The notes beneath the pieces are model-generated. The model saw only the letters and a program-made list of their open reading frames with translations. It was not told the DNA's origin and searched no databases. Positions 1 to 64,000 of a stretch of 64,000 bases of DNA are shown here, piece after piece (the first letter of the stretch is position 1; each line of letters starts with the position of its first letter). The translations under genes and the position numbers were made by a program. The stretch comes from Geobacillus icigianus (lineage in GTDB: Bacteria > Bacillota > Bacilli > Bacillales > Anoxybacillaceae): assembly GCF_000750005.1 (NCBI RefSeq), contig NZ_JPYA01000201.1, positions 17,461-81,460 on the forward strand, given 5' to 3'.

Positions 1-964
1 CCTTTTTCGTCAGCACCGATACCGGTTCCGATGTCACCGCTGCCACCGATGTTTGCTTGCCTTTGCTCACTTCCACGCGAGCGATCGTTTGATTCCGTTC
101 GTATACCGGGTGGGTCTGATATTGTTGAAACGCATAGTCGAGCATTTTCGTCATTTGCGCATTGCGCGCTTTCGGCGTCGGCGCCCCAAAAATGACGGCA
201 ATGACGCGCATGCCATTCTTTTTCGCTGTCGCGGTCAAACAATAACCCGCCTCGCTCGTAAAGCCGGTTTTCAGCCCGTCAACACCGGGATAAAACTTGA
301 CAAGCCGGTTGGTATTCACAAGCCAAAACTTTTTGTCCGTCTGTTCGCGCAAATAGTCTTCGTATTTGCTCGTATATTTCGTAATATCTTCATACTTCAA
401 CAATTCGCGCGCCATCATGGCCATATCATAAGCGCTGCTGTAGTGATGTTCCGCCGGCAAACCGGTCGCGTTGACAAAATGAGTGTCGTTTAAGCCTAGC
501 CGCTTTGCCTTTTCGTTCATCATTTCGACAAACGCCTCTTCTGACCCGGCAATCCGTTCGGCCAGGGCGACCGAAGCATCGTTCGCCGAACCGATGGCGA
601 TGCCGCGCAGCAGCTCGTCAACCGTCATTTCCTCACCCGGTTCAAGGAAAATTTGCGAGCCGCCCATGGAAGCGGCGTATTCGCTCGCCCGTACTTTCTC
701 ATCGTAGGAGAGCTTTCCTTCATCGATCGCCTCCATGATCAGCAACATCGTCATAATTTTCGTCATGCTCGCCGGCGGCAGTTTTTCATGAGCATTTTTC
801 TCGTACAACACTTTTCCTGTGTCGCGTTCGATCAAAATCGCTGATTTCGCCTCAGCGGCTAGTTCGGCCTTCGCTCCCTTCGCCTCTTTTTCCTCGGCGT
901 GCACGGAAAGGGGAAGGAACAGAAGAAGCGGCAAGAAAAGCAGACGAATGACTGTCGTTTTCAT
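1..964 (-). CDS. dacF: D-alanyl-D-alanine carboxypeptidase DacF, C-terminus cut by window edge
   Basis: Penicillin-binding protein that trims the terminal D-Ala from peptidoglycan peptides; in Bacillus it is made in the forespore and acts on cortex and cell wall. About 321 codons are visible. The N-terminus is a signal peptide (hydrophobic residues 5-20, ending VHAEE). The three active-site motifs of the S11 family are present: SMTK at residues 66-69, SAN at 126-128 and KTG at 232-234. The ATG at 962-964 has a GGAGG ribosome site just upstream. The frame stays open to base 1, so the C-terminal membrane anchor lies outside. In relatives, the spoIIA-sigF operon follows dacF. Recognition is firm; only the 3' end is missing. 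Confidence 0.95.
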   Translation of the reverse strand, partial: MKTTVIRLLFLPLLLFLPLSVHAEEKEAKGAKAELAAEAKSAILIERDTGKVLYEKNAHEKLPPASMTKIMTMLLIMEAIDEGKLSYDEKVRASEYAASMGGSQIFLEPGEEMTVDELLRGIAIGSANDASVALAERIAGSEEAFVEMMNEKAKRLGLNDTHFVNATGLPAEHHYSSAYDMAMMARELLKYEDITKYTSKYEDYLREQTDKKFWLVNTNRLVKFYPGVDGLKTGFTSEAGYCLTATAKKNGMRVIAVIFGAPTPKARNAQMTKMLDYAFQQYQTHPVYERNQTIARVEVSKGKQTSVAAVTSEPVSVLTKK

Positions 965-992
965 CTCCCAAACCTCCATTCTTTATACATGC

Positions 993-1021
993 CATTTTTT
1001 CCAACAGAGATATTTTTATAC
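993..1021 (-). promoter_or_regulatory. Possible forespore (SigF/SigG-type) promoter of dacF
   Basis: On the minus strand GTATA (1017-1021) is followed after 14 bases by GGAAAAAATG (993-1002), close to the SigF/SigG pattern of a GYATA -35 box and a GGnnAAnnT -10 box. It sits about 30 bases upstream of the dacF start and after the pdp terminator. B. subtilis dacF is known to be forespore-expressed, which supports the call; the 14-base spacer is one base short of usual. Confidence 0.45.
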
Positions 1022-1036
1022 AAACGAACCCAAAAT

Positions 1037-1073
1037 AAAAAAACGCCCGAAACCCACTGTTTCGAGCGTTTTC
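1037..1073 (-). terminator. Rho-independent terminator after pdp
   Basis: Read leftward, AACGCTCGAAAC pairs with GTTTCGGGCGTT and is followed by a T run. It separates pdp from dacF, so dacF needs its own promoter. Confidence 0.8.
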
Positions 1074-1086
1074 TAACAGCTTCGCC

Positions 1087-2388
1087 TCAGCCGATCGTCT
1101 CGTAAATGAGCGGCGGCGGAGCGGCCGGCTGCGGCGAAATCCGAATGGCCGCGGCCAGTTTTTCTTCCACGTCGCGCACATCGGCGCGGTTGCTGTGAAT
1201 CGTGGCGAGCGTTTCCCCTTTTTGCACACGGTCGCCAATTTTCTTATGAAGCACGATGCCGACCGCCAAATCGATGGCGTCTTCCTTTGTCGCCCGCCCG
1301 GCGCCAAGCCACATGGCGGCCGTGCCGACTTCATCGGCAACGATCTCGGCCACATAACCGTCCTCGCCAGCGGCAACGGGGATCGTATGCGCGGCGCGCG
1401 GCAATTTGTCCGGGTCGTCAACAACCGACGGATCGCCGCCTTGGGCCGCCAAAAACGTTTTCATTTTTGCGGCTGCCTTTCCGCTGCAAAGCGCTTCCTC
1501 CAGCAGGCGGCGCGCTTCGGCAAGCGACGGCGCTTTTTCGGCCAAGTACACCATATGGCTGCCAAGCGTCAAACAAAGTTCCGTTAAATCGCGCGGCCCG
1601 TTTCCTTGCAAAGTAGCGATCGCCTCTTTCACTTCCAAGGCGTTACCGACCGCGTAACCGAGCGGCTGGCTCATATCGGAAATGACCGCCATCGTCCGGC
1701 GGCCGACGCGCTTGCCGATCTCGACCATCGCCCGAGCAAGCTGGCGGGCGCCATCGAGATCCTTCATAAACGCTCCGGCCCCCGTTTTGACGTCTAAGAC
1801 GATCGCGTCAGCCCCGGCGGCGATTTTTTTGCTCATGATCGAGGAAGCGATCAGCGGAATGCTGTTGACGGTGGCGGTCACGTCGCGGAGTGCGTACAAT
1901 TTTTTATCCGCCGGCGTCAAGTCGCCCGTTTGGCCGATAATGGCGATCTGATTCTCATTGACGAGCCGGAGAAATTCGTCTTTGCTGATTTCGACATGAA
2001 ATCCGGGCACGGACTCGAGCTTGTCGATCGTGCCGCCCGTATGGCCGAGACCGCGCCCGGACATTTTCGCCACCGGCACGCCGACGGACGCGACAAGCGG
2101 GCCTAACACGAGCGTTGTCGTATCGCCAACGCCGCCTGTGGAATGCTTATCGACTTTCACGCCGCGAATGCCTGACAGATCGATGACCTCGCCGGAGTGC
2201 ACGATCGCCATCGTCAACGCCGCTGTCTCTTCGGCGGTCATGCCGCGAAAATAAATGGCCATCGCCAACGCGCTCATTTGATAATCGGGAATGTCTCCGT
2301 TCGTATAACCGCGGATGATCCACTCCAGCTCTTCCGTCATCAGCGCCTTTCCATCGCGCTTTTTGGCAATCAAATCGACCATTCTCAT
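1087..2388 (-). CDS. pdp: Pyrimidine-nucleoside phosphorylase
   Basis: Splits uridine, thymidine and deoxyuridine with phosphate into base and (deoxy)ribose-1-phosphate for nucleoside salvage. The 433-residue length is normal. The phosphate-binding signature [11 protein letters not shown] lies at residues 79-89, followed by the conserved [18 protein letters not shown] segment. A GTG at 2397 is also in frame, but the ATG at 2388 is preceded at proper distance by GAGAGG, so it is preferred. The gene follows punA after 15 bases and belongs to the leftward deoB-punA-pdp salvage operon; deoB converts the sugar phosphate that this enzyme and PunA release. Confidence 0.95.
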
Positions 2389-2403
2389 CCCGATCACCTC
2401 TCG

Positions 2404-3225
2404 TTATTTCGCCAGTTCGGCGACAATCGCTTTCACGAGCCGCAAAAAGTCGGCTTTCACCCGCTCGGCTGTTTCGACGACTTCGTCATGATGGAGAGGA
2501 GCATCAGTCATGCCAGCCGCTAAGTTGGAAATACATGAAATGCCGAGCACCTCCATGCCGGCATGGCGGGCGACGATCACTTCCGGAACGGTTGACATGC
2601 CGACCGCATCACCGCCAAGCGCCCGGATCATGCGAATTTCCGCCGGCGTTTCGTATGATGGACCGGTGTTGGCGACATACACCCCTTCGTGCAGGCGAAT
2701 GCCGAGCCTTGCCGCCGCGTCTTTGGCGAGCTGGCGCAGGCGCCGGCTGTATGCTTCGGTCATGTCTGGAAAGCGCGGACCAAGCTCCGGGTCGTTCGGG
2801 CCGATGAGCGGATTCGTGCCAAGCAAATTGATATGGTCGGAGATCACCATCAAATCGCCGGGTTGGAATCGTTCATTGACGCCGCCGGCGGCGTTTGTCA
2901 CGATCAATTCGCGGACGCCGAGCGCCTTCATCACCCGGACGGGGAACGTCACTTCGCGAAGCGAGTATCCTTCATAATAATGAAACCGTCCCTGCATGGC
3001 GACAACGGTCGCCCCTTCAAGCCGGCCGTACACGAGCCGGCCGGCGTGCCCCTCAACCGTCGATACCGGAAAGCCGGGAATCTCCTCATACGGAATGCGA
3101 ACCGCCTCTTCGATTTCATCGGCGAGCACGCCGAGCCCCGAACCGAGAATCAAACCGATCGCCGGCGATGCCGGCATGCGCTGCCGCAACACATCCGCTG
3201 CTTTTTCAATCGCTTGTCGATCCAT
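2404..3225 (-). CDS. punA: Purine-nucleoside phosphorylase (trimeric type)
   Basis: Phosphorolysis of guanosine, inosine and deoxy forms to base plus ribose-1-phosphate. The protein has 273 residues, matching the family of trimeric purine nucleoside phosphorylases (PupG in B. subtilis). Visible landmarks are the phosphate-loop GSGLG near residue 30, EGHAGRLVYG near 58-67 and TNAAGGVNERF near 115. An earlier in-frame start exists, but the ATG at 3225 has an AAGGGGG ribosome site eight bases upstream and aligns with known N-termini. It is downstream of deoB and upstream of pdp on the same strand. Confidence 0.95.
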   Translation of the reverse strand: MDRQAIEKAADVLRQRMPASPAIGLILGSGLGVLADEIEEAVRIPYEEIPGFPVSTVEGHAGRLVYGRLEGATVVAMQGRFHYYEGYSLREVTFPVRVMKALGVRELIVTNAAGGVNERFQPGDLMVISDHINLLGTNPLIGPNDPELGPRFPDMTEAYSRRLRQLAKDAAARLGIRLHEGVYVANTGPSYETPAEIRMIRALGGDAVGMSTVPEVIVARHAGMEVLGISCISNLAAGMTDAPLHHDEVVETAERVKADFLRLVKAIVAELAK

Positions 3226-3270
3226 CTGTCTTTCCCCCTTGCCTTCTATTCTAATCCGGAACATGGCCGG

Positions 3271-4458
3271 CTACGCTGGCGAAAGTTCCGACAAAAAGCT
3301 TGTTCCATAAGGCGGCATAGCGACGTGGAAGTTAGCGGCGATCGTCGCCCCGACATCGGCGAACGTCTCGCGGATCGGGAGCGGCTTTCCGCCTTGAAAG
3401 CGCGGGCTGTACACCAACAGCGGCACGTATTCGCGCGTATGGTCCGTTCCGTGATGCACCGGGTCGTTGCCATGATCGGCCGTGATGATCAGCAAGTCGT
3501 CTTCTTTCAAACGCGGCAGCACATCGTTAAGCCGGGCGTCGAACTCTTCGAGCGCATCGCCGTATCCTTGTGGATCGCGGCGATGGCCGTACTTGGCGTC
3601 AAAATCGACGAGATTGACGAAACTCAACCCGGTAAAATCGCTGCCGAGCGTGTCCACAAGCTTATCCATGCCGTCCATATTCGACGCGGTCCGCAACGAC
3701 TGCGTCACTCCTTCATTGTCGTAAATATCGGCGATCTTCCCAATGGCAATGACATCATACCCCGCGTCTTTCAGCTCATTCATCACCGTGCGGCCGAACG
3801 GTTTGAGCGCATAGTCGTGTCGATTGGCCGTTCGCTCAAAACGGCCGGGTACACCGATGAACGGCCGGGCGATGACGCGCCCGACCATGTACGGCTCATC
3901 GCGTGTCAGCTCGCGCGCGATTTCACAAACGCGGTACAATTCTTCAAGCGGCACGACTTGTTCGTGGGCGGCGATTTGCAAAACGGAGTCGGCGGACGTA
4001 TAGACGATGAGCGCCCCTGTTTTCATATGCTCCTCACCGAGTTCTTCGATGATCGCTGTTCCGCTCGCCGGCTTGTTGCCGATCACTTTCCGACCGGTGC
4101 GCCGCTCAAGCTCGGCGATCAATTCATCCGGAAATCCGTTCGGAAACACGCGAAACGGCTTGTCGATGCGAAGCCCCATCAGCTCCCAATGGCCGGTCAT
4201 CGTATCTTTGCCGGCCGACGCTTCTTTCATTTTCGTATAGTAGGCCAGCGGCTGATCGACTTTCGGCACCCCTTTGATCTCACGAATATGGCTTAAGCCG
4301 AGCTTCGCCATATTGGGCAAATGAAGACCGCCGCGATGCTCGGCGATATGGCCGAGCGTGTCCGCCCCTTTGTCGTTGTATTTTTCGGCATCCGGCGCCT
4401 CGCCGATGCCGACCGAATCCATGACAATCAAAAAGACGCGCCGGTACATTGTAATCAT
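3271..4458 (-). CDS. deoB: Phosphopentomutase
   Basis: Interconverts (deoxy)ribose-1-phosphate and -5-phosphate, feeding sugars released by PunA and Pdp into central metabolism. It is a 395-residue member of the alkaline-phosphatase-like superfamily with two-metal site signatures: [13 protein letters not shown] near the N-terminus, the phospho-acceptor region KDTMTGHWE, and [19 protein letters not shown] near the C-terminus. An ATG at 4464 is only one base from GGAGG; the next in-frame ATG at 4458 has seven-base spacing and is chosen. It is the first gene of the deoB-punA-pdp cluster; B. subtilis calls it drm. Confidence 0.95.
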
Positions 4459-4600
4459 ACTCATTCCTCCCGTCTCCAGTCGAAAATGGTGATTCTCTTT
4501 GTTCTATTGTACCCACCACATCCCAAAAACAAGTCAGCCTTACTATTGGTCAGAAGTCTGACAACAAGGACAACCATCAAGCTCCAACAGATTTGATCAC

Positions 4601-4866
4601 GGCCTAGAAGAGCGGTGAAAAACAGTGTTTCCCTTTGGTCGATGAGGAAAAGTGTGCAGTGTTGCAAAGTTTTTCTATCTGAGAAACGATGGCAGGAAGC
4701 GGTATGAACGATTGAATCAACAGTCTCCTAGGGAGCCGATGATCAAATCTTGAATACGAATTTGCCATGTCAATTCTCAACTCGAAAAACCTTCGTGCAC
4801 CGATCCTTCCATTCGCTTATTCTTTCATCGATGAAGGGAATCAGCCGTCTTTCCCAACCTTCTAGG
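4601..4866. repeat. Palindrome-bounded dispersed repeat, locus 1 (two units, inverted)
   Basis: Two imperfect units of the roughly 125-bp family seen also near 19.1, 27.9, 33.4, 50.2 and 59.5 kb, here head to head. The left unit has GGTGAAAAACAG then GTTTTTCTATCTGAGAAAC; the right one, read on the minus strand, has GGTTGGGAAAGACGGCTG then GGTTTTTCGAGTTGAGAA. The right boundary CCTTCTAGG contains the stop codon of xerD. Together with its flanks it fills the gap of about 400 bases between xerD and deoB; no gene was found there. Confidence 0.75.
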
Positions 4867-5758
4867 CGCGCGGGTGATACTGCTTGTATACGTCTTTCAA
4901 ACGCGTTTTCGTCACGTGCGTATACATTTGCGTTGTCGAAATATCAGCATGGCCGAGCAGCTCTTGGACAGCGCGCAAATCGGCCCCGTTTTCAAGCAGA
5001 TGCGTCGCAAACGAATGGCGAAGCGTATGCGGCGTCAATTCTTTTTCAATGCCGGCTTCTTTCGCGAGGCGCTTTAAAATTTTCCAAAACCCTTGCCGTG
5101 TCAAGCGTTGACCGTAATGATTCAAAAACAGCGCCTCCGTTGCCCGTCGGCGCGGATTGACCAACTGCGGGCGCCCTCGCTCCAAATAGTGGGTAAGCGC
5201 TTCAATCGCCATGCGCCCGATCGGAACGATCCGCTCTTTCCGCCCTTTTCCATAACAGCGGACAAACCCCATCGTCAAATGGACGTCGCCGAGGTTGAGC
5301 TGCACCAACTCGCTGACGCGCATGCCGGTCGCATACAACAGCTCGAGCATCGCCTTGTCGCGCAGCCCAAACGGCGTATCGGTTTGCGGCGCGGCCAGCA
5401 GGGCTTCCACTTCCTCGACCGACAGCACTTTCGGCAGCGTCCGTTCAAACTGCGGCGTTTCAATATGGACGGTCGGGTCTTGCGCCGCGATTTTCTCCCT
5501 TAGCAAAAACTGATGGAACGAACGGATCGACGCCAGATGGCGGGCGATCGTCCTTGCCGATTGCCCTTGTTCGCTTAAAAACTTTAAAAAATGGAGAATA
5601 TGAAGGCGCTCGACTTCGCCCCACGCCTGAAGCTGCTCCACCTGCCGCAAATAACGCGCGTATTTTTTCAAATCCCTCTCGTATGAAACGATCGTATTGT
5701 GCGCCAAATTCCGCTCCACCATCAAATAGTGCAAAAAATCGCTCAGTTCGTGTTCCAA
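4862..5758 (-). CDS. xerD: Site-specific tyrosine recombinase XerD
   Basis: Resolves chromosome dimers at dif together with XerC. It has 298 residues: an N-terminal SAM-like DNA-binding domain (about 1-95) and a catalytic domain (about 110-298). The tyrosine-recombinase residues are in place: R147 (GMRVSEL), K171, H244 and R247 (HTLRHSF), H270 (LLGHADI) and nucleophile Y279. The start is TTG at 5758 with GGGGAG about ten bases upstream, six bases after the yqzK stop, so the two are translated from one message. The TAG stop lies within a repeat palindrome, implying the repeat joined the very end of the gene. Confidence 0.95.
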
Positions 5759-5764
5759 CGCTCT

Positions 5765-5977
5765 CTACTCCCCATCGCGGTAAAAAAATAACAGCCGGTC
5801 AAGCCAAGTCGGGGGCGCCTGTTCGACCGCCGACACCTTGACCGCCGCCCCCTCGGGCTCATCGTACCGGTGATAGTATTCATATTCACGGTGAAACCAT
5901 ACAAGACTATAATAAAATAAAATGGTGCATCCCGTAAACAAAAGAAACACTTTCACCATTTGCCAAACGGTTTTCAT
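5765..5977 (-). CDS. yqzK: Small membrane protein YqzK (DUF4227)
   Basis: A 70-residue protein with one N-terminal membrane segment (about residues 8-27), then a charged Tyr/His-rich stretch and a hydrophobic tail. It matches the YqzK family of Bacillaceae, found between fur and xerD; the function is unknown. A GGAGG site lies seven bases before the ATG. Its stop is six bases from the xerD start, indicating co-transcription. Confidence 0.8.
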   Translation of the reverse strand: MKTVWQMVKVFLLFTGCTILFYYSLVWFHREYEYYHRYDEPEGAAVKVSAVEQAPPTWLDRLLFFYRDGE

Positions 5978-6049
5978 GGCATCCTCCTTACTGGCAGCTT
6001 GGCCATTTGCTAGTATGAGGATATGCCATTGACTTCCTTATTTATACGC

Positions 6050-6081
6050 AAAAAACCTTTCCCATCGGAAAAGGTTTTTTA
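6050..6081 (-). terminator. Terminator after fur
   Basis: AAAACCTTT and AAAGGTTTT flank a short loop, with T runs on both sides. It overlaps the last codon of fur and isolates fur from yqzK-xerD. Confidence 0.8.
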
Positions 6082-6540
6082 TTTTTCTTCTTCCTGATGT
6101 TTTTGTTGGCAGCGGTGGCAAATGCCATGAAACGTCAAGCGGTGATCTTTAATTTTGAACTTCCACTCCCTCTCGACGATGGCTTCGACGTCCTCAAGCA
6201 AATCTTCCTGAATTTCCGCCACCGACCCGCACTCAAGGCAAATGAGATGGTGATGGAAATGGGCCGCTCCTTCTTTGCGGAGGTCGTAGCGCGATACCCC
6301 ATCCCCGAAGTTGATTTTGTCGACAATTCTCAGCTCGTTCAACAGCTCCAGTGTCCGATAAACCGTCGCCAGTCCGATTTCCGGGGATTTTTCTTTTACG
6401 AGGAGGTAGACGTCTTCAGCGCTTAAATGGTCTTCTTCATGTTCGAGCAGGACTCTTACCGTCGCTTCCCGCTGCGGTGTCAGCTTATAGCCAGCCGAAT
6501 GCAGCTGCTTTTTAATTCGTTCCACGCGTTCTTCCATCAT
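6079..6540 (-). CDS. fur: Ferric uptake regulator Fur
   Basis: Iron-responsive repressor of siderophore and iron-uptake genes. It has 153 residues with an N-terminal winged helix (YKLTPQREATVRVLL near 18-32) and a C-terminal metal-binding and dimerisation domain. The HFHHH cluster (94-98) and the CxxC pairs C101/C104 and C141/C144 are the expected metal ligands. The start is the first of two adjacent ATGs, six bases after GGAGG; upstream in-frame starts lack a ribosome site. The nearly identical core to B. subtilis Fur distinguishes it from PerR and Zur. Confidence 0.95.
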   Translation of the reverse strand: MMEERVERIKKQLHSAGYKLTPQREATVRVLLEHEEDHLSAEDVYLLVKEKSPEIGLATVYRTLELLNELRIVDKINFGDGVSRYDLRKEGAAHFHHHLICLECGSVAEIQEDLLEDVEAIVEREWKFKIKDHRLTFHGICHRCQQKHQEEEK

Positions 6541-6634
6541 TTCATTCCTCCCTCGCCATTCACCCTCCATTATAGCAGAGATGCGAGGAAAGGGGCAAAG
6601 TAAAATCACTATTACAAGAGAATAATAACGATTA

Positions 6635-7297
6635 TTATATAATAATTAATATTATATTTACCACCCATTTGACCGTCTGCTTCATCAGCGAAGGCGAAAC
6701 ATACGCCTCGATCGCCGAAGAAACGAGCAGCCCGACAGCGGTCAGCGCCATCGCCGCCGCGTAGCGCATCACAAGCGGAAAGACCGGTCCATGCGGACGT
6801 TTCATAAACTGATGACGCACCATTTGCAAAGAAAAGGAGATCGAAACTACCCCCATGACGATCATCAGCGGAATGACGACAACATTTTGCGGCATGATGG
6901 AAACAAACGACAACAAAAAGCCTTTCCAGCTCATTTGGCTCACTAAAAACCCGACGGTAAAGCCAACGACGACTCCTTTTAAAAACAGCAGGACGAAAAT
7001 AATAGGCAAGCCAATGACGGAAATGCCGAGCACCCACATCAAGGCGATGTATTTGACGTTATGCATATAGCTTTGGCGGAACATGTCGTGAGCGCTCGCC
7101 AAATTGTCTTTCGATACTTGTCCAAAAAATTGCGTCAAATAATAGTACAAGTCTTGTTTTTGGCTGAAACTGAGGCTGTTGACGACAATGGCGCCAAAAA
7201 TGACGCCCATTAAAAATAGGACGATCACAAATACGTACAGCGAAGCGTGTTCGCGCAAATGAACAGCGGCAGCCGATTTCAGCGGATGGGTTCTCAT
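6635..7297 (-). CDS. spoIIM: Stage II sporulation protein M
   Basis: Membrane component of the SpoIID/M/P machine that degrades septal peptidoglycan and drives engulfment of the forespore. It has 220 residues with about five hydrophobic segments, starting near residues 22-45 (YVFVIVLFLMGVIFGAIVVN). Start ATG at 7297 follows AGGAGG; longer readings into the upstream GC-rich region have no ribosome site. It lies upstream of fur on the same strand, as in B. subtilis, although fur probably has its own promoter in the AT-rich gap at 6541-6634. Confidence 0.92.
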   Translation of the reverse strand: MRTHPLKSAAAVHLREHASLYVFVIVLFLMGVIFGAIVVNSLSFSQKQDLYYYLTQFFGQVSKDNLASAHDMFRQSYMHNVKYIALMWVLGISVIGLPIIFVLLFLKGVVVGFTVGFLVSQMSWKGFLLSFVSIMPQNVVVIPLMIVMGVVSISFSLQMVRHQFMKRPHGPVFPLVMRYAAAMALTAVGLLVSSAIEAYVSPSLMKQTVKWVVNIILIII

Positions 7298-7364
7298 CGT
7301 GCTTCGTCCTCCTACTTTGTCTCTTAGTAGATTGTATGTCCATCCGCCTTGGATATGACTGTTT

Positions 7365-7408
7365 TTCGAAAAAGCGGGACCGCCGCCGCGCCGGACATCC
7401 CGCTTTCC
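7365..7408 (-). terminator. Terminator of the nudF-endoQ operon
   Basis: Leftward, AAAGCGGGA pairs with TCCCGCTTT around a GC-rich loop and is followed by five T. It lies between endoQ and spoIIM. Confidence 0.7.
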
Positions 7409-7484
7409 ATCCCCATCGTTCCGCCTGCGCTCGGCAAACGGCCGCATGTTTGCCTACCTTTCGCCGCCAACGCTTTCTTCGCGC

Positions 7485-8675
7485 TCAGCTCTCCTGCACT
7501 TTTCCATATTTTCCGCCGCCACCGGCTTCGATGGCGAGCGCCCCGCTGCGGGCGAGCACGATCAGCCGAGCGAGCTTTTCCCCGACCGTCTCGGCCAGCG
7601 CTTCTTCCGCCGCCTCATGCAGCACGCTCATTTCGGTGCCAAAGCGGGCGAGCAGCTTTTCATACGCCTTCGGGCCAAGACCGGGGATAAATTCAAGCGG
7701 CACTTGATAAATATACGGCGGCCGCTTCGGTCCGTGCTCCGCCGTTTTCAACTCCGCCAGCCGGTCGAATACCCCCTTAACAAAGCGGTGGTGGCCGCAC
7801 GCCGGACAGCGCTCAGCCTCAGGCGAGACCGGCGCAAGGCAGCGTTCGCACACCGTTCGGTGATATTTGCCAAGCTTTGGATTCAAGCCGTAATTGGCGA
7901 TGATCGTACGCCCGTCTTCACCGCGGAGCGCTTTTTCCAACTCCGCAAACGTCGGGGCGGCAAGCCGCACTTGCTCATATTCGCGGGCGATTTTTCGCAA
8001 CGAATGGGCATCAGAGTTCGTCAAATACGGATAACGGTGCAATTCGGCGATTTGGTCCGCCATCGCCGTATCGGCGCTTAACCCAAGCTCAATGGCATCG
8101 ATCCGATCCGGGTCAAACACTTCTGTCAAGCTGTGTTGGACCCCTTTTCCGTACAAGCTTTTAAACGGGGTGAACGCGTGCGCAGGAATGAACCAGCCGC
8201 CGTGCTCTTTCGCGGCAGCTTGCAGCTCGCGGCCGGAGGCGTAAATGCGCTGCGAACTGAGCGATATGTTCTTCACCCGTTGGCCAAGCCAGCGGGAAAA
8301 CGCGCGCATCGCCTGAACGGTCGGCAAAAAAACGAGGACGTGGATCGGTCCATGGCAATGTCCGTCATATACTTCGATTTCGCTGCCCAACAAAAGCGTC
8401 ACCTTTCCGGCGCTGACGCCGCCTTCCTCATGTTCGCGCCACCCGTGCTTCTCCATCGCCTGCTCCAGCTCGCCCAGCACGTCGGGCACATGGCTGTCAA
8501 TGACGCCGATGATGTCGATCCCTTTCACCTCAGCCGCCTCACGCAAGATGTTGGCCAACGTCAACGTCCGCGCCCCCGTAATTTTCACCGGGCGGCCGGA
8601 GGCGGTGCGGCCGATGTGGATATGTAAATCGGCGTAATAACGGCCGAGGCCGCCCTCGTTTTTGTTATTCGCCAT
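7485..8675 (-). CDS. yqxK: Endonuclease Q (YqxK-type, PHP domain)
   Basis: DNA repair nuclease that cuts 5' of deaminated bases (uracil, hypoxanthine) and abasic sites; best known from archaea and also present in Bacillus as YqxK. It has 396 residues: an N-terminal PHP phosphoesterase domain with DLHIH (H18, H20) and further ligands (SEIEVYDGHCHGPIH; TNSDAH), a four-cysteine zinc ribbon (CERC...CPAC, about 283-300) and a helix-hairpin-helix (IPGLGPKAYEKLL, about 338). The ATG at 8675 has AGGGGAG upstream and lies inside the 3' end of nudF (11-base overlap), so the two are translationally coupled. Confidence 0.85.
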   Translation of the reverse strand: MANNKNEGGLGRYYADLHIHIGRTASGRPVKITGARTLTLANILREAAEVKGIDIIGVIDSHVPDVLGELEQAMEKHGWREHEEGGVSAGKVTLLLGSEIEVYDGHCHGPIHVLVFLPTVQAMRAFSRWLGQRVKNISLSSQRIYASGRELQAAAKEHGGWFIPAHAFTPFKSLYGKGVQHSLTEVFDPDRIDAIELGLSADTAMADQIAELHRYPYLTNSDAHSLRKIAREYEQVRLAAPTFAELEKALRGEDGRTIIANYGLNPKLGKYHRTVCERCLAPVSPEAERCPACGHHRFVKGVFDRLAELKTAEHGPKRPPYIYQVPLEFIPGLGPKAYEKLLARFGTEMSVLHEAAEEALAETVGEKLARLIVLARSGALAIEAGGGGKYGKVQES

Positions 8676-9228
8676 TTTGCTCCCCTAGCGCGCGGCGCAG
8701 CTGCAAATATTGCAAGGCGTACGCCGTTTTCGCATCGTAAATGTCGCGTCGTTCAAGCATCGCAAGCGCCTCCTCCAATGTCACTTCCAGCAGTTCGACG
8801 AACTCATCTTCATCCAATCCGGCGCCATCTTCGACTTTTTCGAGCCCTTCCGCAACGTACAAATGGATGAGCTCATCGGCAAAACCGGGCGACGTATAAA
8901 ACGAAATGAGATGGCGCAGCGAACGGGCCCGGTAGCCGGTTTCTTCTTCAAGCTCGCGGCGTGCGGAAGCGAGCGGCTCTTCCCCATGTTCTAGCTTGCC
9001 CGCCGGAATCTCGACCAATGCGCGCTCGAGCGCTTTTCGGTACTGGCGGACAAGAACGATGTTCCCGTTCGGCAACAGCGGCAGCACCGCCACCGCCCCC
9101 GGGTGTTTGATCACCTCGCGCCGGCTCATTTTCCCGTTTGGCAGCTCGACTTCCTCGATATACAAGTCAATGATGCGGCCGCTGAACAGTTTCTCTTTGC
9201 GGACCGTTTTTTCATACAACTTTTCCAT
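8665..9228 (-). CDS. nudF: ADP-ribose pyrophosphatase (Nudix)
   Basis: Hydrolyses ADP-ribose to AMP and ribose-5-phosphate. It has 187 residues with a perfect Nudix box: G77, E83, R91-E92, E95-E96 and G98. The ATG at 9228 follows AGGGGAG and matches the B. subtilis NudF N-terminus; the frame stays open about 90 bases upstream without a better start. It is the first gene of a two-gene operon with endoQ, and its 3' end overlaps endoQ by 11 bases. It is divergent from the aldo/keto reductase gene. Confidence 0.92.
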   Translation of the reverse strand: MEKLYEKTVRKEKLFSGRIIDLYIEEVELPNGKMSRREVIKHPGAVAVLPLLPNGNIVLVRQYRKALERALVEIPAGKLEHGEEPLASARRELEEETGYRARSLRHLISFYTSPGFADELIHLYVAEGLEKVEDGAGLDEDEFVELLEVTLEEALAMLERRDIYDAKTAYALQYLQLRRALGEQNGE

Positions 9229-9345
9229 CTCTTCATTCTCCCCTATCGATTGGTGGACTCTTTTCCATTGTACTACAAAGTTGGCCATTTTTTCGCCTCC
9301 GTTGTACAATGAACGTATCATCCATGTACAAAGGAGGCTGGCAAA

Positions 9346-10266
9346 GTGAAAAAGCGCCGCATCGGCACATCCGACTTATACGTCAGTGAAATTGGGCTCG
9401 GCTGCATGTCGCTCGGCACGGATGAACACCATGCCATCTATCTCATTCATGAAGCATTAGAGCGCGGCATCAACTACTTGGATACAGCCGATTTATACGA
9501 CCGCGGCTTAAACGAGGAATTGGTCGGCAAAGCGGTGAAAGGAAAACGCGACCAAGTGATCATCGCCACCAAGGTCGGCAACCGTTGGCGCGCGGACGGA
9601 AGCGGTTGGGATTGGGATCCGTCAAAAGCCTATATCAAACAAGCGGTCAAAGACAGCCTGCGCCGCCTGCAAACGGACTACATTGATTTATACCAGCTCC
9701 ATGGCGGCACGATCGACGACCCGATCGACGAAACGATCGAAGCGTTCGAAGAGCTGAAGCGAGAAGGCGTCATCCGCTGGTACGGCATCTCCTCGATCCG
9801 CCCGAACGTCATCCGCGAATACGTGAAGCGCTCGAACATCGTCAGCGTTATGATGCAATACAGCTTGCTCGACCGCCGTCCGGAAGAGTGGTTTCCGCTC
9901 TTGCGCGAACATAACATCAGCGTTATCGCCCGCGGCCCGGTCGCTAAAGGCTTGCTCACCAACCGCCGGCTCGAGCAAGCGAGCCGCGCCGTGAAAGAAC
10001 ACGGCTACCTCGATTATTCATACGAAGACTTGCAGGCGCTCATCCCGAAGCTGAAAGAAAAAACGGCCGGCCGCCGTTCCTTGACCGTGACCGCGCTGCA
10101 ATTTTGCCTGCATGACTCGGTCGTTGCCGCCGCCATTCCGGGGGCGAGCCGGCTCGAGCAGCTTGAGGAAAACATCGCCGCCGCTTCCGCCCCGCCGCTT
10201 GACGCTGACGAATACGAATGGTTAAAACAAGTAACGAAGCGCTCGATCTATGACATGCACCGATGA
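9346..10266 (+). CDS. yqkF: Aldo/keto reductase, YqkF-like
   Basis: NADPH-dependent oxidoreductase of unknown physiological substrate. It has 306 residues forming one TIM barrel. The AKR catalytic tetrad is visible: D46, Y51 (DTADLYDRG), K76 (IATKVGNRW) and H119 (YQLHGG). The start is GTG at 9346, eight bases after GGAGG. It is a single-gene unit with its own terminator, divergent from nudF. It matches the YqkF position and sequence in B. subtilis. Confidence 0.88.
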   Translation: MKKRRIGTSDLYVSEIGLGCMSLGTDEHHAIYLIHEALERGINYLDTADLYDRGLNEELVGKAVKGKRDQVIIATKVGNRWRADGSGWDWDPSKAYIKQAVKDSLRRLQTDYIDLYQLHGGTIDDPIDETIEAFEELKREGVIRWYGISSIRPNVIREYVKRSNIVSVMMQYSLLDRRPEEWFPLLREHNISVIARGPVAKGLLTNRRLEQASRAVKEHGYLDYSYEDLQALIPKLKEKTAGRRSLTVTALQFCLHDSVVAAAIPGASRLEQLEENIAAASAPPLDADEYEWLKQVTKRSIYDMHR

Positions 10267-10315
10267 AAAAAGGAGCCCACAGCGCCAACATGGCCGCTTG
10301 CGGGCTCTTTTTTCA
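10265..10315 (+). terminator. Terminator of the aldo/keto reductase gene
   Basis: GATGAAAAAAGGAGCCC pairs with GGGCTCTTTTTTCATC, a very stable hairpin with a T run. Near-symmetric, so it may also stop leftward transcription. Confidence 0.85.
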
Positions 10316-10332
10316 TCCTGTTTCCCTGTTCA

Positions 10333-10566
10333 TCAGGCCACCTCATCATCTACATACTTGTCCCTTGCCGCCCCCAAGCCAAACACGATCATGACCGCGC
10401 AAACGGCTAGCAATAAAACGAGGGGTGGGAGAAAATGACCGGCTGCATCATACAGCGCCCCAAACAGCAGCGGGCCGGCCGCCGACAGCAAGTAGCCGAC
10501 CGATTGGGCCATAGCCGAGAGCTGGGCGGCTTCCAGCGGACGGCGCGTCCGCAACGTAAACAGCAT
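10333..10566 (-). pseudogene. C-terminal remnant of an MFS transporter (CynX/NimT-like)
   Basis: The 77 codons encode two hydrophobic helices with the motif SVGYLLSAAGPLLFGALYD, typical of the last part of CynX/NimT-family MFS transporters, which have around 400 residues. Everything N-terminal is gone: upstream lies the intact yqkE gene and its AAGGAGGG-ATG opens a different frame. It is a deletion remnant, probably not expressed. Confidence 0.7.
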
Positions 10567-10583
10567 CCATCGTGCCCTCCTTA

Positions 10584-10826
10584 TTATTTAAACTTGCGCC
10601 AGTCAAGCTCGCTTTCTTCAAGCAGCTCAGCAAACGACTTTCGCTCGTCGCGCCGGCGCGCTTCCTCGCGGCGCCGCGCTTCTTCCGCCGCCCGCTGCCG
10701 CTGTTGTTCCTCAGCAAGCGCCCTCTTTTTCGCAAGCAGCTTCGCTTCGATGTCGGCGCCAAGCCGGTCAGCGAGCGTCATCGTCGACTGCTCTCGCTCT
10801 TTTCTCCGCCCCGCCTCTGTTTTCAC
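10584..10826 (-). CDS. yqkE: YqkE-like small charged protein (DUF3886)
   Basis: An 80-residue, very Lys/Arg/Glu/Gln-rich, predicted helical protein ending in SFAELLEESELDWRKFK, the conserved tail of the YqkE family. The GTG at 10826 has AAGGGGG eight bases upstream; a longer reading would have no ribosome site. Cytoplasmic, function unknown. The region around residues 30-60 is almost pure Arg/Glu/Ala and would form a single long helix. Confidence 0.75.
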   Translation of the reverse strand: MKTEAGRRKEREQSTMTLADRLGADIEAKLLAKKRALAEEQQRQRAAEEARRREEARRRDERKSFAELLEESELDWRKFK

Positions 10827-10904
10827 GATGCTCACCCCCTTGCATAACAGCCGCTTGTTTGTCAAACAATACAACGAAACGACATGGAAAAGGAGAGATG
10901 ACCA

Positions 10905-11024
10905 ATGACGAAAAACCGCGCTCAAAAAGGAAAACCGTCCGCCGATACGGTCAAACCGGTCATCGGCAAAGAAGAGCTGGAAAAAGCGATCCACCCAACA
11001 AAGCGGCAAAACAGCCCGCAATAA
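10905..11024 (+). CDS. Small basic protein, 39 residues, unrecognised
   Basis: A short frame from ATG 10905 to TAA 11022-11024, beginning MTKNRAQKGKPSADTV and ending HPTKRQNSPQ. AAAAGGAGAG stands nine bases before the ATG. A strong two-way terminator follows 12 bases after the stop. The good ribosome site, compact unit and divergence from yqkE argue for a real gene. It is hydrophilic with no membrane segment; function unknown. Confidence 0.55.
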   Translation: MTKNRAQKGKPSADTVKPVIGKEELEKAIHPTKRQNSPQ

Positions 11025-11035
11025 GAAAGATCATA

Positions 11036-11067
11036 GAAAAACCGTAACCGGCCCGGTTACGGTTTTT
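11036..11067. terminator. Two-way terminator
   Basis: AAAAACCGTAACCGG and CCGGTTACGGTTTTT form a near-perfect hairpin with A and T runs on the two sides. It serves the 39-residue gene rightward and the yqkC gene leftward. Confidence 0.9.
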
Positions 11068-11305
11068 ACAACACCTCGGTAATGTGCGGCATATGCTCGC
11101 CGAGCCAAGCGATCGCGTCATCAAGCGTCGCAAACTCTCTCGTTTCAAACGTCATCTCATTTTGCAAAAGCCACACGTCCTTTTTGTCTTGGTACGGACC
11201 GGCGACCGACCAATGAAGCAGGCTGTACGGGTCGTTTTCATGGGTGAACGACACCCATGTTTTTTGCTTCGCCACCTTTGCGAGCTGCTCGAGCTTACCG
11301 TTCAT
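11066..11305 (-). CDS. yqkC: YqkC-like protein (DUF2552)
   Basis: A 79-residue cytoplasmic protein of unknown function, closely matching Bacillus YqkC: MNGKLEQLAKVAKQKTWVSF at the N-terminus, then the conserved PYSLLHWSVAGP segment. Its ATG lies 11 bases inside the end of the yqkB frame, so the two are translationally coupled. The shared terminator ends the unit. Confidence 0.8.
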   Translation of the reverse strand: MNGKLEQLAKVAKQKTWVSFTHENDPYSLLHWSVAGPYQDKKDVWLLQNEMTFETREFATLDDAIAWLGEHMPHITEVL

Positions 11306-11639
11306 GGCCGGCTGTCACCTCGACAAGCGGCATATGGCCGTTCAAGATTTGCCTTGGGCTTTTGAGCTGAAAAACGGTCGTCCCTGGCTTGATGTCAATC
11401 GTCATCTCCTCATCAAAAAAGATGAGGCGCGGCCGTTCCACGAGCACCGGCACGAAATTCGTCTCGACGACGACATCGTCTTCATCCGCCTTGTCAACGA
11501 GCCATAGCGCCGGCACGCCATCGACCAAACAGCCGCAGCCGTCGGTGTCATAGTTGAGCTTTAACTGCCGCCCCGATTTGGCTACAATAGGGGTAAGCGT
11601 TTGTTTTGCTGCATCAGTAAACGTGATGTTCACGCTCAT
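11295..11639 (-). CDS. yqkB: HesB/IscA-like protein YqkB
   Basis: A 114-residue member of the iron-sulfur biogenesis (HesB/IscA) superfamily. It has the typical start NITFTDAAKQTLTPIV and a GCGCLVDG segment, but the C-terminal CxC pair of true A-type carriers is absent, as in the YqkB subgroup; its role as an Fe-S carrier is therefore uncertain. The ATG at 11639 follows AAAGGAG. It is the first gene of the yqkB-yqkC pair. Confidence 0.8.
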   Translation of the reverse strand: MSVNITFTDAAKQTLTPIVAKSGRQLKLNYDTDGCGCLVDGVPALWLVDKADEDDVVVETNFVPVLVERPRLIFFDEEMTIDIKPGTTVFQLKSPRQILNGHMPLVEVTAGHER

Positions 11640-11755
11640 CGTTGCTCCTTTTTCCGTTTGTTTCTTTACTATTCTACCCGTTGGCATGCAAGACTGTCAA
11701 AACGAAAAGGAGGAAAATCCAATGGCAAAAGGGCAAAGCAAAGTCACAGAAATGA

Positions 11756-11789
11756 AACGGCTGGCCCACACGAGGCCAGCCGTTTACTT
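11756..11789 (-). terminator. Hairpin at the end of yqjQ
   Basis: AAACGGCTGGCC and GGCCAGCCGTTT form a perfect 12-bp stem around a short loop, overlapping the yqjQ stop codon. Short T-rich stretches follow on both sides. Confidence 0.65.
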
Positions 11790-12572
11790 TTGGAAAAACG
11801 CCCGCTTCGCTACCGTTTCGACAAGCCCCGGAGCGAGCCGGTACAACCGGCTGCCGAAGTCCATCCAACGCGGCATATTCACCTCGCGCGTCGGCGTCAT
11901 CATCGCGGCAACGACGCGCTTCGCCACCGCCTCCGGCCGTAACATCCAACGCGAGACGTTGCGCACATACTCTCCCGATTCATCGGCCGCGGAAAAAAAG
12001 TTCGTCTCCACCGGCCCGGGGTTGACGGCGGTGACAAAAATGCCGAAGCGCGCCGCCTCGAGGCGGAGGCTGTCCGTAAAACCGAGAACCGCGTGTTTCG
12101 TCGCAGAGTAGACGCTTGATTTGGGCGTGGCGATTTTTCCCGCCTGCGAGGCGATGTTGATAATATGGCCGCTCTTGCGCTCTTTCATGTGCGGATACAC
12201 CGCCTTCGTGCAGGCGATGAGGCCGAAGACGTTGACGGCAAACATTCGCTCCATTTCCGCCAAGTCGATGTCCTCGACATAGCGAAAGACGCCAAACCCC
12301 GCGTTATTGACCAACACATCAACCGTTTCCAACTCCGCCATCAACCGGGAAAAAACGGCCTCAACCATTTCCCGGTCGCCGACATCCAGCCGCGCATAGC
12401 GCGGACGAATGCCGGTCTGTGCCTCAATCCGCGCGCTGATTTCTTTCAGCTTTCCTTCACTGCGCGCCAACAGCACCGGAAGCGCCCCTTGGCGCGCCGC
12501 TTCATCAGCAATGTGCTCGCCGATTCCTCCCGACGCTCCAGTAATGACGACATGACGACCCTTCAACCGCAT
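11784..12572 (-). CDS. yqjQ: Short-chain dehydrogenase/reductase YqjQ
   Basis: NAD(P)-dependent oxidoreductase of 262 residues. The Rossmann glycine motif TGASGGIG is at residues 11-18, NNAG at 89-92, and the catalytic residues are S142, Y155 and K159 (YSATK). Substrate unknown; it resembles the DltE/YqjQ group of classical SDRs. The ATG overlaps the end of yqjP by 10 bases, so YqjP and YqjQ are coupled. Confidence 0.88.
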   Translation of the reverse strand: MRLKGRHVVITGASGGIGEHIADEAARQGALPVLLARSEGKLKEISARIEAQTGIRPRYARLDVGDREMVEAVFSRLMAELETVDVLVNNAGFGVFRYVEDIDLAEMERMFAVNVFGLIACTKAVYPHMKERKSGHIINIASQAGKIATPKSSVYSATKHAVLGFTDSLRLEAARFGIFVTAVNPGPVETNFFSAADESGEYVRNVSRWMLRPEAVAKRVVAAMMTPTREVNMPRWMDFGSRLYRLAPGLVETVAKRAFFQK

Positions 12573-13534
12573 ACCGACACCCCCGCCGCTTCATAGACGT
12601 AACGGCCGGCTTCCTGTTTTTTCGTCACGTATCCGTTCGCCTCGAGATAATCAAGCTGGCCGATCGTCTCCGACATCGTCAGCATCAACTGCCGTTCGTA
12701 AACCGATGGGAACAGCTTTTGGCACACGTCAAACACCGTTTGCGGGCGTTCCTTCACCATGTCGAGCACTCGCTCGGCGCGCTGGCGCTGCTTCGTCAAC
12801 CGCTCGCGAACAAGGCTTCGGATGTCGGTCGCATCATCGCCATGGCCGTTTAACGAACGAACGATGTCGTAATTCAGCATTTTCTCAAGCGACTCGTTGT
12901 ATTGCAGCAACGGCTTCGGCCGCTCCGTCTCCCCTTCCGCCGGCGGCTCCATCATCGGATTCGGGGAAATATGGACGAGCAAATGGTCGCCGCCGATCAA
13001 CAAACCATCCTCCTCGCGATAGAGAACGATATGGCTTTGCGCATGGCCCGGCGTTTCGATCACGCGCCACCGCGGCAAACCGGGAACCGCATCCCCGTCG
13101 GTCACGGCGATATCAACAGCCCGCCGGCTCGCGTAGCGAAGCGATCCGCCTTCTTTGGACAGCCGGCTAAACAAGCGACGATCGACGCCGCATTCGGTGA
13201 AAAAGCCTTCAAAAAAGCGGACGTACCGCTCCATAAACGCCCGCTCCCGGCGCAAAAACGGGTCGGCTTTCGGATGGCCGATGATCGGGGCGTGCGGAAA
13301 GTAATCCAGCAGCCCGACATGGTCTGGATGGTGATGGGTGATCACGATTTGCTCGATCTCTTCCGGTCGGTAGCCGATCTCAGCGAGACGATGGACAAAT
13401 CGCTGCCACGCTTCTTCCGTTTTCACTCCGGCATCCACTAACGTCAGCCGATCGCCAGCGATCACGTACATATGCACATCGCCGACCGGAAACGGCGTCG
13501 GCACCGTGATCCGATGCACTCGTTCCTCGTTCAT
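12563..13534 (-). CDS. yqjP: MBL-fold metallo-hydrolase YqjP
   Basis: A 323-residue metallo-beta-lactamase-fold hydrolase. The metal site HxHxDH is at H67, H69, D71 and H72 (THHHPDH), with further ligands in ETPGHAQSH and GGDHLL. A C-terminal winged-helix-like extension (about 245-315) is typical of the lactamase-B2/YqjP group. Substrate unknown. The ATG at 13534 is preceded by GAAGGGAATG. It is the first gene of the yqjP-yqjQ unit, divergent from the proline T-box. Confidence 0.87.
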   Translation of the reverse strand: MNEERVHRITVPTPFPVGDVHMYVIAGDRLTLVDAGVKTEEAWQRFVHRLAEIGYRPEEIEQIVITHHHPDHVGLLDYFPHAPIIGHPKADPFLRRERAFMERYVRFFEGFFTECGVDRRLFSRLSKEGGSLRYASRRAVDIAVTDGDAVPGLPRWRVIETPGHAQSHIVLYREEDGLLIGGDHLLVHISPNPMMEPPAEGETERPKPLLQYNESLEKMLNYDIVRSLNGHGDDATDIRSLVRERLTKQRQRAERVLDMVKERPQTVFDVCQKLFPSVYERQLMLTMSETIGQLDYLEANGYVTKKQEAGRYVYEAAGVSVCG

Positions 13535-13702
13535 CGCATTCCCTTCTTTCCCTTCAGTTCGGTAGCGATCCGTTCAGACATTGAACCAGACTGAATGATG
13601 ATTCACAAATCTTGTTATTTTACAGTTTACAACGATTTCATACGTTTGTCATTCCTTTTTCTGCCGCGCATCGAAAATGGCCAAAAAATTCACGCTTCTC
13701 TC

Positions 13703-13732
13703 TTGACAACCAGCCTTGTCCCGCGGCATAAT
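13703..13732 (+). promoter_or_regulatory. SigA-type promoter of the T-box leader
   Basis: TTGACA at 13703-13708 and CATAAT at 13727-13732 with an 18-base spacer; the T-box leader starts just downstream. Nothing else was seen in the gap 13535-13702. Confidence 0.7.
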
Positions 13733-13734
13733 GA

Positions 13735-14007
13735 CAAATAACATCACCGATACGGCCAAACTGGCGATGAACAGGGCCAGTAAACCGCAAACGGCACCAG
13801 AGAGCGAAGCCCGCGGCTGGAAGGCTTTGCTGCCCTCTTTGCGGTTGAACCTACCCTAGGAGCTGTTAGGCCAACCTAAACGCATTCCCAGCGTTATCGG
13901 GACAGAGTCGGGCCTGTTTGGCGTTTGGACCAAGCTAGGCCAAAAAAGGTGGTACCGCGGAAACGAAGGTTTTCCGTCCTTTTGCAAGGACGGAAAACCT
14001 TTTTCTT
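13735..14007 (+). promoter_or_regulatory. T-box riboswitch specific for proline tRNA
   Basis: A leader of about 270 bases before proI. The T-box bulge sequence AGGTGGTACCGCGG is at 13947-13960. Stem I carries CCAGTAAACC near 13790 and, opposite it, GAACCTACC at 13847-13855; CCT (13850-13852) is the specifier codon, reading proline. The antiterminator competes with the terminator hairpin 13966-14007. Uncharged tRNA-Pro would stabilise the antiterminator and switch on proline synthesis. The target gene, encoding pyrroline-5-carboxylate reductase, agrees with the specifier. Confidence 0.9.
13966..14007 (+). terminator. Regulated terminator of the T-box leader
   Basis: AAGGTTTTCCGTCC pairs with GGACGGAAAACCTT around TTTTGCAA, followed by TTTC. 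It is the off-state of the riboswitch. Confidence 0.9.
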
Positions 14008-14044
14008 TTGCCCCGACACCCGCAAGCGAAGGAGGAGTGAAAAG

Positions 14045-14884
14045 ATGAACAACGGACAGACGATTGCGCTGATCGGCGCCGGTTCGATGGCAGAAGCGCT
14101 CATCGCCGGCATGACGAAAGCTTTTTGCCGCCCAACTGACGTCATCGTTGCCAATCGGCAAAACCGCGCCCGTCTCGAGGAACTGGCGCGCCGCTACGGA
14201 GTGCGGGTGGCCCCAAACGCCCGTGAAGCTGCCGAACAGGCGGACATCATCGTTTTAGCAATGAAACCAAAAGACGTCGTCGAAGCGATGCACACCATCA
14301 CCCCCGCCCTTGGCGCCACCCCGCTCATCCTTTCGCTGCTGGCCGGCGTCACGACCGAAACGATCGAACGGCTCGCCGGACGCGACATCCCTGTCGTGCG
14401 CGCGATGCCGAACACATCGGCCGCCGTCGGCTTATCGGCGACCGCGATCGCCGGCGGCCGCTTCGCCGCGAAAGAACATCTTGAGGTGGCCAAACAACTG
14501 TTTGAAACGGTCGGCATCGTCGCTGTAGTGCCGGAACGCGACTTGCACGCGGTCACCGGCCTGTCCGGAAGCGGTCCGGCGTATGTGTACTACTTGGTCG
14601 AAGCGATGGAAAGAGCGGCGGCCGACATCGGCCTTGAGCCTGAAGTGGCGAAACCGCTCATTTTGCAAACGATCATCGGCGCGGCTGAAATGCTCAAAGC
14701 GTCCGACAAACATCCGTCCGTCCTGCGCCGCGAAGTGACGAGCCCGGGCGGCACGACTGAAGCCGGCATTGGCGTGCTTGAGCAGTACCGATTTCAGGAG
14801 GCGGTCATCGCTTGCATCCGCCGGGCGACGGCCCGCTCCGAGGAGCTCGGCAGCGCTCTGCTCGCCGCCATCGCCGAAGCGTAA
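14045..14884 (+). CDS. proI: Pyrroline-5-carboxylate reductase
   Basis: Last step of proline synthesis: NAD(P)H-dependent reduction of pyrroline-5-carboxylate. It has 279 residues with an N-terminal Rossmann motif IGAGSMAEALIAG (residues 9-21) and the C-terminal dimerisation signature, with LSGSGPAYVY and TSPGGTTEAGI clearly visible. The frame is open upstream through the T-box, but the ATG at 14045 has GGAGGAG and is the true start. It is controlled by the proline T-box. ProC/ProG paralogues are possible names; the position matches yqjO (proI). Confidence 0.93.
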   Translation: MNNGQTIALIGAGSMAEALIAGMTKAFCRPTDVIVANRQNRARLEELARRYGVRVAPNAREAAEQADIIVLAMKPKDVVEAMHTITPALGATPLILSLLAGVTTETIERLAGRDIPVVRAMPNTSAAVGLSATAIAGGRFAAKEHLEVAKQLFETVGIVAVVPERDLHAVTGLSGSGPAYVYYLVEAMERAAADIGLEPEVAKPLILQTIIGAAEMLKASDKHPSVLRREVTSPGGTTEAGIGVLEQYRFQEAVIACIRRATARSEELGSALLAAIAEA

Positions 14885-15019
14885 ACACGATAGCCCCAGG
14901 GCACCGCTCTTTTCCACTTAATTCGAACAGGGCATCAATCCGTTTCATTTTGTTTTTGACAAGCGGCATGCTATCATCAGTCATGAACCATTCAGTGGCA
15001 TAGAAAGGAGCTGCTTGTC

Positions 15020-16042
15020 ATGAACACGATGCTGTTTTCGCCGTATACGATCGGCGGGCTGACACTGAAAAACCGAATCGTCATGTCGCCGATGTGCATG
15101 TATTCATGCGAGACAAAAGACGGCACGGTGCGCACATGGCATAAAATCCATTACCCGGCGCGCGCCGTCGGCCAAGTCGGCCTCATCATCGTCGAAGCGA
15201 CCAGCGTGACGCCGCAAGGCCGCATTTCTGAACGCGACTTAGGCATTTGGAGCGATGACCATATCGCCGGACTTCGCGAACTCGTCGGGCTTGTGAAAGA
15301 GCAGGGAGCCGCCATCGGCATCCAGCTTGCCCACGCCGGCCGAAAAGCGGAAGTGCCGGGAGAGATCATCGCCCCGTCCGCCATTCCGTTCCAAGAATCG
15401 TCGCGCACACCGAAAGAAATGACCAAAACGGACATCGAAGAGACGGTGCAAGCGTTCCAAAACGGCGCGCGGCGGGCGAAGGAAGCTGGCTTTGACGTTA
15501 TCGAAATCCATGCCGCTCATGGCTACTTGATCAACGAATTTTTATCGCCGCTCGCCAATCGCCGCCAAGACGAATACGGCGGTTCGCCGGAAAACCGCTA
15601 CCGTTTCTTGGGCGAAGTGATCGAGGCGGTCCGCGAAGTGTGGGACGGCCCGCTGTTTGTGCGCATCTCAGCGTCCGACTACCATCCGGACGGGCTGACA
15701 GCCAGCGACTACGTTCCGTACGCCAAACGCATGAAAGAACAAGGCGTCGACCTCATCGATGTCAGCTCCGGCGCCGTCGTGCCGGCGCGCATCGACGTTT
15801 ATCCCGGCTACCAAGTGCCGTTTGCCGAACTGATCCGCCGCGAAGCAAACATCCCGACCGGCGCCGTCGGCTTGATCACCTCCGGCTGGCAGGCGGAAGA
15901 AGTGCTGCGCAACGGCCGCGCCGATCTCGTCTTTTTAGGGCGCGAGCTGCTGCGCAACCCGTATTGGCCGTACGCCGCGGCGAGGGAGCTCGGAGTGAGC
16001 ATCGAAGCGCCGGTGCAATACGAGCGCGGCTGGCGGTTTTAA
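15020..16042 (+). CDS. namA: NADPH dehydrogenase, thermophilic old yellow enzyme
   Basis: FMN-dependent ene-reductase (YqjM/NamA) that reduces activated C=C bonds and detoxifies nitro compounds and enals. It has 340 residues as a single TIM barrel. C26 and Y28 (MSPMCMYSC), which mark the YqjM class and tune the flavin, are present, as is the substrate-binding HAAH pair near 164-167. The ATG has AAAGGAGCTG upstream. TTGACA at about 14958 may belong to its promoter. The sequence is nearly that of the known Geobacillus enzyme. It converges with rnz; the two stop codons overlap by four bases. Confidence 0.95.
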
Positions 16043-16962
16043 CCGCGCGGGATCGAAAACGAAGCGAAATCAGCCGCAAGCTCCGTGTTCGGAAATACGC
16101 GGCGCGCCTCGGCGACGAGCTGCTGCGCCGCCGCACCTTGGTAGCGGGAGCTGATATGGGTTAAAATGAGCCGTTTCGCCCGCGCCCGCCTCGCCACCTC
16201 GGCCGCATCGATGGTCGTAGAATGAAAATAGTCATGGGCTAGCTGCTGCTCCGCCGCGGCAAACGTCGCCTCATGGACGACGACATCGGCATCGCGGGCG
16301 AGCTCAATCGCCGCTTCGCAAAAGCGGGTGTCGCCTAGCACGGTGACGATTCGCCCTTTTTGCGGCGGGCCGACAAACTCGCGCCCGTCAAGCACGGTAC
16401 CGTCCTCGAGCACGACCGTTTTTCCTTGCTTAATCTGTTGATAAATCGGGCCGGGGCGGACGCCGAGCGCTCGCAGCCGGTCAACCAAGAGCGGGCCGGG
16501 CAAGTCTTTTTCGACAACGCGGAAGCCATAAGACGGCATGCCGTGATCGAGCCGTTTGGCGATCACTTGAAACGTTTCATCATCAAAAATAACGCCTTCC
16601 TCGATCTCGGCAATGTTCAGTTCATAACGAAGCTTCGTTCCGCTGACAGCGAGCGCCGTTTCGACAAACGCGCGCAGACCGCGCGGACCAAACACAGTGA
16701 GCGGCGTCTCACCGCTTTGGAACGAACGGCTGCCAAGCAGCCCCGGCAAGCCGAATAGATGGTCGCCATGCAAGTGCGTAATCAAAATATGCTCGATGCG
16801 GCGCGGACGAATGGCGGTATGCAAAATTTGATGCTGCGTCGCCTCGCCACAATCAAACAGCCATGTCGCCCCCCGTTCGTCGAGCAGCTGCAAGGCGACG
16901 GATGAGACGTTGCGCTCTTTCGCCGGCACGCCGGCACCGGTGCCTAAAAACAACAGTTCCAA
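16039..16962 (-). CDS. rnz: Ribonuclease Z
   Basis: tRNA 3' processing endonuclease that removes trailers lacking CCA. It has 307 residues, the normal length. The zinc-binding HxHxDH motif is ITHLHGDH at residues 61-68, with later ligands in [16 protein letters not shown] and LTHISSRYQ. The TTG at 16962, eight bases after AAGGAGG, gives the family N-terminus [11 protein letters not shown]; readings starting earlier add an unrelated extension. Divergent from zwf across a tandem repeat. Confidence 0.93.
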
Positions 16963-17094
16963 CAGGCGTCCCTCCTTGTTCTCGCTCAACGTTGCCTGTT
17001 GTTAGCGTACCAATGTCGGAACGGCTTTTCAACTTCCTTTTGCGCTCTACCACCGCCGGCTCAGCACCGCCCGGCTTTATGAATGGGCGTGCCT

Positions 17095-17428
17095 AGCTCA
17101 AATTTTAGCGTTTCGTCCGGCCAACATCTCTGCCGTCGGAACGCAATCAAATCCTTGCGCCCTATCCGGCAAAAGTCTCTGTCGCCGGAACACAACCAAA
17201 CCTTAGCGTTTCGTCCGGCCAACGTCTCCGCCCGCCGGAGCGCAATTAAATCCTTGCGCCCTATCCGGCAAAAGTCTCTGTCGCCGGAACACAACCAAAC
17301 CTTAGCGTTTCGTCCGGCCAACGTCTCTGCCGTCGGAACGCAATCAAATCCTTGCGCCCTATCCGGCAAAGGTCTCTGCCCTCGGAACGCAACAAAGTAT
17401 TTGCGTTCTGTCCGGCAAACCTCTACAA
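17095..17428. repeat. 49-bp tandem repeat between rnz and zwf
   Basis: TCCGGC recurs at 17116, 17165, 17214, 17264, 17313, 17362 and 17411, intervals of 49, 49, 50, 49, 49 and 49 bases. Two subtypes alternate (TCCGGCCAACGTCTCTGC and TCCGGCAAAAGTCTCTGT), giving a 98-bp higher-order period. Each unit contains an inverted repeat, for example TCCGGC with GCCGGA about 13 bases apart. It fills the divergent intergenic region upstream of both genes. Confidence 0.93.
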
Positions 17429-17473
17429 TGGTTTCATTGAAGACGTCAATTTGGCAAAAGCGAGGTACATACG

Positions 17474-18985
17474 GTGGACAATATGAACCCGAAATCGATC
17501 ATCGTCATTTTCGGAGCGACGGGAGATTTGGCGAAACGGAAGCTGTTTCCGTCTCTTTACCGCCTGTATGAAAAAGGGCATTTGAACGAGCGATTCGCTG
17601 TCGTTGGCGTCGCGCGCCGCCCGTTGTCGGTCGACGAGTTCCGAAACGATGTGCGCGACTCGGTTGAAACAGCGTTTCAGCAACCGCTCGCGGACGAGCG
17701 ATTCATCTCCCATTTCTATTACCACCCGTTCGATGTGACGGAAGCCGAGTCGTACCAACGCTTAAAGTCGCTCCTCGAACAGCTCGATGACACATATGCG
17801 ACCGAAGGCAACCGCATTTTTTACTTGGCGATGGCGCCGGAATTTTTCGGCACCGTCACTTCCCGCTTGCAGTCGGAAGGATTGACGGAAACGCGCGGCT
17901 TTAAACGGCTCGTCATCGAAAAACCGTTCGGGCATGACTTGGCGAGCGCCGAAAAGCTGAATGATGAGATTCGCCGCGTCTTTTCCGAACGGGAAATTTA
18001 CCGGATCGACCATTACCTCGGCAAAGAAATGGTGCAAAACATCGAGGTCATCCGCTTCTCGAACGCCATTTTCGAGCCGCTCTGGAACAACCGGTTCATC
18101 GCCAACATTCAAATTACATCGAGCGAAACGCTCGGCGTGGAAGATCGCGGCCGCTACTACGACCATTCCGGGGCGCTGCGCGACATGGTGCAAAACCATA
18201 TGCTGCAAATGGTCGCGCTTTTGGCGATGGAGCCGCCGATCAAATTAACGACCGATGACATCCGCCACGAAAAAGTGAAAGTGTTGCGCGCCTTGCGCCC
18301 GATTTCCCACGATGACGTCGACCGCTATTTCGTGCGCGGCCAATACGAGCGGGGGATGATCCACGGCAAGGCCGTGCCGGCGTACCGCGAAGAGCCGAAC
18401 GTCGATCCGGACTCAAACACGGAAACGTTTGTCGCCGGGAAGCTCCTGATCGACAACTTCCGCTGGGCCGGGGTGCCGTTTTACATCCGCACCGGCAAGC
18501 GAATGGCGGAAAAGTCAACGAAAATCGTCGTCCAATTCAAAGATGTACCGATGAACTTATACTACCGGACAAACGAAACGATCGCCCCGAACTTGCTCGT
18601 TATTCACATCCAGCCGGATGAAGGAATCACCCTTCACTTAAACGGCAAAAAAACCGGGGAGTCAACGACGACGACCGCCCCGTTTCAACTCGATTACTGC
18701 AACAACTGCATCGACGGCATCAACACGCCGGAAGCGTACGAAAAGCTGCTGTACGACTGCATGCGCGGCGATGCGACGAACTTCACCCACTGGGATGAAG
18801 TGGCGGCGTCATGGCAATTTATCGACCCGATTTCTGACGTGTGGGCCAACACAAAAGCGGCCGATTTCCCGAACTATGAAGCCGGTTCGATGGGGCCGAA
18901 AGCGGCCGATGAACTACTGCAAAAAGACGGCTTCCATTGGTGGCCGATCAGCCACCCGCGTTCCGAAAAGGCGGGGGCAAACTAG
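17474..18985 (+). CDS. zwf: Glucose-6-phosphate 1-dehydrogenase
   Basis: First step of the oxidative pentose phosphate pathway, making NADPH and 6-phosphogluconolactone. It has 503 residues. The NADP-binding motif FGATGDLAKRK is near 13-23 and the substrate and catalytic motif RIDHYLGKE near 177. The GTG at 17474 has GAGGT eight bases upstream; an ATG three codons later is the alternative. A tandem 49-bp repeat lies immediately upstream and could affect expression. The partner gndA is 12 kb downstream on the other strand. Confidence 0.95.
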   Translation: MDNMNPKSIIVIFGATGDLAKRKLFPSLYRLYEKGHLNERFAVVGVARRPLSVDEFRNDVRDSVETAFQQPLADERFISHFYYHPFDVTEAESYQRLKSLLEQLDDTYATEGNRIFYLAMAPEFFGTVTSRLQSEGLTETRGFKRLVIEKPFGHDLASAEKLNDEIRRVFSEREIYRIDHYLGKEMVQNIEVIRFSNAIFEPLWNNRFIANIQITSSETLGVEDRGRYYDHSGALRDMVQNHMLQMVALLAMEPPIKLTTDDIRHEKVKVLRALRPISHDDVDRYFVRGQYERGMIHGKAVPAYREEPNVDPDSNTETFVAGKLLIDNFRWAGVPFYIRTGKRMAEKSTKIVVQFKDVPMNLYYRTNETIAPNLLVIHIQPDEGITLHLNGKKTGESTTTTAPFQLDYCNNCIDGINTPEAYEKLLYDCMRGDATNFTHWDEVAASWQFIDPISDVWANTKAADFPNYEAGSMGPKAADELLQKDGFHWWPISHPRSEKAGAN

Positions 18986-19029
18986 CGCTCGCCCCTCCGC
19001 TCACACCTTCTGGCGCGCAAACCGAGCCG

Positions 19030-19150
19030 CAAAAATGGGAAACAACGAAATGAAGCGGCACGCACCGGTGACCGCCGGCTTTCTAGAAGGCCGGCGATCC
19101 ACAGCCGTTTCCCTTCGGCGAGACGTTGTCAGGCGATCCGTTTTCATCAC
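19030..19150. repeat. Degenerate dispersed repeat around a palindrome, locus 2
   Basis: GCCGGCTTTCTAGAAGGCCGGC at 19074-19095 (22 bases with one mismatch in symmetry) sits between unit-like flanks: GAAGCGGCACGCAC on the left and CAGCCGTTTCCCTTCGGCGA on the right, matching the tail and head of the family at 27.8 and 59.4 kb. It lies in the zwf to cyclase gap, 18986-19280, which holds no gene. Confidence 0.6.
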
Positions 19151-19280
19151 CGTTCGTCTGGACGATCACGGGCAAAACAAAGAGCGGGCTCAGCCGTCGC
19201 CCAACAACGCCAGTCCCTGACAGGCATGCTGGTTTTCGACCGCTGGCCCGCCGTCGTTGAAGCAAAGGAGTGAAGGAACG

Positions 19281-19898
19281 ATGAAGATGTATGATGTCAC
19301 CGCCCCGATTTACGAAGGCATGCCGGTTTACAAAAACAAACCGGAAAAACAGCCGAAGCGCACGACGGTGACGAACGGCTATGTGACTGAATCACGCATT
19401 GACATGGACGTGCACACCGGCACGCACATTGACGCACCCCTTCATATGGTCGAAGGCGGCGCGACATTTGAAACGATTCCGCTTGACCGCCTCGTCGGCC
19501 CGTGCAAACTGTTTGATTTGACGCATGTCAACGACCGGATTACGAAAGACGACATCGCTCATCTCGACATTCAGGAAGGCGACTTCGTTCTGTTTAAAAC
19601 GAAAAATTCGTTTGAGGATGCGTTCAATTTCGAGTTTATTTTCGTCGCCGAAGACGCGGCCCGCTATTTGGCCGCCAAATCAATCCGCGGTGTCGGCATC
19701 GACGCGCTCGGCATCGAGCGGGCGCAAGAAGGCCATCCGACCCATAAAACATTGTTTTCGGCCGGCGTCATCGTCATCGAAGGGCTGCGGCTAAAAGAAG
19801 TCCCCGAAGGCCGCTATTTCATGGTCGCCGCCCCGCTCAAACTCGTCGGCACCGACGCCGCCCCGGCGCGCGTCTTGCTGTTTGACCGTGAGCTGTAA
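19281..19898 (+). CDS. Cyclase-family / kynurenine formamidase-like hydrolase
   Basis: A 205-residue metal-dependent hydrolase of the cyclase family (PF04199 type), which includes bacterial arylformamidase KynB. The metal signature HxGTHxD is HTGTHID (H45, H49, D51), followed by APLH. No other tryptophan-catabolism gene is near, so the substrate cannot be named. AAAGGAGTGAAGG precedes the ATG at 19281. It is monocistronic with its own terminator. Confidence 0.8.
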   Translation: MKMYDVTAPIYEGMPVYKNKPEKQPKRTTVTNGYVTESRIDMDVHTGTHIDAPLHMVEGGATFETIPLDRLVGPCKLFDLTHVNDRITKDDIAHLDIQEGDFVLFKTKNSFEDAFNFEFIFVAEDAARYLAAKSIRGVGIDALGIERAQEGHPTHKTLFSAGVIVIEGLRLKEVPEGRYFMVAAPLKLVGTDAAPARVLLFDREL

Positions 19899-19902
19899 AA
19901 AC

Positions 19903-19934
19903 AGCTGGTCCCTTGATGGGACCGGCTTTTTTAT
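19903..19934 (+). terminator. Terminator of the cyclase-family gene
   Basis: AGCTGGTCCC pairs with GGGACCGGCT, followed by six T. Confidence 0.85.
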
Positions 19935-20045
19935 CATTCCAAACCGAGAAGCCCCCCTCTTCCACGCATGAACATACATTCTTATCATTGTTGTTGTCCC
20001 TCACACAACTTCTTACTACACCGAAAATAATATGATTTTCAATGA

Positions 20046-20075
20046 TTGATCAAACATGCAAATAAGACATATAAT
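20046..20075 (+). promoter_or_regulatory. Promoter of the AbrB/PIN module
   Basis: TTGATC (20046-20051) and a perfect TATAAT (20070-20075), 18 bases apart, 37 bases upstream of the antitoxin start. Confidence 0.65.
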
Positions 20076-20112
20076 AAAAGTAAGTATTGAAAAGAAGGAG
20101 CGAAACGCACCA

Positions 20113-20424
20113 ATGGAGAAAATGAATGTTTCGGATCAACCATCGCCGGTCGTCATGAAAGCGACAAGCAAGCTGTCCAGCCGAGGGCAAGTGGTCATTC
20201 CTGCTGAAATCCGGAAAACATTAGGCCTCACCGAAGGCGATGATCTGACGTTTATCGTCAACCAAGATGGAGAAATAAAAGTGGAAGTCACGAAGAAATA
20301 TCGCTTGTCACAATTAATCGGCATTCTCAAAACCAATCAGCCGTTCCGCCCCGTTGAGGAAATCCGAGATGAAGTATATCGTACGATAGGAGCAAAAGAA
20401 TTGAAAGACGAGGAGGAAAACTAA
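20113..20424 (+). CDS. AbrB/MazE-type antitoxin
   Basis: A 103-residue protein with a central SpoVT-AbrB swapped-hairpin DNA-binding domain: SSRGQVVIPAEIRKTLGL then GDDLTF, about residues 20-60. The C-terminal acidic tail is likely to bind and block the toxin. AAGGAG lies about 12 bases before the ATG. Its stop directly touches the GTG of the PIN gene, so the two form a type II toxin-antitoxin operon. It probably represses its own promoter. Confidence 0.82.
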   Translation: MEKMNVSDQPSPVVMKATSKLSSRGQVVIPAEIRKTLGLTEGDDLTFIVNQDGEIKVEVTKKYRLSQLIGILKTNQPFRPVEEIRDEVYRTIGAKELKDEEEN

Positions 20425-20841
20425 GTGGCTCGCAAGCTGTGGATCGACACAAATGTCGTGATTCGAATCATGACCGGCCATCCCCAAGAGCTTGCGGAAG
20501 AAGTTGAGGACATGTTGCAGAAAGTAGAAGCAGGAGAATTGATTTTGCGCCTTAATCCGCTCGTCGTCGCAGAATGTTGCTGGGTGCTGGCCTCCGTCTA
20601 TCAAGCATCGCCGTCCGACATTTCCGCCGCCTTATTAAAGTTTACCAACGGGATCGGGATCGAAACAGAGGAAAAAGATGTTGTGCAACAGGCGCTTCGA
20701 GATTACGGCGAGAAAAAGGTCGATTTCATTGACGCGTATATCGCCGCTCATGCAAAAGCGAATCCCCCAGAAGATGTCGTTACTTGGGACAAACATTTTA
20801 AACGATTGAACATTCGCCAGGGTCGCCCTAAGGACTGGTAA
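20425..20841 (+). CDS. PIN-domain ribonuclease toxin (VapC-like)
   Basis: A 138-residue PIN domain with the expected acidic residues: D8 in WIDTNVVIR, E51 in VVAECCWVL, D97/D101 in VDFIDAYIA and D118 in TWDKHF. It is expected to cut RNA with Mg2+ when the antitoxin is degraded. The GTG start follows the antitoxin stop with no gap, with GGAGG inside the end of the antitoxin gene. Cellular target unknown. Confidence 0.82.
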   Translation: MARKLWIDTNVVIRIMTGHPQELAEEVEDMLQKVEAGELILRLNPLVVAECCWVLASVYQASPSDISAALLKFTNGIGIETEEKDVVQQALRDYGEKKVDFIDAYIAAHAKANPPEDVVTWDKHFKRLNIRQGRPKDW

Positions 20842-20872
20842 AAAGGCGGGGGCTTCCCCGCCCTTTTCCGAA
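20840..20872. terminator. Two-way terminator
   Basis: AAAAGGCGGGG and CCCCGCCCTTTT around GCTT, between the convergent PIN and glycosidase genes. Confidence 0.85.
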
Positions 20873-20885
20873 ACTCGTTCCTGTT

Positions 20886-22331
<1,446 letters not shown>

Positions 22332-22384
22332 TCAGAACAAGACAGGAAAAGGGGCAAGATCGGCCAAAACATGGCAGGTGATAA

Positions 22385-22416
22385 AATAGGGATGCTCCCC
22401 TTTAGGACATCCCCTT
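22385..22416 (-). terminator. Possible leftward terminator
   Basis: Leftward, GGGATG pairs with CATCCC and is followed by TATTTTAT. It could end a transcript from the hypothetical gene at 22689. Confidence 0.45.
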
Positions 22417-22535
22417 GCCTGCCCAGCAAAATAAGTAGTACTCCTATAACTATTTGAAATTGTGTTTTACACTTCTCAGTCGCATATTGTATATAATGGT
22501 TTTAAATACATAAAAAGGGGATTGGGAAGTAAATT

Positions 22536-22678
22536 GGCTCTTCACCAAAAGTTGTACTTGATTTTTTCATCACGTACCTTACTTATGCAACCAAGAAAGA
22601 ACGGGAAACAAATTATTTTTGCAAACACTTGTTCAGAGAAGTGTACCGTCTGTCAAGTACATGTTGTGGTGATGAGCC
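22536..22678. mobile_element. ISL3-type MITE, copy A (143 bp)
   Basis: A non-coding element with terminal inverted repeats of about 26 bases: GGCTCTTCACCAAAAG...GTACTTGA on the left, and GGCTCATCACCACAAC...GTACTTGA read inward from the right. It is flanked by a perfect 8-bp target duplication AGTAAATT (22528-22535 and 22679-22686). The ends and 8-bp duplication fit the ISL3 family. A second copy in opposite orientation is at 29819-29965. It sits three bases beyond the stop of the gene at 22689. Confidence 0.88.
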
Positions 22679-22688
22679 AGTAAATTCT

Positions 22689-23078
22689 TTATTGCAACTT
22701 AGATTTAAAACCAAGAAAATGCCGTTCTTTTAAGAGAGGCTTGCGATGTTGACGTTTTTGGTGTATATAATCTCTAACTTCATCGGAAAGGGTAGCATTC
22801 ATATAGAGTTCCCTTGCAATGACATTCAACATCTTAGCAATGTCTTCGATACGAAAAAGATCGAGGTCAGGAAGCAATTGAGAAACTGTCCGCTTGGCAC
22901 TTTCTCTATTAAAAAACGGATCTATACATCCTGCTTTCTGGGCAACTTGTAATGATAATTGTGCCGTTTGTTTTCGATAACTAGTTCCCCCATTTTGCTG
23001 AAAACGTAACTCTCGACGTAGCTCTTCGAGAAATTCCGAAAAAGGCACTGTGGGTTCCTCTCCCGTCCTACTATTCAT
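22689..23078 (-). CDS. Hypothetical protein, 129 residues
   Basis: Hydrophilic, probably helical cytoplasmic protein, rich in Arg and Gln, with no recognised domain (start MNSRTGEEPTVPFSEFLEEL). AAAGGGGG lies eight bases before the ATG. The MITE copy A target duplication overlaps the stop region, so the original C-terminus may have been changed by the insertion. The composition is AT-richer than the core genes. Function unknown. Confidence 0.6.
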   Translation of the reverse strand: MNSRTGEEPTVPFSEFLEELRRELRFQQNGGTSYRKQTAQLSLQVAQKAGCIDPFFNRESAKRTVSQLLPDLDLFRIEDIAKMLNVIARELYMNATLSDEVRDYIHQKRQHRKPLLKERHFLGFKSKLQ

Positions 23079-23292
23079 GGTAGTTGCCCCCTTTCCTTTG
23101 CAACTTATTTGTACCTAATATTTTATCACATTCTCTCTATAATATGCCTTTTTCCTACATCCTTTCAATTTTGATTCCCACCCATCTCTTCCATCTCATC
23201 GTCCCCCTTCTCCCTAAACAACCAAAAAACAGATATAATGGAAAACAGAACAACACGCCATATCGAGCGGAAAAGAGTAGGGGGACACGAGG

Positions 23293-23982
23293 TTGAACAT
23301 TTTACTCATTGAAGACGACGCCACGTTGTTTCAAGAAATCAAACAACGTCTCGAACAATGGTCATACAACGTTTGCGGCATCCGTGATTTCAGCCGGGTG
23401 ATGGAAGAATTTTCGCACTGCCAGCCACACCTTGTCATCATTGACATCCAGCTGCCGAAATTTGATGGATTTCACTGGTGCCGCCAAATCCGCGCGCATT
23501 CGAACGTCCCGATCTTGTTTTTATCGTCGCGCGACCATCCGACCGACATGGTCATGTCCATGCAGCTTGGGGCAGATGATTACATCCAAAAGCCGTTTCA
23601 TTTTGACGTGCTGATCGCGAAAATCCAGGCGCTGCTCCGGCGCGTGTACGATTACAATACAGGCCCCATCCACCTGCAAACGTGGTGCGGCGCCACCATC
23701 GACTATGCCAAAAGCACGGTCACCAATGAACAAGGAACGGTGGAGCTGACGAAAAACGAACTGTTGATTTTAAAACATCTGTTGAACAAGAAAAACACGA
23801 TTGTAACGCGGACAGAACTGATCGAACAGCTGTGGGAGGACGAACGGTTTATCAGCGACAACACGCTGACCGTCAATGTCAACCGGCTGCGGAAAAAGCT
23901 TGTCGAACTGGGCTTGGGCCGTTTCATCGAAACGAAAGTGGGACAAGGGTATATGGCAAAGGAAGAGGGGATCGGCTCATGA
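23293..23982 (+). CDS. bceR: BceR-type response regulator
   Basis: OmpR-family transcription activator of a peptide-antibiotic detoxification module. It has 229 residues: a receiver domain (1-115) with acidic pocket ED-D at 7-9, phospho-acceptor D51 (IIDIQLP) and K in QKPF; and a winged-helix DNA-binding domain (about 125-225). The start is TTG at 23293 with AGGGGG eight bases upstream. It overlaps the kinase gene by four bases. In this family the sensor is the downstream ABC transporter, which signals through the intramembrane kinase. Confidence 0.88.
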   Translation: MNILLIEDDATLFQEIKQRLEQWSYNVCGIRDFSRVMEEFSHCQPHLVIIDIQLPKFDGFHWCRQIRAHSNVPILFLSSRDHPTDMVMSMQLGADDYIQKPFHFDVLIAKIQALLRRVYDYNTGPIHLQTWCGATIDYAKSTVTNEQGTVELTKNELLILKHLLNKKNTIVTRTELIEQLWEDERFISDNTLTVNVNRLRKKLVELGLGRFIETKVGQGYMAKEEGIGS

Positions 23983-24983
23983 TCAAAGACTACTTGATGG
24001 AACGAAAAAGCTGGCTTGCCTTCTTTTTGTTCCTCGAGCTGTTCATTCTGTTTGTCGCTTATCTTGATCCGACGATTCCCTTTTCCTCCGCTCTTTATAT
24101 CGTCTTTTTAACATCCATCCTCTTTGCCGTCTTTGTCATCATCCGGTGGAAAAAGGAAACGGCATTTTATCAGCGGCTGCAAACGTGCCATCTTGCCTTA
24201 GACCCCGCTTCCAGCCTGCAGGCGGCCAGTCCGTTTGAACGCATCGTTGAGCGCGCCATGGCCAGCCAAATGGACGAATGGAAACAGAAACTGACCGTCT
24301 GCCGAACAGCGTTGGAACAAGAGAGAGATGAACTGCTGACATGGATTCACGAAATGAAAACGCCGCTGACGGCCATGCGGCTCATGATCGAACGAGTCGA
24401 GGAGGAAAACGCCAAATCATCGCTCCTATACGAATGGCTGCGCATTCATTTGCTGCTCGATCAGCAGCTCCATCAGCGGCGGCTCCCTCACATGGAAAAC
24501 GATTTATACATCGAACACGTCGAACTCAAGCCGCTTCTCATCAATGAAATCAAACCGTTGCAGCCATGGTGCATGCAAAAAGGCATCGGCTTTGATCTGC
24601 AATTGAACGTCCGCTCGGTGCTCAGCGATGCCAAATGGCTTTCGTTTATCATCCGGCAAATCGTGACGAACGCGGTGAAATATAGCGAGTCTTGCGACAT
24701 TATCGTGAAAAGTTTTCTAGAAAACGGCTATATCCACTTGCAGATTCAAGATTTCGGCCGCGGCATTGATCCGAAGGACTTGCCGCGCATTTTTGACAAG
24801 GGCTTCACCTCCACCGCTGAACACCAAAACGAAACGGCGACGGGGATGGGGCTGTATTTGGCGAAAAAAGCCGCCCAACCGCTTCAGCTTGACTTTCACG
24901 TCGAATCTTCACCGGGGCGCGGGACGGTCTTTACGATCGTATTTCCCCAAGAAAACGACCTGATCCGAATGCACGGCATGTGA
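23979..24983 (+). CDS. bceS: BceS-type intramembrane-sensing histidine kinase
   Basis: A 334-residue kinase with two N-terminal membrane helices (about 12-30 and 37-56) joined by a very short outside loop, as expected for a kinase that takes its signal from the ABC transporter rather than sensing directly. H124 in HEMKTPL is the phospho-accepting histidine; the HATPase boxes are NAVKY, DFGRGI and GMGLYLAKK. The ATG overlaps the bceR stop (ATGA). Confidence 0.88.
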   Translation: MIKDYLMERKSWLAFFLFLELFILFVAYLDPTIPFSSALYIVFLTSILFAVFVIIRWKKETAFYQRLQTCHLALDPASSLQAASPFERIVERAMASQMDEWKQKLTVCRTALEQERDELLTWIHEMKTPLTAMRLMIERVEEENAKSSLLYEWLRIHLLLDQQLHQRRLPHMENDLYIEHVELKPLLINEIKPLQPWCMQKGIGFDLQLNVRSVLSDAKWLSFIIRQIVTNAVKYSESCDIIVKSFLENGYIHLQIQDFGRGIDPKDLPRIFDKGFTSTAEHQNETATGMGLYLAKKAAQPLQLDFHVESSPGRGTVFTIVFPQENDLIRMHGM

Positions 24984-24999
24984 CAAAACTGTCACATGC
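24976..24999 (+). promoter_or_regulatory. BceR-box palindrome upstream of bceAB
   Basis: A perfect 10-bp inverted repeat, GCATGTGACA / TGTCACATGC, with a 4-base AAAC spacer. Its core TGACA-N4-TGTCA fits the published BceR-like pattern TNACA-N4-TGTAA with one difference. It lies at the bceS stop, about 80 bases before bceA, ahead of a possible TATGAT -10 box at 25048-25053. Confidence 0.7.
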
Positions 25000-25076
25000 T
25001 GTCTTGTTTTGTTCGAGCAAACAAAGGAGAAAAAGAACCGTTTTGTTTATGATAGAAACGAAGGAGGAAAACAGAA

Positions 25077-25832
25077 ATGATGATACTCGAAGCAACCAAC
25101 ATCCGCAAAATTTACGGAACAAAGAAAAATCAACAAGAAGTGCTCAAAGGCATTGATTTGCGCGTGGAGAAAGGAGAGTTTCTCGCGATCATGGGCCCGT
25201 CGGGATCAGGGAAGACGACACTGCTCAACGTCCTTTCCTCCATCGATCGGGTGAGCGAGGGCGCGATTTTCATCGAAGGAAACAACATCGTCGCCATGAA
25301 AGACCGGGAGCTGGCGGAATTTCGCAAGCGCCATGTCGGATTCATTTTTCAAGAGTATCATTTGCTTGACACGCTGACGGTGAAGGAAAATGTCCTTTTG
25401 CCTTTATCGATTACGAAAACGCCCAAGCGAGAAGCGGAAAAGAAATTTGCCGAATTGGCGTCTGAACTTGGCATTATTGACATCCAAAACCACTATCCAA
25501 GCGAAATTTCTGGGGGGCAAAAACAGCGCGCGGCCGCGGCGCGGGCGTTCATTCATGAGCCGAGCATCATTTTTGCCGATGAGCCGACCGGCGCACTCGA
25601 TTCGAAATCGGCTTCCGATTTATTGCACAAGCTGCGAAAACTGAATCAACAACGGAAGACGACGATCATCATGGTCACCCATGATCCGGTCGCGGCCAGT
25701 TTCTCAAGCCGTGTCATTTTTATCAAAGACGGACAATTGTATACGCAACTGTATAAAGGAACCGAAACGCAGCAGCAGTTTTTCCAAGCCATTATGCAAA
25801 CACAAGGCGTGCTAGGTGGTGTTCGGTCATGA
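25077..25832 (+). CDS. bceA: BceA-type ABC transporter ATP-binding protein
   Basis: ATPase of the peptide-antibiotic transporter. It has 251 residues with Walker A GPSGSGKT (40-47), signature [13 protein letters not shown], Walker [10 protein letters not shown] and switch histidine in VTHDP. AGGAGG lies nine bases before ATGATG, so either Met could be first. It overlaps bceB by four bases (ATGA). It is probably induced by phosphorylated BceR through the palindrome upstream. Confidence 0.9.
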
Positions 25833-27754
25833 GCATGAAGCAACTCGTTTTCCGCAATTTGAAACAAAACATTCAACATTATTATTTGTACGTATTTGCT
25901 TTGATGTTTGCTTCCGCCTTGTATTTCGCGTTCGTGACATTGCAGTACGACCCATCCCTTGATGCCATCAAAGGGGGAGTGAAAGGGGCGGCGGCCGTCC
26001 GCACGGGCGCGGTGCTTCTTATTGTGATTGTCGCCATCTTTCTTTTGTACGCCAATACCTTGTTTATCCAACGGCGCGGCCATGAGATCGCTCTTTTGCA
26101 GTTGATCGGCATGACGAAACGAAACATCTTTTTGATGCTGGCAGCCGAAAACGCCATCCTTTATTACGGCACGCTAATCATCGGCATATCGATGGGATTT
26201 GCCGCTTCCAAGCTGTTGATGATGATTTTGTTTAAAATCATCGATATTCCAGTCAAGGCGTCTCTTTCTTTTTCGGGCCGAGCATTGGTGCAAACGTTGA
26301 TTGTGTTTAGTGTGATCAATGTGTTCATGATGGGGATGAACCGCTTGTTTCTCAAAAAACAGACGATTGTCTCCTTGTTCCGAACGACATCGACAACCGA
26401 AGCAAAACATGTATCCGTATGGAACATGGTCGTGGGAATGGCGGGGATCGTCCTCATCGGCAGCGGCTATGGGGTATCGATGAAATTGTTTAGCAGCGAC
26501 TGGAAAAGCGTTCAAGGCTTATTCATGGCCATGGCGTTCATTTTAGGCGCGGTCATCATCGGCACCTACTTGTTTTTTAAAGGAACGATCAGCTTTCTCT
26601 TCCACCTATGGCGGAAGCGGAAAGGCGGTTATTTGTCGATCGACGACGTGCTTTCCATGTCATCGCTTATGTTTCGCATCAAATCGAATGCCTTGCTGCT
26701 CACCATCATCACGACCGTGTCGGCCATCGCGATCGGGTTGATTTCGTTAAGCTATATTTCCTACTATTCCGCCGAACAGGCCGCGCAAAACTACGTTGCC
26801 GCCGACTTTGCGTTCACAGACAAAAAAGATGCCGCCCGTTTTACGGCGGCGCTGCGATCTCATGATATTCGCTATCGAGAAACGATGATCGATGTCATTG
26901 AAGCACCGACTGATATTTCAATGATTTTAGACATCGCTGATCAAAGCCGGCTCCAGTTTCAGCCGTCCGCCGCAGCGCTATCGGTGATCAGCGACACAAG
27001 TACAGGCCGCATCGATGTCAAGCCCGGGGAAGCAGTGCTGACGGGATATCAGGACATCCTCCGTCAATTCTTGCCGTTTAAAGAAACGGGAACGATTCGC
27101 TTAAAAGCAAACGGCCGCATGGTCCCGCTTCATTACCTTGGGATGAAAAAAGACTATTACGTCAACTACCATTTTACGCACGGCATGCCCACCGTCGTTG
27201 TCGATCAAACAATGTTTGCTCGTTTGCAAAAAGAAACCGATCCACAAATGAAAAAGGTGCATATCGGAATTCACCTGACTGACGAAACAAATATCGAGCG
27301 GGCTGATCAGCTGTTTCAACGCATGAAGTTTTCCTCCATCGCCGATTCGCGCCTGATCATGAGCCGCTATCAAAAACAGACATTCGGATTGATCATGTTT
27401 GTTGTCACCTTTTTAGGGCTCGCCTTTTTGGTCACCTCCGGCTGTATTCTTTACTTTAAGCAAATGGGCGCCGGCGAAGAAGAGCGGCCGAATTACACCA
27501 TTTTGCGCAAACTCGGATTCACCGAAAACGACTTTTTCACGGGCATCCGACAGAAACAGCTGTTCTACTTTGGGGTTCCGTTGCTTCTTGGATTGTCTCA
27601 CAGCTACTTTGCCGTCCGTTCCGGCTGGTTCTTTTTCGGCACCGAACTGTGGACACCGATGTTGACGGTGATGGCGATTTACACAGTCTGCTATTCGCTG
27701 TTTGGCATGTTGGCTGTACGTTATGACAAACAGCTGCTTCGTGAGGCGCTATGA
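25829..27754 (+). CDS. bceB: BceB-type ABC transporter permease
   Basis: A 641-residue permease with the FtsX-like arrangement of ten membrane helices and one large extracellular domain of about 200 residues (roughly 315-510) between helices 7 and 8, the site of peptide-antibiotic recognition and of signalling to BceS. It removes cell-wall-active peptides such as bacitracin from their lipid targets; which peptide applies here cannot be read. It is the last gene of the module. Confidence 0.88.
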
Positions 27755-27786
27755 GCTTAGAACGGGTCTCGGGCAGAATGTAGCAC

Positions 27787-28042
27787 CTAGAATGCTGGGA
27801 AAAACAGCGGTTTCCGTTGATCGATGAATCAATGTGTGCAGTGTTGCAAGGTTTTTCTATTTGAGAAATAATGCTAGGAAGCGGTATGCACGGTTTCATC
27901 CCCAGCCTCCTCGAAGGCTGGGGAAAATCGATGTTTGCCTTGATCGATAACATAGAAGCTGATACAAGCAGTTTTTCTACTTCAGAAACGATTCTGGGAA
28001 GCGGTTGCGCTAGTAAATCCCCGGTCTCCTAGAGGGCCGGTG
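27787..28042. repeat. Dispersed repeat, locus 3 (two tandem units)
   Basis: Two units in the same direction, each starting near a CTAG palindrome and reading GGGGAAAA... then GTTTTTCTA, GAGAAA or CAGAAA, then GGAAGCGGT. The boundaries are CCAGCCTCCTCGAAGGCTGG (about 27902-27921) and CCGGTCTCCTAGAGGGCCGG (28021-28040). They lie directly upstream of the IS1182-like element. With their flanks they account for the gap between bceB and the transposase. Confidence 0.8.
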
Positions 28043-28107
28043 AAAAAGTACACGCCAAGGCAGGGATGTAGGGGGCTTATGTCGAAAAAAGGAAGAAGAA
28101 GCTTTGA

Positions 28108-29589
28108 ATGGAGCGTGAGCAGATCATGAAAGCCCCCAAACATCCTTCGACTCAGCCTCGTCTGTTTCAAGTCATCGACATGGAGGAACGGGTTCCCCCT
28201 CATCATATCCTGCGCCAAATCAACGAAGCAGTTGACGTTTCCGTCATTCACGATTGGGTGGCTCCCCTGTATACGGAAAAAACGGGTCGCCCGGCGGCGG
28301 ATCCGGAACGGCTGCTTCGCCTGATGCTGCTATCGTATTTGTTCGACCACTCCGAGCGGGAGTTGTATGAGATCCTCCCCGTGCATGCCGGATACTTGTG
28401 GTTTTGCGGTCTCGACGTTGAATCCGTACTCCATCCAGATCCTCATCACCCCACACTGCCGGATCGAACGACGCTCGTCAAAACACGGAAGCGCTGGCGC
28501 CAACACGGAATCTTTGATCGGCTGATGACCTACGTGGTGGATCCGTGCATCGCAGCGGGACTGGTCTCGCCGGATGTACATGCGGCGGCCGATGGCACTC
28601 AAGTGCGGGCGAATGCTTCGATCCACCGCTTGCGGGAAGTCAAGCTCGCTCCGGTGGAACCGTTGGAGGACTACCTCGCCCGCACCGCCCGGGAAGATGA
28701 ATAGGCCGAGTCCCCAGAGGCGGATCGGGATCCCGATGACGATCCGCCCTCTCCGTCTCCCCCATCAGGGGAACGCGTCCATGCCGAAGAACGAGGAAAC
28801 TTCCGTGGAACTACGTTTTCCAACCAAACCCATCGAAGCGTGACGGATCCGGATGCCCGGTTGTACAAGAAAGGCAAAGGACAGGAAGCGTATCCTCGGT
28901 ATCTGGTGCACGACGTCATCGACGTCCAGTCGCGCGTGATTTTGTCCCGACGGGCCAGCCTCGCCACCGGAACGGCGGAACGAGAGACGAGTTTGGAGCA
29001 GCTGGCTTCCATTCGGTTTCGCCACCCGTCGATCACGATTCGAACCTTGTCCGCAGACAAAGCGTATGGCACCACGGAGGATTTGAAAGAGCTCTTCGTC
29101 CAAGGCATCACGCCGCTCGTATCGCTGCGCCGCAAGGAGATGGAAGAAATTCCAACCTGGAAGCGCCGGGCGAAGGATCCCGCTCAGGAAGCACAACGCC
29201 AGGCGAACGTCCGGGAAGTTCAGATTCGCAATCAAGCGAGGCTCATTCAGCAACAGGGCGGTGATCGATCCATTCAAGCCCTTCGCACGCGTTGTGAGCA
29301 TGTGTTTGCCGAAGGGAAGGAATGTCATGGGCTGGACCGGGCCCGAAGCCGAGGCCTTTACGCCATGGAAGAACAGGCGCTGTTGACCGCCGTCGTGCAA
29401 AATCTGAAGCGATTGTGCCGGTTTCGAAAAAACCGAGGGGAGACCGGCTCTTTGGCGTGCGCAAAAATGGAATTTGGAGCAGGAAGTCCTGCTCGTCCTC
29501 CCGTCCTTTGGCGCCAAATGGCGGGGAGAATGGTCTCCAAAATTCGACATGAGGGGAGTCTATGCCCCATTCATTCCCCGGCCTTCTAG
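28108..29589 (+). pseudogene. IS1182-family transposase with one in-frame amber codon
   Basis: A 493-codon DDE transposase read in a single frame but broken by TAG at 28702-28704 (after residue 198). N-terminal part: HILRQINEAVDVS...GRPAADPERLLRLMLLSYLF; catalytic region AADGTQVRAN, then after the stop LSADKAYGTTEDLKELF and AEGKECHGLDRAR. No frameshift is needed, so the inactivation is a single base change. The stop of the full frame is the TAG in palindrome CCCCGGCCTTCTAGAAGGCCGGGG. Terminal repeats are unclear: ATGTCGAA-like sequence occurs at 28079 and, inverted, near 29545. Confidence 0.85.
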
Positions 29590-29599
29590 AAGGCCGGGG
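29576..29599. repeat. Perfect 24-bp palindrome right of the transposase, locus 4
   Basis: CCCCGGCCTTC and its complement meet at TCTAGA without a mismatch. It is the boundary palindrome of the dispersed repeat family without a full unit beside it, and it ends the transposase frame. Confidence 0.85.
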
Positions 29600-30326
29600 A
29601 GGAAAGGATCACGCTGTCCTTTTCCTTGATCATCGGCTCATCGATCCATGAGTCATGGACCTTGTCGACAGGCGGTGGACATCAATTCCACCCGTGAAGT
29701 CCGGTTCATGTCTCTTTTTTTGGTTGCCAATGTATCGAATTTGCCTATCTACAGGTTGAAAAATGGGAATAAAGGCTCTTGTTCTTTTGAAAAATTTTCG
29801 GTAAAATTAGTTATAAATGGTTCTTCACCACAACGTGTACTTGACAGACGGTGCACTTCTCTGAATAGGTGTATGCAAAAAAAAATAATTTGTTTTCTGT
29901 TCTTTCGTGAATGCATAAGTAAGATGTGTGATGGAAAAATCAAGTATAACTTTTGGTGAAGAGCCTATAAATATATTCATTAGGATAAGGAGGTATTTGT
30001 TTGATGATATTAGTTCATCACCATAACCTGTAATTGACATGTAATATCGTTAAACTATATACATGCAACATGAAGAGTTCACCTCTCTGTTATCCTGCAC
30101 ACCCTAAGCGCTGCACATTTCCTCCAAAGATCCTGTGGCTCAACCTGCAAGCTGAGCCATGGGAGAGGAAGCTTGTTGCAGGAGAAGCCAAATGTTCATT
30201 TTTCAATGAGCATGTATATAATTGGGAATTTGTCCAACAACCTTTTTTGTAAGAAGAATCTTCTTTTGTTGACTGAAAGGAATAAGAAGGTCAATTGATA
30301 GATCATTCGTGAAGGAGGTTTTTATT
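29600..30326. other. AT-rich intergenic region with MITE remains
   Basis: No gene was found. It contains MITE copy B (29819-29965), then at about 30013-30040 a lone degenerate end of the same element (TTCATCACCATAACC, TTGACA). Around 30131-30160 GGCTCA and TGAGCC form a small hairpin of unknown role. Confidence 0.6.
29819..29965. mobile_element. ISL3-type MITE, copy B (147 bp, inverted)
   Basis: Read on the minus strand it matches copy A (22536-22678) along its length: GGCTCTTCACCAAAAG at one end and GTGGTGAAGAACC at the other. The flanks repeat TATAAAT on both sides (29812-29818 and 29966-29972), a seven-base duplication. Non-coding, so it would need an ISL3 transposase in trans; none is in the window. 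Confidence 0.85.
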
Positions 30327-30974
30327 ATGAAGAAACTATTATCTTCTGTTCTTGTTATCAGTTTCCTCATTATGTCATTTGGTTTTTCGATAGCAGAGGC
30401 AGAAACACGAGAGAATAGGGATAGCTTGACCAGAAAAAGCAATGCATATCAAATTACATATAATGGAGTTGAAATAATTATTGATTCCGTAAACAACATG
30501 GGTACATCAGAGAAAATAAGGATCGCAGAGCAAATGATTGATTCAGAGTTACTACATTCTTCACCATTTTTCGCCTCAAATAACAACCAAGTGATACCCC
30601 AAGTGATCCCTAATCCAGGCGATGGAACTGTGATTGGAACTAGATATTATGCTTTTGACAACGATACAGCTAAATTTGTAAGCAGTGTATTAAAGACAGG
30701 ATTAACTGCTATCGCTACAGCAGCTGGGTATACCTTTGGCCCTGGAGCAGCAACAACTATTGCTTCGATTTGTACATTAGCAGGGGAATATATTAATCTA
30801 AAACCATACTGGACAACAGTGAAAATCATACGCTATTACAGTGAATATTATGATCAGTATATATACGATGCGTATCATTTTGTTTATAGCGACAGTAAGC
30901 GAACAAATCTGAAGCGAGTATACATTTCTGATGATATGATCAAAACGACAGGCAATGTATTGGATACATTCTGA
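30327..30974 (+). CDS. Secreted protein of unknown function, 215 residues
   Basis: Starts with a clear signal peptide (MKKLLSSVLVISFLIMSFGF, cut probably after AEA near residue 25). A Gly/Ala-rich hydrophobic stretch of about 35 residues (TGLTAIATAAGYTFGPGAAT..., about 117-152) lies mid-protein, followed by a Tyr-rich C-terminal part (IIRYYSEYYDQYIYDAYHFVY). GAAGGAGG lies nine bases before the ATG. Base composition is far more AT-rich than core genes, suggesting transfer. The hydrophobic segment recalls pore-forming or bacteriocin-like peptides, but no family is recognised. A small membrane protein gene follows after 14 bases. Confidence 0.72.
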   Translation: MKKLLSSVLVISFLIMSFGFSIAEAETRENRDSLTRKSNAYQITYNGVEIIIDSVNNMGTSEKIRIAEQMIDSELLHSSPFFASNNNQVIPQVIPNPGDGTVIGTRYYAFDNDTAKFVSSVLKTGLTAIATAAGYTFGPGAATTIASICTLAGEYINLKPYWTTVKIIRYYSEYYDQYIYDAYHFVYSDSKRTNLKRVYISDDMIKTTGNVLDTF

Positions 30975-30988
30975 TAGAAGGAGAATCT

Positions 30989-31171
30989 ATGTTCATGAAT
31001 CGAAAAAAACGATTTATCTTATTTCTCGCCGTGCTGATGGTCATATTCTTTTTCATCTACATGTTTGAAGAACAAGTGCTGCGCTTTTTAGACTACAAAG
31101 CGGTCAAATTGACGATGCTGATCTCTTTAATCACGATTATTGTCGGCGATGCCATTTATCGCCGCGCGTAA
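30989..31171 (+). CDS. Small membrane protein, 60 residues
   Basis: Two predicted membrane helices (about residues 8-24 and 38-55) joined by a charged loop (FEEQVLRFLDYKAVK); basic N-terminus NRKKR. AAGGAG lies five bases before ATG 30989 and eleven before a second ATG at 30995. The 14-base distance to the secreted-protein gene suggests one operon; an immunity or partner role is possible but unproven. Confidence 0.62.
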   Translation: MFMNRKKRFILFLAVLMVIFFFIYMFEEQVLRFLDYKAVKLTMLISLITIIVGDAIYRRA

Positions 31172-31262
31172 TCAGATGCCCAGCGTGAACAGAAAGGTCC
31201 GTCGGGCGATCATGTCGGGCGACTTCCATGCGATGGCAACGGTTGACGAAGTTTCACCAAGC

Positions 31263-31306
31263 GCAAAAAACCCTTAGAACCTCATGCGGCTCTAAGGGTT
31301 TTTTGC
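31263..31306. terminator. Two-way terminator after gndA
   Basis: AAAAAACCCTTAGA pairs with TCTAAGGGTTTTTT; serves gndA leftward and possibly the 60-residue gene rightward. Confidence 0.88.
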
Positions 31307-32716
31307 TTACTTCAGCCATTCTGTATGGAAAACGCCTTCCTTATCAACGCGTTCGTACGTGTGGGCGCCGAAGTAGTCGCGCTGCGCTTGAATTAAATTG
31401 GCCGGGAGCACCGCCGTGCGGTAGCTGTCATAGTAGGCGAGGGCGCTGGCGAATCCTGGCGCCGGAATGCCGCGCATCGCCGCGGTGGCGACGATTTCGC
31501 GGAGCGCGTCTTGATAGCTTTCGACGATATTTTTGAAGTACGGATCCAAGAGCAAGTTCGGCAGCGCCGGATCGCGGTCGTACGCCTCTTTAATTTTTTG
31601 CAAAAATTGCGCGCGGATGATGCAGCCGCCGCGGAAAATCATGGCGATGTCGCCGTAGCGCAAGTTCCAGTTGTATTCCTCAGACGCCGCCTTCATTTGC
31701 GCAAACCCTTGGGCGTACGAGCAAATTTTGCTCATATAAAGCGCGCGGCGCACCGCTTCGATGAAGTGGGCGCGGTCGCCTTCAAACGGCTTCACCGCCG
31801 GGCCTGCCAGCACTTTGCTTGCTTTGACGCGCTCGTCTTTCATCGCCGAGATGAAGCGGGAAAATACCGACTCGGTGATGATCGGCAGCGGCACGCCTAA
31901 ATCGAGCGCGTTTTGGCTCGTCCATTTGCCCGTTCCTTTTTGCCCGGCTTTGTCCAAAATGACATCAACCAACGGCTTGCCCGTCTCCTCATCGATTTTT
32001 GTGAAAATGTCAGCGGTGATTTCGATTAAGTAGCTGTTCAATTCGCCTTTGTTCCAGTCAGCGAACACTTCGTGCAGCTCAGCGGCGTCCATGCCGAGCA
32101 CATGTTTGAGCAGGAAGTACGCTTCGGCGATCAGCTGCATGTCGCCGTATTCGATGCCGTTATGCACCATTTTCACGTAATGGCCGGCGCCGTCCGGGCC
32201 GATGTACGTCGTGCACGGCTCGCCGTCAACTTTGGCGGCGATGGCTTCAAAAATCGGGCGCACGAGCTCATGCGCTTCTTTTTGTCCCCCTGGCATGATC
32301 GACGGGCCTTTCAGCGCCCCTTCCTCACCGCCGGACACACCCGTGCCGATAAAGTGAATGCCGAGTTCAGCGAGCTCTTTGTTGCGGCGCTGCGTATCCT
32401 TAAAATACGTGTTGCCGCCGTCGATTAAAATATCGCCTTTTTCCAGATGCGGCTTCAGCTGTTCGATCGTCGTGTCCGTCGGCGCTCCCGCTTTCACCAT
32501 CAGCAAAATTTTCCGCGGTTTTTCCAAGGCATTGACGAATTCTTCGATGCTGTATGTACCGACAATGTTTGTTCCTTTCGCTTCTTGCAAAAACTCATCC
32601 GTTTTTTCGCGCGAACGGTTGTAGACCGCCACCGAATAGCCTTTGCTTTCGATGTTGAGCGCCAAGTTTTTCCCCATGACCGCCAGTCCGATGACGCCGA
32701 TTTGCTGTTTTGCCAT
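31307..32716 (-). CDS. gndA: 6-phosphogluconate dehydrogenase, decarboxylating
   Basis: Third step of the oxidative pentose phosphate pathway: 6-phosphogluconate to ribulose-5-phosphate with NADPH. It has 469 residues. The NADP motif [12 protein letters not shown] is near residues 10-21 and the catalytic region [21 protein letters not shown] near 176-196 contains the essential Lys and Asn. AAAGGGA lies nine bases before the ATG. Monocistronic. In B. subtilis it adjoins zwf; here a 12-kb accessory block separates them. Confidence 0.95.
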
Positions 32717-33107
32717 CTTTCAACGTCCCTTTCTGTTTTGATTGTTCATCAAAGAACATATCATAGTTTACGGATCGGCTGCAAGTTTTCTAAATCGATT
32801 TATGGATGCGCGCGCAAAAAGGCTGATCAGCCGTGAGAATGGGGGCGAAAGCGCGGAAGTTGCTAAAAATCCAATCGCATTGCACCCAGCCAATCAGAAA
32901 GAGCAGCCTTGCCCCGCATGCAATCGGGGCTGTTTGGGAAACGCCGCCCGCGGACATTGGCAGAACGGCTCTACACCGTCCTATGGAATCTCAAAAAGAC
33001 CGCCCAACATCAACGGATGAACTGGCCGGCCATGGACGTTTGTTTGCTCGCTAATCCGGGCTACCCCCTTCCCTCTCATCGAGGGAGGGGCTGAATGCCC
33101 CTCGTGC
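32717..33107. other. Intergenic region without a recognised gene
   Basis: Contains the gndA promoter region at its left side. Open frames exist, but none has a ribosome site or familiar sequence. A GC-rich hairpin, AGGGGCTGAATGCCCCT, is near 33087-33103. Confidence 0.4.
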
Positions 33108-33302
33108 TCAATACCCCCCGTAATGCGGGAACCCATACGGCGAAAACGGGTAATGGCCATAAGGCATCCCGTATGGGAAATGGGGGTAGCCGTCATATCC
33201 CCCGTGCCAATGATGATGGTGGTAGCCATACGGATAGTGGCCGTAGCCGCCATAGTACGGCGGATAAAAGCCGTCCATATACGGGCCGAACGGTCGAACC
33301 AT
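33108..33302 (-). CDS. Tyr/Gly/Pro/His-rich small protein, probable spore coat component
   Basis: Sixty-four residues made almost only of Tyr, Gly, Pro, His and Phe: starts MVRPFGPYMDGFYPPYYGG, has a YHHHHWHGG cluster in the middle and ends FPHYGGY. No membrane segment. GAGGAGG is eight bases before the ATG, so it is likely expressed. Such composition is typical of small coat and exosporium proteins of Bacillaceae, and the His cluster could bind metal. The exact family is not recognised. Confidence 0.68.
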   Translation of the reverse strand: MVRPFGPYMDGFYPPYYGGYGHYPYGYHHHHWHGGYDGYPHFPYGMPYGHYPFSPYGFPHYGGY

Positions 33303-33390
33303 GGAATGCGCCTCCTCTTCATCGGGTGAAGTTCGTTTCCATGGTTAGGATATGCGCGGAAAACAAAACGGTATAGGCAAACACCTATGA

Positions 33391-33511
33391 GACCGGTGAT
33401 TGACTCGTAGATGCGGCGTTGCCATCTCATTTTTCAACGAGAAAAACTTTGTTGCAGCGGTCCTGCCCTCATTGGTGAAGGAAATTAGCGGTTTTTCACC
33501 AACCTTCTATA
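33391..33511. repeat. Dispersed repeat, locus 5 (one unit, reverse)
   Basis: Read on the minus strand: TAGAAGGTTGGTGAAAAACC, then GTTTTTCTCGTTGAAAAAT, then CACCGGTC at the far end. The boundary TATAGAAGG contains the TAG stop codon of the CheW-like gene. Confidence 0.75.
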
Positions 33512-33980
33512 CCACTTCATCCGATTGAACAGCAGCGATTTGTTCTCGGATCTCTTCCGCTTCTTCCAAATGGTTGAACAACACGCGCGGATCGAGCACC
33601 GTCAACAATCGATCCGGAAGCGTTGCCATCCCGACAAGATACGGCGTCCGTTCCGCGGACATCAGTTGAAGCGGCTGAATCGCCTCAGGCTCAATATCAG
33701 CGATTTCCTTCGCCTCATCGACGATCAGCGCCACTGACAAACCATCAACCGCCGCGACGACAAGGCGCGTCTGGTCCGTTTCTTCGATGGCCCGGCCGTA
33801 CAGGAGCTTGCGCATATCAAGCACCGGCACGAGCTCGCCGCGGATGCGCACGACACCCGCCATATAGTCCGGCATATGCGGCACCGCGGTCGGCGCCGTC
33901 ATTTTTTCAATGGAGACGACATACGCGATCGAAACGGCGTACTGTTCCCGCTCGACGCGAAAGACCACATATTTGTCCAT
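33507..33980 (-). CDS. Orphan CheW-like coupling protein
   Basis: A 157-residue single CheW domain. The family features are FRVEREQYAVSIAYVVSIEK near the start, MAGVVRIRGELVPVLDMRKL in the middle and LTVLDPRVLFN near the end. CheW links chemoreceptors to the kinase CheA; no other chemotaxis gene is nearby, so this may be a paralogue or a CheV-like adaptor lacking the receiver. GAGAGAGGTGGCGGGGGA precedes the ATG at 33980. The stop codon lies in the adjoining repeat palindrome. Confidence 0.82.
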   Translation of the reverse strand: MDKYVVFRVEREQYAVSIAYVVSIEKMTAPTAVPHMPDYMAGVVRIRGELVPVLDMRKLLYGRAIEETDQTRLVVAAVDGLSVALIVDEAKEIADIEPEAIQPLQLMSAERTPYLVGMATLPDRLLTVLDPRVLFNHLEEAEEIREQIAAVQSDEVV

Positions 33981-34069
33981 TCCCCCGCCACCTCTCTCAA
34001 TGATTGACATCGTGTCTGCTTTTTTTATCGGCCGATTCCAGCTGAATGTTCAGCGGATTTCGGCACCCA

Positions 34070-34104
34070 AAGAAAAAAAGGGCATCCGTCTTCGGGATGC
34101 TCAC
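34070..34104 (-). terminator. Terminator after yqjE
   Basis: Leftward, GAGCATCC pairs with GGATGCCC and is followed by seven T; it overlaps the yqjE stop. Confidence 0.85.
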
Positions 34105-35225
34105 TCGGCATTGGCGACTTCTTTGATGATGGCGACGACCATTTCCGTCAGTTTGACCAACTCCTCAATCGGCATCCGCTCGTTCGTCGTATGGATTTCT
34201 TCATAGCCGACAGCAAGGTTGACGGTCGGAATGCCGAAGCCGGCAATGACGTTGGCGTCGCTGCCGCCGCCGCTTCGCTGCAGCTCGCACGGCCGGCCGA
34301 TGTTCGCCGCCGCCCGTTTGGCGACCTCGACGACATGATCGCCGTCGCTGAATTTGAAGCCCGGGTACATCACGTCGACCTCGACCTCGGCGCGGCCGCC
34401 CATTTCCGCAGCAACCGTTTCAAACGCCTCTTTCATCTTTGCCACTTGGGCTTCCATTTTTTCTGGGACGAGCGAGCGGGCTTCCGCTAAAATATCGACG
34501 CGATCGCAGACGATGTTCGTTTGCGTGCCGCCCTCAAAGCGGCCGATGTTCGCCGTCGTCTCCTCATCGATGCGGCCGAGCGGCATTTTCGCGATCGCTT
34601 TGGCTGCGATCGTAATGGCGGACACCCCGCGCTCGGGAGCCACACCGGCATGGGCGGTTTTGCCGTGCACGACGACTTTCAGCTTCGCCTGCGTCGGCGC
34701 GGCGACGACGATGTTGCCGACTTTGCCGTCGCTGTCCAACGCATAGCCGTATTTCGCTTTGAGCAGCGATGGATTGAGCGCCTTCGCCCCGACGAGCCCC
34801 GACTCTTCCCCGACCGTGATGACGAATTGAATCAAGCCGTGGGGGATGTGCTGCTCTTTCAACACCCGAATCGCCTCCAACATCGCCGCCAAGCCGGCTT
34901 TGTCATCGGCGCCTAAAATCGTCGTTCCGTCGGTGACGACATAGCCATCGCGAATCGACGGTTTTACCCCTTTGCCGGGCACGACCGTATCCATATGGGA
35001 GGTGAAGTAAATCGGGTCGACCCCGTCTTTCGTGGCCGCCAGCGTGCAAATCAAGTTGCCGGCGCCATGCCCTGTTTTCGCGGCGGCATCGTCTTCGATC
35101 ACCTCAAGGCCAAGCGCTGCAAACTTTTGTTTCAGCACCTGGGCGATCTCACCTTCATGCTTCGTTTCTGAATCGATTTGCACGAGCTCCAAAAACTCGT
35201 CGACAAGACGCTGTTCATTGACCAT
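34101..35225 (-). CDS. yqjE: M20-family peptidase YqjE (peptidase T-like)
   Basis: Zinc aminopeptidase, probably for short peptides. It has 374 residues with catalytic-domain metal ligands in TSHMDTV (H near 76), GADDKAG (D near 108) and VGEESGL (catalytic E near 141), a lid dimerisation domain (about 180-290) with VHGKTAHAG, and a C-terminal ligand in the closing part. AGGAGGAAG precedes the ATG. Monocistronic. Confidence 0.87.
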   Translation of the reverse strand: MVNEQRLVDEFLELVQIDSETKHEGEIAQVLKQKFAALGLEVIEDDAAAKTGHGAGNLICTLAATKDGVDPIYFTSHMDTVVPGKGVKPSIRDGYVVTDGTTILGADDKAGLAAMLEAIRVLKEQHIPHGLIQFVITVGEESGLVGAKALNPSLLKAKYGYALDSDGKVGNIVVAAPTQAKLKVVVHGKTAHAGVAPERGVSAITIAAKAIAKMPLGRIDEETTANIGRFEGGTQTNIVCDRVDILAEARSLVPEKMEAQVAKMKEAFETVAAEMGGRAEVEVDVMYPGFKFSDGDHVVEVAKRAAANIGRPCELQRSGGGSDANVIAGFGIPTVNLAVGYEEIHTTNERMPIEELVKLTEMVVAIIKEVANAE

Positions 35226-35430
35226 AAACTTTCTTCCTCCTGTTTATGTATTCCACCTCAAGTATACCGAAAGTTTCCACTCAACGCCAACCGGACAGCG
35301 GAACGATCGGCAGGCAAGGCGCTGACAGACGCGTTGGAAAAGTTCTAGCGCAAGTTTCAACGCTGACAGACAGGCAGCGGAAAAAGCTTGATGAACGCGA
35401 ATCGGTTTGCCAAAATAGAGGCCAACCGAC

Positions 35431-35457
35431 AAAACGGGGCCGTTTGACCCCGTTTTT
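35431..35457 (-). terminator. Terminator after yqjD
   Basis: AAAACGGGG and CCCCGTTTT around a short loop, touching the stop codon of the carboxylase gene. The gap 35226-35430 holds no gene. Confidence 0.75.
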
Positions 35458-37006
35458 ACAGCGGAATGTTGCCATGCTTTTTCTTCGGCCGCTCTTCATG
35501 CTTATGGCGAAGCATCTCGAGCGCTTGGATGAGCTTGATTCTCGTGTCGCGCGGGTCGATGACGTCATCGATCATCCCGTATTTGGCGGCGACGTACGGG
35601 TTGGCGAATTTCTCGCGGTATTCGGCAATTTTTTGCGCCCGCGTTTCTTCCGGATTCGGGCTGTTTTCAATTTCGCTCGCGAAAATGATGTTCGCCGCCC
35701 CTTGCGGCCCCATGACGGCCACTTCGGCGTTCGGCCACGCATAGACGACATCGGCGCCGATCGATTTGCTGTTTAAAGCGACGTAGGCACCGCCGTACGC
35801 TTTCCGCAAAATGACGGTGATTTTCGGCACCGTCGCTTCCGAGTAGGCGTACAAAATTTTCGCCCCATGGCGGATGATGCCGCCGTGCTCCTGCTTGACG
35901 CCCGGGAAAAAGCCGGTGACGTCCTCAAACGTAATGATCGGGATGTTGAACGAATCGCAAAAACGGATGAAGCGCGCCGCCTTGTCGGACGAATCGATGT
36001 CAAGGCCGCCAGCCATAAATTTCGGCTGGTTGCACACAAGCCCCACCACTTCGCCTTTAATGCGGGCAAAGCCGATCACGATGTTTTTCGCAAAATCTTT
36101 TTGCACTTCCATAAACGATCCGTCATCAACGACATGGGCGATCACGTGGCGCACATCGTACGGGCGGACGGCGTCAATCGGCACGACGTCGGCCAAGTCG
36201 GGCCGGTAGTCGTCTCCGTCCGGAATCGGGCCAAACGGCGGCTTTTCGTGATTGTTTGACGGCAAATAGCCAAGCAGCCGCCGCACTTCGGCGAGCGCCT
36301 CCTCTTCATTCGCCGCCGCAAAGTGGGCGTTGCCGCTGATCGTGTTGTGCACGCGGGCGCCGCCTAAATCTTCGGCGCTGATTTTCTCCCCGGTCACCGC
36401 TTCAATCACTTTCGGGCCAGTGATGAACATTTGGCTCGTTTTTTCCACCATGAACACAAAATCGGTGATGGCCGGCGAATAGACGGCCCCGCCGGCGCAC
36501 GGCCCCATGATGACGGAAATTTGCGGGATGACCCCGGAGTAAATGGCGTTGCGGTAAAAAATGTGCCCGTACCCGTCCAGCGACAAGACCCCTTCTTGAA
36601 TGCGGGCGCCGCCCGAATCGTTCAAGCCGATGACCGGCGCCCCTGTTTTTGCCGCCAAATCCATGATGTTGGCAATTTTTTTCGCGTGCATTTCCCCAAG
36701 CGCCCCGCCGAAGACGGTGAAATCTTGCGAAAAGACAAACACCATGCGGCCGTTGATTTTCCCGTAGCCGGTGACGACCCCATCGCCCAGCCCCTTTTTT
36801 TCTCCGAGGCCAAAATCGGTGCAACGGTGCTCGATGAACGGATTGAGTTCGACAAACGTTCCTTCGTCCAAAAGCAAGTCAATCCGCTCGCGCGCGGTCA
36901 GCTTCCCTTTCGCGTGCTGCTGTTCGATTTTCGCGTCGCCGCCGCCCAGTTCAATCTCGCGGCGGCGGTCATACAGTTCGTTGATTTTGTCATACATGTC
37001 GCTCAT
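35456..37006 (-). CDS. yqjD: Acyl-CoA carboxylase beta subunit (propionyl-CoA / methylmalonyl-CoA type)
   Basis: Carboxyltransferase of 516 residues with the two crotonase-like halves. Oxyanion loops GGALGEMHAKK, SGGARIQEG and GPCAGGAVYS lie in the N-half, and ITFEDVTGFFPG, KAYGGAYVAL in the C-half. It uses carboxybiotin and propionyl-CoA or a related acyl-CoA; no biotin carboxylase is adjacent, so it needs a subunit encoded elsewhere. The start at 37006 follows GGAGGGACACCA and overlaps the mce stop (ATGA). With Mce and MutAB-MeaB it forms a propionate / methylmalonyl-CoA pathway. Confidence 0.9.
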   Translation of the reverse strand: MSDMYDKINELYDRRREIELGGGDAKIEQQHAKGKLTARERIDLLLDEGTFVELNPFIEHRCTDFGLGEKKGLGDGVVTGYGKINGRMVFVFSQDFTVFGGALGEMHAKKIANIMDLAAKTGAPVIGLNDSGGARIQEGVLSLDGYGHIFYRNAIYSGVIPQISVIMGPCAGGAVYSPAITDFVFMVEKTSQMFITGPKVIEAVTGEKISAEDLGGARVHNTISGNAHFAAANEEEALAEVRRLLGYLPSNNHEKPPFGPIPDGDDYRPDLADVVPIDAVRPYDVRHVIAHVVDDGSFMEVQKDFAKNIVIGFARIKGEVVGLVCNQPKFMAGGLDIDSSDKAARFIRFCDSFNIPIITFEDVTGFFPGVKQEHGGIIRHGAKILYAYSEATVPKITVILRKAYGGAYVALNSKSIGADVVYAWPNAEVAVMGPQGAANIIFASEIENSPNPEETRAQKIAEYREKFANPYVAAKYGMIDDVIDPRDTRIKLIQALEMLRHKHEERPKKKHGNIPL

Positions 37007-37428
37007 TGGTGTCCCTCCGTTTGGTTCGTTCGCTCGCAAAGTTCATACAACACACCGCCGGTCGATTTTGGATGCATGAAGGCGACGAGCGCCCCGCCGG
37101 CGCCGCGTTTCGGCGTTTCTTGAATCATGCGGATGCCGTGCTCCTTCAGCTCGCGGATGCGCTCGGTGATGTCCTCGACGCCAAGCGCCACGTGATGGAT
37201 CCCTTCACCGCGCTTTTCGATAAATGTCGCCACCGCGCTCTCTGGCGACAGCGGCTCGAGCAACTCCAGTTTCGCCTCTCCGGCCTGCAAAAACGCCACT
37301 TTCACCTGCTCCGACTCGACTTCCTCGATGCCGAGAAACGGCAGGCCGAGCACCTCCGTATAAAACGGAAGCGCTTTCTCAATCGAACGGACAGCGATGC
37401 CGATATGATCGACTTTTTTCACACGCAT
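37003..37428 (-). CDS. mce: Methylmalonyl-CoA epimerase
   Basis: Converts (S)- to (R)-methylmalonyl-CoA, the link between propionyl-CoA carboxylase and methylmalonyl-CoA mutase. It is a 141-residue vicinal-oxygen-chelate protein with metal ligands in VDHIGIAV (H8), IHHVALGV (about H77) and VLYELCE (Glu about 132). AAAGGGG is nine bases before ATG 37428; the ATG three codons earlier is too close. Co-translated with yqjD. Its pathway partners MutA and MutB are 17-22 kb away, across the defence island. Confidence 0.93.
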   Translation of the reverse strand: MRVKKVDHIGIAVRSIEKALPFYTEVLGLPFLGIEEVESEQVKVAFLQAGEAKLELLEPLSPESAVATFIEKRGEGIHHVALGVEDITERIRELKEHGIRMIQETPKRGAGGALVAFMHPKSTGGVLYELCERTNQTEGHQ

Positions 37429-37578
37429 GGTCGTCATCCCCTTTGCGGCAAAATGATCAGGCCAACGTCTTACTATTCGCCGTTTCGGCGAAAAATCCTG
37501 CTTTTTGTTTTTTCTTGTCCGCCCTGCCGTTTGCCGTTACAATAAACGTAGAACAGCGGACGGAAGGAGGACGGACCG

Positions 37579-37671
37579 TTGTCGCGCAAAACGCAAAAAT
37601 TTATTGTCTATTTGATGCTCGCTTGCATGCTGCTGACGACGCTCCTTGCCGGCATCAGCATGTGGTTTTAG
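37579..37671 (+). CDS. prli42: Stressosome-associated miniprotein Prli42
   Basis: A 30-residue single-span membrane protein: MSRKTQKFIVYLML then a hydrophobic stretch ending LLAGISMWF. This matches the conserved Prli42 family of Firmicutes, which in Listeria anchors the stressosome to the membrane. The start is TTG at 37579, eight bases after GGAGG. It is divergent from mce. The identification rests on length, basic N-terminus and the LLAGISM ending. Confidence 0.75.
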   Translation: MSRKTQKFIVYLMLACMLLTTLLAGISMWF

Positions 37672-37803
37672 CTTCATCACTACCTGTTGAAACAGCTAGG
37701 GCGCAGGTGTTTCGTGGCGCCGATGAAAGCCGCCTTCGGAACGAAAAGAAACGGAAACGCCCCAGCCTTTTCCGGCGGGAGCACTCTTTGCGCCTAGACG
37801 TCA

Positions 37804-37841
37804 AACACCGCAAGCTCCAAAGCAAGGGAGCTTGCGGTGTT
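37804..37841 (-). terminator. Strong hairpin at the end of the ykuD-like gene
   Basis: AACACCGCAAGCTCC and GGAGCTTGCGGTGTT, a perfect 15-bp stem with an 8-base loop, touching the stop codon. The T run is short. The gap 37672-37803 holds no other feature. Confidence 0.7.
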
Positions 37842-38347
37842 CATCGAACCGCTCCGTATCGTTTTGCAATGGCAAAAAACGGCTCATGGCTGCGGAGAAT
37901 GAGCACGCGGGCGCCGATCGGCACTCGTTCGTACAAATGCTCGACATCGCGGTTGTGCATGCGCACGCACCCTTGCGAAACGTAGCTGCCAATCGAGGCC
38001 GGGTTGTTTGTTCCATGAACGCCGTAAATGCGCCCGTCCGTCCCGCGCGCGTTAAAGCCGATCCATCTCGTGCCAAGCGGATTGTTCGGCGCTCCGCCCG
38101 GGATGCCTTTTTTCCGATAATACGGGTTTTCCGCCTTCACCGTGACGGTAAACAGCCCTTCCGGCGTCAGTTCAGCATTCACCCCCGTCGCCACCGGATA
38201 AACGGCCTCAATCCGGCCGTCGCGGACGAGCGCAAGTTTGTTGATCGCTTTGTTCACGATCACAAGCGGCTTCGTCTCCGCCCCCGTCCGAAACGGCGTC
38301 CCCACCAGCACAGCAAGCAACAAACCTACCAGCAACGATCTACGCAT
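37841..38347 (-). CDS. L,D-transpeptidase (YkuD domain), secreted
   Basis: A 168-residue cell-wall enzyme. Signal peptide at residues 1-24 (RRSLLVGLLLAVLVGTPF), then one YkuD domain with the active-site motif HGTNNPASIGSYVSQGCVRM, where the Cys is the nucleophile and the His its partner. It makes or edits 3-3 peptidoglycan cross-links or attaches proteins. AAAGGG is eight bases before ATG 38347. There is no LysM domain, unlike B. subtilis YkuD. Confidence 0.9.
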   Translation of the reverse strand: MRRSLLVGLLLAVLVGTPFRTGAETKPLVIVNKAINKLALVRDGRIEAVYPVATGVNAELTPEGLFTVTVKAENPYYRKKGIPGGAPNNPLGTRWIGFNARGTDGRIYGVHGTNNPASIGSYVSQGCVRMHNRDVEHLYERVPIGARVLILRSHEPFFAIAKRYGAVR

Positions 38348-38417
38348 ATCAGTCACCCTTTGCGGCGTTTGGCTTTAGTGTGTGCCAACAAAAGCGGGCG
38401 TATGCGCCGCCTTTCGG

Positions 38418-39398
38418 TCAACCAAGCGACGGCCACCGCCGTTTTTCCGGTTCATTTTTCGGACGGAACTCGCTTTTAATCAGCAAATATCGCTCCAATT
38501 CGCGCACCAAATGAAACAGCGCCGCCCGCTCCTCAAACTGTTCGCGGGTCGTTGGCAGCGGCATTTCCTTAAATTCCTCGCGCATCGCCGAAAGACGCCG
38601 CAAAAACCGAGCAGCTGTATTTCCCGGGTGAATGGCATCGCTTAGTTCGTCGATAAAATCAGCGATCATCATCCGCTGCTCAACCGTGTACGTCAGCGAC
38701 GTCACCAGCGGAAGCATATGCTCGATGATTTCCAGCTGCCGCTCGCGCATCCGGAAGTAGCGGACGTACTCGTCTTCGTTCCGCCATAGCTGGTTGTCGG
38801 CGTGGCGCATCGCGAGCGTTTTCGCCCGCTCAAGCATCTCCGCGGCAAGCGGCAGCTCCTTCCCGTCCCAATCGAGCTCATTCGTGCGCAAATAGCGCAC
38901 GATTTCTTTTAAAATGATGCGAAACAAATCCTCGACAATGTGCTGGTACTCTTTGAGCTGCTTCTCGGCGCTCGGCATGTACATGTTGACGATGAGCGCC
39001 ACCCCGATGCCGACAGCGACCAGCAGCAGCTCATTGACGACCCATTCCCATGTGATCTCCTTGGCCGCATACAAATGCAAAATGATCACCGAACTGGTCG
39101 CAATGCCTTCGTTGACTTTCAGCCGAACCGTCACCGGAATAAACACTAACAGCAGCAGCCCGATCGTCCACGGATGGTAGCCGAAGACGGCAAAAAACAA
39201 CGCCGCAAACCCGATCGCGACAACACACGCCGCCAAACGGGCCCGCGCGGTCTCCAGCGACCGCTTTTTCGTCACTTGAACGCACAAAATGACGATAATG
39301 CCGGCAGAAGCGAAGTTGTGAAGGCCGACCAACTGAGCGATGGCGATCGCCAGCGCCGTACCGACCGCCGTTTTCAACGTCCGATAGCCGATTTTCAT
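38418..39398 (-). CDS. yqjA: YqjA-like membrane protein, aromatic acid exporter family
   Basis: A 326-residue protein with about five or six N-terminal membrane helices (residues 10-150: TALAIAIAQLVGL, AGIIVILCVQV, FAALFFAVFGY, IGLLLLVFIPV, LLLVAVGIGVALIV) and a long helical cytoplasmic C-terminal domain of about 170 residues. This is the ArAE / DUF939 layout of B. subtilis YqjA. AAAGGAG is nine bases before ATG 39398. It is the last core gene before the defence island; substrate unknown. Confidence 0.82.
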   Translation of the reverse strand: MKIGYRTLKTAVGTALAIAIAQLVGLHNFASAGIIVILCVQVTKKRSLETARARLAACVVAIGFAALFFAVFGYHPWTIGLLLLVFIPVTVRLKVNEGIATSSVIILHLYAAKEITWEWVVNELLLVAVGIGVALIVNMYMPSAEKQLKEYQHIVEDLFRIILKEIVRYLRTNELDWDGKELPLAAEMLERAKTLAMRHADNQLWRNEDEYVRYFRMRERQLEIIEHMLPLVTSLTYTVEQRMMIADFIDELSDAIHPGNTAARFLRRLSAMREEFKEMPLPTTREQFEERAALFHLVRELERYLLIKSEFRPKNEPEKRRWPSLG

Positions 39399-39540
39399 CG
39401 CGCGTCTCCTTTGCCAATGGTTGCCGACTTCATTGTACCGATGACGGCGCTTTCGATGCAAGATGACATTGCGTGAGTTGAGTATATCCTAAATAAATCC
39501 ATTCCTCTTTTTGAGCGGCTAGCATTGATTCTAACCATCC

Positions 39541-42500
39541 TCAAACGAGCAACTGTTGTTTGCGTTCTACAACATTTAAATATACATTGGGCAAATCATG
39601 CAAAACTTCATAAGCCGAAACATACGCAATAGCAGGATGGCTGTATGCGCATACCAACATCCTTTCTATATTATTTTTTGCGCCAATTAAGCGATTCCCT
39701 TTCGATTTGACTTTAATGAGATATTGTCCTCCTTCTTCGAATTCCTCGAATTTTTCATTGTGTATTTCTAACATGCGCTTAATAGGGGCTAACACTTTTT
39801 GTTGTTCCGTTAATGTTAATGCCTTCAATTCACCTTTAACGATATAATCAAGCAACTCTAAGGCGACAAAACGATTTAACTGATGATGATAAAATTGATT
39901 GGAGTAATGTCTTAAGCATTTATAGCAAGATGTCTCGCAATGGTTTTCGCATTCATGCAAAATTTCCCTTGCCATTTTAATAATATCAGGGAGCATTTCC
40001 CCTGCAATGTGTGAATACCCAGCTCCCCCGGATAAAGTATCAAACAGATAAACATCGGCTTGATACAGATGTTGTGGACTTTTTGTTTCTAATGGAAGAA
40101 TGCGATATCCTGACAGCAATTCATTATAATCGATGTCCAATACCCGGCTTGCAGCCAATACGAGCGCCTCGCCAATCGTCTTCAAACCGTCATGAACCCA
40201 TTGATGATTCGGGTGAAAATCGACTTTTTCATCAAAACTCATCCGCAATAGTAATAAATCAGAGTTAAATATATTTCCAAGAAACACTTTCATAATACTT
40301 CCTCTACAGCGGCTATCCCTTTGACCAAGATGTGTTTTCAACCTGTAAGGTACATCATGGGCCAATTTATGTTCACTCTCCCCTGCTGGCCAAATAGCCC
40401 CACAGTCCGTGCAGATTTCGAATCCTTCCTGTCGATCCGTCCCCTTATTCATGACGATAAGCTGTTTGTTCATCTCATTAGCATATTGAAGCCGTTCTGA
40501 ACCTGAATAAGCCTTCAAACTTAGTTTTTCGCCAGACACAGGAATAGGTAACTGAGGAGGAACTGCATAGGTGAATTCCTGTTCCCTATCTCCTTCCTTC
40601 ACCTCCATCCCTTTCTCAGGCGAAAACCCCGTTGGTCGCAACAATGGACTGTTTTTCAACTCACCACCACACACTGAACATTTTTTTGTTTGGATTGGAT
40701 CTAAAGAAACAAATAAGCACGATTCACAATAGGTGATAACCGGCAAACTGTCAAGCAACAAATCTTTAGCCGGTTTTAACGGATCGTGTGGATTAGGTAC
40801 ATAAATTCCCCCTATTCGATATGTTTTCTTATCAACAACAATTTGTCTTCCTGGCGCATACTCGCTCAACGCTCTGTTTATCTCCAATTGCGGTCGTTGT
40901 TTAACGATTATTCTCCCCGTTCTTTCATCCTTTCCTTCAATGTAAAAACTGCATAAATCTTGTGGAAATGCATAGGTTGGAAGCAAGCCGTGATTGAACA
41001 AAAAATCGAGAAATTTATCGTTCGGATTTACTTCCGCTATATCGTCACCATCGATGGGTTGTATTGTATGTTTGACTTTCTCATAATTCCGTTCCAACTC
41101 GCTTACTAGCTCATTACATGCTTCCTTAACAATATACCATTTTCGCTCTACCATATCCCCCCCTAATATTCCTTCTGTCGAAACAACCTCATCCGGAATC
41201 AAGTCAAAAATCACCGGGTAGTCGCGAAAACGACAGGCTATATTGTCATTCAGCCATTTTTTAAACTGCTCATAATTAAAAGGCGGAGTACCTTCAAAAA
41301 ATGATTTTGTATCACCTAACGAACTGCTGAGAATGCTTGACGCAACGGCACTTGTAGAAACGTTTTCATGAAAATACGTTTGAATGAGAAATGCGTTCAA
41401 ATGCCTTTTGGTGATTTTTTTATTATCAATATAAACAATGGGTTTGCGAGCCGAACCGCTGATCATTTTTTCAGGCTGTTGAAAATAATAATAATCGTGC
41501 GGCCCTCCCTGGGCATAAGTAACTACGGTCGATAAAGCCGTTCCCCTCCGTCCAGCACGTCCCGCACGCTGCTGGTAGTTCTCCCGTTGTGGCGGAACAT
41601 TTCGTAGTCCAACGGCAGTCAGTGAACCGATGTCGACGCCGACTTCCATTGTGGTTGTACAGCTTAAAATATCGACAGGTCCTTCCAAAACATCTAATAT
41701 GATATCTTGGAACCGCAATTCGTACTCTTCTGTTGTTGCGATCGCTATTTTCGCATCCTTTTGCGACAGTTGAGCGGTATGCTCTTCAACGGTGATGTTC
41801 GAAATTTTCTCATGGTTTGTCAATATTTTTTGTATAGGTGAACGCCAAAATCCTTTTTCTGAATCCAACCGTTTACTGTTCACGTTTAATATCTCGATAT
41901 TTTCCGATAAACAATTCACACATTTGTTTTTTGCTGCAACGATATTCATTTCTTTGCAATCATTGCATTTATACCAAGTTGTATAAATGCCGGGAATCAG
42001 TTTTAATTTTCTAGGAGATAAATAATATCTCCCTTCCGACTCTGTACACAATTTAAACAATGCATCGACAATTTCCTTCTTATGCTCCTCACTTTGAACA
42101 TAAAGATGAATGATATTCTCTAAGTTTTTCGGTATATAACCTTTCTCAACTCCCCAATCATCGCCCCCGAACCCTCTAATCTTCAGCCTCTCATAGAAAT
42201 GAATGGTTGAATCTATGGCCACTCTATCCAGCATTTCTTGAATGAACAGCATAGTCAGTACATAAATGTCTTCCTTCGACAATATCTCTTTTAGCTTTCT
42301 TTCTACTCTTGCCATTTCTCTTTTAACAGGCTCTACGTAGCCTGTGGCCGTTGTATAAACCGAGTAGAGTGGATGGCAAAGCTGGCGAAGAAGTTCTGTT
42401 TTGAAACGAGGCAGCAGTTCAATGTCGCCGTTTTCAATCAGCTCCTCATAGTCGCCATCAAAATCCTCGTGTAAAATTTGAACATGATAGGCCAACGATT

Positions 42501-44901
42501 TTCGATCCTGTCCTTCAAAAAAGTATAATTTATGCTCATCAATCACTTGCAACAACGAACAATATAAAGCGCCGCTCAGTTTCGGTTCAATATCTTGATC
42601 AATTAATTTTTGAGCCGCCAATAAAATGGACTGTCTAAAAGAGTCGAGCTCTACTTCATGGGGAATATCCCTAGCAAGACGTGCAGCCTTTTGGCGTCCG
42701 TCAGAAAACAGTAGCACTTTCCGTCCCTCATTAGGCAATTGTTTATTCAGCTTTACAGGAGGTTGCAATAAAAATTGCTCGCGAACTAAATTAGCAAAAG
42801 GCTGCTCACCTTTTGTTTTTAAGTCCGTAATCGTTCCCTGCACTTTTCTCATACAGCACGGACATTGTTGGAATGTAATTGTTTGCTTTTTCTTTTTGTT
42901 CTTATTTGTCTCATCATGAGGCAAATACAATTTTAGATAACCTTCAGGATCTTCCGGCGGCGACTTCATTAAATATCCCGTCCTGATATCGAGCCATACA
43001 GGACGCACCGATCGTTCTCCTTTTTGTATTTTTTCATAGGGCGGTTCAACCAGCAAGTGAATCTCTGTCAACTCCTCGCCAACAATGCCTTTCCCTTTTT
43101 CAGCCCATAAATAGTTGCCGTCCTTTTTCGATATATACCCTCGAATAAACGCAGTTCCACATTTTCGATGGGTAAGCAATTCGTAGACCCTTGCTTCCTT
43201 GCTGCAAGTACATTGTAATTTCGGAGAATCATACATTTTTCCTAAAATCGAATTGTTTCCTTTTACTCTTTTTTCCTCACATTTCGGATTGGTGCAAACA
43301 TAAATGCCTGATACACCTTTAAAGAATAAATGGATCCTTACCGGCAATAACACTCGCTCTTTATCCTTCGCTGCATTGGCCAACATTAATAAATGGCTCG
43401 TCGCTTTTTGGGCCGTTTTCATATCGACACTTGGAAATACCAACTTGGCAATATCGCTGAACTTTTTAGCATTTCCGCTTATTTGTTCAATAATTAATTC
43501 GAGCGGTCCAAAACCGTCTAAACTTTTATATAGATACGACGGCAGCTCATCTAAATTATGTGGGACATCTCCCCATCCAAGCCGCTTTGCTACAGCCTCG
43601 AGATTCGACCGCAATGTATCGTACTGATGAATGCGATTGGTAAACTGCTCGCTGTCTAGCAAGGCGAATGCATAGGCCTCTTCTGTCGTGCCAATTCTTC
43701 CGGGCTTTCTTTTTTCTTTCACTCCTTTGATCAACTTAAACGAACGTTTTTTCAGTTTACCCGTTAATTGTTCAGCAAATTCAATAGCCGCCGAATCATC
43801 ATCCTCCGCGCCCAAACTTGCACTCGTTAGAATGCAGCGCAATCGATCGCGTGTAATTCCTAATCTTGCCTGCAGCCTTCTAATGAGTAGAGCCACCTCT
43901 GCACCGCTCGTTCCCCGGTACATATGCGCCTCATCAAGTACTAGAATCAATGTGTTCGCTTCATCTTCTGCGAGCCATTGTCTTGTTTTCTCCCAAATTG
44001 GCCGCTCAATCGGGCGCATCAACATATACTCCAGCATGGAATAGTTCGTTACCAAAATATCCGGGGGAATCGTTTGCATCTCGTGTCTAGTAAACAATTC
44101 CCGGTCATCAGGAGAGGTCAAATATCGAGATTTCCAGTCGCCTCTTTTGCCTGAACAGAAGTTTGTTAAATTTTTCGCTATCCATTTTCCTCTTTTTTTC
44201 ATTTCCAGCGCTAGCTGTGGCCGATTCTTTTCAATATCCAAATAATAGTCAATAATCTCCTTCAACTGGTAGTCGTCTTTTTCCTTTGTCCGCTCTCCCG
44301 GGTAAGGTGTTCTTGATGTGTACATACCGAATAATGGATGACGACCAAAATGATCTCGAAAGTACTTGGACACTCTCTCATCACCAAAAAGCTGGCGCAA
44401 TCTTGTGATTTGATCGCTGACTAGCGCATTCATCGGATAAAGTATTAACGCCCGAACCGCATGTGTTTGAAACTGCTCCCTTCTATTAAATCCTTCATCA
44501 ATTAATGAGTTTAAAATGGGATGTAAGAATGATTCCGTTTTACCTGAGCCGGTTCCAGTCGCTACAACTAAATCATGTCCGTCCACTAAAAATGATTCAA
44601 GCGCCTCCTGCTGATGGACGTACGGCCTCTTATAAATTCCTACACTAGGAAATAACTCCGAAAAATAAGTCATTGCTTCTTTGCAATGAGCAGGCAAATT
44701 CATCTGCTCGTAGGTAGGCCCCAGCTCATAAACAGGAGTGGCCTCAATATACGGCTCCTTCGAAATAACCCCTGGTGAATCCAATAACTCTCTACGCTCT
44801 AACAGCAAAGAGGGATGACTGATTGGATATTGCGCTTCAATATATTCGCGCAATTTTTGATGCAGCCGCGCAGAAACAGAGTTAATGGTAAATTCCATCA
44901 T
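39541..44901 (-). CDS. DruE-like DEAH helicase with DUF1998-type C-terminus
   Basis: A 1786-residue superfamily 2 helicase. Q-like RPYVHQQEA at 92-100, Walker A ATGTGSGKT at 114-122, motif Ia LYPMNALVSDQ, Walker B VLDEAH at 321-326, motif III TSAS at 359-362. A long insert follows with cysteine clusters near 530-590 and 975-1005, then motif V/VI (MEVGVDIGSLTAVGLRNV, QQRAGRAGRRG) near 1095-1125. The C-terminus has another zinc cluster (CESC...CSVC, near 1390) and an MrfA-like end, DTLSGGAGYS (near 1620) and CENHCETSCYKCLRHYSNQ (near 1650). Size and order match Druantia DruE better than DISARM DrmA, which is shorter with DUF1998 on a separate protein. Its start overlaps the previous stop (ATGA). 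AT-richer than core genes. Confidence 0.85.
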   Translation of the reverse strand: MMEFTINSVSARLHQKLREYIEAQYPISHPSLLLERRELLDSPGVISKEPYIEATPVYELGPTYEQMNLPAHCKEAMTYFSELFPSVGIYKRPYVHQQEALESFLVDGHDLVVATGTGSGKTESFLHPILNSLIDEGFNRREQFQTHAVRALILYPMNALVSDQITRLRQLFGDERVSKYFRDHFGRHPLFGMYTSRTPYPGERTKEKDDYQLKEIIDYYLDIEKNRPQLALEMKKRGKWIAKNLTNFCSGKRGDWKSRYLTSPDDRELFTRHEMQTIPPDILVTNYSMLEYMLMRPIERPIWEKTRQWLAEDEANTLILVLDEAHMYRGTSGAEVALLIRRLQARLGITRDRLRCILTSASLGAEDDDSAAIEFAEQLTGKLKKRSFKLIKGVKEKRKPGRIGTTEEAYAFALLDSEQFTNRIHQYDTLRSNLEAVAKRLGWGDVPHNLDELPSYLYKSLDGFGPLELIIEQISGNAKKFSDIAKLVFPSVDMKTAQKATSHLLMLANAAKDKERVLLPVRIHLFFKGVSGIYVCTNPKCEEKRVKGNNSILGKMYDSPKLQCTCSKEARVYELLTHRKCGTAFIRGYISKKDGNYLWAEKGKGIVGEELTEIHLLVEPPYEKIQKGERSVRPVWLDIRTGYLMKSPPEDPEGYLKLYLPHDETNKNKKKKQTITFQQCPCCMRKVQGTITDLKTKGEQPFANLVREQFLLQPPVKLNKQLPNEGRKVLLFSDGRQKAARLARDIPHEVELDSFRQSILLAAQKLIDQDIEPKLSGALYCSLLQVIDEHKLYFFEGQDRKSLAYHVQILHEDFDGDYEELIENGDIELLPRFKTELLRQLCHPLYSVYTTATGYVEPVKREMARVERKLKEILSKEDIYVLTMLFIQEMLDRVAIDSTIHFYERLKIRGFGGDDWGVEKGYIPKNLENIIHLYVQSEEHKKEIVDALFKLCTESEGRYYLSPRKLKLIPGIYTTWYKCNDCKEMNIVAAKNKCVNCLSENIEILNVNSKRLDSEKGFWRSPIQKILTNHEKISNITVEEHTAQLSQKDAKIAIATTEEYELRFQDIILDVLEGPVDILSCTTTMEVGVDIGSLTAVGLRNVPPQRENYQQRAGRAGRRGTALSTVVTYAQGGPHDYYYFQQPEKMISGSARKPIVYIDNKKITKRHLNAFLIQTYFHENVSTSAVASSILSSSLGDTKSFFEGTPPFNYEQFKKWLNDNIACRFRDYPVIFDLIPDEVVSTEGILGGDMVERKWYIVKEACNELVSELERNYEKVKHTIQPIDGDDIAEVNPNDKFLDFLFNHGLLPTYAFPQDLCSFYIEGKDERTGRIIVKQRPQLEINRALSEYAPGRQIVVDKKTYRIGGIYVPNPHDPLKPAKDLLLDSLPVITYCESCLFVSLDPIQTKKCSVCGGELKNSPLLRPTGFSPEKGMEVKEGDREQEFTYAVPPQLPIPVSGEKLSLKAYSGSERLQYANEMNKQLIVMNKGTDRQEGFEICTDCGAIWPAGESEHKLAHDVPYRLKTHLGQRDSRCRGSIMKVFLGNIFNSDLLLLRMSFDEKVDFHPNHQWVHDGLKTIGEALVLAASRVLDIDYNELLSGYRILPLETKSPQHLYQADVYLFDTLSGGAGYSHIAGEMLPDIIKMAREILHECENHCETSCYKCLRHYSNQFYHHQLNRFVALELLDYIVKGELKALTLTEQQKVLAPIKRMLEIHNEKFEEFEEGGQYLIKVKSKGNRLIGAKNNIERMLVCAYSHPAIAYVSAYEVLHDLPNVYLNVVERKQQLLV

Positions 44902-45851
44902 TCCATTTCAACTCCTTCCCATCGTATTGAATCCTCACCAATCCCCAAACGCCGCAAAATCCAAATAAAATCTGAATAATGCCACAAAGGCACAATCCAC
45001 TCAACCAGTTTGATAAAAGAAAGGGGAAAACAAAAAAGCATCGCCATCTTCTGTTCAAACATAGGAAGCTTTTTGAAAAGGCGGACATAAATAACATCCT
45101 CACGAATTTTTGCACACTTTATCGTTGTTTTCACCTGAGCCTTATACTCTAAGGCATACTTGGCCGTTTCTAAATAATATTCGGGTATCTTGTAATAACG
45201 CGCATCCCCCCTCCCCATGTTCTCAACCCAAAAGTAGAGCGGTTGACTGTTTTTTAATGCATACCTAGCAATATAACAATCAGACTTTGATACAAGATTC
45301 ATTTGAAATGGGTGCCATTTGCGCCGTTTTTGAGGCAAAAATAGTTCTGTTGGTTCATCGCTTAGTTTTACTGGGTTCTGCAATTTGAGCGTTTCGATAA
45401 ATTCATTTACAGTCGGGGAAGGCATCCATTCGTCAATCATCAACGTTGGAACATGACTCCCCTCTTCCATATAGCCGTTGCCGCATCCGTAATATTTGTC
45501 GCTCTTTCCTTCAGGGTTGCTAAGCACAACCAAGCTTTTAGACACGGGAAGTTCGACACAGCGCGGGGGCAACGGCAAATAATATCCATTGGCAAGCTTC
45601 AATATTTCCCCTAAACCAGATAACAATTCGAGCAATGACTGTGCTTCGGTTTGACCTTCTTCTTTCATAACGTTTCGAAGATCTTCAAAAAAACATCCCT
45701 TTATCAATCTTTGCAAAGGCGGGATAAGCCGCTGAAAATGCACCGCGTTCATTTTATAGTCCTCGAACGCATAAAAGTGCACCAAAGAAAGGGCATGACG
45801 TTTTATCTGTCTAAACTGTATAATTGTATCCCTCCATGCATCTGTCAACAT
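44898..45851 (-). CDS. Unrecognised protein of the DruE-like operon, 317 residues
   Basis: Soluble, mixed alpha/beta protein; no known motif or metal cluster was seen. The N-terminal 90 residues look helical (WRDTIIQFRQIKRHALSLVH); the middle has aromatic-rich strands (KYYGCGNGYMEEG, RRKWHPFQMN) and the end has IVPLWHYSDFIWILRRLGI. AAGGGGGGAG is eight bases before the ATG. Its stop overlaps the helicase start and it follows the 660-residue gene by 19 bases, so it is an obligate operon member. Position equals that of DruD in type I Druantia, but homology is not shown. Confidence 0.7.
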   Translation of the reverse strand: MLTDAWRDTIIQFRQIKRHALSLVHFYAFEDYKMNAVHFQRLIPPLQRLIKGCFFEDLRNVMKEEGQTEAQSLLELLSGLGEILKLANGYYLPLPPRCVELPVSKSLVVLSNPEGKSDKYYGCGNGYMEEGSHVPTLMIDEWMPSPTVNEFIETLKLQNPVKLSDEPTELFLPQKRRKWHPFQMNLVSKSDCYIARYALKNSQPLYFWVENMGRGDARYYKIPEYYLETAKYALEYKAQVKTTIKCAKIREDVIYVRLFKKLPMFEQKMAMLFCFPLSFIKLVEWIVPLWHYSDFIWILRRLGIGEDSIRWEGVEME

Positions 45852-45870
45852 CTCCCGAGCTCCCCCCTTA

Positions 45871-47853
45871 CTAAATCAAAATATTTTCGCTGTCAAACTC
45901 TTCTAAGATCTTTTTTGCGTGCTCACGAGCAATGTACGGCTCCAGTAGCACCTTGGTGACCCATACAGACACAGCTTCTTCCTCGAGCCGTTCATCCTCT
46001 AATAACCGAAACCATTTTTTAAATGCTTCTTTTTGTTTCGTAAACGACATGACTTCTTGCACAATTTCCACAAAATTATTGAACTCACTGGACTTTTCTT
46101 TTAATATCTTAGCTTCTACAAGTAAAGGTACAGGGATGGACCCAAAGACTAAACGGTGCGTCCTTCTTAGTAACCGAATATCAGGAGTTGTTATCATTTC
46201 ATTTGCGCTAATCACAGGCGAAAACGATAGCTTTTGAATGAACGAATCGGTCAACTCACTTTCTTCTTTTATGCTTATCAAAATCAATTCTGGCAACGAC
46301 TCATCAATAGACACGCGCCAATGGTCGAGAAACGATTGTAAATACAATTCAGCAGGCGAATTTTCAATTTGGCATAAATGAAGAGACTTTACACAATCAG
46401 GCCGTGTATAATGAGAAAAGCAATTGATCAACGTTTTATTAGTAAAATTCTTTATATCTGGAAAAACCGTTAGATGATCATTTCCTGAAACCGCCCAGCC
46501 GATTGCCTGTGACAGTTCAAAACTAAATTCTCCTTTGACCACGACTGGTTTACGAAACAAAATCGCTCCGATGATCGTTTTCGCTGTCAACCATGCTTTA
46601 TTCTCCTGCATGCCAATCATGCATAGGTTTTCTGCAATGGATGCCATTAAATGATTTATATCTTCATAATAAACTGTTGTTTCATCAACATCCTTCACCA
46701 CCCATTGCGAATGATTTCGATCGTCTGATTCATTATGCACAGAGATATTTAAGCCTAAATTCGTAAAAGGTAGTAAATCAACCAAAGTATGGAAAATATT
46801 ATCTTTCATTTCCTTAATCTTTAATTCCAATGCCTTATCGGCTTTTTTTAGTCTTTCTTCCCTTTCTTTTATCTGTCTTTCGATTTCTTCCATCTCAACG
46901 AGCAAATACTCTTTTTTTCTACGCAACTGTTCTGTTTCGTTCAATACTTTTCGATGCTCATCTTCGATTCTTGCTTTCTCCGCAGCAAGCCTTTCTTCTA
47001 ATTTATCCTCTATTTCCCTTTGAATCACTGGGTACTGTAATAATTCTTCTTCAAATTGACCAATATCTTCCTTTGTTATTTGATATTTATCCAACAACTC
47101 AACGGCTCGCATAATGCGCTCATAACGAACTTGGGGAGGGAGATCGCTAACCAATTCGGATAGCTGGCTGATGACTTTTCGTGAAATTTCCTGAACCTGT
47201 TGCTGATCTTTCAACGTTTTTAAAGCATAACGCATAATCCGATCGTTAGTGGCACAATCGAGATAATCTTCGACAGGACTCGCTAGCATCGCCGATACAA
47301 AGTATCGCTCGATCCCGACGTTCTTATCATTATATTTAACGAGATGCATCCCTTTTTTTCGTATTTCGAGCAACTTATCGTCGGACGAATCAATCACCCA
47401 TTTTTGTTCTTTTGTCTGTTTGACACGATAAGGTCCAACTAAATAATCATCGTTCGTTAAGAGTAAAATTTCTGAACTAAACTGCTGCGGGGCATCAACC
47501 CCGTTCTGAATCAAATAAACAATGTCATGATTTTGCGCAAGTGAAAACGGTATCGGAAATACCTCGTAATATTTCAAATTCTCCAATTCCTTTTTTACGA
47601 TAAACTTTGAATATACAAGTCTTCCCGCGTAGTCTTCCTCATTTCTTTCTTCGATTGTATAAAATCCCACTTTCCCTGCGTGAATGTCTTCAGGAGCAGG
47701 AGACCATATCACTTCCCCCTCACTTGGATAATGCAATCGTGCTTCCTGAACCTCAATTAACTGGTGATCGCGATATTCCGCTAAAACTTTAACAAACACA
47801 TATTTTTTATTTGGCTTTCTTTCTTTTTCGACAATCCCAAATATCGTCTTCAC
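45871..47853 (-). CDS. Coiled-coil protein of the DruE-like operon, 660 residues
   Basis: N-terminal region (1-200) of beta-rich character, a long charged coiled coil at about 280-350 (EEIERQIKEREERLKKADKA), and a C-terminal domain (about 400-600) that looks like a P-loop ATPase of the McrB kind whose Walker A site is degraded: the place of GxxGxGK(S/T) reads VVVKGEFSFELSQAI, and PELILISIKEE resembles a Walker B strand without the acidic pair. This fold guess is weak. The start is GTG at 47853, overlapping the previous stop (GTGA), with GGGGGGAG upstream. Possible counterpart of DruC. Confidence 0.7.
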   Translation of the reverse strand: MKTIFGIVEKERKPNKKYVFVKVLAEYRDHQLIEVQEARLHYPSEGEVIWSPAPEDIHAGKVGFYTIEERNEEDYAGRLVYSKFIVKKELENLKYYEVFPIPFSLAQNHDIVYLIQNGVDAPQQFSSEILLLTNDDYLVGPYRVKQTKEQKWVIDSSDDKLLEIRKKGMHLVKYNDKNVGIERYFVSAMLASPVEDYLDCATNDRIMRYALKTLKDQQQVQEISRKVISQLSELVSDLPPQVRYERIMRAVELLDKYQITKEDIGQFEEELLQYPVIQREIEDKLEERLAAEKARIEDEHRKVLNETEQLRRKKEYLLVEMEEIERQIKEREERLKKADKALELKIKEMKDNIFHTLVDLLPFTNLGLNISVHNESDDRNHSQWVVKDVDETTVYYEDINHLMASIAENLCMIGMQENKAWLTAKTIIGAILFRKPVVVKGEFSFELSQAIGWAVSGNDHLTVFPDIKNFTNKTLINCFSHYTRPDCVKSLHLCQIENSPAELYLQSFLDHWRVSIDESLPELILISIKEESELTDSFIQKLSFSPVISANEMITTPDIRLLRRTHRLVFGSIPVPLLVEAKILKEKSSEFNNFVEIVQEVMSFTKQKEAFKKWFRLLEDERLEEEAVSVWVTKVLLEPYIAREHAKKILEEFDSENILI

Positions 47854-49370
47854 GACGATCTCCCCCCATCAATAAATTCCTTTACTATTTTTGGAACCTT
47901 GTTTCGATACGTCTTTACATAGTAGGCTAGTTTTGCCCGCAATATTTTATCTCCTACATTTTGCAACCAAAACTCTAGGAAACGATATTGTTCATTTGAA
48001 ATCCAACAACACTTTGTTTGCTCAAGCTGCATATACGCCAATAAAACTTTGCGCCAATCGGGATGGGCTAAATCGCACATCTCTTGAGCAGAAAAGTCAA
48101 ACGCCCAAACCCCAGGAATAAAAAGCTTCTCAACAGATGGATGAAAAAACTCTCCCCCTTGACTGAGCTCTCTGGCAAACCGATTTTTTTCTTTGATCCA
48201 GTAAGGAAACAAAAGAGGATCTGTTACTGAAACCGTTGTATATTTCAAAATGCTCTTTTCCTCACACAGCGCCAATGTCCGCTGGTCAACCACAACCCCG
48301 GATTCCAATCGTTCCGAAAAACATGGGTTCGCGTTTGGATCATAAAATAGATATAACATCTTTCCTTCATGTTTTTTAATGTAAAAAGTATGAAAGCCCT
48401 TTTTATGCAATATAATGTCAACATAAGAACTCGACAGCGGATATTCCCGACTCGTATAATCCGGTTGAATATGAACTAGGCTGTACTTTTGCAGTTGAAA
48501 GTCACGAAAAGATATTTGGATTCTACATTTTCCTGTTCCGATTAACATCGCTTCGCCTTTTCTTCCAAAAACTGAAGGATCGACTATATCCAAATAATAA
48601 TACGGCGGTTTCAAGTCATATCCAAATTTCCGAAACCACTCTATTAACGGCTCCGCCAATAGAAAAGGAAGACGGATTTTATAGGCAAACCATCCATACT
48701 TTTGATTTAATGGTGTTACATCCATTTCCCTCGGAAACTCTATTTTTTTCCGTGACATCATATAAAACGTGTCACTCAGTGATAGTTCTCTAGGCTCAAT
48801 CATGCAAAAGCTTTGGTTTATTGGCCGAAACAAATATGTATGGTTTTGAAACCCTTTAATATATTCAGGCCAAAACAAGCGGAGTTTCTCATAACATTCT
48901 TCATCTTTTCTAGTCGCAAAAGAAAAACTGTAGCTCTGCTTTGGAACAATCCACAGTTTATTTTCACTAGAGTTAGGCCAAAGCTGTGCAGAGGAAATAA
49001 AGGAATTCATTTCATTGCATTTTATTTTAAAGTGCAAATGATGCACGTCACATTGCATCACTTGAGAAGGCGTTAAATAAGGAAAGGTAATAAAAAGCTC
49101 CCAATCACGTTCCAATGGTTCAAATGTAATAAAGGGGCGGCTTATCATCACTGAATAATCATGAAGATGAGATGAACCTGACAAACGTTGAACATAAAGT
49201 TCGCATCGTTCAGACCCTTGCCCGCGTTCGTGACGAAAGTGAGCGGACTGCACCCTTCCTTCTGCTTTAAATACTCTCGCGCCGCAGCATGGACACGTAT
49301 AGACAACCCCATACTTATGTGCGTTTTTCGCATGAACAAGTTGTCCTAACGGGTTAAATGCTCTTTCCAT
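47850..49370 (-). CDS. Protein with CoiA-like N-terminal zinc finger, 506 residues
   Basis: First gene of the four-gene operon. Residues 1-60 read like the start of competence protein CoiA: YTCPCCGARVFKAEGRVQSA then HFRHERG, a CxxC pair and a HFxH pair that could bind zinc, followed by another Cys (RCELY). The remaining 440 residues are unrecognised, rich in aromatic residues and beta strand; a CoiA nuclease core (PD-(D/E)XK) was not identified. AAGGGG stands ten bases before the ATG. Nucleic-acid recognition is a reasonable inference. Confidence 0.7.
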   Translation of the reverse strand: MERAFNPLGQLVHAKNAHKYGVVYTCPCCGARVFKAEGRVQSAHFRHERGQGSERCELYVQRLSGSSHLHDYSVMISRPFITFEPLERDWELFITFPYLTPSQVMQCDVHHLHFKIKCNEMNSFISSAQLWPNSSENKLWIVPKQSYSFSFATRKDEECYEKLRLFWPEYIKGFQNHTYLFRPINQSFCMIEPRELSLSDTFYMMSRKKIEFPREMDVTPLNQKYGWFAYKIRLPFLLAEPLIEWFRKFGYDLKPPYYYLDIVDPSVFGRKGEAMLIGTGKCRIQISFRDFQLQKYSLVHIQPDYTSREYPLSSSYVDIILHKKGFHTFYIKKHEGKMLYLFYDPNANPCFSERLESGVVVDQRTLALCEEKSILKYTTVSVTDPLLFPYWIKEKNRFARELSQGGEFFHPSVEKLFIPGVWAFDFSAQEMCDLAHPDWRKVLLAYMQLEQTKCCWISNEQYRFLEFWLQNVGDKILRAKLAYYVKTYRNKVPKIVKEFIDGGRSS

Positions 49371-49477
49371 ATGAACAGAACCCCTTACAAAAATGACTGG
49401 ATGTTGTTTTATATCTTGACCACTTCAATAAACTATTGCTAATGCGACAAAACGATGAATTTCGCGGGGAGAGACAG

Positions 49478-49505
49478 CATATTCTCCATAACTGTCTCTC
49501 CTCAA
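49478..49505. terminator. Hairpin between the hsdR remnant and the operon
   Basis: GGAGAGACAG and CTGTCTCTCC with an 18-base loop region. No clear T run, so it may be structural only. Confidence 0.4.
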
Positions 49506-49521
49506 AGCACCGATTGATCCC

Positions 49522-50200
49522 TTACATATTCATGCACTGCAGCTTCGCCTGCTCAAGCACATCTTCCACCGCTTTCGGCTGTTTATTTGGCGGATAAATC
49601 ATACTTGCGCAGCACCTTCTTAATTTCAAGGCGCATGCACGCTTGGGCTTGCGCTTTTTTATCCCAATCGTGCGTCCGGTTTTCCTTTACCGTTTTCGCC
49701 AAATCCTTTGCGAGTTGAATTACTTCATCTTCCAAAATCGCTTCTTCCAACATTTTCGCGATTCGTTCATTCACTTCTTTTAAGTCAGGTGTGCCTGTTC
49801 GCGAAGATTTCATAATAAAGGAACGAACAGCGATAAAATAGGAAATTTCCTCTTTTTGTTCTTTCGAAAGCAAGCCGGTGCAAATTTTATAAACATCTTT
49901 CAGCTTTTTCGTTTCCGTCATAAACAGCAATTTTCTTTTTTCCGTTTGCTACACAAATTCTGCTCCTTCACGAATGACTTCATAACGCTTTTTGTCGCTA
50001 TCACCGAAAAAGGCGCGATAATCAAACGAATGGAACATATTGCGCAACACTTCGAGGATGTTTAACGCGATGTCGCGGGCTTGGGTGTTTTCTTGCACTT
50101 TATCTTGGTCGCGCTTCGTATGCGTTTGCAACGCTTCTATTAAATTTTTCTTTAAGCTGATGTAATCAACAATCTTGGCCAACATTCCTTTTCTTAAAGG
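49522..50200 (-). pseudogene. hsdR remnant (type I restriction enzyme, C-terminal part)
   Basis: Only the last 220 or so residues of a type I restriction endonuclease R subunit remain: MLAKIVDYISLKKNLIEAL... through EEISYFIAVRSFIMK to KKVLRKYD. Two lesions are visible: an in-frame TAG at 49949-49951 and a one-base insertion near 49592, after which the true ending (YPPNKQPKAVEDVLEQAKLQ) continues in another frame to the stop at 49522. The ATPase and nuclease domains are missing; the left break coincides with a repeat palindrome at 50201. Non-functional. Confidence 0.85.
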
Positions 50201-50346
50201 GGTTCTAGAAGGCCGGTGATTTAGTGCAAAACACTACTGATTCCATCCTTTTCTCAATTAAAGAAACCTTGCAGAATCAGCTTTCTTTTCTGAATGAAAA
50301 TACCGCCGATTAGTGTGTGACAGCGGTTTTTCACCGCCCCTCTAGA
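50201..50346. repeat. Dispersed repeat, locus 6 (one unit, reverse)
   Basis: Nearly identical to the third unit at 59590-59718: TAGAAGGCCGGTGATTT, CTGATTCCATCC, TTCTCAATTAAAGAAACC, GCAGAATCAGCTTTC and GACAGCGGTTTTTCACC. It joins the hsdR fragment exactly at its palindrome and replaces the rest of that gene. Confidence 0.85.
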
Positions 50347-50397
50347 GTCCATTTTACCATAAAAATCTTTGCCATTAAGGAACTAATTTCCTATAGC

Positions 50398-50455
50398 CCC
50401 GCTCTCCCTGTCATCCAACCTATCGGCAGGCGACAACAGGGAGAGCGGCGTTTTG
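50398..50455 (-). terminator. Hairpin after the methyltransferase gene
   Basis: CCCGCTCTCCCTGT pairs with ACAGGGAGAGCGGCG across about 25 bases, just past the methyltransferase stop codon. Probable terminator with a weak T run. Confidence 0.5.
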
Positions 50456-50459
50456 AGTT

Positions 50460-52364
50460 TTACGATTGCATCAGTGTAAACGTCGAACGAATTCCCATTT
50501 TTTCGTACAGTTTTAAACTCGATTCAAGCCGTTGCTTCTCGAGTTGTTTCATCATGTCTTGAATGTGTTTTTGTTCTTCGAGATATGACATGATGATTTC
50601 CTTCTGCTCTTCGAACGAACGCATCGGAATCGGAATGTTCTCCAAATCTTTCATATTCAAAATCGTAACATTTGTCCCTGCCTGTTTGCTCAAAAGAAGA
50701 TATTGCCCAACAGGGCTTTCCAAGAATATCTTTAAGTAAAATGGGTCGACATGGCGGTGCGGACGAATGCCGATAAAGTTATGGGAAATCAGTATATCTC
50801 CCTCATGCGGCGGGATGACCGCTATTTTGATCCCCGCTCCCCGAACCGATATAATAACATCGCCTTCTTGGACAAGATATGATTCAATTTTGGCATTGTT
50901 TGTAATTTCATAAGACGCGAGTTGATCGATCAACACCTCCCCATTTTGGACGTCAGATAACTTAATCACTTTATATGGCCCATTCTCTGTTTCTGCGTCT
51001 TTGGCTGAGATATTGATGCCGCGGTAGAAAGTGCCGATCCGTTTCAATGGTTGTACGCATGGCAAATTCTTTATGTGATCATGGTAAAACTTCACTTTTC
51101 CGTACGGCTCGATCGTCCATTCACTGCTTTGCAAATAGCGGTTGCTTAAAAGGTTCGCTTCTTCAATCTCCTGGACAGATACGAATTTGCTTACTTCATC
51201 CATCTCCAGCCCCTCATGATATATGGCGACAATCCGGTCGATATCTTCTTGGCGCAAATATTTTCTGCCTCTTCTCCGTTCACCATAATAATTTTCCGCG
51301 TTAATGAATAAAATGTTTCCTTCCCTCTCTGCACTTTTATTTTTATTCAGCACAAGAAGGTTGATCTGAATGGCTGCACCATGAAACAAAGATGATGGCA
51401 GAGCGATTATGGACTCAATCATATCGGCGGCCAATAAATGCTCCCTGATCACCTCCTCTGGCCCTCGTCTAAACAGCGTTCCGTTTGTGACGACAAGAAC
51501 TGCTTTTCCGTTTTCCTTCAACGAAGAGAGAGCGTGCAAAATGAAAGCCATGTCAGCGCTCGTTCGCGGCAATCGGCCGTATACAAACCGATCATAACGG
51601 TCATTCATCAGTTGTTCATAGTTGTTTATTCTCATACCGAACGGAAAATTCATCATAATGTAATCAAACTTTTTCAACTTGTTTCCCTCTACAAATGCAG
51701 GCTCAGTAAGCGTATCTCCTTTGACCAAACGAGCATCGGTCCGGTCGTGAAATAACAGACGCAGTTTTCCAAGCGCCCATGCTCGCTGATTGATTTCCTG
51801 ACCGTACAGCGCCACTTCGCAATGATGTCGCCGTGCATATTCGCTTGCTGCACACAACGTGCCGGACAGCCCTGAAGCACCATCATAAAACTCCCCTCCT
51901 TCCATACTTAAAAGGCGAATGCCTAGCTCATTAACACCAGCCGGCGTGATCAGCTCTACACCTTCAACCCCGGCCATATTGCCTGCGTACACAAACAACG
52001 ATTCAATCCATTGTTTCCACTGCTCTTTCGTGAATGCAAAAGAATGAATCCGCGACAACAAATGATATAATGTATTGTTACTTAATCGGTCAAACAAGTC
52101 GGAAAACTCATATACTCCCTTTAGGAAAGGGACATGTGCTTCTATTTCGTTTAAAACTGCCTTTACCTTCTCCGCCAAAAAAGCTCCTTCTTTTAAAATC
52201 GCCCCTAAAGAGAGTTCGTCTGGAAGGCTGTAACGCTCCTTATCCAGTTCTAAAAATTTCACGCTTGCAATCGACGCGATCGTCTGCACAGAATCGATTA
52301 CGCTTATATTCGCCTCGCTGCGCAACTGATTCATGAAATGAGATAATTCTCTTTCACACACCAT
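50460..52364 (-). CDS. Type I-like N6-adenine methyltransferase fused to a target-recognition domain
   Basis: A 634-residue M-S fusion. Residues about 1-170 form the helical N-terminal part; motif I is YDGASGLSGTL (near 165), and the catalytic motif is NFPFG (near 245) in place of NPPF. From about residue 430 to 620 a single HsdS-like target-recognition domain follows (IGTFYRGINISAKD, GDVIISVRGA, IPIPMRSFEEQKEII) with a coiled-coil end. It methylates adenine in a site set by that one domain. No separate S gene and only a dead hsdR remain, so it is now an orphan methylase or works with the neighbouring operon. GAGGTGAC precedes the ATG. Confidence 0.85.
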   Translation of the reverse strand: MVCERELSHFMNQLRSEANISVIDSVQTIASIASVKFLELDKERYSLPDELSLGAILKEGAFLAEKVKAVLNEIEAHVPFLKGVYEFSDLFDRLSNNTLYHLLSRIHSFAFTKEQWKQWIESLFVYAGNMAGVEGVELITPAGVNELGIRLLSMEGGEFYDGASGLSGTLCAASEYARRHHCEVALYGQEINQRAWALGKLRLLFHDRTDARLVKGDTLTEPAFVEGNKLKKFDYIMMNFPFGMRINNYEQLMNDRYDRFVYGRLPRTSADMAFILHALSSLKENGKAVLVVTNGTLFRRGPEEVIREHLLAADMIESIIALPSSLFHGAAIQINLLVLNKNKSAEREGNILFINAENYYGERRRGRKYLRQEDIDRIVAIYHEGLEMDEVSKFVSVQEIEEANLLSNRYLQSSEWTIEPYGKVKFYHDHIKNLPCVQPLKRIGTFYRGINISAKDAETENGPYKVIKLSDVQNGEVLIDQLASYEITNNAKIESYLVQEGDVIISVRGAGIKIAVIPPHEGDILISHNFIGIRPHRHVDPFYLKIFLESPVGQYLLLSKQAGTNVTILNMKDLENIPIPMRSFEEQKEIIMSYLEEQKHIQDMMKQLEKQRLESSLKLYEKMGIRSTFTLMQS

Positions 52365-52391
52365 TTAAAAGTCACCTCATTATTTTCCTTT

Positions 52392-52495
52392 AGTAATAAA
52401 ATTACTTACTTTAAGTATCGACCAAAAAACTTTCTATCTGCATTATAATGCCAATAATAATAAAAAGTCAACAATAAGTTAGTAATTGAGTTACT
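52392..52495 (-). promoter_or_regulatory. Consensus promoter of the methyltransferase gene flanked by two matching palindromes
   Basis: On the minus strand, TTGACT (52466-52471) and TATAAT (52442-52447) with an 18-base spacer. Two 15-bp near-palindromes bracket it: AGTAATTGAGTTACT at 52481-52495 upstream and AGTAATAAAATTACT at 52392-52406 downstream. The symmetric placement 74 bases outer-edge to -10 suggests operator sites for a repressor, perhaps by looping. No regulator gene is adjacent. Confidence 0.7.
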
Positions 52496-52614
52496 TTTTT
52501 GTTCTCTTGTCCAAAGAGTGGCAATTGCACCTTTTTAACATAGTGCGCGCCCATCCTACAGCCGCCGGACACAAAAAAACAGCCGCCCACTCATGCAAGG
52601 CAAGCCGCCTAGGC

Positions 52615-52912
52615 TCACGACGGAGATTTCTCATCAATCGTTTTCCCATCGCGCTCGATTTCGCGCCCGACCGCTTCGTTCAGCGCGGCGAAAACAGCGC
52701 GGGGCATGAGTAAACGCCGACAATGTCGTCAATCTCCTCGTTGATTTTCCCCTTTTGTTTGCCGGTATAATCAATGCACAAATCAATGGCGGAGTTGCGG
52801 CGGCCGTGCCGCGCGCCCGCGAGCCGAACAAAACGGCTTTTTGAATGTCCTCTTCACCGGCGAAATACGCCATCAGCCGTTCAAACACGGTCGGGCTCAT
52901 TCCATCGGTCAC
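52615..52912 (-). pseudogene. Decayed MNT-type nucleotidyltransferase
   Basis: Starts like a minimal nucleotidyltransferase: MSPTVFERLMAYF, then the signature VLFGSRARGTA. After this a frameshift moves the catalytic Asp pair (SAIDLCID) and continuation (INEEIDDIVGVYS) to another frame, and the ending (LNEAVGREIERDGKTIDEK) to a third. Such proteins pair with HEPN toxins as antitoxins or AMPylators; no HEPN gene is present. Non-functional remnant at the edge of the island. Confidence 0.75.
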
Positions 52913-53079
52913 GGTCGATCATTTCTTTATATAAAGATGGATCGTTTATTGCTCATTCCGTTCTATCCCTTTAAAACTACGGTTCTCTTCTTCCTATCGC
53001 ATCATTGACTCTAACGAAAAACAATCGGTATAGATGCTGTAGTTTGGTCCCCTGATGGAGAAGATCCAATTAATCGCGC

Positions 53080-53122
53080 AAAAAGACCCGGAGTTTGACC
53101 TTTTCGTCCCCCGGGTCTTTCT
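53080..53122 (-). terminator. Terminator of the mutAB-meaB-brxB unit
   Basis: Leftward, AAAGACCCGG pairs with CCGGGTCTTT and is followed by a T run. The gap 52913-53079 holds no gene. Confidence 0.85.
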
Positions 53123-53123
53123 T

Positions 53124-53561
53124 TCACACTTCCTCACAATATTCGTCAAACAGCGCTTGCAGCTTTTGCACGACCGCCACCGGTTCGTGCCCTTCGATGT
53201 CGTGGCGGTGGAGCATGGCGCACAATTTCCCGTCTTTTAGCAGAGCGAACGACGGCGAGGACGGCGGCTCGCCGACAAAATACTCGCGCGCGCGGGCTGT
53301 TGCTTCTTTGTCTTGGCCGGCAAAGACGGTCACTAAATGATCGGGAAGCTTGTCGTAGTGGACGGCGTGGGCCGCTGCGGGACGGGCGATGCCACCGGCG
53401 CAGCCGCACACGGAGTTGATGAGGACAAGCGTTGTGCCTGGACGGCGAAACGCGGCATCGACGTCTTCCGGCGTGCGCAGCTCTGCAAATCCGGCTTCGA
53501 CCGCTTCGCGCCGCGCTTGTTCGACGATGTCATTATAGAGCGGAAATTGAAATGGGAACAT
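53124..53561 (-). CDS. brxB: Bacilliredoxin (YqiW/BrxB-type, DUF1094)
   Basis: A 145-residue thioredoxin-like protein that removes bacillithiol from oxidised proteins. The CGC active-site motif is in NSVCGCAGG (near residue 53). The C-terminal [12 protein letters not shown] segment is also typical. GGAGG lies seven bases before the ATG. It follows meaB after 32 bases and probably shares its transcript. It marks the core genome at the right side of the defence island. Confidence 0.92.
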
Positions 53562-53593
53562 CGTGACACCTCCTTCGCTTTCCCTTTATCATA

Positions 53594-54742
53594 TCATAGT
53601 TCGCCGCTCCGCTTCCGCTCATACGCCTCGATCAGCTCTTTGACGGCGGCGGTGACCGGCTTGGCGCCGGAAATGACGCTGTTTTCGAGCATCGGGAGCT
53701 TTTCTTTCACGATCGGGTCGGTGAAAAAGCGCGTTTCGATATATTCTTTGATCATGGCGTGCATCCAGTCTTTTTGCTGCTGGCGGCGGCGGTCGAAAAA
53801 GACGCCGGATCGCTTCGTCGTCGCGACGAACGTTTCGATGACGCGCCACATGTCGGCGATCCCTTCGCCCAGCAGCGCCGAGCACGTGTACGCTTTCGTC
53901 TCCCAGCCGGGCGTGGCCGGGCGCAGGTAATGGAGAAACTGATTGTATTCTGTTTGCGCCGCTTTCGCTTTTTCTTTATTATCGCCGTCGGCCTTGTTGA
54001 TGACGATGGCGTCCACAAGTTCCATGATGCCGCGCTTCATCCCTTGCAGCTCATCGCCAGCGCCGGTTAACGCCAACAGGAGGAAAAAGTCGACCATCCC
54101 GCGGACGACAAACTCGCTTTGCCCGACGCCGACCGTCTCAACGAGGATGATGTCATAGCCGGCCGCTTCGCACAGCATCATCGTCTCGCGCGTTTTCCGG
54201 TGCACGCCGCCAAGCGCCCCGCCGGAGGGCGACGGGCGGATGAACGCAAGCGGATGTCGGGCGAGCGTCTCCATCCGCGTTTTGTCGCCGAGGATGCTGC
54301 CGCCGGTCAACGAGCTCGTCGGGTCGACGGCCAAGACGGCGACCCGGTGCCCTTGTTCGCACAAAAACGTCCCGAACGCTTCAATGAACGTGCTTTTCCC
54401 CGCCCCCGGCACCCCGGTGATGCCGATGCGGATCGAGCGGCCGACGTGCGGAAGGAGGGCATGAAGCACGTGCTGGGCAAGATCGATATGACGAGCCGCA
54501 TTGCTTTCGACCAACGTAATCGCCTGCGCCAACATCGTGCGGTCGCCGGCGAGCACCCCTTGGACGTACTCGTCTACCGACCGCTCTTTCCGCCTCACGA
54601 TCCGCTTTGGCGCCGGCGGGCGTTCGGCGTGCACGTAGGATGACGCGCTCTCGCCGTCCGCCCATTCCGGGCGGCGCGGCGACCCATCCGAAGCCGCGCT
54701 CTGGGCGCTTGTCTGTTCCCGTCGTTTTTCTTCGCCGTTCAT
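53594..54742 (-). CDS. meaB: Methylmalonyl-CoA mutase-associated GTPase MeaB
   Basis: G3E-family GTPase that loads and protects adenosylcobalamin in methylmalonyl-CoA mutase. It has 382 residues with P-loop GVPGAGKST (near 110), [20 protein letters not shown], the Walker B-like ETVGVGQSE and base-recognition NKAD. The first 60 residues are a hydrophilic extension. Start overlaps the mutB stop by four bases (ATGA), so stoichiometric expression with the mutase is likely. Confidence 0.92.
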
Positions 54743-56934
54743 TCGCTCACGTCCTCATAACCAAGTCGGGCGTTAATTTCATCAAGCACGGTTTCCGCCG
54801 ATACTGGGATAACTGTTCCTGGTCCGAAGATGGCGGCGGCGCCGTGTTCGTACAAAAAAGCATAGTCTTGCGGCGGGATGACGCCGCCGACAACAATGAC
54901 TATATCATCGCGACCATATTTTTTTAGTTCTGCAACGAGCTGTGGAACAAGTGTTTTATGGCCGCCGGCGAGCGAGCTGATGCCAACGGCGTGCACATCG
55001 TTTTCGACCGCTTGGCGCGCCGTTTCTTCCGGCGTCTGGAAGAGCGGCCCGATATCGACGTCAAATCCTAAATCAGCAAATGCGGTCGCAACTACCTTCG
55101 CTCCGCGATCATGTCCATCCTGTCCCATCTTTGCAATCAGTAGACGCGGACGCCGCCCTTCCCGCTTTGCAAACTGCTCGACTTTTGCTTTCACCCGTAC
55201 GAGTTGGTCTTCATCCTTATATTCTGAACTATATACACCACTAATTGAATGAATGGTAGCGCGATGGCGCTTCGCCACTTTTTCGATCGCATACGAAATT
55301 TCCCCGAGGGTGGCGCGGACGCGCGCGGCTTGGACGGCGAGCTCAAGCAAGTTCCCTTCGCCCGTTTCCGCCGCTTTCGTAATCGCCTCTAGCGCTGCTT
55401 CGACGTGCTCGTTGTCGCGGGTCGCCTTCAGCTCGTTCAGCCGCTCGATTTGCCGCTTTCGCACGGCGGTGTTGTCCACTTCCAAAATGTCGATCGGCTC
55501 TTCTTTTTCCGGACGGTATTTGTTCACGCCAATGATCGTTTCCGCCCCTGAATCGATGCGCGCTTGGCGGCGGGCTGCCGCTTCTTCAATGCGCATTTTC
55601 GGGATGCCGGTTTCAATGGCTTTTGCCATCCCGCCTAAGCTTTCGATTTCTTCAATATGCGCCCACGCCCGCTTCATCAGTTCGTTCGTCAACGTCTCGA
55701 CGTAATACGAACCGGCCCACGGGTCGATCGTCCGGCAAATGCCCGTCTCTTCCTGCAAGTACAGCTGCGTATTGCGGGCGATGCGCGCCGAGAAATCGGT
55801 CGGCAAGGCAATCGCCTCATCGAGCGCGTTCGTATGGAGCGACTGCGTATGCCCCATCGCCGCCGCGTGCGCTTCGATGAGCGTGCGCACGACGTTGTTG
55901 AACGGATCTTGCTCGGTCAAGCTCCAGCCTGACGTTTGCGAATGCGTCCGTAATGCGAGCGATTTCGGATTTTTCGGGTTGAACGTTTTCATCATTTTCG
56001 CCCACATGAGGCGTGCCGCGCGCAGTTTCGCCACTTCCATAAAGTAGTTCATGCCAATCGCCCAGAAAAACGACAGCCTCGGGGCGAACGAATCGATGTC
56101 AATGCCCGCCTTCAAGCCGGTGCGCACGTACTCAAGCCCGTCCGCGAGCGTATACGCCAGCTCCAAATCAGCCGGCGCCCCGGCTTCTTGCATATGGTAG
56201 CCGGAAATGCTGATGCTGTTGAATTTCGGCATGTATTTGGCCGTATAAGCGAAAATGTCGGCGATGATGCGCATCGACATCTCCGGCGGGTAAATGTACG
56301 TGTTGCGCACCATATATTCTTTCAAAATATCGTTTTGGATCGTGCCCGACAGTTTGTCTTGCGTCACTCCTTGCTCTTCGGCGGTGACGATGTAAAACGC
56401 CATGATCGGGAGCACCGCCCCGTTCATCGTCATCGACACCGACATTTGGTCGAGCGGGATGCCGTCAAACAAAATTTTCATATCGAGCACCGAATCGATG
56501 GCGACCCCTGCTTTGCCGACGTCGCCGACGACGCGCGGATGGTCGGAGTCATAGCCGCGGTGCGTCGCCAGGTCAAAGGCGACCGACAGCCCTTTTTGCC
56601 CCATCGCCAAGTTGCGCCGGTAAAACGCGTTGCTTTCCTCCGCCGTCGAAAAACCGGCGTATTGACGGATCGTCCACGGCCGCACGACATACATCGTCGG
56701 GTACGGTCCGCGCAAGTACGGCGGCAGCCCGGGCAAGTAATCAAGAAAATCGAGCCCATCGATGTCATTTTTTGTATAAAGCGGCTTCACGGCAATGTGT
56801 TCGTTCGTCTGAAACAACAGCTCATCGATCGACGCTTGCACGCGCCGCTCCACCGCGTCTCTCCACTGTTTCTCCTCCACATCGGCCGCCGCCGCGGAAA
56901 GCGGCATCTTGGTAAAATCAACGTCCTTCGCCAT
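54739..56934 (-). CDS. mutB: Methylmalonyl-CoA mutase, large (catalytic) subunit
   Basis: B12-dependent isomerase between methylmalonyl-CoA and succinyl-CoA. It has 731 residues: an N-terminal TIM barrel with the active-site Tyr region [16 protein letters not shown] (near 80-96) and a C-terminal cobalamin domain with the base-off motif DGHDRG (near 605) and [11 protein letters not shown]. The start overlaps the mutA end by 17 bases. It depends on Mce (37 kb) for its substrate stereoisomer. Confidence 0.95.
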
Positions 56935-58966
56935 CCAACGCCACCCCTCTTTCCGTGAAAAACGCCACGATCACATCGTACGCGTTCGAACCGAGATGGA
57001 TCGCCCCGTCCACGCCCGCTTCCGCGTACGTGTTCTCGAGCTCTTCCGGCGGTTTTCCGGCGACATACAGCTTCGCGTTCGGCTTGGCTTGCTTGAACGC
57101 CGCGGCCAACGCCGGAACGAACCCTAGGTAGTCGTCATCCGCGCCGCACACGATATAATGCGTCCCGTTCGTGTTCCGCACCCATTCGACCGCTTCCTCG
57201 ACCGAGGCAAAGCCGTCGCTTCGCTCAGCCGCCACCCCACCGGCCGCAAACAGCCCGGCGATGAAATCGGCGCGCGCCTGATGGCGGACAAGCGGCCCGA
57301 GATTGATCAAGTGAACAGAAAGCCGGCTTCCCGTGCGCTCCGCATGCTCCTCGGCCGCCTTCCGCAGCTGCTCAAACGGCTCAGCCAAACGCCATGCGCG
57401 AATCGGCGCAATGGCCGCCGCCTCGTTCCCATCGGCGAGCGCCGCGGCCATTTCCCGAGCGGTTGCTCGACGGCGGGTCGCACGAATCATCGTTTCCATC
57501 CACTTTCCGCTGACAAGCGTGCGGCGAATGTCGGCCACCCGCTGTTCATCCAACGACAGCACCATGTTCACTGCGGCTTGCTTCGGCTTTTCGATCGGCG
57601 TTTCCTCCAAATTGGCGTACACGTTCGCGCCGACGATTTTTTCTTTCCGCTGTTTGACGCGCTCAAGCCGCCGCTTGGCAATCGCCTCCACTTCCGACTG
57701 CACGAAGCCGTCTTGAAGCGCTTGTTTCATGCCGCCTTTTTCCTCGACTTGCTGGAACAGCTTCCACGCTGCTTCGGCAATGTTTGCCGTCAATGTCTCC
57801 ACATAATACGAGCCGCCCGCCGGATCGATGACTTGGGCGAGATGCGCCTCTTCAAGCAAAATGAGCTGCGTGTTGCGGGCGATGCGCCGCGAAAACGCAT
57901 CAGCGAGCCCGATCGCTTCGTCAAACGGCGACACATGCACGCCATCGGCGCCGCCGACAACGGCCGCAAACGCTTCCGCTCCGGCGCGAAGCATGTTCAC
58001 ATACGGATCGTACACCGTTTTTGTAAAGGGTGACGTGCGCACATGCAGTTCGATGCGCCGTGATGATTCGCTGCCGCCAAACGCTTCGATCACTTGCGCA
58101 AACAACCGCCGCGCCGCCCGCAGCTTGGCGATTTCCATGAAAAAGTCGGCTCCGACGGCGAGCGACACTTGCATCCTTGTCGCGATGTCATCAATCGTCA
58201 AGCCCCGGTCCAGCCCGGCGCGGATGTACTCGACGGCCGCCGCCAACGAAAACGCGAGCTCCTGCACGGCGTTCGCCCCGCCGTTATGGTACGGCTCGCC
58301 GCGCACGAAAATCGTGCGAACGGCCGGCATTTGTTCCATCGTCCACTTCGTCACTTCCGCCATTTCATCATCCAGCCGCTCAAGCGAACACGGGAGCGTC
58401 CCCTGTTCCGCCCAAGCGCCGAGCGGATCCATGCCGATCGCGCCGCGCACGCTCGAGAGCAAGACGCCCCGTTCCTTGAAATAAGCGGCCAAAAGCGCCA
58501 AAAACGGAAGCGACCGCGCCCCGGCGTCCACACGGAGCGAATAGCGGTCAAGCGGCACGCCATCCAACATTGCGGCCACATCCTCCACCGACTCGACGGC
58601 AAACGGCAGCCGCCCGAGAGCGAAATGGATTTCTGTCTGTCCCCGCGCTAAGTCATGCTTCACCGCCTCGTTCCAGTCGGACGGGCTTGCCGCCGAAATC
58701 TCTTGGCTCACCTTCCACGGCTCGCCCCGATACCCTTCCGGCCGCGCCCCGCGCACGTACTGACCAAAACCCGGATACTGCTCCAGCGGGCCGAGCGCCT
58801 CTACATCGCGGCGCGTATAAAGCGGCTTCACCGCTATGTTTTCGTACGTCATCGTCACCAACCGCTCGAGCGGCCTGCCTTTCAGCGACCGTTCCGCTTC
58901 TTGCTCCCACTCCTCCATCGGCGGAGCCGGAAACGCCGCTTCCTTCATCTTCGCGACATCGCTCAT
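56918..58966 (-). CDS. mutA: Methylmalonyl-CoA mutase, small (non-catalytic) subunit
   Basis: A 682-residue partner of MutB in the heterodimer. The barrel homology is clear ([37 protein letters not shown]), but the C-terminal cobalamin-like domain lacks the DxHxxG motif, as is normal for the small subunit. AAAGGGGG is ten bases before ATG 58966; a longer reading has no ribosome site. First gene of mutA-mutB-meaB-brxB. Confidence 0.93.
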
Positions 58967-59310
58967 TTCCCATCCCCCTTTGCGTCTTCTGCCAAAAAAG
59001 AAACCGCTTTCGTTTTTTCGCCTGAAAACGAGCCGCACCCGATGGCGCCTCACGCCAACCGAATGAAGCCGCGCTTTGGTGGGAAAAAACGGGTTCTATG
59101 TTTATTGTAGTACATCGGCCGCGTTTGGGCAATGAACAAAACACCTTGTTCCTGGCTGTTGGTAAAGGAGAGCTACGCACCAAACCGCGAAGGTGCGCTT
59201 TTGTTTCCGACCACATGACTCAACCGAAGAGCCGTTCCCTGAACGTTCCCCATCAACCGCCGATGCCGCGTTCGTTGCGCTGGGCCGTCCAATGAATGCG
59301 ACATCGGCTG
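58967..59310. other. Promoter region of mutA and intergenic sequence
   Basis: No gene seen. It contains the upstream control region of mutA. No recognisable regulator site or riboswitch (in particular no cobalamin box) was found by eye. Confidence 0.4.
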
Positions 59311-59718
59311 GACTGGGGAAAAACGGCTGATTCCCTTGAGCGATGGGAGGGAACGTGTGAAAAGCGATACCGATGCTACAGGGCTTTTCTACTTTGAGCA
59401 ACGAGGCTGGTAAGCGGCATACTTCTTTAAATCACCGGGCTTCTAGAAGGCTGGGGAAAAACGGCGGATTCCCTTCATCAATGGGGGAATGAGCGAAAAG
59501 CAGGACCGATGGAACAAGGTTTTTCTAATTGAGAAATAACATTGTAAATCCGTATCCACGAGTAAATCACCAGCCTTCTAGGAGGCTGGTGATTTCGTGC
59601 AAAATGCTACTGATTCCATCCATTTCTCAATTAGAGAAACTTTGCAGAATCAGCTTTCTTTTTTGAATGAAAATGCCGCCGATTGGTGTGCGACAGCGGT
59701 TTTTCACTAGCCTTCTAG
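59311..59718. repeat. Dispersed repeat, locus 7 (three units)
   Basis: Two direct units then one inverted. Direct: GGGGAAAAACGGC then GATTCCCTT, ending AAATCACC; the second includes GGTTTTTCTAATTGAGAAAT. Boundaries are GGGCTTCTAGAAGGCTGG (about 59437-59455) and CACCAGCCTTCTAGGAGGCTGGTG (about 59567-59591). The last unit ends at CTAGCCTTCTAGAC. It is the longest block of this family in the window. Confidence 0.85.
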
Positions 59719-59757
59719 ACAACATACTGCCTAGCGAAGATGTCAATGGCCATTTGT

Positions 59758-60342
59758 TCATTCGAAAATGTTTCGCAAATCGATGAACAAATCCTCCCAT
59801 CCATGAACGGGAATGGTGTCATCGCGGCTGTACACTCCGCGAAGTTCGAACTTCCCTGTTTTCTCACGCAAATACACTTCCACGACTTGATTCGCCGGGT
59901 CAACGATCCAATATTCCTTCACCCCAGCCCGCTCGTACGCGATCCGTTTGTCCATCCGGTCGATTTTGGCCGTAGCGGGAGACAAGATCTCGATGACCAA
60001 ATCTGGAGCACCGACAATGCGGTTTTTTTGAATTTTGTTTTTGTCACAGATGACCACAAGATCGGGACATACCCAATTTCGGACGTTTTCATCCATCCAT
60101 CCCTTGCGATGATCTTCAAAAAGGTACACATCGATCGGGGCGGCCAACACGCGACAATCCTTCCCTCTGAAATACATTCCGAATTCGATCGAAAGCTGGA
60201 GCGAAATCGATTGGTGTTCCGGTGTGGGCGACGGCGCCATGCTGATGATATTCCCGTCCAACACCTCGCACCGTTTTCCTTCCGGCCATGTCGCATACTC
60301 TTTGTAGGTCATCGGGGCCTGTTCCTTTTCCCTTGAACCCAT
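59758..60342 (-). CDS. Uma2-family protein (putative PD-(D/E)XK nuclease)
   Basis: A 194-residue member of the Uma2 / DUF820 family. Features: YKEYATWPEGKRCEVLDGNI near the start, CPDLVVICDK, APDLVIEILSPAT with the D...ExL pair typical of the nuclease core, then YERAGVKEYWIVDP. Members are widespread in cyanobacteria and thermophiles with unclear roles, often linked to transposons. The start is uncertain: ATG 60342 is chosen, with GTG 60351 and a later ATG (MTYKEY) as alternatives. It begins 23 bases after the kinase stop, so it may be co-transcribed with the two-component system. Confidence 0.82.
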   Translation of the reverse strand: MGSREKEQAPMTYKEYATWPEGKRCEVLDGNIISMAPSPTPEHQSISLQLSIEFGMYFRGKDCRVLAAPIDVYLFEDHRKGWMDENVRNWVCPDLVVICDKNKIQKNRIVGAPDLVIEILSPATAKIDRMDKRIAYERAGVKEYWIVDPANQVVEVYLREKTGKFELRGVYSRDDTIPVHGWEDLFIDLRNIFE

Positions 60343-60365
60343 TTCCTCCACCTGCCTCCGAATTT

Positions 60366-61817
60366 TTATATTGATGATACACCATCCGTTCCTTTGTCTT
60401 GAACGTATGTTTCTTCCCCTTCCCTAACGAGCGGCAGGCGGACAGATACCGTCGTTCCGCGGCCGAGGTCGCTGTCGAACTGAATGGCGCCGCCATGAAG
60501 GGCGACGATTTGCTTGACGATGGCCAGCCCTAAGCCGGTGCCGCCTTCTTTGCGGGTGCGGGCGCGGTCGACGCGGAAAAAGCGCTGGCCAAGAAGCGGG
60601 AGCTGGTCTTTCGGGATGCCTTTTCCCGTGTCTTCGATCACGAGTTCTCCTTCTGCTTCCGACAGGCGGGAAAGCCGCACCGTCACCGCGCCGCCTTCCG
60701 GAGTATAGCGGATGGCGTTGTCAAGCAAGTTGCGCACGACTTGTTCGAGCCGATCGGCGTCGCCGTTGACGATGACGTCATAGTCCAAATCGCATGACAG
60801 TTTGATCCGCTTTTGCGCGGCGATCGGTTCGTACATGGCGATGACATCTTCGATCACTTGAGCGAACGCCACGGGCGCGCGCTCGAGCGGCACGCTTTGC
60901 CCTTCAAGGCGCGCCAAATCGAGCAAATCGCCAACAAGCCGCTCCATCCGTTCCGTTTCGCGGTGGATGAGGCGAAGATACGCCTTTTCTTCTTCCTTCG
61001 TCTTCGCAAAACCAGCGAGAAGCGCTTCGCTGTACCCTTTCATATAGCTGAGCGGCGTGCGCAATTCATGCGAGACGTTCGCTAAAAACTCGCGCTTTTG
61101 CTCGTCTTCTTTGGCAATGGCGTCGGCCATTTGGTTGAACGCCTTCGCCAAGCGGCCGATTTCATCATCACTCCGCACGGGGATGCCCGCTTCGTAGCGC
61201 CCTTCCGCCATGCGCTCAGCAGCCCGTTCCATCGCCTGCAACGGCTCGACCAGTTGCCGCACCATCCGTCGGCCGACAACCAAAAGCGCGGCGGCGAATA
61301 CGGCGGCCAACGGCCAAAACGCGGCGGCTGCCTGTTTCGTTGCTGCTTGGACGTCGGCGAGCGGCATATACAAATAAATCGCTCCCATAAGCCGCTTGTC
61401 ATCAAGAAGCGGAACGGCGACCGCCATCACGCGGCGGCCAAACCGCTTTTCGTAGCCGGTTTTGACAACCGGCTTCCCGGCTAGCAGCGTTTCCCGGTCG
61501 CGGCCGCTGACTAACGCGTCATAGTGGACCGGAAACGGAAAACAGGCGCTCAGTTCGCGCGGGTTGTCGATCAATAGGATGGTGGCCGTCGATTTTTCAT
61601 CATACCATTCGATTTGCCGGCGGTATTCCCGAGCGATCGCCCCGCCCCGATAGTCGCGGGCGAGGCTCGTCCCTTCCGCGATCAACGTCCGCTCGACTTC
61701 TTTCATGTACACCGTCCGGTAAAAATAATTCAAAAGGCCAAAGGAAAACGCCAGCGTCACCACGACCGCGGCGCCGATCGCCAGCCATACTTTTTGCCCT
61801 AAGCGGAGCCGTTTCAT
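60366..61817 (-). CDS. Sensor histidine kinase
   Basis: A 483-residue membrane kinase. Helix 1 is at about 10-30 and helix 2 at about 165-185, enclosing an extracellular sensor domain of about 130 residues (dCache/PAS-like). HAMP domain (about 185-240), phospho-acceptor in SHELRTPLSYMKGY (near 255), HATPase boxes NLLDNAIRYT, DTGKGIP and GGTGLGLAIVKQI. It starts four bases after the regulator stop. The signal is unknown; the last 20 residues are a poorly conserved tail. Confidence 0.88.
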   Translation of the reverse strand: MKRLRLGQKVWLAIGAAVVVTLAFSFGLLNYFYRTVYMKEVERTLIAEGTSLARDYRGGAIAREYRRQIEWYDEKSTATILLIDNPRELSACFPFPVHYDALVSGRDRETLLAGKPVVKTGYEKRFGRRVMAVAVPLLDDKRLMGAIYLYMPLADVQAATKQAAAAFWPLAAVFAAALLVVGRRMVRQLVEPLQAMERAAERMAEGRYEAGIPVRSDDEIGRLAKAFNQMADAIAKEDEQKREFLANVSHELRTPLSYMKGYSEALLAGFAKTKEEEKAYLRLIHRETERMERLVGDLLDLARLEGQSVPLERAPVAFAQVIEDVIAMYEPIAAQKRIKLSCDLDYDVIVNGDADRLEQVVRNLLDNAIRYTPEGGAVTVRLSRLSEAEGELVIEDTGKGIPKDQLPLLGQRFFRVDRARTRKEGGTGLGLAIVKQIVALHGGAIQFDSDLGRGTTVSVRLPLVREGEETYVQDKGTDGVSSI

Positions 61818-61820
61818 TTC

Positions 61821-62495
61821 TCATCCCTCAAATTTGTAGCCGATGCCCCAGACGGTTTGGATGTGGCGGCCGGCGTCTTTCATCTTCATGCGCAATGTTT
61901 TCACATGAGTGTCAACGGTGCGGGCGTTTCCGGTGTAATCATACCCCCACACATGGACGAGCAAGTCATCGCGGCTGAACGCTTGCCCGCGGTGTTTCGC
62001 CAAAAACAGCAACAGCTCAAACTCTTTCAACGTCAATTTCACCGGTTCGCTGCCAACGGTCACGGTTCGTCCTTTTTCGTCAATAACGAGGTCGCCAAAC
62101 TGCAACCGCCCATCGTTCTCGCGCCCGCGCCGCACCCGGCGCAGCACCGCCTCGAGACGGGCGATGAGCTCTCCCGGGCTGAACGGTTTGACGATGTAAT
62201 CATCGCCGCCTAGCTTGAACCCTTTCACTTTATCCCATTCTTCGCCGAGCGCAGTCAAAAACAAAATCGGCACGTCCGACTGCTCGCGGATGCGGGCGCA
62301 GACGGCGAATCCGTCCTGTTTGGGCATCATAATGTCCAATAGTACGGCATCGACCGAATGTTGGGAAAGCAGCGCCAGCGCCTCCTCCCCGTCTTCCGCT
62401 TCCAAGCAGCGAAAGCCGGCGTTTTCTAAATACATGCTGACCAATAGACGCATTTCTTCTTCATCATCGACGATCAAAACGGTTCGTTCGCTCAT
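61821..62495 (-). CDS. OmpR-family response regulator
   Basis: A 224-residue regulator with receiver domain (acidic pair in IVDDEEEM, phospho-acceptor D52 in LLDIMMPKQDG, Lys in VKPFSPGE) and winged-helix domain (about 130-222, ending HIQTVWGIGYKFEG). Partner of the kinase directly downstream. Its ATG overlaps the lipoprotein stop (ATGA), so the three proteins are made together. Confidence 0.9.
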   Translation of the reverse strand: MSERTVLIVDDEEEMRLLVSMYLENAGFRCLEAEDGEEALALLSQHSVDAVLLDIMMPKQDGFAVCARIREQSDVPILFLTALGEEWDKVKGFKLGGDDYIVKPFSPGELIARLEAVLRRVRRGRENDGRLQFGDLVIDEKGRTVTVGSEPVKLTLKEFELLLFLAKHRGQAFSRDDLLVHVWGYDYTGNARTVDTHVKTLRMKMKDAGRHIQTVWGIGYKFEG

Positions 62496-63469
62496 GTTCG
62501 TCCCTCCCGAATGAGCAGCTGCAGCGGGCCGTCGCCCGTCTTCCAGCGGGCAAGCGGCCGCAGCGTCGCTTCATCGACCACGATCATTTCATCGCTGTCA
62601 TAGCTCGCGATATACAAACGACCTCCTGCCGCTTCCATGGCAAACGGGTTGGCGCCGACCGAGACAGAGTCAAGCCGCTTCCCACTTGGCAAAACCCGAT
62701 AAACCGTGTTCGAGCCATGGCATAGCACAAACACGCCGCGATCCGTTTCAACAAAATCGACCGGCATGACCGGCGCGGCGATCGTCCGAAGCAAGCGGCC
62801 GTCTTGCAGCGAGTAAACATGAATATTCGTTTCCACACGGCTTCCGCTGCCGTGCCCGCCGACCCACAGCTCCCCTTGCTTCTCGCGCACCACTCCGCCT
62901 AAAGCGAACTTCGGCACGGCAAACGAACGGATGACGCGGCGGCGGTCCACATCGATGACCCTCGCCCGTTCGTCTTGAAAATCGATCACATACAACCTCG
63001 TTCCAGCGCGATTGACAAGCAACGTCATCGGAGAGCGTCCGACCGAAAGGCGGGCGATCTCTTCCCCGTCCCGGCTCACAACGCGCACCGCGTGATGTTC
63101 GCTGTCGCCAAAAAACCACGTGCGGCCATCCGGGGATGGAGCAGCACTCACAATGCCGCTCCCCGTTTTCCACTGGGCGAGCGGCTTCCCAGTCGCAAGG
63201 TCGTACCGGTAAACGCCGTCAAGATCCCGCCCGTACAAAAGCAGCGTCCGGCCGTCCGCGCTCAACGCCCCGCCTTGAAACGGTTCGTTGATGTTCCAAC
63301 GGGCGACCTTGCCGCCATGTTTCGCGTTCAAAAAGGTGACCGTTTCCCCTTTGACATCGAGGCTGATGACGACGGAAAGCGAATCAGCCACCGGGGGAAA
63401 CGACGGATGGGCACAGCCGCTTAGCAGAAAGAAGCAACCTAACAGCATCCACACGCTCGCTCGTTTCAT
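62492..63469 (-). CDS. Beta-propeller lipoprotein (YncE-like)
   Basis: A 325-residue secreted lipoprotein: signal MKRASVWMLLGCFFLLSGC with lipobox LSGC, then about seven repeated WD/YVTN-like blades with patterns such as GALSADGRTLLLYG, AAPSPDGRTWFFG and LYVIDFQDERARVID. Such propellers bind ligands or proteins outside the membrane. GGAGGAG precedes ATG 63469; the long upstream reading lacks a start signal. First gene of lipoprotein-regulator-kinase, suggesting it supplies or modulates the sensed signal. Confidence 0.82.
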   Translation of the reverse strand: MKRASVWMLLGCFFLLSGCAHPSFPPVADSLSVVISLDVKGETVTFLNAKHGGKVARWNINEPFQGGALSADGRTLLLYGRDLDGVYRYDLATGKPLAQWKTGSGIVSAAPSPDGRTWFFGDSEHHAVRVVSRDGEEIARLSVGRSPMTLLVNRAGTRLYVIDFQDERARVIDVDRRRVIRSFAVPKFALGGVVREKQGELWVGGHGSGSRVETNIHVYSLQDGRLLRTIAAPVMPVDFVETDRGVFVLCHGSNTVYRVLPSGKRLDSVSVGANPFAMEAAGGRLYIASYDSDEMIVVDEATLRPLARWKTGDGPLQLLIREGRT

Positions 63470-63549
63470 CTCGTTTTTCTCCTCCGCACGTTCGTTTCTG
63501 CCCTCATTATACCTCACATTTGTGAAAGAAGTTTGAAATCGCGCCATGC

Positions 63550-63583
63550 AAAAACCCCCACCGCCAACCGATGGCGATGGGGG
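63550..63583 (-). terminator. Terminator left of the partial membrane gene
   Basis: Leftward, CCCCCATCGCCA pairs with TGGCGGTGGGGG and five T follow. It separates the partial gene at the right edge from the lipoprotein operon. A second hairpin, CCACTT / AAGTGG, is at about 63769-63799; the stretch 63584-63839 has no convincing gene. Confidence 0.75.
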
Positions 63584-63839
63584 AAGCGTTAAAAAGAAGA
63601 AAAACAGGGAAATATGGTTTCGTTCCTTCAAAAGGGATGAAACGGAATGGAAGAGTTGGCTCAATGAGTACAAGACGGATTGTTTGAACGCCAGGCGGGA
63701 TCCAAAGGACAAAGGCATGAAAGAAGGGATCATCGACAGTATTTTGTTTGCAAAGGAAATAAGAATCCCCCACTTCCACCGGCATTAGCCAATAAGTGGA
63801 GGCGGTCCCATCTTTTTAGTACAGGAGGATGATTGAATA

Positions 63840-64000
63840 TTAATGTGTCCCTAAAAACCCGTACATATATAGAAAGACAAAGAGAAAGGTTAATAAAGCC
63901 CCGATCATTGTTTGATTATGTGTGCTTTCATTTCTGTACAAATTCTTTAAAAAGCTCACCAAATTTAAAAACCATAAAACACCTATTATCGGTAAAATAA
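63840..64000 (-). CDS. C-terminal end of a small membrane protein, cut by window edge
   Basis: Fifty-two codons are visible, ending at TAA (63840-63842). Two hydrophobic stretches, LPIIGVLWFLNLVSFL and MIGALLTFLFVFLYMYGFLG, flank a polar loop (YRNESTHNQT). No stop occurs in this frame up to base 64000. The family is not recognised; AT-rich. Confidence 0.6.
   Translation of the reverse strand, partial: ILPIIGVLWFLNLVSFLKNLYRNESTHNQTMIGALLTFLFVFLYMYGFLGTH

Follow-up and report, generated by a model that had tools for sequence, protein, structure and literature searches.

A probable DruA-less form of type I Druantia, reduced to DruB, DruC, DruD and DruE, in Geobacillus icigianus

Introduction

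Among the anti-phage Druantia systems, type II comprises DruM-F-G-E, type III comprises DruH-E and type IV comprises DruE-F-L. The published type I consists of DruABCDE (PMC13316683), and in the E. coli and P. putida type I loci druA stands first, giving the gene order A-B-C-D-E. The type III DruE is reported to cleave DNA and to engage ssDNA-containing intermediates (available text of PMC13192584); its nuclease domain is predicted to be active, and the C-terminal Vsr domain of type I DruE is predicted to be inactivated (both in the available text of PMC12458937). In the literature we found neither a stated function for DruA nor a description of a DruA-less form of type I Druantia. Here we describe a locus that we read, with a probability of roughly 0.7, as a type I anti-phage Druantia reduced to the core DruB-DruC-DruD-DruE.

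Results and discussion

An intact operon matching type I Druantia models

The window, a stretch of 64,000 nucleotides from Geobacillus icigianus contig NZ_JPYA01000201.1, carries four intact, tandem open reading frames on the minus strand between positions 39541 and 49370:

47850..49370, minus strand: druB, 506 aa, ATG start (PADLOC PDLC00004, DruB1)
45871..47853, minus strand: druC, 660 aa, GTG start (PADLOC PDLC00007, DruC1)
44898..45851, minus strand: druD, 317 aa, ATG start (PADLOC PDLC00011, DruD1)
39541..44901, minus strand: druE (type I), 1786 aa, ATG start (PADLOC PDLC00013, DruE1)

druB and druC overlap by 4 bases, a gap of 19 bases separates druC from druD, and druD and druE overlap by 4 bases, in agreement with the four leftward genes and junctions given in a preliminary description of this DNA. 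In the copy of genome G007, DruD has 318 aa and the D-E overlap is 20 bases. A promoter scan returned 25 sites as compared to 26.9 in shuffled sequence, which is no excess.

Each protein matched a PADLOC type I model over nearly its full length: DruB1 at 1015.9 bits (E=0, residues 1-503 of 506), DruC1 at 1279.1 bits (E=0, residues 1-660), DruD1 at 617.3 bits (E=1.4e-186, residues 1-316 of 317) and DruE1 at 2264.5 bits (E=0, residues 1-1781), the next-best DruE type reaching 699.8 bits on the helicase. All four matches are far above chance. They bear out the preliminary view of a DruE-family helicase operon with three upstream genes in the place of DruB-C-D, and they overturn the description of these three as unassigned partners. 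The four proteins thus match a known system, but one that is here a gene short (DruA).

DruE carries a Walker A motif at residue 116, DEAH at 323 and QRAGRAGR at 1111, together with seven CxxC pairs, and Pfam assigns it DEAD, Helicase_C and MZB (MrfA Zn-binding) domains, the last at 42.3 bits (cut-off 24.2). It belongs to the DEAH helicases of the YprA family and has zinc pairs and an MZB/DUF1998 domain (MZB being an alternative name of the DUF1998 region in the available text of PMC12458937), much as the initial reading of a 1786-residue DEAH helicase with zinc clusters and a DUF1998-like C-terminus had it. The N-terminus of DruB forms a CoiA-like zinc ribbon (C26, C29, H47, C56) whose four residues are invariant in 8/8 and 7/7 sequences of two alignments; the CoiA_N profile scores 18.2 bits on the window protein, under the Pfam cut-off of 26.3, as compared to 34.1 and 34.9 bits on DruB of E. 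coli and of genome G370. Profile searches of the PDB gave only low-grade matches for DruB (polyubiquitin, E=0.0022) and DruD (cystatin, E=0.88), and weak ones for DruC (E=0.0096 and up), several of them coiled coils, which the central segment of DruC resembles. With three near-identical sequences as input for each protein, AlphaFold gave models of DruB and DruD too poor to use (mean pLDDT 33.7 and 36.2). Alignments of seven sequences revealed no conserved catalytic set in DruB, DruC or DruD.

Comparison with described systems

The window shares the B-C-D-E genes and their order with the type I loci of E. coli and P. putida; its DruE is ~40% identical to theirs, whereas DruB, DruC and DruD are 14–20% identical over the alignment, and druA is found in neither the operon nor the genome. 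G370, which has a type I locus (L087) in another Bacillota class, shows the same B-C-D-E order and a DruE 43% identical to that of the window, but there druA follows the operon on the opposite strand and a PD-(D/E)XK gene overlaps druE, indicating that some type I loci carry a nuclease gene.

Type III likewise has a DruE-family helicase (PADLOC DruE3 scores 555 bits on the window protein) but consists of two genes only; none of the three partners matched DruH at E up to 1, in a PADLOC library that may not hold a DruH model. At the same threshold the partners matched only the DruB1, DruC1 and DruD1 models and nothing for DruM, DruF, DruG or DruL, the library holding DruM models and possibly none for the other three. 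A YprA-type helicase core is common to DISARM, whose DrmA scores 53.5 bits on the window helicase; the other three proteins have no DISARM match. The complete PADLOC lists for DruB, DruC and DruD contain no match to Zorya (ZorA/ZorB), the helicase being covered by the best 25 of its 41 matches.

DruA is not detected in the genome or in the other Bacilli carriers

Whole-genome profile searches with PF14236 (DUF4338, DruA) and PDLC00002 found no match in the window genome, and we rejected a DruA encoded elsewhere in it on these grounds. PF14236, searched genome-wide, was positive in 0/8 Bacilli carriers but in three control records (W01, W05, W06) and in G370; PDLC00002 was positive in 0/5 carriers as compared to 4/4 control records. 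PDLC00001 also gave no match in the genome, with the control records equally silent. With the DruA profiles negative and the controls positive, the locus represents type I without DruA rather than the full published type I. The absence of DruA noted in the preliminary description therefore stands (its own genome and all eight Bacilli carriers negative, both control records searched positive), as does its proposal of a DruA-less type I variant; its other proposal, an undescribed subtype, applies only insofar as we found no published description of the DruA-less form. The genome may still encode a DruA substitute, or a DruA too divergent for PF14236.

The position of DruA differs between lineages. 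It precedes the other genes in E. coli and P. putida; in G370 it follows the operon on the opposite strand, in Meiothermus it follows on the same strand, and in Halobacteria it is divergent. The B-C-D-E order, by contrast, is fixed.

The four-gene set is conserved and under selection

DruB, DruC, DruD and DruE occur together, without DruA, in eight Bacilli genomes of five genera and three families, so that the four-gene set is conserved beyond this genome; the carriers in other families include loci L035, L073 and L074, which were checked with PADLOC. Since these carriers were recovered with DruC queries from DruA-less loci, a Bacilli type I locus that has DruA and a divergent DruB or DruC could have been missed. 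All four genes are open and end in stop codons in 7/7 complete Bacilli copies. Between the window and G007, dN/dS is 0.159 for DruB, 0.134 for DruC, 0.095 for DruD (compared over a G007 sequence ~six residues short of its full length) and 0.046 for DruE; by this measure the four genes are under purifying selection.

On the DruE tree the seven DruA-less sequences form one group (support 100/100) whose nearest sampled relatives have DruA, and one change suffices to account for the loss of DruA in 100% of 200 bootstrap trees, all rooted at the midpoint only. A single loss is thus the simplest reading. Sequences from Meiothermus, Deinococcus, Nostoc and Tolypothrix were kept out of this tree because of great distance or a long-branch flag, and of three near-identical Halobacteria only one was used. 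The G. jurassicus DruE runs into a contig end and is in no tree. Outside the Bacilli group, the DruE relatives of Nostoc, Tolypothrix and Deinococcus have no annotated DruA in the stretch fetched, so that gains and losses of DruA may have recurred in the wider family.

A profile scan of contigs with DruC alone returned only two close relatives; none were found in viral contigs scanned with DruE and with the DruB alignment, or in plasmids searched by tblastn with DruC. Six further genomes with weak DruB or DruC profile matches only (G165, G424, G517, G636, G1050, G086) were rejected as carriers. Their fetched stretches were searched by tblastn at E up to 1e-4 with DruE (three queries), DruB (two), DruC (one) and DruA (two), and no relative came up. 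G370, also a weak DruB match at first, was retained once its operon was found.

The neighbourhood differs between lineages

The operon lies in an insertion site whose flanks, assigned by site comparison, are the first and last of these neighbours:

38418..39461, minus strand: aromatic acid exporter family gene, one flank (PF06081, PF11728)
49522..50185, minus strand: decayed hsdR remnant, a neighbour outside the system
50460..52364, minus strand: HsdM-HsdS fusion, 634 aa (PF02384, 203.5 bits; PF01420, 35.4 bits)
53124..53561, minus strand: bacilliredoxin gene, other flank (PF06491 / TIGR04191)

The HsdR C-terminal profile PF11867 (T1RH-like_C) matches two fragments (49583-49930 and 49949-50185), and the last piece, down to 49522, resembles by eye the end of the intact HsdR of locus L016. 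The HsdM-HsdS fusion is a remnant of a type I R-M operon and lies outside the Druantia system; with the HsdR fragments, it identifies the restriction-modification debris noticed earlier as a decayed type I R-M operon. The hsdR remnant sits where the E. coli and P. putida operons have druA.

In 5/5 Anoxybacillaceae carriers the operon lies ~120–150 bp behind a type I R-M hsdR or its remnant. L012 and L016 have an intact 1003-aa hsdR at this place, followed in L016 by further hsdM, hsdS and hsdR ORFs (hsdM by similarity, the others named by eye), and the adjoining hsdR is decayed in 3/5 loci. No type I R-M was recognised beside the operon in G1158, which has Gabija and Wadjet parts, or in G1126, where the sole other ORF of at least 120 aa in the 14 kb fetched looks by eye like an S-layer protein. 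G777 has only an unrelated DNA cytosine methyltransferase, which lies ~1 kb behind DruE and scores 192 bits with the best DruM2 model and 293 bits with the best type II methyltransferase model. Helicases stand beyond it, and a restriction-helicase-like protein further on. No flanking ORF common to the four lineages was found, and type I R-M genes are not a constant companion of the system.

Alternative readings

A missing druA with a decaying hsdR in its place could mark a degenerate locus, in which a recent loss (for example on arrival of the R-M operon) left a non-functional or decaying remainder of the DruABCDE published for type I. We consider this unlikely: the selection data largely refute it, the genes are open in every complete Bacilli copy, the DruA-less state spans three families within one deep DruE group, and what has decayed in three of five loci is the adjoining hsdR. 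The constant proximity of hsdR in Anoxybacillaceae, together with the G777 methyltransferase and restriction-helicase-like protein, might instead suggest that a neighbour, be it the HsdM-HsdS methyltransferase or another R-M part, replaces DruA in a hybrid, methylation-guarded Druantia. This is very improbable, and we rejected the R-M neighbour as an operon partner, because the R-M genes decay where B-C-D-E stays intact, and because the neighbours in G1158 and G1126 are of other kinds and none is common across lineages.

The low identity of DruB, DruC and DruD to the E. coli and P. putida proteins could also point to a distinct new defence system having only a DruE-like helicase in common with Druantia, which was one sense of the undescribed subtype. 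We regard this as the most remote of the three, since each protein matches its own type I model nearly full length and, more weakly, they also reach models from the branch of E. coli and P. putida (PDLC00005 for DruB, E=4.5e-14; PDLC00009 for DruD, E=6.2e-6; PDLC00006 for DruC, E=0.0048), and since neither the zinc ribbon nor the order of the genes varies. At the level of sequence, the four identities, their intactness, purifying selection and the lack of a detected DruA in 8/8 carriers are firm, as is the single DruA-less DruE group, and no common neighbour was found as a substitute.

A proposed mechanism for the DruB-C-D-E core

The retention of intact B-C-D-E in several groups of bacilli suggests that DruA is an optional addition outside the core machine. 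By analogy with type III DruE, the helicase would be the motor, loading on single-stranded stretches of phage replication intermediates, and the zinc-ribbon protein DruB, the coiled-coil-like DruC and DruD may form a partner assembly that senses or gates it. Given seven-sequence alignments that hold no catalytic set in the partners and the published prediction of an inactive type I Vsr domain, DruE might act by unwinding or stalling phage DNA, or by passing it to host nucleases such as AddAB. DruA would then serve as an accessory, broadening or adjusting the response, and the Bacilli group would have lost it a single time, on its stem branch. More tentatively, and less likely than not, B-C-D-E may be a self-sufficient subtype without DruA or a nuclease of its own, a gated helicase blocking phage DNA replication by unwinding or stalling, with DruA a detachable module; phage protection by B-C-D-E alone is a prediction from sequence. 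A stable natural DruA-less lineage separates core from accessory and offers a clean comparative and experimental handle on the role of DruA. For annotation, a tool that requires DruA would miss or misname such systems.

A four-gene Druantia type I operon

An operon of four leftward genes, described preliminarily as a DruE-like helicase with three unassigned partners and no DruA, occupies the following positions in the window (bits are for the PADLOC profile named):

47850-49370, minus strand: druB (DruB1, 1015.9 bits)
45871-47853, minus strand: druC (DruC1, 1279.1 bits)
44898-45851, minus strand: druD (DruD1, 617.3 bits)
39541-44901, minus strand: druE (DruE1, 2264.5 bits)

The B/C, C/D and D/E junctions (-4, +19 and -4 bases) agree with the overlaps and gap first reported, and the terminal gene does encode a 1786-residue DEAH helicase, with seven CxxC pairs and an MZB (DUF1998) domain. 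The partners, by contrast, are not unassigned, since PADLOC profiles name all four proteins with nearly full-length matches; for DruE, the runner-up DruE type reaches 699.8 bits as against 2264.5 for DruE1. Searches of Pfam and NCBIfam (E up to 1) with DruB, DruC and DruD returned sub-threshold matches or nothing. The DruC1 score of the window DruC is close to its self-match (1454.7 bits), whereas DruC of G777, a carrier from the order-level scan, scores only 206 bits with the same model although it is related; we infer that the models for this branch were made from near relatives and that the database already classes the branch as type I.

DruA is missing from the operon and from the carrier genomes

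Type I Druantia is defined as DruABCDE in the available text of PMC13316683, PMC8565338 and PMC7251935. Type I loci of E. coli and P. putida run druA-B-C-D-E, and druA precedes druB there by 21 and 19 bases; in the window this place holds hsdR remains. Genome-wide, the DUF4338 profile PF14236 matched in none of the eight Bacilli carriers (controls detected in 2/2 of the known DruA-bearing records searched), nor in G777 in a search with 3/3 controls detected; the PADLOC DruA profile PDLC00002 matched in 0/5 carriers with 4/4 controls detected. Searches in which the controls stayed silent likewise gave no match, with PF14236 in the window's own genome (0/1) and with PDLC00001 (0/5 carriers). Among 5426 E. 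coli genomes, druA was found in 64 and druE in 69 (at least 80% of druE in 63), the lists being counted separately. We are highly confident of both the identity of the four proteins and the DruA-less state. The best explanation, with a probability of about 0.7, is a Druantia type I system reduced to the core DruB-DruC-DruD-DruE, without DruA.

The four genes are conserved as a set

Among 41 genomes of the family scanned with DruC, five carried the operon. Order-level matches occurred in 7/397 genomes (five counted as carriers; G777 new) and class-level matches in 5/398 (four counted as carriers; G1158 and G1126 new), the three samples overlapping. The eight distinct Bacilli carriers (G000, the window's own genome, with its relatives G007, G017, G020 and G023, and G777, G1126 and G1158) span five genera and three families. 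The set is conserved elsewhere: in all seven carriers with complete sequence the genes are open to the stop codon and keep the order B-C-D-E, and the junctions range from -20 to +21 bases. The remaining carrier, G. jurassicus (G017), has its contig end within druE, after residue 1380. The same PADLOC models match DruB, DruC and DruD of G777, G1158 and G1126, as well as DruE of G777. When the search was widened to Bacillota, in two samples of 398 genomes, four and three genomes matched, and one extra type I locus came to light, in G370.

Between the window and G007, dN/dS (NG86) was 0.159 for DruB, 0.134 for DruC, 0.095 for DruD and 0.046 for DruE, ratios that are rough because dS is high (1.3-2.4); within Geobacillus it was 0.08-0.36, from few changes, and dS against G777 was saturated.

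DruE phylogeny and the position of druA

In a midpoint-rooted tree of 15 DruE sequences, the seven DruA-less Bacilli rows lie on one side of a single branch (support 100/100), and DruA presence changes once in 100% of 200 bootstrap trees. Nearest to this group are G370, P. putida and E. coli (91/94, below the starred support level); further out lie Halobacteria, Nitrosococcus, Leisingera and Paracoccus, all of which have DruA, either within the locus or elsewhere on the same record (by PF14236 search in Paracoccus and Natribaculum, in the latter ~9 kb from its druE, and by DUF4338 annotation in Leisingera). Because the DruA-less rows form one fully supported group among DruA-bearing neighbours, a single loss of DruA is the simplest reading. 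Two other midpoint-rooted DruE trees, with seven and five Bacilli rows, recovered the group at 100/100, the former leaving the branching order of three inner groups unsettled. All three carry a long-branch warning, in the 15-row tree only where the outer groups meet. Distant rows in the five-Bacilli-row tree, excluded from later trees, were Nostoc, Tolypothrix and Deinococcus, with no annotated DruA within the fetched stretches; these slightly lower our confidence in the best explanation.

G370, of the window's phylum but outside its class, also has the order B-C-D-E. Behind its druE, overlapping by 20 bases, lies a PD-(D/E)XK gene (L087, 17549-18724, plus strand; PF12705, PDDEXK_1, 60.3 bits) with weak PADLOC matches to Cas4 and DruK models, and beyond it, on the opposite strand, lies DruA (PF14236, 283 bits), so the DruA profile works within Bacillota. 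Elsewhere druA stands before druB (E. coli, P. putida), after druE (Meiothermus) or divergently (Halobacteria); in Nitrosococcus it comes first, but another gene replaces B and C. The place of DruA is thus not fixed.

In Nitrosococcus watsonii (L020, 8034-10901), the protein between DruA and DruD, at the DruB-DruC place, has 955 residues and matches no PADLOC profile (E up to 0.01). On haloarchaeal plasmids (L018 8929-11993, L019, L022), a DruE-like helicase is accompanied by two partners, of which one has a weak DruD-like stretch, and by a long divergent DruA and an FtsK-like gene, possibly a further Druantia arrangement.

Possible mechanism and relation to known systems

DruE is the only part of the operon with a known activity class. 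Type III DruE is described as a helicase-nuclease acting on ssDNA-containing replication intermediates, and its authors suggest DruE-like DNA processing as a common core whose activation mode is set by the partners (available text of PMC13192584). In the available text of Bell et al. (PMC12458937), type I DruE is predicted to have an inactivated C-terminal Vsr nuclease, types I and II are predicted to carry RecA1 insertions (HTH or two small domains), and both are said to include inactivated relatives of CnuB, a GTPase, the type I gene not being specified. In seven-sequence alignments, DruB retains a zinc ribbon (C26, C29, H47, C56), and no catalytic set was recognised by eye in DruC or DruD. 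From these features and the likeness to type III DruE, we favour, at slightly less than even odds, a gated helicase without a nuclease of its own, to which DruA would be accessory.

The main texts searched contained no description of a DruBCDE form or of loss or lack of DruA, and no literature linking Geobacillus with Druantia was found; DruA, DruB, DruC and DruD are absent as whole words from the available main text of PMC12458937. The operon is a variant of the already known type I; the DruA-less state itself appears to be new.

Insertion site and neighbouring genes

The flanking bacilliredoxin and aromatic-acid-exporter genes lie 13.7 kb apart in the window (39461-53124) and 0.55-2.8 kb apart in seven of nine Druantia-free Geobacillus genomes compared (G018, on a short contig, was left out). 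Of the other two, G026 (L083) has 12.4 kb of different content there, including two proteins without a PADLOC match, and G029 (L078) has no bacilliredoxin in the fetched 18 kb. This is a recurrent insertion site in Geobacillus.

In all five Anoxybacillaceae carriers the operon lies behind a type I restriction-modification hsdR, intact (1003 aa) in loci L012 and L016 and broken in L015, L013 and the window, in keeping with the restriction-modification debris noted initially. G1158 has Gabija genes and Wadjet II parts as neighbours. Behind druE, G777 has, among other genes, one for a DNA cytosine methyltransferase and one for a restriction-helicase-like protein; before druB it has a locus of small repeated genes beside a 623-aa putative LXG-type secreted protein (by eye). 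G1126 has one other ORF of at least 120 aa in the fetched 14 kb, its contig ending 309 bases past druE. Among ORFs of at least 35 aa up to 3.5 kb on each side (less behind druE in G777, G1158 and G1126, nil in G. jurassicus), none was shared between any two of the Anoxybacillaceae group, G777, G1158 and G1126 (blastp, E up to 1e-3), and hence no DruA stand-in was found in cis.

A 634-aa HsdM-HsdS fusion (50460-52364) survives the rest of the window's restriction-modification operon; in relatives (L016, 501-8331) such a fusion is followed by a second hsdM-hsdS-hsdR set.
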